From Verrucomicrobiota bacterium (GTDB taxonomy: Bacteria; Verrucomicrobiota; Verrucomicrobiia; Chthoniobacterales; UBA10450): a stretch of 51,753 bases of DNA. The position numbers and the translations under genes were made by a program. The notes below the pieces were generated by a model. It worked only from the letters and a program-made list of their open reading frames with translations, ran no database searches and was not told where the DNA came from. Where the stretch lies: the NCBI GenBank assembly GCA_003218535.1, contig QHNV01000057.1, positions 1 to 51,753 on the forward strand. The letters are read 5' to 3'. Positions 1 through 51,753 of the stretch are shown one piece after another; the first letter of the stretch is position 1, and each line of letters starts with the position of its first letter.

Positions 1-2
1 AA

Positions 3-2273
3 ACCATTGGTGACGCGTTCCTGGTCGAATTCGGGAGTGCGCTGGAAGCAGCGCAATGCGCGATTGAAATCCAGCGAACGCTGGCCAAACGCAACGCCGA
101 TATCGCGCCTGATCGACGCATCGAGCTTAAAATCGGCGTTCACATTGGCGATGTGGTACATCGCGGGGGCGATGTTTATGGCGACGGAGTGAACATCGCT
201 TCACGGATCGAGCCCGTAGCGGGACCGGGCGGAATCTGTATCTCGATGGACGTGGAACGCCAGATTCGCAACGCGTTGGAGGCACGCTTTGAAAAGCTCG
301 CGACGACCGAGCTAAAGAACATTTCTGTGCCGATGGATTTATTTCGCATCGTACTGCCGTGGGAGACAAAGGCTCTGCCTTCGAAATCCGAAATCCGAAA
401 CCGCCAGTCCGGTCGAAGACTCGCCGCGAAGAGCTCGGACAAATCCGAAAGGCGGCCGCGCTCATGGATCTGGGTGGCGGCAGTAGCCGTCCTTTTGTTC
501 GTTATCGGTATCGGCTGGTGGTGGACTACTCACAAACCTCTACCGGCGCACGACCAACTTGTCAGCCGCGCGAGCGATCAACTTGGAAATATTCCTGAAA
601 AATCGATCGCCGTTCTGCCGTTTGAAAACCGCAGCGAAGACAAAGCGAATGCCTACTTTGCCGATGGTATCCAAGACGAGATTCTGACGCGCTTAGCCAA
701 GATCGCCGATCTGAAGGTAATCTCGCGCACTTCGACGCAGCATTACAAAAGCGCGCCGGAAAACCTGCCTGAGATCGGCAGGCTGCTTGGTGTCGCCCAT
801 ATTCTCGAAGGAAGCGTGCAGAAGAGCGGCGATGCCGTGCGCGTGAACGTGCAGCTAATCAAAGCAGCCAATGATTCGCATCTTTGGGCCGATACCTTTG
901 ATCGCAAATTGACCGATATTTTCTCTGTGGAGAGTGAAGTAGCCAAGGCGATCGCTGACCAATTGCGGGCGAAACTCACCGGTCAAGAAGTGCAAGTCAT
1001 CGCCGCCAAACCGACGGACAATGTTGAGGCATACGATGCCTACCTGCGGGGGCTGGCTTATACACTGAAGCCCACCACCAACCAGGCGAATACCCTTGGC
1101 GCACAGAAATACCTTAAGGAAGCGGTCCGCCTGGATCCGAAGTTCGCGCTTGCCTGGGCTCTGCTGTCATACACAGATGCGGTCGGCTACCTCACACTGG
1201 TTCTACAACCAACGGTCACTTTGCGTGAAGAGGCGCGGCAGGCAGCCGAAACCGCGGTCACTCTTCAGCCCAATCTCGGCGAGGCCATATTGGCCAAGGG
1301 AGCTTATTACTACTTCTGTCTAAAGGATTACGACACCGCGGTGCGTTACTTTGAGGAAGCACATCAGTTCCTGCCTAATAGCAGCCAGATTCCCGAGAAC
1401 CTAGCTTATGTCGCGCGGAGGCGAGGTCAGTGGGACCGGAGCGAGTCGTATTTCAACGAAGTCGAGCGACTCGATCCGCGCAATGTCGGCGTGCTCACCC
1501 AGCACGCGCTTTCCTACATCGCACTTCGTCGGTTCCCCGAAGCGCTGCGGAAGCTTGATCAGGTTCTCGATATCACACCCGACGATGTGGATACCATCGC
1601 GCTAAAGGCGTCTATTGCACAAGCGGAGGGCGACCTCCCGCGGGCCTCGGTGCTCCTTACACCGCTGCATCTTACCGCCGACCTCACCCAGGCTTTGGAA
1701 ACACAAGTTTACCAGGCGATCCTGGAGCGCCGCCCCGCCCAAATCGTTCCTCGGGCAAAGGAAATACTCAGCAAGCCGGACCCGGCGTTGGGCTTTTACA
1801 ATGGCGAACTGCGCTTTTGGTTAGGCTGGGCGCAAGAAGTTGCCGGCGATCATGCCGCTGCCCAGGAAACTTGGCGACAGGCGCGCAGCGAACTGGAATC
1901 TTTCCTCAAAGAACAGCCGCAAAATTACGTTCTCATGGGAGATCTCGCACTGACCAACATGGGTCTTGGTGACAAAGCCGCTGCCTTCGCTTTCATCGAC
2001 AAGGCGATGGCCGCGAATCCGATTGAAAAGGACGCGATGTCTGGTCCCCGGCCGGTCGAGATCCTGGCCCGGGTAGCGGCGCAGATGGGAGAGCCCGAGC
2101 GCGCCATCGCCGCTTTACAGAAGCTACTCTCGATGCCGTATGACGGCGCGCTGGCTGAGGATATACCGCTCACTCCCGCGCTGCTCCGGCTTGATCCGAT
2201 GTTCGATCCGCTCCGAAATGATCCGCGCTTTCAAAAACTCGCCGGCTCGGAAGTATCACAAGAGCCGCGCTGA
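3..2273 (+). CDS. Class III adenylate/guanylate cyclase domain (5' truncated by window) + TM + TolB-like/TPR C-terminal region
   Basis: Frame 3 is open from the window edge (TIGDAFLVEFGSALEAAQCAIEIQRTLAKRN...KIGVHIGDVVHRGGDVYGDGVNIASRIEP = cyclase core), then a TM helix (WIWVAAVAVLLFVIGIGWWW), 'KSIAVLPFENRSEDKANAYFADGIQDEILTRLAKI' and TPRs. The listed ORF start (153) is internal. Confidence 0.85.
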   Translation, partial: TIGDAFLVEFGSALEAAQCAIEIQRTLAKRNADIAPDRRIELKIGVHIGDVVHRGGDVYGDGVNIASRIEPVAGPGGICISMDVERQIRNALEARFEKLATTELKNISVPMDLFRIVLPWETKALPSKSEIRNRQSGRRLAAKSSDKSERRPRSWIWVAAVAVLLFVIGIGWWWTTHKPLPAHDQLVSRASDQLGNIPEKSIAVLPFENRSEDKANAYFADGIQDEILTRLAKIADLKVISRTSTQHYKSAPENLPEIGRLLGVAHILEGSVQKSGDAVRVNVQLIKAANDSHLWADTFDRKLTDIFSVESEVAKAIADQLRAKLTGQEVQVIAAKPTDNVEAYDAYLRGLAYTLKPTTNQANTLGAQKYLKEAVRLDPKFALAWALLSYTDAVGYLTLVLQPTVTLREEARQAAETAVTLQPNLGEAILAKGAYYYFCLKDYDTAVRYFEEAHQFLPNSSQIPENLAYVARRRGQWDRSESYFNEVERLDPRNVGVLTQHALSYIALRRFPEALRKLDQVLDITPDDVDTIALKASIAQAEGDLPRASVLLTPLHLTADLTQALETQVYQAILERRPAQIVPRAKEILSKPDPALGFYNGELRFWLGWAQEVAGDHAAAQETWRQARSELESFLKEQPQNYVLMGDLALTNMGLGDKAAAFAFIDKAMAANPIEKDAMSGPRPVEILARVAAQMGEPERAIAALQKLLSMPYDGALAEDIPLTPALLRLDPMFDPLRNDPRFQKLAGSEVSQEPR

Positions 2274-2355
2274 AGCAATTCGCGCTCTCTCTCACGTTCC
2301 TGCGATGGTTGGTTGCCGATCTTATGCGGCTGCCTTGATCAAACCGCACGTGAAA

Positions 2356-2790
2356 TCACGCGGCGGGGTCGATCACCTTGAGAAACGGGAAACGATGGAA
2401 ATCGGTGTCGCGGGTGTAGATCTCCCGAATGCCGTGCTCGCGCAAGAGAACGGCTGTGTGCACATCGTGCAAAATGTTGCCAGCCAGGTGCGGCACTTCA
2501 GAGATCGTTTGGCTTAACAATTCTGTGTGGCGATTGGTCGGTAATAGGATCCCCGCAGCGGGTGAATTGAGAAGAGTCTTCAGAAAATTCCAGGCAGAGC
2601 CCATTGGCCATGGTCTGGGCAAAACATTTGGATGGGTGCAGATGCGAAGGAATTCGTAACAGATTGGCCACGATAGGTACCACGGCGAGATCCCGAATCG
2701 ACACCGTTCAACGGCTTTCCGACAAGCATCGTGGAAATCTAAATCTCGGTTGGCGGCAGAAATGAGAACGTTCGTGTCAATGACCAGCAT
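2356..2790 (-). CDS. PIN-domain ribonuclease toxin, VapC-like
   Basis: MLVIDTNVLISAANRDLDFHDACRKAVE...YTRDTDFHRFPFLKVIDP: PIN acidic residues at both ends; directly downstream of a short antitoxin-like ORF. Confidence 0.8.
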   Translation of the reverse strand: MLVIDTNVLISAANRDLDFHDACRKAVERCRFGISPWYLSWPICYEFLRICTHPNVLPRPWPMGSAWNFLKTLLNSPAAGILLPTNRHTELLSQTISEVPHLAGNILHDVHTAVLLREHGIREIYTRDTDFHRFPFLKVIDPAA

Positions 2791-3027
2791 TCAGCGCCTC
2801 CCCTCCATGAAGTCGTAGAGGGCGTTGCGATCTGCAATGTCCACGCGCGGTTTTCCGCCACGCCATGTAGGGAGTCGCCGCAGCCTTTTTTTCTTTGACT
2901 GCTGAGCGGAGTGAAACAGCAGCCGTAGCGCAGCCTCGACAAGTTCCGACATGGTTTTTCGCTGCCGCGCAGCCTCCTGGCGCAGTCGCGCCATGACGGT
3001 GTCGTCGATGTTGAGCGTCGTCTTCAT
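2791..3027 (-). CDS. Ribbon-helix-helix antitoxin, VapB-like
   Basis: MKTTLNIDDTVMARLRQEAARQRKTMSELVEAALRLLF is RHH-like; start moved from 3123 to the internal ATG at 3027; next ORF (PIN) follows at once. Confidence 0.75.
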   Translation of the reverse strand: MKTTLNIDDTVMARLRQEAARQRKTMSELVEAALRLLFHSAQQSKKKRLRRLPTWRGGKPRVDIADRNALYDFMEGRR

Positions 3028-3041
3028 ATGGAAAACCATAT
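3026..3041. promoter_or_regulatory. Candidate VapB operator: palindrome ATATGG-AAAA-CCATAT with a further half-site-like GGTTATATGG at 3044-3053
   Basis: Perfect 6-bp inverted repeat with 4-bp spacer overlapping the antitoxin start codon. Confidence 0.4.
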
Positions 3042-3212
3042 CGGTTATATGGCTGTATGTCAAACTTCTTAACCTTAATCGGCCCATTCCTTCGGTCGGG
3101 ACACATCCGTCAACAGTCTTCAACCAGATTCAAAATTTAACGGCACCGGGGAACGTTGTCTTCGCATCACGTGCCCGCTAAACTGTGGCGTTCTCTCTCG
3201 GAGCCGCACCAC

Positions 3213-4382
3213 ATGACTACGACCTCACTCGATTACTACGCCATGGAAGAGCTACTAACGGAAGAGGAGCGCGCAGCGCGCGATCGAGCGCGGCAGTTCG
3301 TGCAGGAGGAAGCCATGCGCGAGATCGTGCCATGCCATCGCGCCGGGAAGTTCCCGGAACATCTCATACCGCGCATGGGTGCGTTAGGCTTTTACGCCCC
3401 GTATCTTAAAGAGCACGGCTACACAGGGCTGAGTCACACGGCCTACGGACTGATCATGCAGGAACTTGAGCGAGCTGACTCGGGCCTGCGTTCGCTGGCG
3501 TCAGTGCAAGGTGCGCTTACAATCCAAGCGATTCATTCGTTCGGTTCGCCCGAGCAACACGCGCGTTGGCTGCCGGGATTGGTTTCGGGCGAACGCGTCG
3601 GTTGTTTTGCACTAACGGAACATGGACACGGCTCAGATCCCGGCGGCATGGAAACGCGTGCCACCCGCGACGGCGATTATTATATCTTGAACGGGAGTAA
3701 ATGTTGGATTGGCAATGCGTCGATAGCGGATGTGAAAGTGGTTTGGGCGAAGGACGACGATGGACGAGTCGGCGGATTCGTCGTGGAGAAGGATGCGCCG
3801 GGATTTCGCGCACAGGATATCGAGGGAAAATTCAGCCTGCGCATGTCGCGCACATCGGAGTGTTGGTTCGAGAATTGCCGGATACCGGTGGAGAATCGTC
3901 TGCCCACCACGTCGGGACTGGCGGCGCCGTTATCGTGTCTCTCGCACGCGCGCGCGGGCATTGCGTGGGGCGTCATTGGAGCAGCGATTGATTGTTACGA
4001 GACTGCGCTTGCCTATGCAAAAGCACGCAAACAATTCGACCGTCCGATTGCCGGCTTCCAACTGGTTCAAGAGAAACTTGTCTGGATGGTACAGGAAATC
4101 ACCAAGGCGCAACTGCTGGCGCTGCGGCTTACGCGGATGATGGAAGCTGGCGGCGCAATTCCGGCGCAAATTTCGCTGGCGAAACGGAACAACGCGTGGA
4201 TGGCTCTCGAATGCGCGCGCAAGGCCCGCGACATTCTGGGCGCTGCGGGGATTACGGATCGCTACTCTGTGATCCGTCACTTAATGAACCTCGAAACCGT
4301 TTACACATACGAAGGCACACACGACATTCACACCTTGATTGTCGGACGCGACATTACGGGACTCGATGCCTTCGGTGGGTGA
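3213..4382 (+). CDS. Acyl-CoA dehydrogenase, glutaryl-CoA dehydrogenase-like
   Basis: GCFALTEHGHGSDPGGMETRA, ARKQFDRPIAGFQLVQEKL, TYEGTHDIHTLIVGRDITG with catalytic Glu. Start chosen at MTTTSLDYYAMEELL. Confidence 0.85.
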   Translation: MTTTSLDYYAMEELLTEEERAARDRARQFVQEEAMREIVPCHRAGKFPEHLIPRMGALGFYAPYLKEHGYTGLSHTAYGLIMQELERADSGLRSLASVQGALTIQAIHSFGSPEQHARWLPGLVSGERVGCFALTEHGHGSDPGGMETRATRDGDYYILNGSKCWIGNASIADVKVVWAKDDDGRVGGFVVEKDAPGFRAQDIEGKFSLRMSRTSECWFENCRIPVENRLPTTSGLAAPLSCLSHARAGIAWGVIGAAIDCYETALAYAKARKQFDRPIAGFQLVQEKLVWMVQEITKAQLLALRLTRMMEAGGAIPAQISLAKRNNAWMALECARKARDILGAAGITDRYSVIRHLMNLETVYTYEGTHDIHTLIVGRDITGLDAFGG

Positions 4383-4443
4383 AATGAGTTCTCTGTCGCC
4401 GCGTTGTGAAAAATACCTTAGAGAAGACGCCTCGGCTATTTGT

Positions 4444-4470
4444 TGTAGCTGGGGTCGCTGACCCCGGCCA
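4444..4470 (+). repeat. REP-like hairpin: TGTAGCTGGGGTCGCTGACCCCGGCCA
   Basis: TGTAGC anchor + GGGGTC-gct-GACCCC stem-loop; near-identical direct copy at 4990-5017. Confidence 0.8.
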
Positions 4471-4497
4471 GTTGAAGGATCTCATTAGCGGCCGCGG

Positions 4498-5028
4498 CTA
4501 CAACATCAACATTTCAACTTCGCCGGCGTATGGCCAGTTATCCGCTGTTGTAACGAGACCAGCGCGCACCGGGTTATCGAAAACGTAATTCCATTTTTCG
4601 GCATAACTTTCGCTCGAGCGAAGAACATGATCGAAAAACTCGCGCTGCCAAAGCGACGACGTTGTGGCTGCGCCCGCTGACCGCGGCGCAACGATCTTAT
4701 TAATCCGCTTAGCAGTCCAACTCTTCCAAGCAGCGATGAATTCGGACAGGGTTTTTGCGTCCATTTCCGGTCTGCAAAAGAAATGAACGTGATCAGGCAT
4801 GATCAAGTACCGGCCCACAGCCCAGCCGTGACGATCTCGCGCCCCAAGCCATTCGTCCGTCAGAATGTTTGCGATGTCATTTCGTGCAAGGATTCGACGT
4901 CGATCCTTCGTGCATGTCGTGACGAAATAAATCGGTTGGTCGATCCAAACACGGTCGAGTCGTCTCAGATGCTCATGCATCGCTGTCTGTTGCAGCTGGG
5001 GTCGCTGACCCCGGCCAAGGGAAAACAA
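4498..5028 (-). CDS. REP-associated tyrosine transposase (RAYT, Y1/IS200-like)
   Basis: MHEHLRRLDRVWIDQPIYFVTTCTKDRRRIL...YLIMPDHVHFFCRP...EKWNYVFDNPVRAGLV: HUH motif (HVH) and RAYT C-terminal signature; REP-like hairpins at both ends. Start may be at the internal Met (MHEHL). Confidence 0.85.
   Translation of the reverse strand: MFSLGRGQRPQLQQTAMHEHLRRLDRVWIDQPIYFVTTCTKDRRRILARNDIANILTDEWLGARDRHGWAVGRYLIMPDHVHFFCRPEMDAKTLSEFIAAWKSWTAKRINKIVAPRSAGAATTSSLWQREFFDHVLRSSESYAEKWNYVFDNPVRAGLVTTADNWPYAGEVEMLML
4990..5017 (+). repeat. REP-like hairpin, direct copy of 4444-4470
   Basis: TTGCAGCTGGGGTCGCTGACCCCGGCCA. Confidence 0.8.
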
Positions 5029-5036
5029 AATTACCG

Positions 5037-5063
5037 GCCGCGGTCGGCAACCGCGGCTACAAC
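5037..5063 (-). repeat. REP-like hairpin with TGTAGC anchor on the minus strand
   Basis: Minus strand GTTGTAGCCGCGGTTGCCGACCGCGGCCG: stem CCGCGGT/ACCGCGG. Confidence 0.65.
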
Positions 5064-5149
5064 TACTCGTGTTTCGCCCCGACAGAGAGAAGCGGCTACA
5101 GCCCGGTTTGGGATGACACAGAGCGATGATTAGCTAAAGTTATTTAGCT

Positions 5150-6379
5150 ATGAACGAAGTTTACATTCTCGGCGGAGGGCGCACGGATTTTAAGCGCAAC
5201 CTAAAAAAGGAAGGCAAAACCATCCGGCACATCATTATTGAGGCCGGCAAGAAGGCGATCGACGATGCAAAGATTGATCCGGCGGAGATTCAAGCCGGTG
5301 CAGTTGGCAATTTCAACGCGGGCCAGTTTACCAAACAGTTGCAGCTCGGCGCGTTTATTCCGGAGATCGATCCGAAATTGCGTGGCATTCCGACGATGCA
5401 CACCGAAGCAGCCTGCGCATCCGGCGCTCTCTCGGTACTGCTTGGCGCGGAATGGATCATAGGTGGATTTTACGATGTTGTTCTCGTGGTCGGAGCGGAA
5501 CAGCAAAAGACGATGTCGGCGCTCGATGGCTCCGATGTGCTCGGCGCGGCTGCCGATTATCACAATGAAAAGCCCGAGTATGGCGATTTCATGTTCCCGA
5601 AATTGTTCGGGCGCATCGCGCAGATTTACATCGAGAAATACGGCGCAACCGAAGCGGATCTCGCACAGGTCGCTTGGAAAAACTACGCTCATGCCAAGCT
5701 GAATCCGCTGGCGCAAATGCGCGACGCCGATCTTACGCTCGATGCCGCATCGCAAGTCTCTGACAAAAACCCGCACGTGGCGCCGCCACTCAAAGTTTCC
5801 GATTGTTCTCAAATCACCGACGGGGCGGTATCCGTTGTTCTCGTTTCAGGAAAGTATCTGGACAAAATCGGCCGCGACAAGAACAAGACCGTCCGGCTCC
5901 TTGGCTACGGGCACACGACCGATTATCTGCCGCTCGACAAAAAAGATGCGCCAACGTTTTCGACCGCACGCAAGGCAGCCGAAAAAGCTTTCCGAATGGC
6001 GAACCTCACGCCGCGCGATCTCCAAGGCGCCGACGTCCACGATTGTTTCTCCATCACCGAAATCGTCGCTTACGAAATTCTCGGACTCGCCGAACCGGGT
6101 AAAGGCGTAGAGCTTGTGAAGAGCGGCGCGACGACGTTGCCGCAGGTACGCCAGGAAAAATCCAAAGCGTCATTCGAGATCCCAGTCAACGCCGGTGGCG
6201 GCTTGATTGGCGATGGTCATCCGGTCGGTGCAACCGGCGTGCGTCAGGTTTTCGAGGCTTATCAACAACTAACTGAACAGGCTGGCAGGCGCCAGATCGA
6301 AAACGCGAAAAGATTCCTCACGTTCAACATGGGCGGCAGCCTTACCACTTCGGTGGCGATGGTCTGGAGCCGGGAGTAA
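5150..6379 (+). CDS. Thiolase family protein (acetyl-CoA acyltransferase/SCPx-type)
   Basis: TEAACASGALSVLLGAEWI nucleophile region; GGGLIGDGHPVGATGVRQVFE C-terminal thiolase motif. Confidence 0.85.
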   Translation: MNEVYILGGGRTDFKRNLKKEGKTIRHIIIEAGKKAIDDAKIDPAEIQAGAVGNFNAGQFTKQLQLGAFIPEIDPKLRGIPTMHTEAACASGALSVLLGAEWIIGGFYDVVLVVGAEQQKTMSALDGSDVLGAAADYHNEKPEYGDFMFPKLFGRIAQIYIEKYGATEADLAQVAWKNYAHAKLNPLAQMRDADLTLDAASQVSDKNPHVAPPLKVSDCSQITDGAVSVVLVSGKYLDKIGRDKNKTVRLLGYGHTTDYLPLDKKDAPTFSTARKAAEKAFRMANLTPRDLQGADVHDCFSITEIVAYEILGLAEPGKGVELVKSGATTLPQVRQEKSKASFEIPVNAGGGLIGDGHPVGATGVRQVFEAYQQLTEQAGRRQIENAKRFLTFNMGGSLTTSVAMVWSRE

Positions 6380-6387
6380 ATCGAGAG

Positions 6388-6777
6388 ATGGCGAAAGTTC
6401 CGTTCATGCTCGGGGAGGTCGGTCACTTTGGATTGGCGGTACGCGATCCGGAGAAGAGCGCAAAATGGTTCGAGCGCGCGTTGGGGTTGGGAAAAGAGTT
6501 CGATTTCGATAACGGCGTTGCAGTCGGCAACGACTACGTCACCATTGCCTTGTTCAAAGGCAAACCGTCGCCGGAAACGATTGATCACATGTCGTTTCAT
6601 CTGCCGGATATGGCAACGCTGTGCAAAGCGCTTGCGCATCTGAAAAGTATCGGCGCCGACATCGAAGATCCAGGCGACGAAATCGGGCCTGAAGCGCCTG
6701 GCTCGAAAAACATGGGCCTTTGGTTCCACGATCCTGACGGCTACCGCTGGGAACTCAGCGTTCTCGGCGGTAAATAG
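6388..6777 (+). CDS. VOC (glyoxalase/dioxygenase superfamily) protein
   Basis: VGHFGLAVRDPEKSAKWFERALGL...LWFHDPDGYRWEL. Confidence 0.8.
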   Translation: MAKVPFMLGEVGHFGLAVRDPEKSAKWFERALGLGKEFDFDNGVAVGNDYVTIALFKGKPSPETIDHMSFHLPDMATLCKALAHLKSIGADIEDPGDEIGPEAPGSKNMGLWFHDPDGYRWELSVLGGK

Positions 6778-6874
6778 GCAACAGCTCACTCATCGGTGTG
6801 CGTAGCGCACGGCCAAGTGCCTACATTGACGCGATGTTTAACGATCTTAATTTTTTTCATCCTAACTTTACAAG

Positions 6875-8098
6875 ATGAGTACTTCTGTGACAGAAAAAGG
6901 GGATGGGAAAGAATTCGTCTCGCACGCGCCCGGCTATTGGTCGCGGAATGGCGGAGCTGCGCTGGAGCAGTGGAACGATTGGAAGTGGCAACTCAAAAAC
7001 AGGATCACAACCCTGGCCCAGCTCGAGGAACATCTTGAGCTCAATGAGGAAGAGCGCAGCGGCGTTTTGCTTTCCGGCGACAAGCTCGCGCTCGCAATCA
7101 CGCCGCACTTTTTCAATCTAATTCCGCGCGATAATCCGGACGATCCGATCCGGCGCCAAGTCATTCCGCGCATCGAAGAGAGTTGGACGTCCCCATACGA
7201 CATGGCTGACCCATGCGGTGAAGATTCGCATATGCCCGTTCCGGGCCTGGTTCATCGCTATCCTGATCGAGTTTTGTTTTTGGTGACGGATCGGTGCGCC
7301 AGCTATTGCCGGTATTGCACGCGGAGCCGCGTCGTGAGCGGGGTCGGCGAACAGGAATTGCACACCGATTTTGAAGAAGCATTCCGTTACCTCGAACAGC
7401 ACACTGAAGTGCGCGATGTGTTGCTGAGTGGTGGCGACGCGCTCATCTTCTCCGACGATAAGATCGAGAAACTGCTTTCGCGGCTGCGAGCGATAAAGCA
7501 CATCGAGTTTCTCCGGATCGGGACGCGTGTTCCGATTTTCCTGCCGCAACGCATCACCTCGGAACTGTGCGCAAAGCTTGCGAAATATCATCCGCTCTGG
7601 ATGAGCGTGCACGTCAATCACCAGCGCGAGCTAACGATTGAAGTGAAAGCAGCGCTGGAGCGTTTGGCAAACGCCGGCATTCCGTTGGGGAACCAGAGTG
7701 TGTTGCTCAAAGGCGTGAACGACAATATCGAGACGATGAAAATGCTCGTGCAGAAGTTGCTCATGTGCCGCGTCCGACCGTATTACCTGTACCAGTGCGA
7801 CCTGATAAATGGCTCCTCGCATCTGCGCACCTCGGTCGCAAAGGGCATAGAGATCATCGAGGGTCTGCGCGGACACACCACGGGCTACGCCGTGCCGCAA
7901 TACGTCATCGATTCGCCTGGTGGTGGCGGCAAAGTCCCCATCAATCCCGGCTACATTCTCTATCACGACAAGGAAAAAATCGTCATCCGCAATTACGAAG
8001 GCAAGATCTTCGAGTATCCCGAGACGGGCAACGAAAGCGTGGAGTTCGCGCGCTCCCAATCCCAGCGCGATTACCACGACGAGTTTTTGTACTCTTAG
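6875..8098 (+). CDS. kamA: L-lysine 2,3-aminomutase (radical SAM)
   Basis: VTDRCASYCRYCTRSRVV radical-SAM CxxxCxxC motif; DVLLSGGDALIFSDDKIEKLL; DSPGGGGKVPINPGYI. Confidence 0.88.
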   Translation: MSTSVTEKGDGKEFVSHAPGYWSRNGGAALEQWNDWKWQLKNRITTLAQLEEHLELNEEERSGVLLSGDKLALAITPHFFNLIPRDNPDDPIRRQVIPRIEESWTSPYDMADPCGEDSHMPVPGLVHRYPDRVLFLVTDRCASYCRYCTRSRVVSGVGEQELHTDFEEAFRYLEQHTEVRDVLLSGGDALIFSDDKIEKLLSRLRAIKHIEFLRIGTRVPIFLPQRITSELCAKLAKYHPLWMSVHVNHQRELTIEVKAALERLANAGIPLGNQSVLLKGVNDNIETMKMLVQKLLMCRVRPYYLYQCDLINGSSHLRTSVAKGIEIIEGLRGHTTGYAVPQYVIDSPGGGGKVPINPGYILYHDKEKIVIRNYEGKIFEYPETGNESVEFARSQSQRDYHDEFLYS

Positions 8099-8270
8099 TC
8101 AAACCGGCTCCTGAGAGGCCGCGATAATTCTCTGATGGTTTGAGGAGGCGATACTTGCGAAGCGGATTTCTCCATGGTACCGCTCATTCCGATTCGCTCG
8201 ATCGCGGTCGGCGATGTCGGGCTCGCGACAGCCTGTGCGAAGGTCCGTTTCGATTCTAAATTTACGAACG

Positions 8271-9230
8271 ATGGCAAAGCAGGATGACCGTCAGTCGAGC
8301 GCGGATTTTTGGCCGGCGTTGCCTTTTAATGAATGGCAAGCGACAGCCGAGACGTTGCATATGTGGACACAGATCGTGGGCAAGGTTCGCCTCACGCTCA
8401 GTCCCTGGATCAATCATTCATGGCACGTCACGCTCTACGTGACTTCACGTGGCCTGACCACTTCGCCCATTCCACACGAGCTTTATACGTTCGAGATCGA
8501 CTTTGATTTCATCGACCACGAATTGCGTATCCTGAAAAGTGACGGCGCCGTTCGCGTATTCAAGCTTCGACCGCAACCAGTGGCCGAATTTTATAATGCG
8601 GTCATGAATGGGCTCGACGAGCTCAGCTTGCACGTGAAAATCGACACCACGCCAAACGAGATTGCCGATCCGATTCCATTCGATCGGGACGAAACCCACG
8701 GATCATACGATTCGGAGTATGCGAATCGATTTTGGCGCGTGCTGTTGCAATCCACGCGCGTGCTTACGGAATTTCGGTCGCGCTTCTGCGGAAAATGCAG
8801 CCCGGTGCATTTCTTCTGGGGAAGCTTCGACCTCGCGGTCACGCGATTCTCTGGACGTGCGGCGCCGCCGCATCCGGGTGGAATCCCGCATCTGCCAGAC
8901 CGTGTGACCCGTGAAGCGTACGCGCAGGAAGTCAGCAGCGTCGGTTTTTGGCCAGGCAACGCTGCGAGTCCCACGCCAATTTTCTACTCCTACGCTTACC
9001 CCGAGCCGCATGGATTTTCGCAAGCGAAAGTACGCCCGGCGGAAGCTACGTACTTAACGCAATTACGCGAGTTCGTTCTTCCGTACGATGTCGTCCGCAA
9101 TGCGACGTCGCCCGACGACGTTCTTCTGGATTTTGCGCAGAGCACTTACGATGCCGCATCGACTTTGGGCAATTGGGATCGTGCAGCACTGGAGGAATCT
9201 AGCCTTAAGCCTCCGAAACCGGTGGAATAG
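8271..9230 (+). CDS. DUF5996-like conserved protein
   Basis: FWPALPFNEWQATAETLHMWTQIVGKVRL...WWNHSWHVTLYVTSRGLTT-type N-terminus and FFWGSFDLAVTRFSGR; start set at MAKQDDRQ. Confidence 0.65.
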   Translation: MAKQDDRQSSADFWPALPFNEWQATAETLHMWTQIVGKVRLTLSPWINHSWHVTLYVTSRGLTTSPIPHELYTFEIDFDFIDHELRILKSDGAVRVFKLRPQPVAEFYNAVMNGLDELSLHVKIDTTPNEIADPIPFDRDETHGSYDSEYANRFWRVLLQSTRVLTEFRSRFCGKCSPVHFFWGSFDLAVTRFSGRAAPPHPGGIPHLPDRVTREAYAQEVSSVGFWPGNAASPTPIFYSYAYPEPHGFSQAKVRPAEATYLTQLREFVLPYDVVRNATSPDDVLLDFAQSTYDAASTLGNWDRAALEESSLKPPKPVE

Positions 9231-9273
9231 CTTGCTTTGGCGCGGCGACACGCCGTTGCAATATCGCTCTTCG

Positions 9274-10824
9274 CTAGTTCATAGCTGCAATCATTTCGCT
9301 GGCATGAGCCTTGCCCATCAAAGCGCCACGACGCTGCGGAGTCATCGTCAGCGTGCGCTCAAACTCTTTGAGAGCTTCCTGCGGTCGATTTAATTCCAGC
9401 AGCAGGTCACCAAGCTGTTCGCGCGCTGGAACGATCGCACCTGGTGTGACCGGACGCTTTTCGACAGCGTCCTCTTCGTCGGCCGCATCGCGGATGAGCT
9501 TGAGAGCTTCGTCATCTTTTCCCTCGGCGTGCGCTAGCCATGCCCGCGCTTCATTAATCTGGACGTGTACTTGCGTAGCCCAGTAATCATCGCCCAGCCC
9601 GTGCAACCGTTCGTAAGAGTTTTCTAACTTTTCGATCTCCCGCCGTGCCGCGCCCCGCTGCCCGCTACGCGCGAGTCCGATCGCACGCGCCCACATGGTG
9701 ATGGCGGAAAGGTTCGGTTGCGCGCCGGAAATGGGTTCGAGCCCAGCAGCCTTTGCCCACTGCCGACGTTCAATAGCGTAGCGCACGGGCATGGCGCTTG
9801 CCGCGTAGCCTACCTTGAACTCGCCCGCGTGCAGGTCCGACATTGCGCGCAGATCTTCAAGAACACGCGCCGCTTCGGTATCGCGACCGAGTTGTAAGTA
9901 GGCATACGTGAGATAATCCATAGCATGCAATTCTTCGCCGATGTCGCCTTGAGCGTGTGCGGCGGTTCTCGCGGCGAGGTTTGAAGCGATCGAGTCCTCC
10001 CACATTCCCAATCGCGTATAGATGTGCGAAGGCATGTGCAAGGCATGCGGTGCTGACGGCGCAATCTGGGAATAAGCACGAGCCGGAGCTACTCCGCGGC
10101 GCGCCATTTCGGAGTTGTCGCATGCGTGAATCAAATAGTGCGGAATGCCCGGATGCTGCCGGAATTTCTGGAACAACGGTTCGAGCAATGCAGCGGCTTT
10201 CTTCTCATTGGCATGAGTGTTGTCAGTTGGCGACGCGGTGGCGATCAGTGCCAGCGCGTAAAAGACCTGGCACTCGACATCGTCGGGATAACGTTCGGCG
10301 AGTTTCCCCATCGCCACTGTGTAATCGTTCGCACGCTCATGGTATGGGACAGAATCCGGTTTTGCGTAGATCGTGCTTAGCGCATCAATAAAACCGCGTT
10401 CCCGTTCTGAACCGCCAATGCGTCTGGCTTGCTCAATCTCTCCCTGACCCCGCGCCACGTCTTCCGGAGCCAGATAAGGTTCCCATAACTGGTGAAAATA
10501 AGTCATGGCCACGCCCCAATGGGCGACGGCGCAATTTGGATCTTTAGCTATCACCTCGCGAAACGTTTTTTCTGCTGCCGAGTACGCAAAGGAATGCAAA
10601 AGCGCCACAGCCCGCTCAAACTCTGGTTGGACATCTGCAGAGCAAGATGTGCGGAAGTGCACGGTACCAAGTCTCTCTGGTACAGGATGCTCGTGGTTCT
10701 GCGCGATTACGATCGATTGCGAATTCGGCAGGGCGAAACATACGAGCGAGAAAGATAGCCCGAAGATCGCCCACACTCTTAAATGTTGAGGCATCAGGGT
10801 AATCATCACACGCGTCTCATCCAA
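9274..10824 (-). CDS. TPR-repeat secreted protein
   Basis: N-terminal signal-like segment; helical repeats (FERAVALLHSFAYSAAEKTFREVIAKDPNCAVAHWGVAM). Confidence 0.7.
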   Translation of the reverse strand: MDETRVMITLMPQHLRVWAIFGLSFSLVCFALPNSQSIVIAQNHEHPVPERLGTVHFRTSCSADVQPEFERAVALLHSFAYSAAEKTFREVIAKDPNCAVAHWGVAMTYFHQLWEPYLAPEDVARGQGEIEQARRIGGSERERGFIDALSTIYAKPDSVPYHERANDYTVAMGKLAERYPDDVECQVFYALALIATASPTDNTHANEKKAAALLEPLFQKFRQHPGIPHYLIHACDNSEMARRGVAPARAYSQIAPSAPHALHMPSHIYTRLGMWEDSIASNLAARTAAHAQGDIGEELHAMDYLTYAYLQLGRDTEAARVLEDLRAMSDLHAGEFKVGYAASAMPVRYAIERRQWAKAAGLEPISGAQPNLSAITMWARAIGLARSGQRGAARREIEKLENSYERLHGLGDDYWATQVHVQINEARAWLAHAEGKDDEALKLIRDAADEEDAVEKRPVTPGAIVPAREQLGDLLLELNRPQEALKEFERTLTMTPQRRGALMGKAHASEMIAAMN

Positions 10825-11175
10825 TCAGTTTATTTGTCGATCGCAAAAAAATAACTTTGCCGCGGCTTATCGCTATCATCCACGCGTTTTTTAGAATCTT
10901 GCGGATCTGAAGGATGGATGGGGATGTTACGGGCTTGACGCGTTCGCGAAGTTTTGACGTGATCGGTGTCGCCACGCGACATTTGGATCGACAGCCATGA
11001 CGAAATTTATTTTGCCCTCCCGCGACGCATTTATAGAATCCTCATTGCCCCTCGGACTCGCGATTAACCTTAACCCTTTGCAGCGTCTGAACGAAGCACA
11101 TCCTGATCACTGTTTTGATTTGTTAGCAGCGTGGCGATTGCCGACCGTCAGCGCAAACGCGGCGGACTAGTACCC

Positions 11176-11901
11176 ATGGCGAATTTCTTCCCACGCTGGA
11201 CGAACTGGTTGCCGCTCAAGCTCGTGGTCTGTGGCATTGTGTTCGCCTGTGGATTGACCGCCGCGGCGTGGTATTACGTGACGCCAAAATACACCAAAGT
11301 CGGTTATCAACCGATCCAACCCGTGCCGTTTCCGCACGACATTCACGTTTCGCAATTAGGAATGGATTGTCGGTATTGTCACAGCTTTGTAGAAATGGCA
11401 GCGCAATCGAACGTCCCGAACACCCAAACCTGTATGAACTGCCATACGCAGGTGCAAAAGGATAACCCAAAGCTTGAGCCAGTTCGGGCAAGCTGGAGAA
11501 CGGGCAACCCGATCGAGTGGGTATGGATCCATCGCACGGTCGATTACGTTTATTACAATCACGCAGCGCACGTGAACCGCGGCATCAGCTGTTTCAGTTG
11601 CCACGGCCCGGTCAATCACATGTCGGTGGTGTCTATGGCCAAGCCCCACAGCATGGCCTGGTGCTTGGAATGCCATCGGCACCCTGAAAATTTCCTGCGA
11701 CCCGAAGACCAGGTTTTCAATCTCGATTGGAAACCGGACGACATGAAACCGCCGGAGTTTGTGGCGAAATATGGGCAACCAAGTGATGCGCGTGAAGATT
11801 TTTCGAAGAAGAAGAGACTCACTCAAGCCGAGATCGGCCAGACCTTAAAAGAGCGCTGGAACATTAATCCGCCAACAAATTGTCAGGGTTGCCACCGATG
11901 A
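11176..11901 (+). CDS. actA: Alternative complex III subunit A, pentaheme cytochrome c
   Basis: Five CxxCH motifs: CRYCH, CMNCH, CFSCH, CLECH, CQGCH; N-terminal TM; first gene of act operon. Start set at MANFFPRWTNW. Confidence 0.88.
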   Translation: MANFFPRWTNWLPLKLVVCGIVFACGLTAAAWYYVTPKYTKVGYQPIQPVPFPHDIHVSQLGMDCRYCHSFVEMAAQSNVPNTQTCMNCHTQVQKDNPKLEPVRASWRTGNPIEWVWIHRTVDYVYYNHAAHVNRGISCFSCHGPVNHMSVVSMAKPHSMAWCLECHRHPENFLRPEDQVFNLDWKPDDMKPPEFVAKYGQPSDAREDFSKKKRLTQAEIGQTLKERWNINPPTNCQGCHR

Positions 11902-14900
11902 AACGCGTATTTCACCATCCACCAGAGCCAACCACAGGAAAGCGTTACTGGCGCAGTCTAGGCGAGTTGAGTGATACACCCGAATTTCGCCAATGGCTGG
12001 AACGGGAATTCCCTCCAGGCGCAGCGGAATTGAACGGCGATGAATGGTCGCGGCGCGATTTCCTGAAGTTAATGGGCGCATCGATGGCGCTGGCGGGGGT
12101 TGGCCTAACGAGTTGTCGTCGGCCGGAACTGCATCTGGTTCCCTTTACCAAAAACGTGGAGTGGACGATTCCCGGGAAATTTCTCTACTACGCGACCGCG
12201 ATGCCTCGGCGCACCGGCGGCATTCCGCTGATTGCCACTACCGTGGATGGGCGTCCCATCAAGCTCGAAGGCAATCCGCTGCATCCCGCCTCGGCTGGCA
12301 CCACCGACACTTTCGTTCAGGCGTCGGTTCTTGATCTCTACGATCCGACCCGGTCGAAACGATTTGCTCAAAAGGGGAAACGCAGCACGCGCGAAGATTT
12401 TGAAAAGTACGTCAGCGAGCTTCGCAAAACATTCCTCAGCGATCAGGGCGATGGTCTGGCTTTCCTGGTTGAAGAGACGAACTCGCCTACGCGCGAGCGG
12501 TTGCGCATGGAGCTGGAAAAGGTTTTTCCGAACATGCGGTGGTGCGTGTACGAGCCGCTCCTCAGTCAGGAACAAACGATTGCGGTGGAAAACGTATTCG
12601 GAGCTGGCGCGCGGCTGATTCCCAGATTCGACCGCGTTGATGTTATTCTTGCTTTAGACAGCGATTTTCTCGACTGCGGACAGGGCGATCTTGAGACCGT
12701 GCGCGCGTTCACTTCGCGCCGCAGGGTGAATTCTGCGGTAGACAACATGAATCGGCTCTATGTCGTCGAGAATCGTTTCACGCTCACTGGCGCCATGGCC
12801 GACCATCGGCTGCGTTGTCCCGCGAGCCAAATCGCCGCGTTCGCACACGCGCTTGCGGGAAAAATTCTTTCTGGAACGAACGACGCCAGCTTGGGCACAG
12901 TCTTTGGCAATCTGCAGGGTCTGAATGGCGGAGGGACCTTCGATGAGAAGTGGGTTAGCGAGGCAGCGAATGACCTGCTCGCAAAACCAGGCGCTAGCTT
13001 GGTGCTCGTGGGCCCAACGCAGCCAGTCGCAGTGCAATTGCTCGTTTATGCGATCAATGCTGCGCTGAAAAACCTCGGCCAAACGTTAGTTGTTCGCCAG
13101 CTTCCGCGTCCGGCAGCTGCCGGACGAACAATCGACATTTCGCAACTGGCGAGGGATATCAACGACGGACGGATCAAACAGCTTTTCATTCTTGGAGGCG
13201 ATCCGGTCTATAACGCGCCGCGCGGATTGGTGGAAGATCCGCAGAAAAAGCTGCCGCTGGATTGGAGCGATCTGCAAAAGAAAGTGCCGAACATTGTCCG
13301 GCTCGGATACCACGAGGATGCCACATCCGCGCTAAGCCAGTGGCACGTCCCGCTGGCGCATTATCTAGAATCTTGGGGCGACGCCCTCACGGCCGGTGGC
13401 GGTTACCTGTCGATTCAACCGATGATACTGCCGTTGTTCGGAGGGCTCAGCGAAATCGAACTGATCAACATGCTGGCAGGGGGGCCGAAGGTGCAAGGAC
13501 CGGAGTTGGTGCAAGAGACTTTTCGCCTAACAAATCCACCGGGAGATTTTCAAACCGCGTGGTCGCGCTTTCTACACGACGGATTTGCCTCGCACGTTCG
13601 GCCGCGTGATCAGGCGCCGCCCGCGTTTAATGCAAACGCAGCGGGTCCGCTCGTCCAAAATTCGTGGACATTGACGACGGCGCCCACGCCGGATTCACCA
13701 GAAATTGTCCTAACGGCCAGCTATGCGATGGACGATGGCCGCTACGCCAATAACGGCTGGCTTCAGGAATTGCCCGACCCAATCACAAAACTCACCTGGG
13801 ACAACGCGGCGTTGATCAGTCCTGCTTACGCGAAAAGGCTGGGCGTTGAGGCCGGCGATTTGTTGCAAATCACAATCGATGAAAAGAGCTCTGCCGGGAC
13901 GCCAGTAAAACGCCAGCTTGTGATCGCAACACTCGTGTCGCCGGGTCACGCGGACAATTCCGTTACGATCCCGCTGGGTTACGGCCGAAAAATGCCACAG
14001 TTCTATGAGTTGCCCTACGCGGGTGCTGATCTGAAAGAAAGACCGGGCATCGAGGAGCAGTCGGGCTTTAACGGTTACTTTCTGCGCACGGCGGCAAATC
14101 CGCATTTCGTCGCCGCTGGCGGCAAGGGGGTTGCGAGCGTGCAGGTGACCAAGGTCGGTCGCACTTATCCTCTGTCGATCGTGCAGGAACACTTCAGTAT
14201 TGAAGGTCGCGGTCTTGTCCGGGAAGCGACGCTGGAGGGCTATCGCGCGAACAATGAGTTCGCGAAGAAAATTCCGGGCGAAGAAGAACTGCCGTATCCG
14301 CCGCCGAGCTTGTACACGCACCCGCCGCTGGATGCGCCACAGCAGTGGGGCATGAGCATCGATCTGAATGTGTGCACCGGGTGCAGCGCGTGTGTGATCG
14401 CCTGCCAGGCCGAGAACAACGTCCCAGTCGTGGGCAAGTTACAGGTGGCGCATGGCCGTATCATGCACTGGCTCCGCATCGATCGCTATTACGCCAGCCG
14501 GAAACCATTCAACCAGGACCGCGGCGAATGGCCGGAGAATCCCGAGATCGTGCATCAGCCGATGCCCTGCCAGCATTGCGAGAACGCGCCGTGCGAAACG
14601 GTTTGTCCGGTCAATGCGACCATTCACAGCGAGGACGGTCTTAACGTCATGGCTTACAATCGGTGCGTCGGCACGCGATTTTGCTCCAATAACTGCCCGT
14701 TCAAGGTGCGCCGGTTTAATTATTTCGATTACAATCAGCGACCCGTCGGCAAGAGGAAGATCGCCGGCGCACTAAGCATCTACGAAGAATACTTCGCACC
14801 ACTGACAAGCAAGGGCGCACCGGACACTATCAAGATGCAGAAGAATCCTAACGTGACTGTGCGCATGCGCGGCGTGATGGAGAAGTGCACCTTCTGCGTG

Positions 14901-15215
14901 CAACGCATCGAGGAAGCAAAGATTGCGGCGCTTGCCCGTGCTGGTGCCTCTGCGGACAAGCGCATCCCGCGCGATTCGTTCACGACAGCCTGCGCGCAAG
15001 CCTGTCCCACGGGAGCGATTGTTTTTGGTGACATCAAGGATCCGGAAAGCCGCGTCTCAAAACTGAAACAGCAGGACCGCAACTATCGGTTGCTGGATTA
15101 TTTGAACGTCAGGGCGCGAACCAGTTATCTCGCGCGGATTCGCAATCCGAATCCGAAAATGCCTGATGCCGAAAATATCGGAGTCGCAAGCTTGGTGGAG
15201 AGGGTACCAGAATGA
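11898..15215 (+). CDS. actB: Alternative complex III subunit B (molybdopterin oxidoreductase-like + Fe-S domain)
   Basis: SRRDFLKLMGASMALAG Tat-like signal, CTGCSACVIACQAENNVPVVGK and CQHCENAPCETVCPVNAT ferredoxin motifs; 4-bp ATGA overlap with actA. Confidence 0.9.
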   Translation: MKRVFHHPPEPTTGKRYWRSLGELSDTPEFRQWLEREFPPGAAELNGDEWSRRDFLKLMGASMALAGVGLTSCRRPELHLVPFTKNVEWTIPGKFLYYATAMPRRTGGIPLIATTVDGRPIKLEGNPLHPASAGTTDTFVQASVLDLYDPTRSKRFAQKGKRSTREDFEKYVSELRKTFLSDQGDGLAFLVEETNSPTRERLRMELEKVFPNMRWCVYEPLLSQEQTIAVENVFGAGARLIPRFDRVDVILALDSDFLDCGQGDLETVRAFTSRRRVNSAVDNMNRLYVVENRFTLTGAMADHRLRCPASQIAAFAHALAGKILSGTNDASLGTVFGNLQGLNGGGTFDEKWVSEAANDLLAKPGASLVLVGPTQPVAVQLLVYAINAALKNLGQTLVVRQLPRPAAAGRTIDISQLARDINDGRIKQLFILGGDPVYNAPRGLVEDPQKKLPLDWSDLQKKVPNIVRLGYHEDATSALSQWHVPLAHYLESWGDALTAGGGYLSIQPMILPLFGGLSEIELINMLAGGPKVQGPELVQETFRLTNPPGDFQTAWSRFLHDGFASHVRPRDQAPPAFNANAAGPLVQNSWTLTTAPTPDSPEIVLTASYAMDDGRYANNGWLQELPDPITKLTWDNAALISPAYAKRLGVEAGDLLQITIDEKSSAGTPVKRQLVIATLVSPGHADNSVTIPLGYGRKMPQFYELPYAGADLKERPGIEEQSGFNGYFLRTAANPHFVAAGGKGVASVQVTKVGRTYPLSIVQEHFSIEGRGLVREATLEGYRANNEFAKKIPGEEELPYPPPSLYTHPPLDAPQQWGMSIDLNVCTGCSACVIACQAENNVPVVGKLQVAHGRIMHWLRIDRYYASRKPFNQDRGEWPENPEIVHQPMPCQHCENAPCETVCPVNATIHSEDGLNVMAYNRCVGTRFCSNNCPFKVRRFNYFDYNQRPVGKRKIAGALSIYEEYFAPLTSKGAPDTIKMQKNPNVTVRMRGVMEKCTFCVQRIEEAKIAALARAGASADKRIPRDSFTTACAQACPTGAIVFGDIKDPESRVSKLKQQDRNYRLLDYLNVRARTSYLARIRNPNPKMPDAENIGVASLVERVPE

Positions 15216-15239
15216 AACGGAAGGCCTTAGATTGTATCC

Positions 15240-15290
15240 GGGTACCTGTGACAAGTCCTGTTCCGACCGTCCCCAGCGCCGTGGCTACAG
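15240..15290. repeat. Possible REP-like element in the actB-actC gap
   Basis: Minus strand CCTGTAGCCACGGCGCTGGGGACGGTCGGAACAGGAC carries the same TGTAGC anchor; unusually long gap in an otherwise tightly packed operon. Confidence 0.35.
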
Positions 15291-15315
15291 GAGCGGTGGA
15301 GCTTGCAATATAATT

Positions 15316-16614
15316 ATGGACGCGGCGCCAACAGCAACAGGACCGATTAAAGAGGCCGAGAGGCGAATTACGCGTGTTCCGCTGGTATTGAACCGGCGTA
15401 ATTTCAGTTGGCTGACGGAACGCATTTCCGGCGTGGTGGAACAACCCGCGCCACGCTGGTGGTGGGTGGCGTTCACCATTACTGCAAGCGCCGCGACGTT
15501 TGGACTTTTTTGCATCGGATACCAGATTTCCACCGGGGTCGGCACATGGGGAAATCAGATCCCGGTCGGCTGGGCTTGGGACATTACCAATTTCGTTTTT
15601 TGGATCGGTATCGGACATGATCTCGCGCCGGTGCCTAACAACTGGGCGATCTGGCAAAATTTCCGCAGCGCGCTTATGTGGGACGTTTTTGCGGTTTCGA
15701 CCTATTTTACCGTCTCCGTCCTATTTTGGTACACCGGTTTGGTCCCGGATTTGGCGACGCTGCGCGACCGGGCGACCACAAAGGTCAGGAAGTTTCTTTT
15801 CGGAGTGTTCGCGTGTGGGTGGCGCGGCTCGAATCGAAACTGGCGTCATTACGAAATGGCCTATCTTCTCTTGGCCGGCCTTTCCACGCCGCTGGTTCTT
15901 TCGGTCCACAGCGTGGTATCATTTGATTTCGCCACGACGCTTGTGCCCACATGGCACACGACAATCTTCCCGCCCTATTTCGTCGCGGGCGCAATATTTG
16001 GCGGATTCGCCATGGTGTTGACTCTGCTGTTGCCCTGCCGCGCGATGTTCAAATTGCAGGATGTAATCACGCCGCAGCACATCGACAAAATGGCGAAGAT
16101 CATTTTGTTGACCGGTTCATTCGTCGGTTACGCCTACACGATGGAGTTTTTCTTGGCTTGGTACAGCGGCAATTCCTACGAGCGGTTCGCGTTTTGGAAT
16201 CGCGTTTTCGGACCTTACTGGTGGTACTGGTGGTTCGGCATGCTCTTCTGCAATTGCCTCTCGCCGCAACTTTTCTGGTTCCGGTGGTGCCGTTACAACA
16301 TCTTGGTCGTCTTTTTCGTGGCGATGTGCGTGAACGCCGGCATGTGGTTTGAGCGTTTCATCATTATTGCCGGCGGTTTGGCTCGCGATTTCCTGCCATC
16401 ATCGTGGAGAATTTATCATCCGACGTGGGTGGACATCTGGACCTACATCGGGACGCTCGGGATTTTCACGTCGCTGTTCCTGCTCTTCGTTCGGTTTTTA
16501 CCCATGATCGCGATGTCGGAAGTGAAGACTGCCGTACCGGAAGCGGACCCGCATTACACCACGCCCCCGGGGATTCAATCGGTATCTCCCGGCGGGAAGG
16601 AGCGCACCCGATGA
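15316..16614 (+). CDS. actC: Alternative complex III subunit C (NrfD-like membrane subunit)
   Basis: Multi-TM NrfD-like protein (NFVFWIGIGHDLAPV..., HSVVSFDFATTLVPTWHTTIFPPYFVAGAIFGGFAMV); start at MDAAPTATGPIKEAE rather than 15166. Confidence 0.88.
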   Translation: MDAAPTATGPIKEAERRITRVPLVLNRRNFSWLTERISGVVEQPAPRWWWVAFTITASAATFGLFCIGYQISTGVGTWGNQIPVGWAWDITNFVFWIGIGHDLAPVPNNWAIWQNFRSALMWDVFAVSTYFTVSVLFWYTGLVPDLATLRDRATTKVRKFLFGVFACGWRGSNRNWRHYEMAYLLLAGLSTPLVLSVHSVVSFDFATTLVPTWHTTIFPPYFVAGAIFGGFAMVLTLLLPCRAMFKLQDVITPQHIDKMAKIILLTGSFVGYAYTMEFFLAWYSGNSYERFAFWNRVFGPYWWYWWFGMLFCNCLSPQLFWFRWCRYNILVVFFVAMCVNAGMWFERFIIIAGGLARDFLPSSWRIYHPTWVDIWTYIGTLGIFTSLFLLFVRFLPMIAMSEVKTAVPEADPHYTTPPGIQSVSPGGKERTR

Positions 16615-17168
16615 TGAAGACTCCGTTCGGTCACACAGTTTACGCCATGGGTGCGGAGTATCCGAGCGCAGCCGCGCTTTACGAAGCGGCCAAGCGCGTT
16701 CGGGACGCGGGTTTCAGGCGGTGGGACGTTTACTCTCCGTTTCCCATCCATGGAATGGACGAAGCGATGGGGCTTGGAAAATCGTGGTTGAGCGGCTGGG
16801 TTTTGTTTGGCGGAGTTTCGGGTCTGCTCACCGCTGCGTTAGTTGAATTTGGGCCATCCTGGGGTCTCTATCGGCTCGATGTGCACGGCAAGCCGTGGAA
16901 TTTTTGGACCGTCCCGGCGTTTTTTCCGATCATGTTCGAGCTGACTGTACTCTTCGGCGCGTTCGCTTCATTTTTTGCGTGGCTTGGCATGAACGGATTG
17001 CCGCGCTGGTACCATCCGATGTTCAACTGGGAGCGATTTAGCCGCGTAACCAACGACGGATTTTTTCTGGCGATTGAAGCGCGCGATCCACGCTTTACCG
17101 AAACTGGCGTCCGCGAATTACTGGAGCAAACCGGCGGACAGCACATCACGATCGTTCACGAGGACTGA
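16611..17168 (+). CDS. actD: Alternative complex III subunit D (DUF3341)
   Basis: MMKTPFGHTVYAMGAEYPSAAALYEAAKRVRDAGFRRWDVYSPFPIHGMDEAMGL; ATGA overlap with actC. Confidence 0.88.
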   Translation: MMKTPFGHTVYAMGAEYPSAAALYEAAKRVRDAGFRRWDVYSPFPIHGMDEAMGLGKSWLSGWVLFGGVSGLLTAALVEFGPSWGLYRLDVHGKPWNFWTVPAFFPIMFELTVLFGAFASFFAWLGMNGLPRWYHPMFNWERFSRVTNDGFFLAIEARDPRFTETGVRELLEQTGGQHITIVHED

Positions 17169-17171
17169 CAA

Positions 17172-17888
17172 ATGTTGCGAGGATTTCTGGTGATTTTTCT
17201 CTTATGCGCGATTGCGATCCTCGCGGTGTTTGGATTTCGCGGGCAAACCGGCACCCAACCCCCAACGGAAGTTTTTCCGGATATGGTGCGCCAGATGAAG
17301 GTGCGCGCACAAGCGCCGCTCGATTTTTTCGCGGATGGGCGCGGTCCGCGTTTGCCGGTTGCGGGCACAGTCCCGATTGGCTACGAAATGCCGAAGCCGG
17401 AGACGACACAATCCCACGCTGCTGAAGTTGGTTCCTGGTCGCATCCGGAGGCAAGTTTTAGCGCCGGCACCGATTACTACAACACTGGGAAGATGCGCGA
17501 TCACTGGGGGACGGGTATTCCGCTGGAAGTAACGCCCGAGTTGATGGAGCGGGGACAGCAACGTTTCAATATCACATGCGCGATGTGCCACGGCGCTGGG
17601 GCTGCGGGCAATGGAATCACCAAACAGTACGGCCTCGCCACCGTGGTTTCTCTTCAGGATGAACGCATCCGCAAAATGTCGGACGGCGAGATTTTCAACA
17701 CGATCACCAGCGGCAAAAACACCATGATGGCTTACGGGCCGAACATCATCGTGCCAGATCGCTGGGCAATCATTGCTTATTTGCGTGCTTTACAGCGCAG
17801 TCAAAACGCAACGATCGCCGATGTTCCAGAGGAGCATCGCGCCGAACTGGAGAAACCGGCGTCAACGCCGCCGGCTACAGGAAAATGA
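17172..17888 (+). CDS. actE: Alternative complex III subunit E (monoheme cytochrome c)
   Basis: CAMCHGAGAAGNG heme motif, N-terminal TM; position in operon. Confidence 0.88.
   Translation: MLRGFLVIFLLCAIAILAVFGFRGQTGTQPPTEVFPDMVRQMKVRAQAPLDFFADGRGPRLPVAGTVPIGYEMPKPETTQSHAAEVGSWSHPEASFSAGTDYYNTGKMRDHWGTGIPLEVTPELMERGQQRFNITCAMCHGAGAAGNGITKQYGLATVVSLQDERIRKMSDGEIFNTITSGKNTMMAYGPNIIVPDRWAIIAYLRALQRSQNATIADVPEEHRAELEKPASTPPATGK
17855..17881 (-). repeat. REP-like hairpin encoding the C-terminus of actE
   Basis: Minus strand CTGTAGCCGGCGGCGTTGACGCCGGTT: TGTAGC anchor, CGGCG/CGCCG stem; encodes ...PASTPPATGK. Confidence 0.6.
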
Positions 17889-19087
17889 GCGAGCGTTCAC
17901 AGACCGTGCCGACGCCAGAAGGCGAATATTTCGAGAGCAGCCGCTTTGCGGGTCTTTCATTCCTGCTCGGATTGGTTTCTGTGATCACGCTGGTGCTGTG
18001 CGCGGTCGGCGCATTCGTAAATCCGCATCAGCTAAGTTATTCGTGGCTGTTTGCGTTTGCGTTCTTCTTCACGCTCTGCGCCGGCTGCTTTTTCTGGACA
18101 ATCGTCCACCATGCGACCGACGCCGAATGGACGGTCGTGGTGCGCCGTCAGTTGGAAAACATTGCGGTGTTGCTGGCAGTGTTGGCGCTCTTGTTTGTTC
18201 CCATCCTTCTGTTGCGCCACCATCTTTATGCCTGGATGGATATTCCACGCGGGCACGAGGCGGCGCTCGACTCCAAGCGTGCTTATCTCAATTTCACCTT
18301 CTTTGTCGTCCGCGCGATCGTCTTCCTTGGTTCCTTCATCGTTGCGTCACAACTATTGCGCTGCCTTTCCGTTCGCCAGGACACAGACGGCAACCCGCGT
18401 TTCACAATCTGGATGCGCAGGGTCTCCTTCGCGAGCCTGCCGATGTTTGCATTCTGTCTTACTTTTGGCGCGTTCGATTGGCTAATGAGCCTCAACTACC
18501 GCTGGTTCTCAACGATGTTCGGCGTGTACATCTTCGCGGGTGCGGCCGGTAGTTCGATGTCGCTGTTGGTATTGGTAATCACGGCTTTGCGGCAAGCCGG
18601 TTACCTGAAAGACGTCGTCACAGTCGAGCATTATCACATCATGGGGAAATGGATGTTCGCGTTTTGCATTTTCTGGGCCTACATCGGCTTCGGCCAGTAC
18701 ATGCTCATCTGGTATGCAAACATCCCGGAAGAAACACAATTTTTCCTCGCTCGAAACACCCAATCCTGGTGGGTGTTGAGTATGCTGCTAGTGATTGGGC
18801 GCTTCTTCGGCCCATTCGCGATTTTGCTTTTGCGCTCGATCAAAAAAAACCCGCATCAGCTTTCTATCGTAGCCGGTTGGATTCTGTTCATGCAATTGCT
18901 CGACATGTACCTCATTGTGCTGCCCGCGTTACACGGTACCGGAGTACATGCCAGCATTTGGGATTTGCTTTCCCTTATCGCCGTCGGCGCGACGCTCGGT
19001 TTCGTTTATCTGCGACTTGTGCCCAGGAGTTCGCTCTTTCCCGTTCGCGACCCGCGCCTCATCGAGTCTTTGAAATTAGTTAACTGA
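17885..19087 (+). CDS. actF: Alternative complex III subunit F (membrane subunit)
   Basis: Multi-TM; ATGA overlap with actE; typical final act gene. Confidence 0.87.
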   Translation: MSERSQTVPTPEGEYFESSRFAGLSFLLGLVSVITLVLCAVGAFVNPHQLSYSWLFAFAFFFTLCAGCFFWTIVHHATDAEWTVVVRRQLENIAVLLAVLALLFVPILLLRHHLYAWMDIPRGHEAALDSKRAYLNFTFFVVRAIVFLGSFIVASQLLRCLSVRQDTDGNPRFTIWMRRVSFASLPMFAFCLTFGAFDWLMSLNYRWFSTMFGVYIFAGAAGSSMSLLVLVITALRQAGYLKDVVTVEHYHIMGKWMFAFCIFWAYIGFGQYMLIWYANIPEETQFFLARNTQSWWVLSMLLVIGRFFGPFAILLLRSIKKNPHQLSIVAGWILFMQLLDMYLIVLPALHGTGVHASIWDLLSLIAVGATLGFVYLRLVPRSSLFPVRDPRLIESLKLVN

Positions 19088-19088
19088 A

Positions 19089-19456
19089 ATGGCTGATCCT
19101 GAATCTCTTCGTCAGATTGCACATTCGCGCGCCCCGTTGTCCACGTGGTTAGGGATTGTGCTTCTCTTCGTATTATTAGGTGTAATCGTGCTCGCGATCA
19201 TTGGGCCTTCGCCGCGTGGAAGTGATTATGAAGAAACGCGCGCCAAAAAACGAATGGAAAAATTGAAAACCGTGCGCGAAGACGCAGAGAAAGCGCTGAA
19301 CACCTATGCTTGGATCGACAAGAACAAAGGCGTTGTACACCTGGTGCCGCTCAGCTCGCAGCACCACCCTCAGCGACTGCTCCCGCGGTGCCTTCGCCAG
19401 CGCCTCAGCAATCGCCACCCGCACCTGCTTCATCCGTGCCAGCCAGAACTCCATGA
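19089..19456 (+). CDS. Small single-TM subunit with Pro/Ala-rich tail; coding frame appears disrupted around 19321-19345
   Basis: Frame of 19089 gives MADPESLRQIAHSRAPLSTWLGIVLLFVLLGVIVLAIIGPSPRG...LNTYAWIDKNKGVV and then loses coding character. The frame of 19331 gives ...GAAQLAAPPSATAPAVPSPAPQQSPPAPASSVPARTP* ending in an ATGA overlap with the next gene. Confidence 0.55.
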
Positions 19457-20808
19457 ACGCCACTGGAATTCCATTAAAGGAACCGTCCGTTTCCGCTGCT
19501 GCAGGGGACGCGGAGCAGTTGGAACGCGCGTACATCGACGCGTCAACACGGGTGCCAGTGCTGATGTTTTATACGTCGGCGATGGCGTGGCTGATCCTCG
19601 GTACGCTGTTGGCTGGTTTCGTTTCATTCAAGCTCCATTCACCGGATCTGTTTTCCGACATCAGTTTCCTGACGTGGGGACGTGTGCGGCCGGCTCATAT
19701 GAACGTAATGGTTTACGGCTGGGCGTCGATGGCTGGAATGGGCACAGCCATCTGGTTGATGGCGCGACTATGCCGGACTGTACTGAGATATCCGCTGTTG
19801 CTCGTTGCAGGCGCTGTTTTTTGGAACTTGGGCGTGTTGCTGGGCGTTGGCGGAATCCTTCTTGGCGATAGCACGGGCTATCAATGGCTCGAGTTTCCGC
19901 ATTACGCGGCCATTATCCTGTTTGTCGCGTACACGCTCGTTATTTCGTGGGCCGTGTTGATGTTCCGCTACCGGCGCGGGGAACAGATTTACATTACTCA
20001 ATGGTATTTGCTCGGCGCGTTTCTCTGGTTTCCATGGCTCTATGCGGCGGGGCAGTTGATGCTTTTTGTCGTACCGGTGCAGGGAGTTCTGCAATCGGCA
20101 GTCGGCTGGTGGTACGCAAATAATCTGCTCTTTCTCTGGTTCGGCGCCATCGGTCTCGGCACCGCATATTACATGATTCCCAAAGTGATCGGTCGCCCGG
20201 TTTACAGTTATCACCTGGCGACAATCGGTTTTTGGAGTTACGCGCTTTTCTCCAGTTGGACCGGAATGCAGCGACTCGTCGACGGACCGTTCCCCGCATG
20301 GATGATCACCGCCAGCATTGCCGCGACCATTCTGACGATGATTCCCGTCGCGACTGTGGGCCTCAATCATCACATGACGATGCAAGGTTATTTTCCGCTG
20401 ATGCGCTACAGCCCGACTCTTCGATTCACAGTGTTTGGCGCGATGTCTTACACGGTCTTTAGCGTGATCGGCGTTTTGATCTCGCTTCGCTCCGTGGCGC
20501 GCTACGTCAACTTCACACAGGCGAGCATCGCTTATTCGCATCTCGGCCTTTACGCATTCTTCACCATGGTGATCTTCGGTTCGATGTACTATATCGTGCC
20601 GCGTTTAGTCGGGCGCGAATGGCGTTACGCTTCTCTGATCAAACTCCATTTCTGGGCATCGGTCTATGGCATCGGTCTCATGACGCTCATGCTGCTTGCC
20701 GGCGGTTATCTTCAGGGCGCCGACATGCAGAATCCGTCGCTCGCGTTAAGTGAGAGCATTGAAACGGCGCAGCCTTACCTGCGCGGGCAGACGTCCGGAA
20801 CGCATTAA
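19453..20808 (+). CDS. CcoN-like (cbb3-type heme-copper oxidase subunit I-like) membrane protein lacking binuclear-centre ligands
   Basis: Alignable to CcoN motifs by eye: GRVRPAHMN, VGWWYANNLLF, GRPVYSYHLATIGFWSYALFSSWTGMQRL, ASIAYSHLGLY. Start at MNATGIPLKEP. Confidence 0.8.
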   Translation: MNATGIPLKEPSVSAAAGDAEQLERAYIDASTRVPVLMFYTSAMAWLILGTLLAGFVSFKLHSPDLFSDISFLTWGRVRPAHMNVMVYGWASMAGMGTAIWLMARLCRTVLRYPLLLVAGAVFWNLGVLLGVGGILLGDSTGYQWLEFPHYAAIILFVAYTLVISWAVLMFRYRRGEQIYITQWYLLGAFLWFPWLYAAGQLMLFVVPVQGVLQSAVGWWYANNLLFLWFGAIGLGTAYYMIPKVIGRPVYSYHLATIGFWSYALFSSWTGMQRLVDGPFPAWMITASIAATILTMIPVATVGLNHHMTMQGYFPLMRYSPTLRFTVFGAMSYTVFSVIGVLISLRSVARYVNFTQASIAYSHLGLYAFFTMVIFGSMYYIVPRLVGREWRYASLIKLHFWASVYGIGLMTLMLLAGGYLQGADMQNPSLALSESIETAQPYLRGQTSGTH

Positions 20809-21797
20809 TGAAAGGACTTGCCCCGCTTTTTCTGGGAATCTTCGGGACGTTTGTCTTTTCGTGGGTGGGACTGACCGTTATTCCGAATTGGCAAATCGGA
20901 CATCTTAATCCGCAATCCGACGAGGAGGGCACCGATACTTATCCGCAGCCGCAATCGGGAATGGTCGAACGCGGCGCGCGTGTTTACGCTGCGAACGGTT
21001 GTATTTATTGTCACAGCCAGCAGGTGCGCGCCGATTACGCCGCGAACGACATCGAACGAAAATGGGGTGAGCGCCGCAGCGCACCGCGCGATTACATTTT
21101 CGATCGGCCAGTTTTTCTCGGAAAAATGCGCATGGGCCAGGACCTCGCCAATATCGGCGCGCGCACGCCGAAGGAAGAGGAGAACCCACCGCCCACTGGC
21201 GCTGCAACTCCTGCGGCGTCGCCGGCGCAAGGTGGCACGCCTGCAGCGAGTCCCAGTCCCGCACAGCAAACAAGCTCGCCTCCACCAACTGGATCTCCTC
21301 AGGCACCCGCTGGATCGCCGTCGGCGTCTCCGGGTTCTCCTGCGCCAAAAGCGCCAGCGGCTCAGCCTCCGAAGGTGCCTCTCGCATCACCTTCTCCTTC
21401 AGCAATCGCAAATGCGAGTCCGGCCGCATCACCAAACCCAGCAGCAACAGCGCCTTGGCCAGTGCAGACAGCGGGTGCGCCACCGATGTATTCCGCCGCC
21501 TGGCAGCATGTGCATCTTTATTCGCCTCGCAGTATCAACGTCGATTCGAACATGCCTTCGTATCGTTTCCTTTATAAAAAACGCCGGGTTGTCGGAGAAC
21601 GTTCTGCCGATGCGTTGGAACTCACCGGCTCCGACGCGCCGCGGGAAGGTTGGGAAGTTGTTCCAAGTTTCGATGCGAAATGTCTCGTTGCCTATTTGAT
21701 GTCCCTCAATCAATCGCATCCGTTGAAAGAAGTCAGGTCGCCAGGAGCCACACCGGGAGCATCGCCTGTAGCAGCCTCACCAGCGCCGGCAAAATGA
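20808..21797 (+). CDS. CcoO-like membrane-anchored monoheme cytochrome c with large Pro/Ala/Ser-rich insertion
   Basis: ERGARVYAANGCIYCHSQQVRADY and WQHVHLYSPRSINVDSNMPSYRFL match CcoO-type motifs; TAATG overlap with preceding gene. Confidence 0.8.
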   Translation: MKGLAPLFLGIFGTFVFSWVGLTVIPNWQIGHLNPQSDEEGTDTYPQPQSGMVERGARVYAANGCIYCHSQQVRADYAANDIERKWGERRSAPRDYIFDRPVFLGKMRMGQDLANIGARTPKEEENPPPTGAATPAASPAQGGTPAASPSPAQQTSSPPPTGSPQAPAGSPSASPGSPAPKAPAAQPPKVPLASPSPSAIANASPAASPNPAATAPWPVQTAGAPPMYSAAWQHVHLYSPRSINVDSNMPSYRFLYKKRRVVGERSADALELTGSDAPREGWEVVPSFDAKCLVAYLMSLNQSHPLKEVRSPGATPGASPVAASPAPAK

Positions 21798-21804
21798 CAA
21801 TGCA

Positions 21805-22581
21805 ATGAACGACGAACCGAAATCGCCAGCGCGTGTGGGGCAGGGGATGGATTATGGCGAGCAAGCGGATGTGCAACAGGTGCACGCCGCTGTTCAACGC
21901 GAAAAACGCGAACCACGGGTTGGCGCCGAGCCGCTTTCGATTTGGTTGATCGCGATTTACGGACTGGCGGTGTTTTTTGGTGGTGCTTATCTCGGCCGTT
22001 ACTCGGGAAATTTCACAAGTGGTGGACTCGATCCGATGGGCGCGCCACCTCCGGCAAAGAAAGCAGCTGCGGGTCCGGCCGGCGCTGAACAAGTCGCGGA
22101 GTTATCGCCGCACGACCGCGGCAAGAAGGTTTTCTCGGCGAATTGTCAGACTTGTCATCAAGCCAACGGACTCGGTGTGTCCGGTCAGTATCCGCCTCTT
22201 GCCGGTTCCGAATTTACAACTGGCGGCTCGCGACGTATGGCCATGATCGTACTCAAAGGCTTGCAAGGTCCTGTCACCGTTAAAGGCCAACAGTTCGGCA
22301 CCGCTGTGATGCAACCGTGGGACAAAACTTTGACTGATAAACAGATCGCCGACGTCATGACCTACGAGCGAACCGAATGGGGCAACAGCGCCAGCCCGGT
22401 CACACCCGAACAAATTGCCGCGTTCCGCAAAGAACTGGCCAATCATCCCGAATCGTTTAGTGCACCCGAGGTTCTTGCAGCTCCCGACCAAGATCTTGCG
22501 GGCGGCGCTCCCGCTGGTGGCGCCCCGCCAAAACCTGGCGAAGCCGCAAAACCCGGTGAAATGCCGAAACCGCAAGGTTGA
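21805..22581 (+). CDS. CcoP-like membrane-anchored monoheme cytochrome c
   Basis: TM followed by GKKVFSANCQTCHQANGLGVSGQYPPLAGSEF; Pro/Ala-rich tail. Confidence 0.78.
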   Translation: MNDEPKSPARVGQGMDYGEQADVQQVHAAVQREKREPRVGAEPLSIWLIAIYGLAVFFGGAYLGRYSGNFTSGGLDPMGAPPPAKKAAAGPAGAEQVAELSPHDRGKKVFSANCQTCHQANGLGVSGQYPPLAGSEFTTGGSRRMAMIVLKGLQGPVTVKGQQFGTAVMQPWDKTLTDKQIADVMTYERTEWGNSASPVTPEQIAAFRKELANHPESFSAPEVLAAPDQDLAGGAPAGGAPPKPGEAAKPGEMPKPQG

Positions 22582-22591
22582 CGCACGCCCT

Positions 22592-23215
22592 ATGACCTAT
22601 AAACCGCCCAGGGTGACGTTGCCAATTCCCTCTGAGAAAATCGACGGGCAGACTGTAACGTTCAGGCCAGTGAGAGACGGAATAGATTCGGAAGTATCGG
22701 GTATAATCCAAGTGATCGAAGACGCGAACGGATTTAACGTGAATGCTTCGTACGTCGTTAGTCAGGACCCACCGCAGTCCCACATCTATTGGTTCGATCA
22801 ATCTGAGATCGATGCATTCGCCAGGTCCCTACTCAAGGAAAAACGACGCATTCTGATTGTCGATGATGACCGGGAGAGCACTCATCTGGTAAAAATCCTT
22901 CTCGAACGAACCGGCGGCTATCTCGTGCTCGAAGAGAACGATGCTGCGAGGGCCTATCACAGTGCAAGGGATTTTCGCCCAGACGTGATTTTGCTGGACA
23001 TCATGATGCCAGAGACAGACGGAGGCGAAGTAGCGGCACAAATCGAAGCCGACCCGGAATTGCAGGGCACGCCCGTTATTTTTCTCACCGCGCTGGTCAC
23101 GGAACATGAGATAAAGGCTGGCCTCCGGATCGAAGGGCATCAATCTCTGGCAAAACCGATCAATATTCCCGACCTGATCAACCGGATTGAAGAAAGCCTG
23201 CCACGAACGAGCTGA
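22592..23215 (+). CDS. Response-regulator receiver domain protein with ~75-aa N-terminal extension
   Basis: RRILIVDDDRESTHLVKILLE...DVILLDIMMPETDG...VIFLTALV...SLAKPINIPDL; start at MTYKPPRVTLPIP. Confidence 0.8.
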   Translation: MTYKPPRVTLPIPSEKIDGQTVTFRPVRDGIDSEVSGIIQVIEDANGFNVNASYVVSQDPPQSHIYWFDQSEIDAFARSLLKEKRRILIVDDDRESTHLVKILLERTGGYLVLEENDAARAYHSARDFRPDVILLDIMMPETDGGEVAAQIEADPELQGTPVIFLTALVTEHEIKAGLRIEGHQSLAKPINIPDLINRIEESLPRTS

Positions 23216-23312
23216 GCGCCCTTTTTCTCGGCGACGCCGCCGTTACGCTTCGCATTCCACTTCTAAGTGAGTCGGCTACGCTCGCGGGGGTTCTACAACC
23301 GCCGGCATCTTG

Positions 23313-23624
23313 TTAAAGATCAATTCCCATTGCGATTGCGCCGGGAATTTCTTCCCAGCCAGTTCGACGCCAAAATTCGCGACCGCGCGGATTCTTGTCG
23401 GCGACCATGATGATCGCTCGCTTCAGTCCCGCCCGGCGCAGGCCAACAGTTGCCGGCCCGTCCACCGCCGCCCTACTTAGCCCCCAGTTGCGCGCGAGAA
23501 ACTGAGCAACGCTTTCTCTGTCATCACCCTCGGCGATTTCCACACCTTCGACTCGCTGCCAGATCTCAACTGCCGCGCCGTAATCGTTGATGGAAAATTC
23601 TCTCGTCTCGATCTTGCTACTCAT
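23313..23624 (-). pseudogene. GNAT-family N-acetyltransferase with apparent in-frame internal deletion
   Basis: N-terminal IETREFSINDYGAAVEIWQRVEGVEI and C-terminal LRRAGLKRAIIMVADKNPRGREFWRRTGWEEI are GNAT-like, but motif A (Q/RxxGxG/A region) is absent between them. Confidence 0.55.
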
Positions 23625-23633
23625 ATTGCGTTT

Positions 23634-24206
23634 CTAAACGCCAACAAGTTTTTCAATCTCGGTTACGGCGCGATCGAGCTCGTCGATGAGATCGGTGTGA
23701 TCGCCATGTTCGCGAAACGCGGTCACGAGCGCGCGGTAATACCAGAGCGTGCCCTCCTTCTTACCGGCAAACCGCTCGAAAACTTCCGGACCATGCCGTC
23801 GCAGTTCGGCCAGGATAGCGCGCGTGTTATGCAATTTATCGGAGGCTGATACCAGTCGTATCGAAGAATCGGAGTCTTTGAGATGCTCGATGTAAGCTCG
23901 TTTTCGTTCCAACCACGGAGGCTTTGGCGTGTCATAAGTGTCCGTACAACCATCAACGATCCTGGCCACGTCCTCGCAGAATTTTTCCCGGATATCGCGC
24001 AATCGTTCCGCCCCACCGCAATCTTCCACAGTATCATGAAGAAGCGCGCCGATCGCTTCGGTTTCATTGGCGCCGTACTCAAACGCGATAGCCGTGACGC
24101 CAAGAATATGCGCGACGTACGGAATCCCCGTTTTCTTGCGCGTCTGATTACAATGCGCTCGAGTCGCATAAATCAACGCTTCCTCAAACTGCGCGGAAAG
24201 GTTCAT
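23634..24206 (-). CDS. HD-domain phosphohydrolase (RelA/SpoT N-terminal-like)
   Basis: GIPYVAHILGVTAIAFEYGANETEAIGALLHDTVEDCGG HD motif. Confidence 0.8.
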   Translation of the reverse strand: MNLSAQFEEALIYATRAHCNQTRKKTGIPYVAHILGVTAIAFEYGANETEAIGALLHDTVEDCGGAERLRDIREKFCEDVARIVDGCTDTYDTPKPPWLERKRAYIEHLKDSDSSIRLVSASDKLHNTRAILAELRRHGPEVFERFAGKKEGTLWYYRALVTAFREHGDHTDLIDELDRAVTEIEKLVGV

Positions 24207-24268
24207 GTGAATCGAAGTCTATTCGAAAGCTGTTTTCGGCAGACTGTGTACGAATACCGCATTTCTGC

Positions 24269-24628
24269 TTATGCAGATGATGGCGAACGGGAGATCGGCG
24301 GCAAATCGGCAACAAATCGTTTTTGCCAGGTGCCACGATGAAGGATGAGAATGACCAACCAAACAACAAATGCGAACAAACCAGCGGGAAGAGTAACGAG
24401 CATCAACCAACCCAACACTGCCAGCGTATAAAGAAGCTGGCCATAGTCGCGACCGCCGATGATGCAGGGATGTACCGACCCTTCATCCACTTTGCACCCG
24501 TGCGTGTTTGCTATCCAAGCGCACGCCACAACAGATCCTATCGGCGCAAACGCGAACAGAACGATCAGGACAAGGAAAACCCAATAAACAACCGACGGGA
24601 ATCTCCTATACGGCTTGGTATTCATCAT
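24269..24628 (-). CDS. Hypothetical two-TM membrane protein
   Basis: VVYWVFLVLIVLFAFAPIGSVVACAWI and LLYTLAVLGWLMLVTLPAGLFAFVVWLVILIL. Confidence 0.5.
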   Translation of the reverse strand: MMNTKPYRRFPSVVYWVFLVLIVLFAFAPIGSVVACAWIANTHGCKVDEGSVHPCIIGGRDYGQLLYTLAVLGWLMLVTLPAGLFAFVVWLVILILHRGTWQKRFVADLPPISRSPSSA

Positions 24629-24821
24629 CGCGATTCTACATCATCGCTTACCCAGTGAAGATTGTCGAAGTTGGGAGGTCAGGAGCTACCGCGCATTTCC
24701 AGCGACATTCGAGAGCTGTAGTGGGATCTCTAAGCGCCTGTGACAATGATTACGACGCTCTCCGACAGTCGATTGTTTTTTCGCTCGCGCAACTTTATCT
24801 GCGGAAGAAGATTAAATCGGT

Positions 24822-24977
24822 ATGAGACAATACGCTAAAATTCTCTTTTCGATTCTCACGGCGATGATTTGTGCCGTAACGTTTGCCGCAGATCAGCCCG
24901 CGTGCAAAAAGACCGGCAAGAATTGCCCGATGAATAACGGTGGGGCATGCAATTGCGGCAAGAGCTGCGATTGCTAA
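24822..24977 (+). CDS. Small secreted Cys-rich peptide (51 aa), putative metal-binding
   Basis: MRQYAKILFSILTAMICAVTFAADQPACKKTGKNCPMNNGGACNCGKSCDC*: signal peptide followed by six Cys in a 24-residue tail; shorter than the ORF-track cut-off. Confidence 0.65.
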   Translation: MRQYAKILFSILTAMICAVTFAADQPACKKTGKNCPMNNGGACNCGKSCDC

Positions 24978-25037
24978 TCAAAAGAAGCTGGAAAGTGCCG
25001 CGCCGCGGCCTAGGCGAAGATTTGATCTTCGCTCTTT

Positions 25038-25535
25038 CTACTGCGTCTTGGCGTTTCTGGGATCGTCTGCCGGATTAACGTAGTTGATCTGGAACGGTCC
25101 TTCGCTGTCGATTTGCACAATCGATTCTTTGGCGCTCTTGGCGAAGTGTGCCATTCCGCTGGGCAAAACGATGTAACTGCCCGGACCCATCTCCTGCATT
25201 TTTGTTTCATCGAATCTCTCGCCCATACCGATCCGAAAGCTACCGGAGATGACGGTAAGCCGTTCGTCGGTCGGATGCGTGTGCGGCATCACTTTGTAAT
25301 CGGCAGGCGCTTTCAATCGGACCGTGAACGGGCCGGCTTGGGTGGGATCGCCATTTAGCGCCGCCACTTTAGCGCTGGCTGGCAATCCCGGAGGAGCCTC
25401 GCCCCATTTCAAATCTGACGGCTTGGTCACGCGATGCTCTGTCGCGGATGTTGCGGTGCTTTGCGCTTCTCCGGCTGCGAAAACCAGCGCCGCAGCTACG
25501 GAAATTATGCCAAAAGCAAAGAAGATTGTTTTCAT
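25038..25535 (-). CDS. Secreted cupin-domain protein
   Basis: Signal peptide; DYKVMPHTHPTDERLTVISGSFRIGMG...YIVLPSGMAHFA. Confidence 0.75.
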   Translation of the reverse strand: MKTIFFAFGIISVAAALVFAAGEAQSTATSATEHRVTKPSDLKWGEAPPGLPASAKVAALNGDPTQAGPFTVRLKAPADYKVMPHTHPTDERLTVISGSFRIGMGERFDETKMQEMGPGSYIVLPSGMAHFAKSAKESIVQIDSEGPFQINYVNPADDPRNAKTQ

Positions 25536-25625
25536 GGCATTAAATGTTTGATTGGATTATCCAGCGGCTCTGCTTTGTTGCAAATTTAACCAGAACTCGA
25601 TCAGCCTCTCCTTTATCTTTAACTA

Positions 25626-26132
25626 ATGAAAATCCACATCCGCCGTTGGTTAATTGCCTTTCTTCTCTTCAACGCCACTCCCTTTGGGTTTGCCGGGCCC
25701 TTCAAAAGCAAAATCATCACGAGCTCGCCACTGGTGATTACAGTGCCTGACGGTCAGTTCCTTAGAATCTGGAATTTTACGCAGCAAGGGGGCGTCGATC
25801 GCGGCGTAGTTTCGGTGACGCTTGAAGGCGGTCAGACCGCGAATGTTCTCGCCGCTACACGCATCGATTTAAGCAGTTCCACGGCCGTTTCGCCCAGTCT
25901 ACCGGAGGTTGTCAATCGCGTTACGATTGCGGGACCGGCGCAAGCGACGATCGCACCAGTACTCGGTGCCACGCTGTTCATAACTTATGTGAAAGGGGAG
26001 AACCAGAGCGGAGGCACGCCAACCACCGAGGTTATAGTTAGTCCGACTCCCACTCCGACTCCGACGTCGACACCAACACCAACATCAACAGCAACGCCAA
26101 CACCGACGGCTACTCCCACACCGAGTCCATAG
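25626..26132 (+). CDS. Hypothetical secreted protein with Thr/Pro repeat tail
   Basis: N-terminal signal; C-terminal PTPTPTPTSTPTPTSTATPTPTATPTPSP. Confidence 0.6.
   Translation: MKIHIRRWLIAFLLFNATPFGFAGPFKSKIITSSPLVITVPDGQFLRIWNFTQQGGVDRGVVSVTLEGGQTANVLAATRIDLSSSTAVSPSLPEVVNRVTIAGPAQATIAPVLGATLFITYVKGENQSGGTPTTEVIVSPTPTPTPTSTPTPTSTATPTPTATPTPSP
26039..26129 (+). repeat. Low-complexity (ACN-CCN)n Thr/Pro-coding repeat
   Basis: ccgactcccactccgactccgacgtcgacaccaacaccaaca... Confidence 0.8.
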
Positions 26133-26441
26133 GCTGTACGCGTGCGGAATAGTGCACCTCATGCCGGTCCCTGCTATGAGGTGAGAGGCACTAAAGCTTT
26201 ATCCAATGAGGGAGAAAACGCGCTGAGCACGCAATTATTAGGGAAAGAGCAGGACAGGGAAACGCGTTGTGGGCTGCAAAGCTGCTGCAAGCTGGAGATC
26301 TTCCATTCTCATGTTAGCAAAAAAGTTTGTCGAAATCGGCGCTCATCATGACCAAAATACTGCGTCAAGCTGATCGCCGCCAAATCGATCTCCCGCTGCG
26401 TGTCGCGCCGTAGCTCGCGCGAAGGCGGTAGCCGCAGGTCG

Positions 26442-26462
26442 CTGTAGCCACGGTGCCGTGGG
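26442..26462 (+). repeat. REP-like element
   Basis: CTGTAGCCACGGTGCCGTGGG: TGTAGC anchor + CACGG/CCGTG stem. Confidence 0.5.
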
Positions 26463-26832
26463 CCGTCGGCCGGGTTCAGAGGGATATGAACATCCACCCG
26501 GGGGTGGCTGTACGATGGTATAACTCGGCAATACCAACAACGTGAAGGAGATGAGGGATACGATCCGGCATTACACTAATTTCTGAGAAATCGTCCCGGT
26601 ATTCGGGTAAACCATGCGATATTCCTTGATGAGAACAATCAGGCGGGCGTTTCAGCGCCCACTATTTCGACTTTGGTGGCCAGAGACGCCACGGGCTCGA
26701 AAAAAAACGCGCAAGCGATTTGGCGCGCATTTGGACAAATTGGCAAAAACGGTCACTTAATGCGCGCACGCTGACGATCTAGGTTAAATACTCGACAACA
26801 CTTTCTCGTGGCGTTGTTCGCTCCGATTCTCT

Positions 26833-26898
26833 GTAGCGGCGGGCATCGTCTGCCAAAAGCTGTAGCCTCGCCTGCTCAGTTTACCCGCCGCGGCGGGC
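26833..26898. repeat. REP-like elements (adjacent, degenerate)
   Basis: CTGTAGCGGCGGGCATCGTCTGCC ... CTGTAGCCTCGCCTGCTCAGTTTACCCGCCGCGGCGGGCG. Confidence 0.45.
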
Positions 26899-27083
26899 GA
26901 AGAACTTCGGAGCTGTCGACTCGTCAGGCTGTAGCCATGGCACGCCGTAGCTTTGGCTGAAGGCGGCTTGGCGAAAGCGGACGACTGCGGTTCTCGCAAA
27001 TTTGATCAGCCCGTGACCCAGAGCGCACGCTGTTGTGGCAGGCGTGTTGCCTGCGATCTTCTGCTTCCCGGACGTGTCAATAA

Positions 27084-27110
27084 CTGCGGCTGACACAGCC
27101 GCCGCTACAG
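27084..27110 (-). repeat. REP-like hairpin
   Basis: Minus strand CTGTAGCGGCGGCTGTGTCAGCCGCAG: TGTAGC anchor, GGCTG/CAGCC stem. Confidence 0.65.
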
Positions 27111-27250
27111 CTAATCTCGTACACGGAACGCGCCGAGACTGCTCTTCGCGCGAGGCCATTCGTCTAATCTTTTCGATTCAACGGTGTAATGATGTAACTA
27201 TTTAACGATTGTCTCAGGTCTGCGTCTTCCCGTTCTCGCCTTTCTTGCAT

Positions 27251-27360
27251 TAAGCCTCGAACTTCGCGTACTGCTCCGGGGTCAGGATTGATTTTGCCTG
27301 TTCCATGTATTTGGCCTCGCTTGCTTCAGAGCAACCAGCCTTCTGATGCTCGGAGGCGGG
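27251..27360 (-). pseudogene. C-terminal remnant, possibly of an LTXXQ/Spy-like periplasmic protein
   Basis: Minus strand translation ...ASEHQKAGCSEASEAKYMEQAKSILTPEQYAKFEA*, with no upstream reading frame found. Confidence 0.3.
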
Positions 27361-27506
27361 CGTTCTCCGTGGTAAATTTTCGGCCGCTTGACCGGGGAGG
27401 TGTCTCTATGTCGACAGTCGTAGATTACATGAAAGGCGCTGACTCTGGGGCAACTTCGTAGTGATTGCTGGGTTCAATCGGCCAAACAACAGGAAGGATA
27501 TCGATC

Positions 27507-27797
27507 ATGTGGAAAAAATCTATTGTAATAGCATTACCAATGTTCGCATTCAGCTTTGCATCTGCTCTGCGCTCGAATGCCGGCACCGAGATAGTGGAAC
27601 CTTATAGCGCTCCGGCGCCGACCTACAATTACGCGCCGCCACCGCCGCCGCGCCCGATCTTCTACGTTCCTCCCCCGGTGGTTGGCGTCGTCGTTGCGCC
27701 GAGCTATGGCTATTACGGGCCGCGGTTCGGATATTACGGGAGCCATCGATTCTACAGGCGACATGGGTACTTGCGTCCTCATCATCACTGGGACTAA
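27507..27797 (+). CDS. Small secreted Pro/Tyr/Gly-rich protein
   Basis: MWKKSIVIALPMFAFSFASALRSNAG signal; PPPPPRPIFYVPPPVVGVVVAPSYGYYGPRFGYYGSHRFYRRHGY. Confidence 0.6.
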   Translation: MWKKSIVIALPMFAFSFASALRSNAGTEIVEPYSAPAPTYNYAPPPPPRPIFYVPPPVVGVVVAPSYGYYGPRFGYYGSHRFYRRHGYLRPHHHWD

Positions 27798-28000
27798 TCC
27801 AGCGTTGAGCACGTGCGGCATGCGTTTATTCGTTCGTGAGTAAGCCCCAGCACTTCGCGACAGTTATCTTAGCTAAGAAATTCTGCGAGCGGCTCCATCG
27901 GTTTGATGTGCGCGCAGAAAATCTTGAATGCGGCGAGGATCGCACGGCTAAAATAATGCCGTCTCAGTCTTCTCCTTGCGCAGACTAGCCGAGTCGCCGT

Positions 28001-28387
28001 TTAGGGCTTGTTCTGCTGATCGTATTGCTTGTTGTCTTTCTTCGAGAGCAATTGCATTGCACGACCTGCTCGAATAATCAGGCAAAGCCTGCGGCGCTCG
28101 GCCTCGATCATCGCAATTCTTATCAAGACTTCTTCTGTTGGCCGCACCCATTGCATCGGCATCGCATTACAATGTTCCGTGGGACAAATGATGCGCAGCG
28201 GGCCGTTCCCACCGGTGCGCCTGGTCACCTGAATTTGCCGCCCAGTAATGATTTCGCCGCAAACGAGACAATAACGTTTCTCATCCAACGCGTGCCACTG
28301 CCGGAATTGATCGAGCCGTTGCAAGATATACAGTTTTTCTTCATCCGATAATTTGATCGGAGAAGCCGGCGCCATGGCCAAAAGCAT
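28001..28387 (-). CDS. Hypothetical protein with possible Cys zinc site (CxxC)
   Basis: MAPASPIKLSDEEKLYILQRLDQFRQWHALDEKRYCLVCGEIITGRQIQVTRR...CPTEHCNAMPMQWVRPTEEVLI; consistent codon pattern, no family recognised with certainty. Confidence 0.55.
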   Translation of the reverse strand: MLLAMAPASPIKLSDEEKLYILQRLDQFRQWHALDEKRYCLVCGEIITGRQIQVTRRTGGNGPLRIICPTEHCNAMPMQWVRPTEEVLIRIAMIEAERRRLCLIIRAGRAMQLLSKKDNKQYDQQNKP

Positions 28388-28901
28388 GCCTTTCTACCAG
28401 TTGTCGCACAATCGGGCCACGTCCGGATTGCCGTATCAGTCAAAATCTTAGCTAACTTGCATTGGGAAATAATCTGCCATTCAAGCGAAGCTCGGAGACA
28501 ACAGCGGCCGTGCCTGCCATGCAAGAAGGAAAGACTGACTCTTTTCTGCCTTCTGCGCTTTCATCCTCAAAGCCAATGACAGTCTAAAATTTAGATGCGC
28601 TGCCGAAACCCAGGTCGTCGTCTGCGCTGCCTCTGTCCACGTGAGGCGGGTTGCTGCGGGCGTTGGGCTACAGACGGCGCAGAATTCTGAATTCTGGACG
28701 TTCTTCCAGCGTACCGAGGTTGGTACTCAACTCTCAACTTCCCTGCCACGCCGTAGCCGCGGCGGAGGCCGGGTTAACTCATTCAATTATCACCCGGGAT
28801 GGGCGATCCAAAGCAGAAATACCAAAAGGAGAAAATTAGACACCCATTCCGCCTTGACGGACGTGGCCAATCTCCGATTCAATAACGTTGATCGCGATCT
28901 G

Positions 28902-29504
28902 ATGTACGGGGGCCGAATCACCGCCGAAGAAAAATCGGCCATCAGCACGTACATCGGAGTCGGCATGGCGATCGTGCTCATCGCCGTTGGGCTCTACCTC
29001 TTCTTTCTCGTGCAGAAAGAAAAAAAGGAGACCACAGGGTTCGATCCGAACCGGCCGGTCCCCAGCGACGCCGTCTTGAAACGCCGATTAAAGGCCGAGG
29101 AATATTACGTCGTGCGGCAAGGTGGCACCGAAACGCCTTTCCAAAATGACTTCTGGAACAACGAGCGGACCGGCATCTACGTCGATGTCATCACCGGCGA
29201 ACCACTCTTCACTTCGCTCGACAAATACGACGCTCACATCGGCATGCCGGCATTCAGCAAACCGATCTCGAAAGATCTTCTCGTCGAGACCCTGGACACT
29301 TCGCACGATATGCAGCGCACCGAGGTGCGCGCCAAACGGAGTAACGCTCACCTTGGTTACGTCTTTCCCGACCCGAAATCGCCCACCGGCCAAAGTTACT
29401 CGGTCAACTCGGCCGCCTTCCATTTCATTTCGAAAGAAGAAATGAAAAGCAAAGGTTACGAAGCGTACCTGTCGCTTTTCGACAAAAAGGCCGCCACGCC
29501 GTAA
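28902..29504 (+). CDS. Membrane-anchored MsrB-like protein lacking catalytic Cys
   Basis: PFQNDFWNNERTGIYVDVITGEPLFTS...HLGYVFPDPKSPTGQSYSVNSAAFHF aligns with MsrB; N-terminal TM. Start uncertain (ORF open from 28641 through repeats). Confidence 0.75.
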   Translation: MYGGRITAEEKSAISTYIGVGMAIVLIAVGLYLFFLVQKEKKETTGFDPNRPVPSDAVLKRRLKAEEYYVVRQGGTETPFQNDFWNNERTGIYVDVITGEPLFTSLDKYDAHIGMPAFSKPISKDLLVETLDTSHDMQRTEVRAKRSNAHLGYVFPDPKSPTGQSYSVNSAAFHFISKEEMKSKGYEAYLSLFDKKAATP

Positions 29505-29533
29505 CTCATGCGAAGACGGGTAGCGTCCGCTTC

Positions 29534-29640
29534 TCCATTGAAACTCGCTTGCTTCCCCGCTCGCTCGCCGCTACCCGGGTCGCTGCGGCCAGTCCGGCTC
29601 GGACCCCCTTCTATGTCGCTGGCCCCGTCAGCTCTATTCA
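29534..29640 (-). repeat. Interspersed ~85-100 bp repeat, copy A
   Basis: Minus strand AGCGACATAGAAGG...GGGTAGCGGCGAGCGAGCGGGGAAGCAAGCGAGTTTCAATGG. Confidence 0.75.
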
Positions 29641-29677
29641 GCTTTCCAGAATTCTAACTTTCGGCTTTCTTTTGGCG

Positions 29678-30754
29678 ATGCCGGAAACCAAGATTTCGCT
29701 GCCGCGTCAACGCATCCGCGGCGTACTGGCGCCCGTCGTAACCCCGTTCAAAGCCGATCTTTCGCCTGATTGCAAACGATTCATCAGGCATTGCCAATGG
29801 TTACTTTCGCAGAACTGCGGGCTGGCTGTGTTTGGCACCAACAGCGAGGCGAACTCGATGTCAGCCGACGAGCGATCAACCTTGCTCGATGCCCTGATCG
29901 CGGACGGCATCGATCCGTCCCGCGTGATGCCGGGCACCGGTTGCTGCTCGCTCACCGAGACGGTCGAACTCACGGCACACGCGGTAAAACACGGTTGCGC
30001 CGGTGTGCTGATGTTGCCGCCTTTTTATTATAAAGACGTCAGCGAAGAAGGTCTCTACCGTTACTTCAGCGAAGTGGTGCAACGCGTCGGCGATACGCAT
30101 CTGAAAATTTATCTCTACCACATTCCACCGGTGGCGATCGTCGGTATCACCCCAAAACTGGTCGAGCGCCTGCTGAAAGCTTATCCAAACGCGATCGCCG
30201 GAATGAAAGACAGCTCGGGCGATTGGAACAACACCAAAACTTTTCTCGACGCGTTTGCAGAAACCGCCCATCCGGTCGCAGACTCGTCGTGGAGAGCTCC
30301 AACTGCCCGTGCGGCTCGCACTTTCGACGTGTTTGTCGGCAGCGAATCGTTCTTGCTCCCCAATATGCGCAATGGTGGCGCGGGCACCATTTCCGCGATG
30401 GCCAACGTGAATCCGGCGGCGATTCACAAGCTGTACAGTGAGTGGAACACCGCGGGTGACGCTGATCAACAACAATCAAAATTAAATGTCGTGCGTGAGG
30501 TGTTCAGTAGCACGAAGTTTTCGTCCATGATCGCGGCGTTGAAGCAGGCGATTGCGATCTACGAGAACGACCCGGAGTGGACCAGGGTGCGGCCGCCGCT
30601 GGTCGAGCTCACGACAGAGCAGGCAAAGTTGCTTACCGCAGAATTGAAAGCGATCAGGTTCGCGATGTCTGGTATCCGGGCGAATGGAGCGAGCGGGATG
30701 AGCGACATAGAAGGTAAAGCGGCGAGGGTAAATGTTAGTGAGTGCGGGCAATGA
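29678..30754 (+). CDS. Dihydrodipicolinate synthase/N-acetylneuraminate lyase family protein
   Basis: RGVLAPVVTPFKADLSPD, LFGTNSEANSMS, LYHIPPVAIVGITPKLVERL, GMKDSSGDW. Start set at MPETKISLP; the last ~20 aa are encoded by repeat copy B. Confidence 0.82.
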   Translation: MPETKISLPRQRIRGVLAPVVTPFKADLSPDCKRFIRHCQWLLSQNCGLAVFGTNSEANSMSADERSTLLDALIADGIDPSRVMPGTGCCSLTETVELTAHAVKHGCAGVLMLPPFYYKDVSEEGLYRYFSEVVQRVGDTHLKIYLYHIPPVAIVGITPKLVERLLKAYPNAIAGMKDSSGDWNNTKTFLDAFAETAHPVADSSWRAPTARAARTFDVFVGSESFLLPNMRNGGAGTISAMANVNPAAIHKLYSEWNTAGDADQQQSKLNVVREVFSSTKFSSMIAALKQAIAIYENDPEWTRVRPPLVELTTEQAKLLTAELKAIRFAMSGIRANGASGMSDIEGKAARVNVSECGQ

Positions 30755-30772
30755 ATGAGTTTCAAAGCTGAG
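30681..30772 (+). repeat. Interspersed ~85-100 bp repeat, copy B
   Basis: CGAATGGAGCGAGCGGGATGAGCGACATAGAAGGTAAAGC...AGTGCGGGCAATGAATGAGTTTCAAAG. Confidence 0.7.
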
Positions 30773-30810
30773 TGCCAAAACGCTGTGAACCGCTGAGAGC
30801 GCAGATCGCG

Positions 30811-31428
30811 TTACGCTGCCCGGGTCCGAGGCTTGGCAGCGCCGGCATGCTTGAGGGATACTTCCTTGACCAACTTGTCCAGCGGACCTCTTCCCTGCCC
30901 GAGCGCCCCTAATAACTCATTTGCCAGTTTTTCCTAGTTGAGGATCGACGTCAGCAAACCCGTTTCGTGCATCTAATCTCTTCTCTCCGCCTCAGCGCAC
31001 GACGGGCTTTAAGCGTCGATCTCGAACCGCTCGATTTTCTGCCCAACTCCGATCAATGCCTGGTCCTGCTCCTCGGAGACTAGCCGTTTGGCAATTACTT
31101 TTGCGCCTTCTTTGATCAGGTCTGCCATCGATTTGCAGCTTTTGGATGGCAATTTCTTACCCAGAGATTCCGCCACATGCTCGAGAGCTTTCCCGTGGCC
31201 TTTTGTTTGCTTGAGGGGAACGCGCAGCAGCGTTTTCAGGTCCTTGGATTTTGCCGCTTTGGCGACGAGCGGCAACGCGCGCGTCAGTTCTTTTTCCGCA
31301 GTATGCATCTGGCCCAGCTTGTTGCCTGCTCGGTTTACCTGCCGCGCGGCCGAATGGAGCTTATGGGATAAGCGACATAGAAGGCAAAGTCCCGATGGTA
31401 GCGACGAGCGAGCGAGGGGAGCAAGCAA
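30811..31428 (-). pseudogene. Decayed DUF892 (YciE/YciF ferritin-like) gene plus downstream decayed segment
   Basis: Intact part MHTAEKELTRALPLVAKAAKSKDLKTLLRVPLKQTKGHGKALEHVAESLGKK...GQKIERFEIDA*, then in the same frame MHETGLLTSILN*EKLANELLGALGQGRGPLDKLVKEVSLKHAGAAKPRTRAA*. Confidence 0.55.
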
Positions 31429-31438
31429 GTTTCAATTA
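31351..31438 (+). repeat. Interspersed ~85-100 bp repeat, copy C
   Basis: CGAATGGAGCTTATGGGATAAGCGACATAGAAGGCAAAGTCCCGATGGTAGCGACGAGCGAGCGAGGGGAGCAAGCAAGTTTCAATTAAG. Confidence 0.75.
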
Positions 31439-31492
31439 AGAACTTAACAAGGGGTGCAAACGATGAAGGCAATTCGGGTGCAATGGAGAAAA

Positions 31493-31534
31493 GGACAAAG
31501 GCAGAAGGAAGAATTAAGAAGTAGGAACGAGATA
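31493..31534 (+). repeat. Degenerate 7-bp-period tandem repeat (six units)
   Basis: ggacaaa-ggcagaa-ggaagaa-ttaagaa-gtaggaa-cgagata. Confidence 0.5.
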
Positions 31535-31561
31535 TGGCGTTAGGTTAAATGCTAAAGCCCA

Positions 31562-32530
31562 ATGGAAGCAATTAGAGTCCATCAGTTTGGCGAGCCAGAG
31601 GTTCTTCGGTTGGAACAAGTGCCGACGCCGCAGCCTGGCTCTGGTCAGGCGTTGGTGCGAATGCAGGCAATTGGCGTTAATCCGGTCGAGACCTACATTC
31701 GTGCGGGAATCTATTCATATAAACCGGCGCTGCCTTACACGCCCGGCAACGATGGCGCGGGCGTGGTCGAGCAAATTGGCGATTCCGTCACGGAGTTCAA
31801 ACCAGGCGATCGTGTTTACACTGCGGGATCGATCAGCGGGACGTATGCCGAGTTTGCGTTGTGCAAAACGGAGCAAGTGCATCGGCTGCCAGTAAATGTG
31901 TCGTTCGCGCAAGGCGCAGCCATGGGCACGCCGTACGCAACGGCTTATCGCGGGTTGTTTCAGCGCGCCGGCGCTAAGCCGGGTGAAACGGTGCTGGTTC
32001 ACGGCGCGAGCGGTGGTGTCGGGACGGCAGCAGTGCAACTGGCGCGTGCTCGCGGTCTGCGCGTGTTTGGTACTGCAGGCAGTGACGAAGGACGCAAGCT
32101 CGCGCGCGAACAGGGCGCGCACGAAGTGTTCGATCATCGCGCGCCTGACCAGTTCGAGCAGATCATGAAGGCAACCGGCGGGCGCGGCGTTGACGTGATC
32201 GTCGAATTACTCGCGAACGTGAATCTTGGGAAAGATTTGACGATTCTCGCGAAGGGCGGACGCGTTGTGATCATCGGGAGCCGTGGCCGCGTGGAGATCG
32301 ATCCGCGCGACGCGATGCAGCGTGATGCCGATCTTCGCGGAATGGTAATGCCGAACACGCCGCCCGCGGAGTTGGCGAGCATTCACGCCGCGCTCGTGGC
32401 CGGTTTGGAAAATGGGACGCTACGCCCGGTAATTGGCAAAGAATTTCGACTGGCCGAAGCGGCCCAGGCGCATCGCGCGGTCATGGAGCCCGGAGCGTTT
32501 GGGAAAATTGTGTTCGTGCCGGAGAAGTAG
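31562..32530 (+). CDS. NADPH:quinone oxidoreductase, zinc-less MDR family
   Basis: MEAIRVHQFGEPEVLRLEQVPTPQPGSGQALVRMQAIGVNPVETYIRAG; VLVHGASGGVGTAAVQLARA. Confidence 0.88.
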   Translation: MEAIRVHQFGEPEVLRLEQVPTPQPGSGQALVRMQAIGVNPVETYIRAGIYSYKPALPYTPGNDGAGVVEQIGDSVTEFKPGDRVYTAGSISGTYAEFALCKTEQVHRLPVNVSFAQGAAMGTPYATAYRGLFQRAGAKPGETVLVHGASGGVGTAAVQLARARGLRVFGTAGSDEGRKLAREQGAHEVFDHRAPDQFEQIMKATGGRGVDVIVELLANVNLGKDLTILAKGGRVVIIGSRGRVEIDPRDAMQRDADLRGMVMPNTPPAELASIHAALVAGLENGTLRPVIGKEFRLAEAAQAHRAVMEPGAFGKIVFVPEK

Positions 32531-32651
32531 AAACGAGGAATTAAGGACGGCGAGGATGGCACCTGAGGGCGCGCGCGGCTTGACGCTCGATTCGGTTTTG
32601 CAATCTGAGAATGTCCGCGAACAAATCGCCCAATTGCCGGACAGGTAACTG

Positions 32652-33632
32652 ATGGGAGGAATTATGTATAAAAAACCAAACGTTGATGTAAGCAGGCACG
32701 ACAAATTAGTCCAAGATGCCGTCTTTTATGAGTATTCTACCGCTGCGAATCCGCTAGAGGAAGGATTTATCCCTGAAGTGCCCATCGTGAAGTTTCCCCA
32801 TGGGTTACATGAAGAAGGCCCTACACGGGTGATCCCCTTAGACGTTAGTGAAAGGCTTAAGTGTCCTTATCCTGCCACTTCTCCTATCATCCTAGCTCAT
32901 TTTATCCGCATTCTGTCGGGCGAAAATATTAAAACATCTCCAAATGCAACATCGGAAGTTTATTATGTGATTCGTGGCAATGGCCATACGACTGTTGGGG
33001 AAACTACAATTCCTTGGAACACTGGAGATTTTTTTTCGCTTCCAGCCTGCTCCGCAGCTAATCACTGTGCGGACTCCGACACAGCTTTTTATTGGGTCAC
33101 AGATGAGCCGCTCTTAAATTATTTAGGCGTAAAAGCAGCAGTTCCGAAATTCGAGCCTACGCTTTATTTGGAAGAGCTTGCATTCTCAAAATTAGGCGCT
33201 GTCGAAGCAGCCCAAGCAAGAGAGAGGAAAAGCAGGGTGAGCGTGCTCCTTGGCAATACCGCATTTCCGCAGACACGAACTATTACCCACACGTTATGGA
33301 CGATGTTCGGAGTGCTTCCCGTCAACGAAATTCAATATCCCCATCGGCATCAATCTGTCGCTGTTGACTTCGTGATTGAATGCCAACCCGGCTGCTACAC
33401 GCTGATCGGAAAAGAGCTGGATGATAAAAATGAAATTATAGATCCTTTCAAGGCGGACTGGAGTCCTGGTTCAGTTTTTATTACGCCACCGGGATACTGG
33501 CATTCACACCACAACGAATCAGGAGTGCAGGCACATCTCATGCCTATGCAAGATGCTGGCCTCTACACCTATTTGAGGACTCTTGATATTAAATTCACTC
33601 ACGGTGAATCTTACATTAGTCTCAAACCCTAA
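32652..33632 (+). CDS. Bicupin protein, gentisate 1,2-dioxygenase-like
   Basis: SEVYYVIRGNGHTTVGETTIPWNTGDFFSLPA and a second cupin YPHRHQSVAVDFVIECQPGCYTLIG...SVFITPPGYWHSHHNE. Confidence 0.65.
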   Translation: MGGIMYKKPNVDVSRHDKLVQDAVFYEYSTAANPLEEGFIPEVPIVKFPHGLHEEGPTRVIPLDVSERLKCPYPATSPIILAHFIRILSGENIKTSPNATSEVYYVIRGNGHTTVGETTIPWNTGDFFSLPACSAANHCADSDTAFYWVTDEPLLNYLGVKAAVPKFEPTLYLEELAFSKLGAVEAAQARERKSRVSVLLGNTAFPQTRTITHTLWTMFGVLPVNEIQYPHRHQSVAVDFVIECQPGCYTLIGKELDDKNEIIDPFKADWSPGSVFITPPGYWHSHHNESGVQAHLMPMQDAGLYTYLRTLDIKFTHGESYISLKP

Positions 33633-33761
33633 AGGATTATGTAATCCTACCTCAAGAGGCGCTCTTGGCGTGGGGGACCGATTCCACTAAGCTAAACGAA
33701 AGTAGCAAATAAGAAGGAAGAAGGAGGAAGCCGCAAATCGGACGGCTGAAAGAGGAGTACA

Positions 33762-33789
33762 ATTGCGGAATTCGGATTGCCGATTGCGG
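33762..33789 (+). repeat. Degenerate 7-bp-period tandem repeat
   Basis: attgcgg-aattcgg-attgccg-attgcgg. Confidence 0.65.
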
Positions 33790-33814
33790 AGCGCAGAAAG
33801 CGGCGCACAATTTC

Positions 33815-34423
33815 TTGATGTGCTTTCACAGGGGAATGTTCCTCTCTGTCGTGTGTAGTAGTGTTGCGTTCGGCGCGTCACAGTTCGTGCGAGCGCAAGA
33901 TGCGGCCTCGCCGACGCTTTTGGAGCCTTCGGTAGGCGTGACTGCAGCGCCGACACCACGCCCGAAAAAGCGAACGTCGGAACCAAGCGTTGAAGTTTCA
34001 ACTAAGGCGCCGAGCGAAAAGCCCGCGCCGGTCGCCGAGGAAACGCCAAGTGCAGAAGAGCTGGCAACGCCACCTCCGGTCACAGAAAGAAAAACTCGGG
34101 TAAAGAGACGCGCGACTCCCGCTGCGCAACCGACAGCGGCCGAACTTCCCGTTGCGGGTGTGATGTCGATGTCAGCTGCAAAGGCCGTTGCAGTTAGTAC
34201 CCCTATGCCTCATTACCCGTATCAGGCGATGCGCGTGCATGTCACTGGGAGCGGCGTTTGCGTCATGACCGTTGATACCGCGAGTGGCAACGTTACCAGT
34301 GTGGTGATGGAGCAAAGCACGGGCGATGGGATTCTCGATAAAGTCACGACCGATGCATTTCGAAAGTGGCGGTTCAAACCCGGAACAGTGTCGCAGGTCC
34401 GGGTACCGATCAGCTATGAATGA
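33815..34423 (+). CDS. TonB-family C-terminal domain protein
   Basis: Signal-like N-terminus, Pro/Ala-rich spacer, C-terminal YPYQAMRVHVTGSGVCVMTVDTASGNVTSVVMEQSTGDGILDKVTTDAFRKWRFKPG. Confidence 0.75.
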   Translation: MMCFHRGMFLSVVCSSVAFGASQFVRAQDAASPTLLEPSVGVTAAPTPRPKKRTSEPSVEVSTKAPSEKPAPVAEETPSAEELATPPPVTERKTRVKRRATPAAQPTAAELPVAGVMSMSAAKAVAVSTPMPHYPYQAMRVHVTGSGVCVMTVDTASGNVTSVVMEQSTGDGILDKVTTDAFRKWRFKPGTVSQVRVPISYE

Positions 34424-34628
34424 GAGCCAAACCCGGTCTTGCGAAACCTGGCTTGGATATACGCGAAAGGCGGTGGCAGTGGCGGCGACCACACAGGCCA
34501 TACGGGCCATTCAGGCCATTTCTACATATAAGGCTAAAGAGCTGCACCGTGGTTCGATCCCGTGGCGCGGTTTTTTATGTACAGATTGGGCAGATTTGGC
34601 GAATCTTTTGCAGCTGACACGGCTGCCA

Positions 34629-34720
34629 TCACAGCGCTTTCGCCAGTTCTTCAGCCATGTACTTTGGCCGGGTGTTTGTCAGATCGGCGATTTGATGGCG
34701 GCAACCTGCCTCGCTCGCTA
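34629..34720 (-). pseudogene. Remnant of the C-terminus of an FAD/Fe-S oxidoreductase paralogue
   Basis: Minus strand LASEAGCRHQIADLTNTRPKYMAEELAKAL* matches IASGTSCRHQIADLANVPAKHMAELLAEAIG* of the neighbouring gene (35237-38158). Confidence 0.6.
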
Positions 34721-35173
34721 ACCTTCCCGATTCGGAGTGCCGAGGATGTGACTTTTGGGCGGCATCATTACGTTGTCGAAGTTTTGCGTGAACATCGCCG
34801 CCGCGAAAAATGCGACTGCGCGCAATGTTTCCTTACCGACATTAACGAGGTCATGTTTTACTGGTGTCGGCACGACAAAAACACTGCCGGAACCAACTTT
34901 GTGCGTGGAACCGTCTTCCATGTGTAGCTCGGCGGTGCCGGCGATGATGTATTGCGTTTCTTCGGCAGCATCGGTGTGCCACCCGAGCCGTTTTCCGGGC
35001 TCGATCTCATACACGATAGTCGAAGACGCGGTAGTGCCGTGTCCGCCATAGACCGCAAATGCCCCAGCCCAATGTACGGATTCATCGTCTTCCGCCCAAA
35101 CTTCTGTCCGTTCAAGTTTATCCGATGCAACAACTGGATTCATGGAAACCGAGGCTAGATTCTGGTTACGCAT
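34718..35173 (-). CDS. Cupin-domain protein
   Basis: YEIEPGKRLGWHTDAAEETQYIIAGTAELHMEDGSTHKVGSGSVFVVPTPVKHDLVN. Confidence 0.75.
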   Translation of the reverse strand: MRNQNLASVSMNPVVASDKLERTEVWAEDDESVHWAGAFAVYGGHGTTASSTIVYEIEPGKRLGWHTDAAEETQYIIAGTAELHMEDGSTHKVGSGSVFVVPTPVKHDLVNVGKETLRAVAFFAAAMFTQNFDNVMMPPKSHILGTPNREG

Positions 35174-35236
35174 GGGTCAATAACGGAAACGCCTTTTACA
35201 CTTTCGCTACCGACGCTCCAACGGTTTCATGCGCCA

Positions 35237-38158
35237 TCACCCGATCGCTTCGGCGAGCAATTCCGCCATGTGCTTTGCCGGCACGTTTGCGAGATCGGCA
35301 ATTTGGTGGCGGCAGCTTGTGCCGGAGGCGATGATCTCTGTGCCCGGCGGTTGATTGTCGATGTGGTCGAGCAACCGATGCGCGACCCGGATCGAAAGAT
35401 CGTATTTTTCTGCGAGTGCGCCAAAGGCGCCCGCCATTCCGCAACATGCGGTATCGAGCAGGGTGGCTTTTCTGCCGGGCAGCCGTTCCACGAGTTGCTT
35501 CATGAACGAAGGGTTCATGATGGATTTGGCGTGGCAATGCGGATGAATCGCAATTGTTGCCGGCCGATCGTTGAAACGGAGCGCGTCCGGTTTCCGCGCC
35601 AGTAGATCATCGACGAATTTTTCGAACAGGAAACAGCGGTTCGCGATATTTTCCGCGTTCTCGATTTTTAGCTCGCGATAATCTTCGACGAACATCGACC
35701 AGCATGATGGTTCGAGGAAAAGAATCGGAGTGGCGGACAGTTGAGAGTTTAGAGATGAAAGTTGAGAGATGTTGTGTTTTCCGGTTTTCCCTGCGGTATC
35801 AAGATTTCCCTGACTGAACGCCGGTCGTCCGCAGCAGCGGCGATTTTTCACAAGCTTGACGTCAAATCCGAGCGCTTCGAGCACTTTCACCGCGGCAATT
35901 CCGACGTGCGGCTCGTGGTAACGCACAAAGGTGTCGTCCCAGAGGATGACATTGCCGCGTTTCTGTAGCGGCGCTCTGTGAGCGCCGTTGTAGCCGCGAT
36001 CAGTAATCGCGGTACCCGCGCGCGTAGCAAACTTCTTTGATGCACGGGGGTTACCGCCCCCGGCTACAGCATGCTTTTCAAACCATTTATCAAAGCGCTC
36101 ACGCGTGTACGGCGGGAATGATCGTCTCGCTGAGATTCCAAGCGCTGTCTCCATCAACGCGCGCAGCGGCTTAAAATCGAGAATCGAATTTGCCAGCGCC
36201 GGCATCGCACACCCGATTTTGCCTAACAAGTCGATATTGCTGAAGACGCGTTCGCGCAGCGGTAAACCGTCACGGCGCCATCGCGCATGAAGCATTTCCG
36301 CTTTGAGCAACGCGAGATTCACATTCGATGGACACTCTGGCGTGCAGCCTTTGCAGGAGAGACAATTGCTTAACGCCGCGTCGAGCTCCTCCGATTTCAA
36401 CGGATCGTGGCCGTTCACTCGGAGCTCTAGCGCAGCGCGAATAATATTGGCGCGGCCGCGCGTGGACATGACTTCTTCACCCGTCGCCATGAACGTTGGG
36501 CACATGATGCCGGTCTGTTTGAGGCAGCCACCGCAGCCGTTGCATTGCTCAAGATTGCCAATGAATGTCCGGTCCTTGAACGCGAAGGCAAGCACCGGCT
36601 GGAATGGCAGTTCGAGTGGGAGAGTGAAATTTTCGCGTAAATGATTGTCGATTCTATGCCGTCCGTCGGCGAAAATTTTCCCGCGGTTGAAGACGTTCTT
36701 CGGATCGAACATGCGCTTGATCTCGCGCAAGACCCCGAGCAGGTCGTCGCCGAGTTGATCGTGCATGTACTCGGTGCGCGCGATGCCGACGCCGTGCTCG
36801 GCGGAGAGCGACCCTTTGAACTGTCGCACCAGTGCGGAGGTTTGATCGGCAACCTGCCGGAATTTTTTCAAGTCGCACGCGGTATGCAGATCGAGAACCG
36901 GGCGCACGTGAAGCAAACCGCTGGCGGCGTGCCCGTAGTAACTCGCCTCCAAGCCGAGCGGTTTCATAATCGATTGTAGTCCGCGCACGTATTCAGGTAA
37001 TTGCGCCGGGCGAACGGCGGCATCTTCGATGAACGCCACCGGCTTGGCCGTACCGACGCAGCCGGTCAAAAGCGAGAGACCGGACTTACGCACCGACCAG
37101 ACAAGATTCATTTGCGCTGGGTCAGTGAGAATTTTCGTGCGCAGCCCGATCTTTCTCGATTCGAGGATCGACAGTCGTTCGGTAACGTCTCCGTAGAACT
37201 CGACGAGTAAAATCGATTCGCATGGTTGCGTATCCAGGTCGAGCAAGTCGCGCGCCGCCTGAAAATGAAGCTGGCCTTTCGTTTGATCGAGCAACGGGCG
37301 ATCGATGTGTTCAATCGCGGCAGGTTTAAGGTCGAGAAGCTCAACCGTTGCTTGCATCGCTTCTGCTACCGATGCGAAAAAGATCAGGCCCAAGCCTTTT
37401 TCGCGCGGCAGCGGCGAGATCTTTAGTTCAGCCGAGAGAATCGCAGCGAGCGTTCCTTCGCTCCCTGCGAGAATGTTGGTGAGATCATTCGGCGCGCGCA
37501 GAAATCTTTCGATGCCGTAACCAGGCCAGCGTTTTATTAAACCCGGCGGCCAACGCGTCGCCATCTCGGCGCTGGCCCCGTGAATGAGATTCTCGATCTT
37601 CGCGCGCTCGGCCGGGAGCGATCCATGTGTAGGGCCGATCTTTTCGACGCGGCCGTCGGCCATCACAATTTCCAATGAAATAACGTGATCGGCAGTTGTC
37701 CCGTAAATTGGGCAACGCGCGCCCGAGGAATTATTGGCGATCATACCCCCGAGTGTCGCGCGCGAGCTGGTCGCGACGTCGGGACCGAAACAGAATTCGT
37801 GCGGCTTTAAAAAATCGTTGAGTTGATCCAGTACAACGCCTGCGCCTACACGAACGCGACATTTTTCAAGGTCGAGATCGGTAATCCGTCGGTTGTAGCG
37901 CAAGAATTCAACTATCAATCCTTCACCGATTGCGTTTCCAACCAGACTTGTCCCAGCGCCGCGCGGCGTAACCGAAAGCCCTGCATCAGCCGCGGCGCGA
38001 ATGACGAGGCTGGCCTGCTGCGGGTTTTTCGGAAAGGCCACGCCAACCGGCTCGATTTGATAGATCGACGCATCCGTTGCGTAAAGCTGGCGAATGAGGT
38101 TATCAAACCGCACGTCGCAACCAGTCTGCCTGATTTTCCTTTCCTGCGCGGAAGTCAC
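35237..38158 (-). CDS. FAD-linked oxidase / Fe-S (CCG-domain) fusion oxidoreductase (GlcD/GlpC-like)
   Basis: PRGAGTSLVGNAIGEGLIVEF FAD site; CNGCGGCLKQTGIMCP and CLSCKGCTPECPSNVN ferredoxin motifs; CCGRP and CCGMAG CCG-domain motifs. Confidence 0.87.
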   Translation of the reverse strand: MTSAQERKIRQTGCDVRFDNLIRQLYATDASIYQIEPVGVAFPKNPQQASLVIRAAADAGLSVTPRGAGTSLVGNAIGEGLIVEFLRYNRRITDLDLEKCRVRVGAGVVLDQLNDFLKPHEFCFGPDVATSSRATLGGMIANNSSGARCPIYGTTADHVISLEIVMADGRVEKIGPTHGSLPAERAKIENLIHGASAEMATRWPPGLIKRWPGYGIERFLRAPNDLTNILAGSEGTLAAILSAELKISPLPREKGLGLIFFASVAEAMQATVELLDLKPAAIEHIDRPLLDQTKGQLHFQAARDLLDLDTQPCESILLVEFYGDVTERLSILESRKIGLRTKILTDPAQMNLVWSVRKSGLSLLTGCVGTAKPVAFIEDAAVRPAQLPEYVRGLQSIMKPLGLEASYYGHAASGLLHVRPVLDLHTACDLKKFRQVADQTSALVRQFKGSLSAEHGVGIARTEYMHDQLGDDLLGVLREIKRMFDPKNVFNRGKIFADGRHRIDNHLRENFTLPLELPFQPVLAFAFKDRTFIGNLEQCNGCGGCLKQTGIMCPTFMATGEEVMSTRGRANIIRAALELRVNGHDPLKSEELDAALSNCLSCKGCTPECPSNVNLALLKAEMLHARWRRDGLPLRERVFSNIDLLGKIGCAMPALANSILDFKPLRALMETALGISARRSFPPYTRERFDKWFEKHAVAGGGNPRASKKFATRAGTAITDRGYNGAHRAPLQKRGNVILWDDTFVRYHEPHVGIAAVKVLEALGFDVKLVKNRRCCGRPAFSQGNLDTAGKTGKHNISQLSSLNSQLSATPILFLEPSCWSMFVEDYRELKIENAENIANRCFLFEKFVDDLLARKPDALRFNDRPATIAIHPHCHAKSIMNPSFMKQLVERLPGRKATLLDTACCGMAGAFGALAEKYDLSIRVAHRLLDHIDNQPPGTEIIASGTSCRHQIADLANVPAKHMAELLAEAIG
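35740..35774 (+). repeat. Degenerate 7-bp-period tandem repeat inside CDS
   Basis: gttgaga-gtttaga-gatgaaa-gttgaga-gatgttg. Confidence 0.65.
35963..36069. repeat. Three REP-like hairpins in frame inside the FAD/Fe-S oxidoreductase CDS
   Basis: CTGTAGCGGCGCTCTGTGAGCGCCG; TTGTAGCCGCGATCAGTAATCGCGG; (minus strand) CTGTAGCCGGGGGCGGTAACCCCCG. Confidence 0.75.
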
Positions 38159-38264
38159 GTTCGACCCCTCAACTTAATCGCGCGAGGCGGTATAAAAAAG
38201 GGAAAGCATTCCATCCCTGGGTTGCAAGGCGTCCGTAATCGTGAGCAGACAGCCACCTTTACAA

Positions 38265-38552
38265 CTAGGCGCCTTCGACAACGATCATATTTGTTTTCGC
38301 GGTGCGATGACGCATTTTGCGCGGTTCACGGTAATCGTCACAGTTGAGCCAATCCTTGGCGCGCTGCATTGACTCGAATTCGAGCACCACGATGCGCTTC
38401 GGGTTCCAATCGCCTTCAAGTGTTTCGGCTCTGCCGCCGCGCACGATGTATTTGCCGCCGTACTTCTCAACAGTGGCACCGGCCAGTTTTTTGTATTCGT
38501 CGTAGCCGACAGAATCAATGATGTCGATTTCAATAATCACGTACGCGGACAT
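38265..38552 (-). CDS. DUF1330 family protein
   Basis: MSAYVIIEIDIIDSVGYDEYKKLAGATVEKYGGKYIVRGGRAETLEGDWNPKRIVVLEFESMQRAKDW. Confidence 0.85.
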   Translation of the reverse strand: MSAYVIIEIDIIDSVGYDEYKKLAGATVEKYGGKYIVRGGRAETLEGDWNPKRIVVLEFESMQRAKDWLNCDDYREPRKMRHRTAKTNMIVVEGA

Positions 38553-38560
38553 TTGAAGAA

Positions 38561-38607
38561 ATTGCGGATTGCGGAACGGATAGCCAGACGTTGAGAGTTG
38601 AGAGTTT
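38561..38607 (+). repeat. Two adjacent 7-bp-period repeats of different sequence
   Basis: attgcgg-attgcgg (38561-38574) and gttgaga-gttgaga-gttt (38590-38607). Confidence 0.6.
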
Positions 38608-39334
38608 AGTCGCCGTTGTGGCTGCGATCTTTTGCCGCGAGCTCGGGGATTCTCTTGCGTCGGCGGAGCCGTAGCCAGTTGTTCCAGGTTTTGCGGAGGC
38701 TATCTCGCGGTGTCTGATATTTTTGGGTGAGCTCGTTGCTCTTGAGAATCTGTGCGAGAATTCCTTTCACGGAGAAATCGTCCGTGTTCACGATGGTGTA
38801 CGCGGTTCCAACGGTTGCGGCGTGATGCGCGTCACTGGCAGCTGTCATCGGCAGCCCGCGAATCTGTGCATATTTAAATGCGTAGCGATTGTAGCGGCGC
38901 AACGTGGTGGCGGCATTAAACACTTCGATAGCATCAATGGGCAATGTCTCGAGCGTGGAAAGGCGAATTCCGGCGCGGAACAAATCGTAAGGATGCGGCG
39001 GAATGGCGAGACCACCGCGCTCATGGATGATTTCGCAGACTTCGCGCGCTGGCTTTCCCTTCAAGTAGGGAAGCTCGGCACCGATGCAGAGGAGGTGACC
39101 GTCAGCGGTTGTGATTTCGACTCCGGGCAAGACGAGAAAATTATCGACCGGCTGGCCATCGAGTCGCATCAAGCCTTTTTCGAGCAGATAAGTAATCGCG
39201 TCGCAGGTATTGTGATCGGTGATGGCGATGCCATGCAAGCCTTTGGCTCGTCCGGCGGCAATCAGATCTTCCGGACTGGAGATACCATCTCCGGAAAAAA
39301 AAGAATGCGTATGCAGGTCGATGTTAAAAGGCAT
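38606..39334 (-). CDS. PHP-domain phosphoesterase
   Basis: MPFNIDLHTHSFFSGDGISSPEDLIAAGRAKGLHGIAITDHNTCDA. Confidence 0.87.
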   Translation of the reverse strand: MPFNIDLHTHSFFSGDGISSPEDLIAAGRAKGLHGIAITDHNTCDAITYLLEKGLMRLDGQPVDNFLVLPGVEITTADGHLLCIGAELPYLKGKPAREVCEIIHERGGLAIPPHPYDLFRAGIRLSTLETLPIDAIEVFNAATTLRRYNRYAFKYAQIRGLPMTAASDAHHAATVGTAYTIVNTDDFSVKGILAQILKSNELTQKYQTPRDSLRKTWNNWLRLRRRKRIPELAAKDRSHNGD

Positions 39335-39445
39335 TTCTATGAGGCTGTCTCCAAGTGGAGGAAAATAAAAGCTTCGGTTTCAAGCGTTCAGCAGTCATCT
39401 GCCTTCCCTGCGCTACGGCGCGACAGGCAGACCGTCGCTACAGTT

Positions 39446-41323
39446 TTAAACAAGTTCCTCAACCACAAAAGCAGGCTGGGCGGCCACTTCTTCCTGTGTG
39501 CGATTAAACTGATGATCGTATAGACGGCGATAATAGCCGGATTTCTCGAGTAACTCAGCGTGCGTGCCGATTTCTTTAATGCGCCCTGCATCCATCACTA
39601 CGATTTGATCGGCCGATAACACCGTGGAGAGTCGATGAGCAATTGCGATGACCGTGCGGCCGGCGGTCAGTTTTTCGAGCGCTCTTTGAATTTGCTGTTC
39701 CGATTCGGAATCGAGCGATGAGGTCGCTTCATCCAGTAAAAGAATCGGCGCATTTTTCAGAACAGCCCTTGCAATGGCAATGCGCTGTTGCTGACCGCCG
39801 GATAAGAGACAGCCCTTATCGCCAATCAGGGTCTGGTACCCTTTGGGTTGCGCCATAATGAAATCGTGTGCGTAAGCGGCTCTCGCTGCTTGGAAAATTT
39901 CCTCCGGAGTGGCATCAAGGCGGCCGAACTGGATGTTGCTGAAAATGGTATCGTGAAATAAAAACGTCTCCTGAGTAACGAGGCCGATCTGTTCACGCAG
40001 TGATTTCTGGGTAATCGAGCGCAGGTCGCGGCCATCTACCCTGACGGCTCCCGAGCTCGGGTCGTACAAGCGCAGGATCAGCGAGAGAATCGTGCTTTTG
40101 CCCGCGCCGCTTGCCCCGACGAGCGCGTAGGTTTTGCCGGGCTCGATGTGCAAATTGATGCCATTGAGCGCGTCAAGAAGAGTACCGGCATAACGAAATC
40201 TGACATTTTCAAAATCGATCTGCCCTCTCGAGGAAGTCAGCGCCACAGCGTTAGGCGTGTCTCGCACGGCCGGTTTGGAATCAAGGATTGAGAAAATCGC
40301 GGTCGTTGCGGCGATTGATCGCTGCATCACGATATGAATCTTACTGAGTGTTTTGATCGGATCGTAGAGAATGAAAATTCCGGAGATCAATCCAAAAAAC
40401 CGGCCCACACTCAGGTTCGCGGCGTACACGTATAGCAATGCCAAGCCAACACCGATCGCCGCGATGGTTTCTACCAACGGACTCACAGCCTCCATTGACC
40501 TCATCATGCGCATCATTTGTGAAAACTGCAGTTGATTGCTGCGCTTGAATGCCTTTTCCTGGTGCGCTTCACGTGCAAACGATTTGATCACACGAATGCC
40601 AGCAAATGTCTCCTGCATGGTCACCACCATCTCGCCCATACCTGCTTGTTCACTCTGCACTGCCTTTCGCGCCCGTTGGCCATAAATGCGGAGGGGGATC
40701 AGGCAAGTGGGGAAAAGAATCAACGTGACCACGGTGAACTTCCAATCCATCAGAAGGAGAACGCTGATTGCGCCTATAATGGTGATCGGTTGCTTGAAAA
40801 CATCGCTGCTAACGCTGGTCAACGCCATCTGCATCATCCGTGTATCGTTAGTAATACGGGACATCAAAAGGCCCGAGCGCATCTTGTTAAAAAAATCCAT
40901 GGAATGGCGAACCATCTTGCTGAAGAGCTGCGCGCGAATGTCGCTGACGACCTTGTTGCTCACCCACTGCATACAATAGGTACTTCCGTAAGAGAAGAGG
41001 CTGCGCACGGTCATGATGGCTGGAATGGCGAGACAGACGAAGGCAATCGAATTGATTTTTGGCCCGGTGTCCAAGGCGTGGAGATTCGAGCGTAAAGCCA
41101 TTGGGTTGGGAGCGGCCCCATGGAAGATGGTGCTTGTCACCCGGGCTATGGCCAGCGGGAAAAGCGAATTGACGCCGCCGTAGGCGAGTCCCAATGCCAA
41201 GCCGAGTCCAAAGCGCGTCTTGTACGGCTTGACGTAGCCATAGAGCCGTCGATATGGCCCGGCGGCCGCTCGAAGCGTTTGCCAGAATGACGGCTTTTCC
41301 TGACCGGTTCTTCCCTTACTCAT
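39446..41323 (-). CDS. ABC transporter, MsbA-like permease/ATPase
   Basis: ABC TM domain plus YALVGASGAGKSTILSLILRLYDP (Walker A), LLSGGQQQRIAIARAVLKNAPILLLDEATSSLD. Confidence 0.9.
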   Translation of the reverse strand: MSKGRTGQEKPSFWQTLRAAAGPYRRLYGYVKPYKTRFGLGLALGLAYGGVNSLFPLAIARVTSTIFHGAAPNPMALRSNLHALDTGPKINSIAFVCLAIPAIMTVRSLFSYGSTYCMQWVSNKVVSDIRAQLFSKMVRHSMDFFNKMRSGLLMSRITNDTRMMQMALTSVSSDVFKQPITIIGAISVLLLMDWKFTVVTLILFPTCLIPLRIYGQRARKAVQSEQAGMGEMVVTMQETFAGIRVIKSFAREAHQEKAFKRSNQLQFSQMMRMMRSMEAVSPLVETIAAIGVGLALLYVYAANLSVGRFFGLISGIFILYDPIKTLSKIHIVMQRSIAATTAIFSILDSKPAVRDTPNAVALTSSRGQIDFENVRFRYAGTLLDALNGINLHIEPGKTYALVGASGAGKSTILSLILRLYDPSSGAVRVDGRDLRSITQKSLREQIGLVTQETFLFHDTIFSNIQFGRLDATPEEIFQAARAAYAHDFIMAQPKGYQTLIGDKGCLLSGGQQQRIAIARAVLKNAPILLLDEATSSLDSESEQQIQRALEKLTAGRTVIAIAHRLSTVLSADQIVVMDAGRIKEIGTHAELLEKSGYYRRLYDHQFNRTQEEVAAQPAFVVEELV

Positions 41324-42342
41324 GAACTTTGGGTCGCCGCATGAGACGACAGCAGCGAATCCATAGCACCAATCACAGCCTGCGTCGAGATCAGGCTCAT
41401 GGGAAGACGTGGTCGTACCGGCGAAAACCGAGTGAGCGCAGTGCTTGCCTCTCCTTGTAAGATCAAGGCCGTGCTCTCTAGTGGGCGCCAGTGAAACGGA
41501 TTTGTAGGACCAAACAAGATCACCTGAGGTGTCTGCGTTGCCGCCGCCAGATGCATCGGTGCCGAATCAACCGTGACGAGAAGACGCGCCTGCCTGATCA
41601 GCGCCGCTAATGTGAGCAAATCCGTTTTTCCAGAAAGATCAACCACCCGCTGCCGCGTTTGGCTTTTAATTGCAGCGACATGTGCTTGCTCAAAAGGCGA
41701 AGCCCCACCGGTTAATACAAGATCGATATGATGATTGAGCGCGGTCTGTTCAATTACTTTGGCCCACCGTCCTGGTTCCCAGAATTTTTCCCTTCGCGCC
41801 GACCCGGGATGAAAAATTACGAATGACTCACTGATTTTCTCATCGCGCCGGAGCAGCTCTGCTTTCACCCGAGCGGTTTCCGGCAAGTTTAGGCGAACCG
41901 CGCGGGAGGCGCCGCGAACCTTTAGCGGCTCGAGCAGCGCGAGATGGTAATCCACCGTATGCATGTCGCGCATACGCACATTGACAAAATCGTTGTAAGC
42001 GCGAGCCCGATTTTTCGACTGCTCTTGTACCCGGTAAGACACGGCGCGTATCCTTGCGCCGGACAAGAAAGCCAGAAACGCAGAGCGATCGTTGCGTGTG
42101 AAATCGATGCAGTAATCAAATTTCTGGCGAACGATGCCAAAAAACAGCGCTACGTCCTGTAAATTGCGTCGCGCCATCCAAAGCCGGTCGACGTCCCCGA
42201 TGGCTGGCGCTAAATCGGCGCATTTATTGGAAGTGACAAGCGTCAATTGCGAGTCGGGAAAATTTGCGCGCACCGCGGCGATGCTCGGCGTCGTTAAAAT
42301 GAGATCGCCGATCCGCTTGAGCTGCAGGAGAAGAATATTCAC
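41320..42342 (-). CDS. Glycosyltransferase family 9 (heptosyltransferase-like)
   Basis: VNILLLQLKRIGDLILTTPSIAAVRANFPDSQLTLVTS...DSAPMHLAAATQTPQVILFGPTNPFHW; GTG start chosen because the longer ORF (to 42483) overlaps the upstream gene. Confidence 0.82.
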   Translation of the reverse strand: MNILLLQLKRIGDLILTTPSIAAVRANFPDSQLTLVTSNKCADLAPAIGDVDRLWMARRNLQDVALFFGIVRQKFDYCIDFTRNDRSAFLAFLSGARIRAVSYRVQEQSKNRARAYNDFVNVRMRDMHTVDYHLALLEPLKVRGASRAVRLNLPETARVKAELLRRDEKISESFVIFHPGSARREKFWEPGRWAKVIEQTALNHHIDLVLTGGASPFEQAHVAAIKSQTRQRVVDLSGKTDLLTLAALIRQARLLVTVDSAPMHLAAATQTPQVILFGPTNPFHWRPLESTALILQGEASTALTRFSPVRPRLPMSLISTQAVIGAMDSLLSSHAATQSS

Positions 42343-42419
42343 GAGCTTCGAACTGTAACGGCGCTCGATGAGTGCCGAAACAAAAGAATCGGCGGTTACC
42401 CGCAGGGGCTGCGCTACCA

Positions 42420-43679
42420 CTAAGATGTCATTCGCATGGCCAGCTCGTAGGCGTCCAGCAAGCGCGTTCGAAAATGGTCCCAAGTGAAATTTTCCACTAT
42501 GCGACGGCGCGCCGCCTTGCCCATGCGTTCAACAACCTCAGGATGCCGATACAGATGCTCAAGCCTTGCCGCGATCGCATCCACGTCCCCCGGTCGAACG
42601 ATGAATCCCTCCACGCCATCGCGCACAACATCACCCGCCTCGCGCGTGGTAATCTGCGGTAGCGCGCAGGCAGCCGCTTCGTATGTGACTTTCGCGCTGC
42701 CTTCCCATTGAGAGGGAAAAACGTGAACGGTGCTCTGGCTAAGATAATTCTCCGGATCGCGCACAAATCCGACAACGCGAATATTATCGCGCCAGAATTG
42801 CTTGAGAAAAGGCCTGGCTTCATCGTGCACTGAGCCGATCAGCCATAACTCAGCCTCAGTGAGATTGAGCCGATCCCATGCCTCAAGTAAAGAGTGAATC
42901 CCTTTTCGCTTAATCAGTGCGCCGGAAAAAATCGCCCGAAATTTTGCCGGCCGTTGGCCGGGTTTAAAGCGGTCCACATCTGCACCGCGCGGAAGATAAA
43001 ATAGTTTTTCTTCCGGAAAATTCCGCGCGCGAAATGTGTCCGCTGCTGTCTCGGATAACACTACCAGCAGGTCGGCAAGGCAGTACTCTTCGATAAAACG
43101 CTTCCGGTCGAGCAACAATCCTGCTTTCCATTTTTGAAACGCGGAAATGTTGCTAGCCGACGCAGCGGCGTGCGGGATTTCAGTCTTTGCTTTCTTGCCG
43201 TCGCGATGCCAGGTCGGAATCTCGATAATTGAGGGGATGCGGCGTTGTTTGGCCATGCGAAGGGAGCGCAAACAATCGCCAGACCAACTATGAAACAAAT
43301 CGTAGCGTCCCGTTTCAAGGTGCCGGGAAGCGATCCAATCCAGGTATTTTTTCTTGGCACCATAGTAGTAGGGTCGGTCGAAAAATGAGAGCAGACGCAC
43401 CGGGTGCCAACGCAATGAATGAATGAAGGAGCCGGGAATTTCCTTCTGCCGATTGTCGTAAGCGATTGCTTTCCCGAGAAATCTGCCGCGATACGACGCG
43501 CGCAAGGCCTCAAATGCGTCTGTATCAAGACCAGGACCACCAATGCGGGCGAAGATGGAATAGAGCAAACACCCCGGCAACGTGCGCGCGCCAGACGAGG
43601 TGGAGCGTACTCCTGGCGAAGGAACATTTAAAGTTTCGCCCGGCATCCGGTTACAACTATTCTGATGAACATCGAGCAA
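42420..43679 (-). CDS. Glycosyltransferase family 4-like
   Basis: RAIFSGALIKRKGIHSLLEAWDRL...VHVFPSQWEGSAKVTYEAAACALPQITTREAGDVV; start uncertain. Confidence 0.82.
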   Translation of the reverse strand: MLDVHQNSCNRMPGETLNVPSPGVRSTSSGARTLPGCLLYSIFARIGGPGLDTDAFEALRASYRGRFLGKAIAYDNRQKEIPGSFIHSLRWHPVRLLSFFDRPYYYGAKKKYLDWIASRHLETGRYDLFHSWSGDCLRSLRMAKQRRIPSIIEIPTWHRDGKKAKTEIPHAAASASNISAFQKWKAGLLLDRKRFIEEYCLADLLVVLSETAADTFRARNFPEEKLFYLPRGADVDRFKPGQRPAKFRAIFSGALIKRKGIHSLLEAWDRLNLTEAELWLIGSVHDEARPFLKQFWRDNIRVVGFVRDPENYLSQSTVHVFPSQWEGSAKVTYEAAACALPQITTREAGDVVRDGVEGFIVRPGDVDAIAARLEHLYRHPEVVERMGKAARRRIVENFTWDHFRTRLLDAYELAMRMTS

Positions 43680-43729
43680 GTAAAGTCCGGTCCTGGAATA
43701 AACGGCAGCCTACGAGTGCGGACGTAGAC

Positions 43730-44866
43730 ATGAGCACAAAAAAAATCAGCATCGGCTTTGTGCGACGTGGCTATTCGCAAAGCGGTGGCGCCGAGGCATA
43801 CCTGAAGCGGCTCGCGCGTGGTGTGGTCGAACGCGGTCACGAAGCGAAGCTTTTTGCGACAACAGATTGGCCGAAGGAAGATTGGCCGTTTGGACCAATT
43901 GTGCATGTCGCCGCAAGATCGCCAATCGCTTTCGCCGACGAGGTCGAGAAACTTCGCTCGGGCGACAGTTCTGATGTCCTGATTAGCCTGGAGCGTCTTT
44001 GGAATTGCGACGTTTATCGCGCCGGCGACGGCGTTCATCGTGCTTGGTTGGCTCGCCGGAGAAAGTTCGAGTTGCCGCTCGATCGTTTTATTCGAGGGCT
44101 GAATCGAAAGCATCGCGATACGTTGCGGCTCGAAGAGGCTCTATTCGCAAATCAAGGCGCCGGCCGTGTAATCACCAATTCGCAGATGGTGAAAGATGAG
44201 ATCATCGATCTTTACGGCTATCCCGCAGATAAGATCGACATTGTTCGGAACGGCGTTCCCCTCGACCAATTTCATTTTCGCCCGGAGTTTCGTGAGAAGT
44301 CGCGGGAAGAGTTGAAAGTTAAGCCCGACCAGATTGCGCTGCTTTTCGCTGGCTCAGGCTGGGGACGCAAGGGTCTGCAATTTGCCATCGCTGCCATGGC
44401 GCTGTGCAGGAACCGCAAAATGCGTTTGCTCGTCGCCGGTCGAGGGAGGCAGCGCTATTACAAAGCAAAGCGCGTCCAGTTCTTGGGCGAAGTGAGCGAT
44501 CTGGTGCGTATTTATGCCGCCGCAGACATTTTCATTTTGCCGACAATTTATGATCCGTCTTCGAATGCGTGTTTGGAAGCGCTCTCTTGCGGGCTGCCAG
44601 TGATTACAACGCGCAATAATGGCTTTAGCGAAACTATCGACAATGGAGTGCACGGCTCCATTGTAGATTCCGCGAACGACTTGATCGCGTTGCGTGATGC
44701 CATTCAATTTTGGTCGGAGCCGGATCGGCGCATCGCAGCAAGATTGACAAACGGGCAGCGTGCGGCGGAGTTCGATATTTCGAGAAATATCGCCCGGGTT
44801 TTGGAGATTTTGTTTCACGCTGCGGCCAACGCCGCATCTACGTCCCGGAATATTCGAAATACTTGA
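43730..44866 (+). CDS. Glycosyltransferase family 4 (WaaG-like)
   Basis: MSTKKISIGFVRRGYSQSGGAEAYLKRLARG...LLFAGSGWGRKGLQFAIAAMAL...ADIFILPTIYDPSSNACLEALSCGLPVITT. Confidence 0.85.
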   Translation: MSTKKISIGFVRRGYSQSGGAEAYLKRLARGVVERGHEAKLFATTDWPKEDWPFGPIVHVAARSPIAFADEVEKLRSGDSSDVLISLERLWNCDVYRAGDGVHRAWLARRRKFELPLDRFIRGLNRKHRDTLRLEEALFANQGAGRVITNSQMVKDEIIDLYGYPADKIDIVRNGVPLDQFHFRPEFREKSREELKVKPDQIALLFAGSGWGRKGLQFAIAAMALCRNRKMRLLVAGRGRQRYYKAKRVQFLGEVSDLVRIYAAADIFILPTIYDPSSNACLEALSCGLPVITTRNNGFSETIDNGVHGSIVDSANDLIALRDAIQFWSEPDRRIAARLTNGQRAAEFDISRNIARVLEILFHAAANAASTSRNIRNT

Positions 44867-45165
44867 TCAAGCCTTGCGATCTCGAAAATGGAGCGCACGG
44901 CTTCCTGCAAGCCCGCCACTGCGAACTTGCCGCCGTAGGCTTCGATTTTTTGCATTCCTTCGATCAACGCAGCAAGTCCGGCGCTATCGATGTAGGTGAC
45001 GCCGGAAAGATCGACCACCACCTGTTTTGGTTTTTTGTCAATCAGTCGATTGAGTGCGGCGGTGAGATTAGGCGAGACATGCAGGTCGATTTCGCCTTCG
45101 AGAGGAAGGACATTGGAACGATCTTTCCTTGGCATTGGAACCGCCGGGGAAGCCGATTTTTTCAT
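44815..45165 (-). CDS. STAS-domain anti-sigma-factor antagonist-like protein
   Basis: QVVVDLSGVTYIDSAGLAALIEGMQKIEAYGGKFAVAGLQEAVRSIFEIARLDQVFRIF. Confidence 0.85.
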   Translation of the reverse strand: MKKSASPAVPMPRKDRSNVLPLEGEIDLHVSPNLTAALNRLIDKKPKQVVVDLSGVTYIDSAGLAALIEGMQKIEAYGGKFAVAGLQEAVRSIFEIARLDQVFRIFRDVDAALAAA

Positions 45166-45188
45166 TTACTCCTTCAATCGTCAATTAA

Positions 45189-45872
45189 CTACCATCCGAG
45201 CGTATCGATGATCTCATTCACATTCGAAAGATCATCGATCAAAAAATCCGGCTGATGTTCGGCTAGCTGCTCGCGACTCCATTTGCCGGTCGCCACGGCG
45301 ATCGTTCGCGCGCCGATGGCCTTTCCGCATGCGATGTCGCGCGGTGTATCGCCGATTACGTCGATCTGAGATGCCGAAAACTCGCGGCCATGCTTTTCCC
45401 TTGCCCGAGCACGTGCGAATGATCCGAGCTGATTGCGATCCTGATGATCGTCTGCAAAAGCCCCGAATTCAAAGAGATGCCAGACCCCGTAGTGCTCGAG
45501 CTTTAGCTGCGCTCCGCGTGAGACATTGCCAGTGAGAAGCGCCAGTACCAGATGAGGTCGCGACTTGAGTTCTTCGAGCAACTCAAGCACGCCAGGTAGC
45601 AGCTTGCCTTCCCGTCGCGGTAATTCCAGCGAGAGAAAATGCACGTAACTGTCCAGAAACGCGCTCACGTTTTCGGTCGTTGCGGGAATATTATGCTTCT
45701 TCAGTATACTGGTTACGATCCCCGAATCGGTCATTCCTGCGATTTCGATTCCGCGCAGGTCATCGGTAATTCCGAAGCGCTCCCTGAACGCGGCTATGAG
45801 GGCGTGAACGCCGGCGCCGCCCGAATGAATCAGAGTGCCATCGATATCGAAAAGAAGCAGGCGCTTTCGCAT
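45189..45872 (-). CDS. HAD-superfamily hydrolase (phosphoglycolate phosphatase-like)
   Basis: LLLFDIDGTLIHSGGAG...LLTGNVSRGAQLKL...DVIGDTPRDIACGKAIGARTIAVATG. Confidence 0.87.
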   Translation of the reverse strand: MRKRLLLFDIDGTLIHSGGAGVHALIAAFRERFGITDDLRGIEIAGMTDSGIVTSILKKHNIPATTENVSAFLDSYVHFLSLELPRREGKLLPGVLELLEELKSRPHLVLALLTGNVSRGAQLKLEHYGVWHLFEFGAFADDHQDRNQLGSFARARAREKHGREFSASQIDVIGDTPRDIACGKAIGARTIAVATGKWSREQLAEHQPDFLIDDLSNVNEIIDTLGW

Positions 45873-45989
45873 TTCTGTAATGGCGAGCGGAGTCGAGACA
45901 TCCTTTACTCCTCTTCAGTAAACGCGCAATTCAGTGGAAGCGTTTCTTAAGTCAATGAGAGATTCCCCGACTCGGTTTGGAATAACAGA

Positions 45990-46481
45990 TTACAGCGGAG
46001 GCGCGTGCATAAGGAGCACGGCGATCATACTGCCGAGAAATATGAGCAGAGTAACTGCTGAGCCAACAAGAATTGCAGTGCGCACCATATCCTCTTTATC
46101 TCTCTGGCTCTGGAAAGGAGAAGCGTTGGTGAAGCCTGCGGGGACTGCGCTCAATTCGGTGGGTCTGGCTTCAACCTTCTGGATCTGAGACAGGGGTTGC
46201 GAGCCAATTGCATCTCTCTCATAGCGCGCGTCTATGGCGCCGAACCGAATTTGATCATCAAATCGCAGTGTTGTTTCGGTCACTGGGGTGCCGTTGACGA
46301 GCGTACCATTAGTCGAACCAAGATCTTTCAGCTGATAATTTTTGCCGACGCGCTGCAACTGGGCATGATGACTCGAGACGGATGAATCGCCGATCACGAT
46401 CGTGTTGTCTGGCCCGCGACCAATGGTAACCAGATCCTCGACAAGGTCGTGAACAGTTCCATTGATGATCAGCCTCGGCAT
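45990..46481 (-). CDS. FHA-domain membrane protein
   Basis: VTIGRGPDNTIVIGDSSVSSHHAQLQRVGKNYQLKDLGSTNGTLVNG; C-terminal TM. Start at MPRLIINGTVHD. Confidence 0.85.
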   Translation of the reverse strand: MPRLIINGTVHDLVEDLVTIGRGPDNTIVIGDSSVSSHHAQLQRVGKNYQLKDLGSTNGTLVNGTPVTETTLRFDDQIRFGAIDARYERDAIGSQPLSQIQKVEARPTELSAVPAGFTNASPFQSQRDKEDMVRTAILVGSAVTLLIFLGSMIAVLLMHAPPL

Positions 46482-46584
46482 ATTGTCGATTTTAATCGAA
46501 CAAATCGAATGGGACAAATCCGACGTATCAGCGGAAGTCGCAACGATTGACCCACAGCACGCGTCCCCGCATAGTGCGGCTTTA

Positions 46585-48291
46585 ATGGCAATAGAACTGA
46601 CGCGCAACTTCTGCATCATCGCGCACATCGATCATGGCAAGACCACGTTATCGGACCGATTGCTGGAGTGGACCGGCACCATTCACGAACGCGAGAAGCA
46701 GGACCAACTGCTCGATTCGATGGATCTGGAGCGGGAGCGCGGGATCACTATCAAGGCGCATCCAGTAACGATGCGCTATAAGAGCAAGTCTGGCCAAACG
46801 TACCGGCTCAATCTGCTCGACACGCCTGGGCATGTCGATTTCGCTTATGAAGTTTCGCGCAGTCTTGCTGCGTGCGAGGGCGCGCTCATTAACAAAATCG
46901 ATTTACCAAACGCTGACCTGCCGGCTGTCCACCGGCAACTGGAAGAGATCCTCGCCATTCCGTCGGAGGAGTCGATTCACGCAAGCGCAAAGCTAGGCAT
47001 CGGCATTGATGAGACCCTCGAGGCGATTGTAAAACGGATTCCGGCCCCGCAATTGCCGACCGACGAAACTCTGCGGGCACTGGTGTTTGATTCAGTATTC
47101 GATGTTTATCGCGGCGTCGTCGGCTACGTGCGCGTTGTTTCTGGGACCATGGAAGCCAATCACGCCATCCAGTTGATGAGCAACAACGCCCGCTACGAGA
47201 TCAAGGAAGTCGGTGTGTTTACGCCGAAGATGCTGGTGCAACCTCAACTCGAAGCGGGCGACGTTGGTTATTTTATCGCCAACATTAAGAGCACTGCCGA
47301 CATCAAGATCGGGGACACCATCACAGACCAGCGCCACGCGGCGCGCGAGCCGCTGCCGGGTTTCCAGGAAATCCATCCGATGGTATTCAGCGGAATTTAT
47401 CCGATCAACACAGCCGATTTCGAGCATCTGAAAGCAGCAATTGCCAAGTTGCGTTTGAACGATGCTGCATTCGTTTACACACCCGAAAGTTCGGTCGCGC
47501 TCGGGTTTGGCTTTCGATGTGGATTTCTTGGGTTGCTCCACATGGAGATCGTCCAAGAACGCCTGCGGCGTGAATATCAGATGGACATCATCGCCACTAT
47601 ACCGAGCGTTGTTTACGAAGTTGAAACCACGCGCGGCGAAATGCTGCGGATCGACAATCCCGCGCAATTGCCGAATCCAAGCGAAATCAAGGAAATTCGC
47701 GAGCCGATTGTAAAAGCGTATGTGCTTTGTCCGAATGAAAACATCGGCGACATCCTCCAATTAATTTTGGAAAAGCGCGGCCAGATGGAGCACACCGAGA
47801 CGCTGGATGTGCGCCGCGTGATGTTGCATTGCCTGTTGCCGCTGAACGAGATCCTGGTCGATTTTAACGACAAGATTAAAAGCATTACGCGCGGCTACGG
47901 GTCGATGGACTACGACCATGCCGGCTATCGCCCGGCTAAGCTCGTCAAGCTCGACCTGCTTGTGAATGGCGAACCGGTTGACGCATTTTCGACCATCGTG
48001 CACAAAGATCGGGCGGAGGCGAGGGGACGCCAATTAGCAGCGAAATTAAAGGAGGTCATTCCACGCCAACTCTATCAGGTGGCGATCCAGGCAGCGATTG
48101 GCGGGAAAATTATCGCGCGCGAGAACGTTTCGGCCTTGCGAAAAAACGTAACCGCAAAATGCTACGGCGGCGATATCACTCGGAAGCGGAAGCTGCTGGA
48201 GAAGCAAAAAGAAGGAAAGAAACGAATGAAAAGCATCGGAAAAATCAATATTCCGCAGGAGGCATTTATCGAAGTGTTAAAAGCGCAGTGA
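46585..48291 (+). CDS. lepA: Elongation factor 4 (LepA), with apparent ~30-aa in-frame deletion in the G domain
   Basis: RNFCIIAHIDHGKTTLSDRLLEWTGTI, DTPGHVDFAYEVSRSLAACEGAL|INKIDLPNAD, C-terminal LepA domains intact. Start at MAIELTRNF. Confidence 0.88.
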   Translation: MAIELTRNFCIIAHIDHGKTTLSDRLLEWTGTIHEREKQDQLLDSMDLERERGITIKAHPVTMRYKSKSGQTYRLNLLDTPGHVDFAYEVSRSLAACEGALINKIDLPNADLPAVHRQLEEILAIPSEESIHASAKLGIGIDETLEAIVKRIPAPQLPTDETLRALVFDSVFDVYRGVVGYVRVVSGTMEANHAIQLMSNNARYEIKEVGVFTPKMLVQPQLEAGDVGYFIANIKSTADIKIGDTITDQRHAAREPLPGFQEIHPMVFSGIYPINTADFEHLKAAIAKLRLNDAAFVYTPESSVALGFGFRCGFLGLLHMEIVQERLRREYQMDIIATIPSVVYEVETTRGEMLRIDNPAQLPNPSEIKEIREPIVKAYVLCPNENIGDILQLILEKRGQMEHTETLDVRRVMLHCLLPLNEILVDFNDKIKSITRGYGSMDYDHAGYRPAKLVKLDLLVNGEPVDAFSTIVHKDRAEARGRQLAAKLKEVIPRQLYQVAIQAAIGGKIIARENVSALRKNVTAKCYGGDITRKRKLLEKQKEGKKRMKSIGKINIPQEAFIEVLKAQ

Positions 48292-48437
48292 CTGTGGCGA
48301 TGAAACATCTGATAACGCGGAGAGCCGTGTGATGCCAATTGCAGGAAGAAGAGTCGAGGTGAGCCGAATGAGCAATTTTGAATCAAGCATGCAACTCGGC
48401 GGACGCTTTTCGCTTTCGGCCTCCGCGTTTCGCCATT

Positions 48438-48472
48438 ATTTCGTGATTCGACATTCGTGCTTTGTCATTTTC
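48438..48472 (+). repeat. Degenerate 7-bp-period tandem repeat upstream of lepB
   Basis: atttcgt-gattcga-cattcgt-gctttgt-cattttc. Confidence 0.55.
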
Positions 48473-48478
48473 TAGGTC

Positions 48479-49570
48479 ATGTTCACGTCCCGCCACGTTA
48501 AGCATAGCAGGCTGCTCTTGCGACATGCACGCAAGTATCTGCGTTATAAGTGTGATTTACTCAATGCGCCGGACAATGAAGAGGTGGTCACCGGAATAAA
48601 GAGTCTTCAGCAGGCGCTGCGTCAGCGGGATCGCGAGAAAATAGAGAGCGCAGCCACAACTCTTGACCGAAGCTTGCACAGACTGACTCCGGTAACGTGG
48701 GAATCGCACTGGCGGGAAAATTGTGAGGTGATTTTGGTCGCGATTATCGTGGCCGTAGGTATTCGTTCGTACTTCTTGCAACCATTCAAAATCCCGACGG
48801 GCTCCATGCAACCGACCTTGAATGGCATCATTGGTCATCCCAGCACGGTACGGGCACCGAACATTCTGCAGCAGATCGGCGAGTTTATCGTAATGGGTCG
48901 CAATTACATTAATGTTGTCTCGCGAGAGGATGATCAGATTCTGCAAATCGAACAGCGGAAAATTTTGTTCTTCTTCACGTTTTCACGGTTGATCTGCACG
49001 CAGCAGCAATTTCTTGTCTATGCCCCACCTGAGACGCTCACCCATGATTTCAATATCTTCCCCGGTCGTACCTATCATCGTGGCGAGATTATTGCCAGGG
49101 GCTGGGTAGACACGGGCGACCAGGTTTTTGTAGATAAATTCAGCTATAATTTTGTGAAGCCGCATCAGAGCGACGTTTTCGTTTTTCGGACAAAGCATAT
49201 CTTCGGAATTCGGGAGGATCCGCAAACCGGCTCACCCTTTTACATCAAGCGCCTGGCGGGTTTGCCTGGCGACACGCTGCGGATCGATCCGCCGCTTCTT
49301 TATATTAATGGAAAAATCGCGCAAGGTTTTGGTTTCACCCGGGAGATGGCGGCAAAGCCGCCTTATCGCGGCTACGCGTTAGGGCGTGATTATCTGGCGC
49401 AGCCAGATAGTTCGTTCACTGTGCCAGAGCACGGGTATTTTGCCTTGGGCGATAATAGCTACAACAGCTACGACAGCCGTTATTGGGGCCCCGTGCCGGA
49501 AGAAAATCTCGTCGGGCGCGGCTTGTTTGTTTATTGGCCGTTCCATCCGCACTGGGGCTTAGTTCGTTAA
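48479..49570 (+). CDS. lepB: Signal peptidase I
   Basis: FKIPTGSMQPTLNGI (Ser), SPFYIKRLAGLPGDTLRI (Lys), ALGDNSYNSYDSRYWGPVPEENLVGRG; directly after lepA. Confidence 0.88.
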   Translation: MFTSRHVKHSRLLLRHARKYLRYKCDLLNAPDNEEVVTGIKSLQQALRQRDREKIESAATTLDRSLHRLTPVTWESHWRENCEVILVAIIVAVGIRSYFLQPFKIPTGSMQPTLNGIIGHPSTVRAPNILQQIGEFIVMGRNYINVVSREDDQILQIEQRKILFFFTFSRLICTQQQFLVYAPPETLTHDFNIFPGRTYHRGEIIARGWVDTGDQVFVDKFSYNFVKPHQSDVFVFRTKHIFGIREDPQTGSPFYIKRLAGLPGDTLRIDPPLLYINGKIAQGFGFTREMAAKPPYRGYALGRDYLAQPDSSFTVPEHGYFALGDNSYNSYDSRYWGPVPEENLVGRGLFVYWPFHPHWGLVR

Positions 49571-49588
49571 GTAAAATTTCCGTCCCGC

Positions 49589-50767
49589 ATGCTGTTGAAT
49601 CTCCCGCGAGTGCATCCGCTGCTTTCGCTCTGCGGCGGATATGCGCTGTTGATGCTTTTCAATCCAGTCCGGCGAGCGCTCCTGGACGGATTCCGTTGCA
49701 TCGGCCGTTATCCTCGCGTCTGGCTAACGTTCACGTTCCTTGCGTTTGCCTACTTCGTATTTCAGTTTGTCGCCTTCACGCCTGCCCGAAACTGGGCTAA
49801 TCTGGATGTTAACCAGGTCATATCGTTACCGACTTGGTACTGGCCCCGACTTGTGGAGGTATGGAGTGAAACGCCCTTGCCGGCGCTGGAGGGCGTTGCC
49901 GGAATTTTTGATAACGCCACAACAACCTACCCGCTTTCTGTCGTGGCTGCCGTGCTCATGATCATTAACTGGCGTGGACTACACGGCGCGTTGTTTCAGG
50001 CATTACAGAAGCGATATCGATTTTTGGGATATCTCATCTACCTAGTTCTGTTGCTGAGCGCGCTGGCGTCTCTTTTAAAGCCGATTGTCTTCTGGCGATT
50101 GCCAGCATGGAGTGGCCTGGCGTCGGAGACGGGCCTCTTACAAATTTCTGCCACGGTTGATGCTGTGGCATTCATCTTTGAATACCTCTTAGGGGTGTAT
50201 ATCCAAGTGTATCTAATTACGGTCTGCCTGGCCTGGGTGAAGGGAGTTAGTTTTGAAGAAGGCGAGCTTTTTCGTTTCGCCATGCGCCGCTTTAGTTATG
50301 TACTGAAGTGGGCTGGTATTATCGTTTTCGTTAGCACATTGATCGTTCGGCTGCCGCTTCTTCTTGCTTACTTCACCAGCATCCCAGGTGTGCTTGATTA
50401 CCTGCCACTAGAGCGAGCGTTCATGAGCGGTTTAATCATTGCTTTCTGCTCGATCCAGATCTCTCTCACGCTGCACAACGAAACTCTGCGTGAAGCGATT
50501 CGCGCACACGCCCAGTTCATCCGACAAAATCCGGGCCATCTCGGCTGGTTTTTGATCATTTGCGGGATCCATTTCTTTTTCATCATGACCTGCGACTCCA
50601 TTGTGCGCAGTGCAATTGCGGACCGGTTGGCCGCGCTCTTCGTTTGGAAATTGGTTTTCGCTTTTCTCCGAGGACTTATCACCGGCTGGCTTCTGGCATC
50701 ATGGGTCTGTCTATTCCGCCAGTGCGAAGCCCGGCGCGTTGATCAGGAGCGGTGGATTCAGTATTAG
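49589..50767 (+). CDS. Hypothetical multi-TM membrane protein
   Basis: Many hydrophobic segments; no recognised family motif. Confidence 0.65.
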   Translation: MLLNLPRVHPLLSLCGGYALLMLFNPVRRALLDGFRCIGRYPRVWLTFTFLAFAYFVFQFVAFTPARNWANLDVNQVISLPTWYWPRLVEVWSETPLPALEGVAGIFDNATTTYPLSVVAAVLMIINWRGLHGALFQALQKRYRFLGYLIYLVLLLSALASLLKPIVFWRLPAWSGLASETGLLQISATVDAVAFIFEYLLGVYIQVYLITVCLAWVKGVSFEEGELFRFAMRRFSYVLKWAGIIVFVSTLIVRLPLLLAYFTSIPGVLDYLPLERAFMSGLIIAFCSIQISLTLHNETLREAIRAHAQFIRQNPGHLGWFLIICGIHFFFIMTCDSIVRSAIADRLAALFVWKLVFAFLRGLITGWLLASWVCLFRQCEARRVDQERWIQY

Positions 50768-50774
50768 GTCGCCC

Positions 50775-51608
50775 GTGAACACGCGCGCGACTGCGGCGAA
50801 AATTACGCGCCAGAGCAAATCGAACCTGGCTCTTGCATTTATTTCTTTAGGGCGCGAGCGCAAGCGCGACATAACGGTTTTCTATGCGTTTTGCCGGGTA
50901 ATCGACGACATTGCGGATTCATTACAGCTCAGCATTGCCGAGAAGCAAGTGCGGTTGGCGGAATGGCGCGAGATGCTGTGCACAGCCCGCTCCACCGAAC
51001 CCCCACTGGCTCGCGATGTAAGAGCTTTGATCGATAAATATTCACTAGCGGTCGGTATGCTGGAGGAGATTATTGCTGGCGTTGAGATGGACATAACCAT
51101 CCGGCGGTATGCCACCTTTGAGGAGCTGCGCGTTTATTGCTATCGGGTGGCCAGCGCGGTAGGTCTGGTGAGCATTGAGATTTTTGGATACCGCAATCCG
51201 CGCTGCAAAGAATATGCGGTTGAGCTCGGCCTGGCCTTGCAAATGACAAACATTATTCGTGATGTTGGAAAGGACTTGCAGGCTGGCCGAATTTATTTGC
51301 CGCAAGAAGATATCGCACGCTTCAACTATTCCGAAACTGAGCTGCAAGAGCTGCAATACAACGAACGTTTTGTTCGTCTCATGGGCTTCGAAGCCGCGCG
51401 TGCGCGGGAGTTTTTCTCCCACGCGGCGGCGGCGCTTCCGAGAGAGGATCGCCGGGCGATGGTGCCTGCCGAGATTATGGGCTCCATTTACCGCGGCGTG
51501 CTTCGCAGAATAGAGTTAGATAGATTTCGCGTTTTCGAAAAGGAGTACCGCCTCGGTCGATTGGAGAAAGCGGGCCGGATCGCACGGCAGCTGCTGAAGT
51601 CTTTTTAG
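50775..51608 (+). CDS. Squalene/phytoene synthase family (presqualene diphosphate synthase HpnD-like)
   Basis: YAFCRVIDDIADS and LQMTNIIRDVGKDLQAGRIYLPQEDI; GTG start assumed. Confidence 0.85.
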   Translation: MNTRATAAKITRQSKSNLALAFISLGRERKRDITVFYAFCRVIDDIADSLQLSIAEKQVRLAEWREMLCTARSTEPPLARDVRALIDKYSLAVGMLEEIIAGVEMDITIRRYATFEELRVYCYRVASAVGLVSIEIFGYRNPRCKEYAVELGLALQMTNIIRDVGKDLQAGRIYLPQEDIARFNYSETELQELQYNERFVRLMGFEAARAREFFSHAAAALPREDRRAMVPAEIMGSIYRGVLRRIELDRFRVFEKEYRLGRLEKAGRIARQLLKSF

Positions 51609-51666
51609 ACTGTTCGTGCAACCTTCCTGAGGTTGTGTAGTTGAATCCCTCAACGAAGATGCATTT

Positions 51667-51753
51667 ATGAGAAAACGTTTTTTCTTCATGGTTGTCGCAA
51701 TCTTTGCGATGGCTTCTTTTACTCTTAGTTCATGTGACACGCCAGTTGGTCAG
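51667..51753 (+). CDS. Lipoprotein, N-terminal fragment (runs off window)
   Basis: MRKRFFFMVVAIFAMASFTLSSCDTPVGQ: signal peptide with lipobox LSSC; open to the window end. Confidence 0.5.
   Translation, partial: MRKRFFFMVVAIFAMASFTLSSCDTPVGQ

Follow-up and report, generated by a model that had tools for sequence, protein, structure and literature searches.

The 51,753-nucleotide stretch of DNA analyzed here (the window) corresponds to contig C130 in a draft genome of 2.69 Mb. Among named organisms, the nearest relatives of this genome are MAGs of Verrucomicrobia, several of which are labeled Candidatus Udaeobacter or Chthoniobacterales. An open reading frame at positions 35237 to 38158 on the minus strand encodes a protein of 973 amino acids from a GTG start codon. 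On the basis of Pfam, NCBIfam, and its orthologs, which were found both within the genus and beyond it, we annotated the product as a fusion of an FAD-linked oxidase with an Fe-S (YdiJ/GlcD-GlpC-like) part. FAD_binding_4, FAD-oxidase_C, Fer4_8, and CCG all scored above their Pfam cutoffs. The best NCBIfam match was the YdiJ equivalog NF049975, at 478 bits against a cutoff of 1350, so the protein falls outside the YdiJ-type D-2-hydroxyglutarate dehydrogenases and agrees with them only in domain order. It passes no equivalog cutoff and most resembles YdiJ/GlcD plus GlpC; Foldseek confirmed the family of the FAD domain and nothing more.

Within this gene lies a cluster of three REPs, about 105 bp or 35 codons long, at positions 35964 to 36068 (minus strand; approximately residues 697 to 731). 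The initial annotation had described a coding sequence whose frame runs uninterrupted across three TGTAGC hairpins, which we confirmed, and the peptide it quoted is exact; the conserved CCG domain follows downstream in the same frame. The TGTAGC tags are at 35964 and 35989 on the plus strand and at 36063 to 36068 on the minus strand, and an inverted repeat follows each. Read in the sense of the gene, REP A (GTAGCCGGGGGCGGTAACCCCCG, 36067 to 36045) lies forward on the gene strand, where it is read as GCT-GTA-GCC (AVA), and REP B (GTAGCCGCGATCAGTAATCGCGG, 36012 to 35990) and REP C (GTAGCGGCGCTCTGTGAGCGCCG, 35987 to 35965) follow in reverse, on the plus strand, opposite to the gene. REP C has a perfect 8-bp stem and is the only one of the three to pass our strict hairpin threshold of at least 8 paired bases; the stems of REP A and REP B are shorter and imperfect. 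The insert strand folds better than its dinucleotide shuffles do, with a z score of −3.4 and 1 of 200 shuffles folding equally well. The insert holds three copies of the short palindrome with a GTAG tag at one end that characterizes GTAG-type REPs. Another linker in this protein, at window positions 35736 to 35768 (approximately residues 797 to 810, SQLSSLNSQLS), is encoded by TCTCAACT-like direct repeats, and sister species have longer additions there.

The stretch from RFDxWF to ILWDD is approximately 44 residues long in the window protein, of which about 35 are added peptide. It spans 10 to 15 residues in most orthologs outside the REP-rich group, a comparison that covered other Verrucomicrobiota, Planctomycetota, Hydrogenedentota, and Gemmatimonadota (for example, RFDHWFARRGLTPAERGDVILWDDTF in L059). 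The earlier expectation of a short linker was thus borne out, and the finding of insert-free versions contradicts the idea that the segment is common to all orthologs. Being in frame and missing from these orthologs, the segment appears to be an intragenic REP insertion.

Closer relatives gave a different picture. All 18 of the full-length, unbroken orthologs aligned from the same (Candidatus Udaeobacter-like) genus carry inserts, with 20 to 55 amino acids between WF and ILWDD, and the palindromes that encode them include GTAGCC pairs, GTAGCC with a reversed GTAGCGGCG, GTAGCGGCG pairs, GTAGGGC pairs, and others. Some of these inserts look nested (L020, L021, and L030). Still other palindromes occupy the linker in some Chthoniobacterales outside the genus (L056, L060, L072, and L101). 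In the sister pairs L016/L018 and L012/L015, the palindrome family, the size of the insert, and its reading frame differ at the same codon. Over the tree of the oxidoreductase (YdiJ), the insert type must have changed at least 17 times, as judged from a quick tree with the loop columns left out and from coarse, hand-assigned insert classes. One palindrome in this linker, in L023 (genome G008), is out of frame and splits the gene; either the gene is truly broken or the sequence was misassembled there. In sister species, inserts have also entered other loops of the oxidoreductase, following residues 323, 498-499, 582-584, and 804.

The same palindromes are abundant outside the gene. The window contains 26 copies of TGTAGC where 11 would be expected, and none of 100 shuffles had as many. 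In 885 kb sampled from this genome, a hairpin followed 77 of 3011 GTAG tags, compared with roughly 0.4 to 0.7% behind other tetramers (an approximately 4-fold excess). REP C has 17 copies or near-copies genome-wide, including the one in the insert, and the reversed-pattern control has 0. The family of REP A, TGTAGCCGGGGTCGGTGACCCCGGC, is present in 34 of 35 genomes of the genus (reversed control, 0), and REP families in general are dispersed in 34 to 35 of the 35, again with reversed controls at 0. These elements are therefore dispersed in high copy number, as GTAG-type REPs are.

A RAYT (REP-associated tyrosine transposase) gene is located in the window itself, at positions 4498 to 5028 on the minus strand. 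Its product has an HUH motif (DHVHFF), matches Y1_Tnp, and scores 118 bits against NF047646 (cutoff, 80); the genome has six Y1_Tnp matches. On its downstream side is a GTAGCC-family REP dimer (4441 to 4505), with inverted arms at 4441 to 4459 and 4487 to 4505 and a strict hairpin at 4445, and the TAG stop codon of the RAYT gene is the TAG of a flanking GTAG tag. On the upstream side are further REPs (5037 to 5101), comprising a GTAGCC hairpin at 5037 to 5060 and another tag at 5095 to 5100. The genome thus encodes a cognate RAYT flanked by REPs. By analogy with REPtrons (PMC3733652), RAYT transposases may have placed the intragenic copies.

The initial annotation had treated this as a matter of one gene. 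We cataloged in-frame REPs in the 885 kb, which is about one-third of the genome, using a home-made codon-based gene caller (76 to 83% coding). Of the 68 strict GTAG hairpins detected, 37 lay between genes, 6 at the edges of genes, and 25 within called genes, some of these doubtful. Several in called genes were discounted, lying at gene ends with an uncertain start or stop or in poorly supported open reading frames. The clearest cases are a replicative DnaE (L163, 10602 to 14246; contig C242 of the same genome), which has a REP dimer in frame within its HHH_6 domain; an MFS transporter whose central loop is partly encoded by a REP (L163, 3984 to 5450, minus strand); a TamB-like protein of 1316 amino acids with two in-frame GTAG hairpins (L190, 994 to 4944); and a paralog of the oxidoreductase, 33% identical to it, whose corresponding linker holds a different REP, GTAGGGACGTCTCGCCGAGCCGTCC (L165, 1732 to 4083; contig C149 of the same genome). 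Inserts in the MFS loop and in the paralog linker vary between species; sister species have a different hairpin in the MFS loop with the same GCTACA end. The proposed tolerance therefore stood and its one-gene scope was too narrow, since unrelated families occupy the same linker and other genes behave alike.

DnaE gave the fullest comparison. Each of the 30 genus members has an insert in the loop that separates LKFTPE from IRYGLAAIK, in most cases clearly palindromic, and these inserts belong to the GTAGCC, GTAGCGGCG, and GTGGGA families and others. This loop is also filled in several members of the family's other genera, giving at least three palindrome families overall; elsewhere in the family, L228 and L230 lack an insert, others have various palindromes, and the short loop of L236 may be a scar. 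Nearly all members of the order's other families have 4 to 6 residues at this position, and the loop is short too in the Taq and mycobacterial structures. The DnaE tree requires at least 16 changes of insert type. In the sister pair G006/G012 (L199/L224), the sequences are near-identical, and yet palindrome family, size, and reading frame differ at the same codon. One result counts against the explanation that we favor below: the GTGGGA family, common in DnaE loops, is rare elsewhere, with 0 to 4 near matches per genome.

Mapping the insert on a predicted structure, a check that the initial annotation had suggested, placed it in a disordered coil. In the AlphaFold2 model (30-sequence alignment; mean pLDDT, 84.5), residues 701 to 730 have a pLDDT of 31 to 40 and form the longest very-low-confidence stretch, a coil between a helix (689 to 700) and a strand (735 to 740). 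The inserted peptide is therefore predicted to be disordered. We also compared pN/pS between homologous inserts and their flanks. In seven of the eight computable sets, the inserts gave 0.47 to 1.0 and the flanking codons 0.09 to 0.21, values that are estimates rather than tests because the pairwise comparisons are nonindependent. The eighth set (DnaE L203/L217/L223) gave equal values, 0.37 for the insert and 0.36 for the flank, which counts against the favored explanation. The pS of the inserts was mostly about half that of the flanks. Since pN/pS is mostly near neutral and insert pS is low, we estimate that the inserts are little constrained as protein and that their DNA is probably either young or constrained as a hairpin.

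What can be read from the sequences is a set of dispersed palindromes, a coding frame that is kept, protein evolution that appears nearly neutral, and nonhomologous palindromes in the same loop of sister species. We consider it very probable that the insert at 35964 to 36068 is a cluster of three REPs of the kind moved by RAYTs, lodged in a surface-exposed, flexible linker and read in frame to give a disordered filler peptide. The initial proposal that mobile palindromes are tolerated there as added peptide is supported by the short linkers of orthologs, the low pLDDT, and the near-neutral pN/pS. Most likely, RAYT-type REPs are tolerated in permissive loops and are repeatedly replaced there through transposition, recombination, or both. 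Nonautonomous GTAG REPs would have inserted into the oxidoreductase linker and been read through in frame. RAYT-type activity would steadily supply palindromes, selection would purge any that disrupt frame or fold, and the small number of loops that tolerate insertion would therefore be filled again and again. An existing insert could be replaced when another element inserts into a REP or next to one, or else through homologous recombination between species. The data can be explained without assigning the peptide a function.

A history of a single ancestral REP insertion, altered since then only by point mutation and small indels within each lineage, would account for the presence of an insert in all members of the genus and for one type being common to several related species. 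We consider it improbable, given that sister species differ in family, size, and frame at the same codon (G006/G012, L016/L018, and L012/L015), that each of the two trees calls for so many changes of type (at least 16 to 17), and that the low pS of the inserts is the opposite of what long neutral divergence would leave. The regular occupancy of both loops, in every unbroken oxidoreductase of the genus and in all 30 DnaE proteins, could also mean that the peptides are selected for a function, for example, as a species-specific docking loop. That too seems quite unlikely, as the peptides are unrelated between species, evolve mostly near neutrality, and are disordered in the model, and as the family includes insert-free proteins (L228 and L230). 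Misassembly, with repeats joining unrelated contigs or being built into genes, has to be considered for draft assemblies whose named relatives are all MAGs. However, the same sites recur in tens of MAGs from several projects, the frames are open in nearly all of them, and the flanks continue the same gene at 75 to 90% identity, which makes an artifact extremely unlikely.

The route of exchange is a separate matter, and here an alternative is compatible with the favored explanation. Swapping might occur mainly by homologous recombination between species, carrying flanking DNA along, with transposition at these sites being rare. In the G006/G012 pair, about 40 bp of the flank upstream of the swapped DnaE insert has diverged while the remaining flanks are near-identical, and because this tract accompanies the insert, that case points to recombination rather than transposition. 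In the other sister pairs checked, however, the flanks show differences at a fairly uniform density and no evident tract, the variety of palindromes requires a source, and the nested-looking inserts suggest insertion into REPs. We regard recombination as the main route as possible but doubtful. Returning to REPs tolerated in permissive loops, we put forward only tentatively the stronger idea that the CCG-domain linker, the DnaE HHH loop, and the central MFS loop are standing landing sites that exchange REP families, by means of either a REP-preferring transposase or REP-guided recombination. If that were so, proteins of this clade would hold loops that are rewritten from species to species as interchangeable cassettes.

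Because unrelated palindromes fill the same flexible loop from one species to another, this group of soil Verrucomicrobia would seem to go on tolerating selfish DNA, and exchanging it, as additional protein. The loops provide a naturally occurring set of parallel insertions through which mobile DNA contributes protein sequence, with one loop, many species, and differing elements, and with the enzyme that copies the chromosome among the hosts. With such a set one can test the frequency at which selfish palindromes turn into protein, their neutrality, and whether they are exchanged by transposition or by recombination. A further caution is that "variable loops" of such proteins may be mobile DNA instead of adaptation and that REPs can also lie within genes.

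The initial annotation had likened the insert to the protein-coding palindromes of Rickettsia. According to one account (PMC10969869), RPEs (Ogata et al. 2000, 2002) are palindromic repeats of about 150 bp found in frame in unrelated protein genes, where they encode a conserved extra peptide compatible with the host protein. The likeness is one of outcome, in that palindromes inserted in frame are tolerated as extra peptide. In contrast to RPEs, the elements described here are clusters of GTAG hairpin units of about 23 bp, are linked to RAYTs, encode peptides that vary between species and frames, and are repeatedly exchanged at one site; they are therefore not RPEs. The RAYT gene at 4498 to 5028, bracketed by GTAGCC-family REPs, resembles a REPtron, whereas the REPs in the oxidoreductase come with no transposase of their own, and we infer their movement.

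The closer published precedent is the intragenic GTAG REPs reported by Di Nocera et al. (2013), which lie in frame, often as dimers, in genes of Opitutus terrae and other species (PMC3733652). Those REPs encode 20 to 30 amino acids in conserved genes, including DNA replication and repair genes, in genomes with RAYTs; recB of two Xanthomonas species has different REPs at about the same site, and REPs are mentioned in DnaE2 genes and in the DnaE gene of Rickettsia conorii (PMC3733652). Apart from these mentions, our search of an incomplete literature collection returned nothing on palindromic in-frame insertion in dnaE and no report of palindromes in Udaeobacter or its clade. The REPs of O. terrae, itself a verrucomicrobium, are like those described here in being GTAG palindromes, single or as inverted dimers, in frame in conserved genes. 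Here, by comparison, one loop was traced through about 30 species in a single clade and its changes of palindrome family were counted, with insert-free relatives, an estimate of neutrality, a predicted structure, and several proteins, the replicative DnaE among them. Intragenic in-frame GTAG REPs were thus already known; what is new is their clade-wide turnover in the same loop, in an essential polymerase as well, together with the estimate of neutrality.
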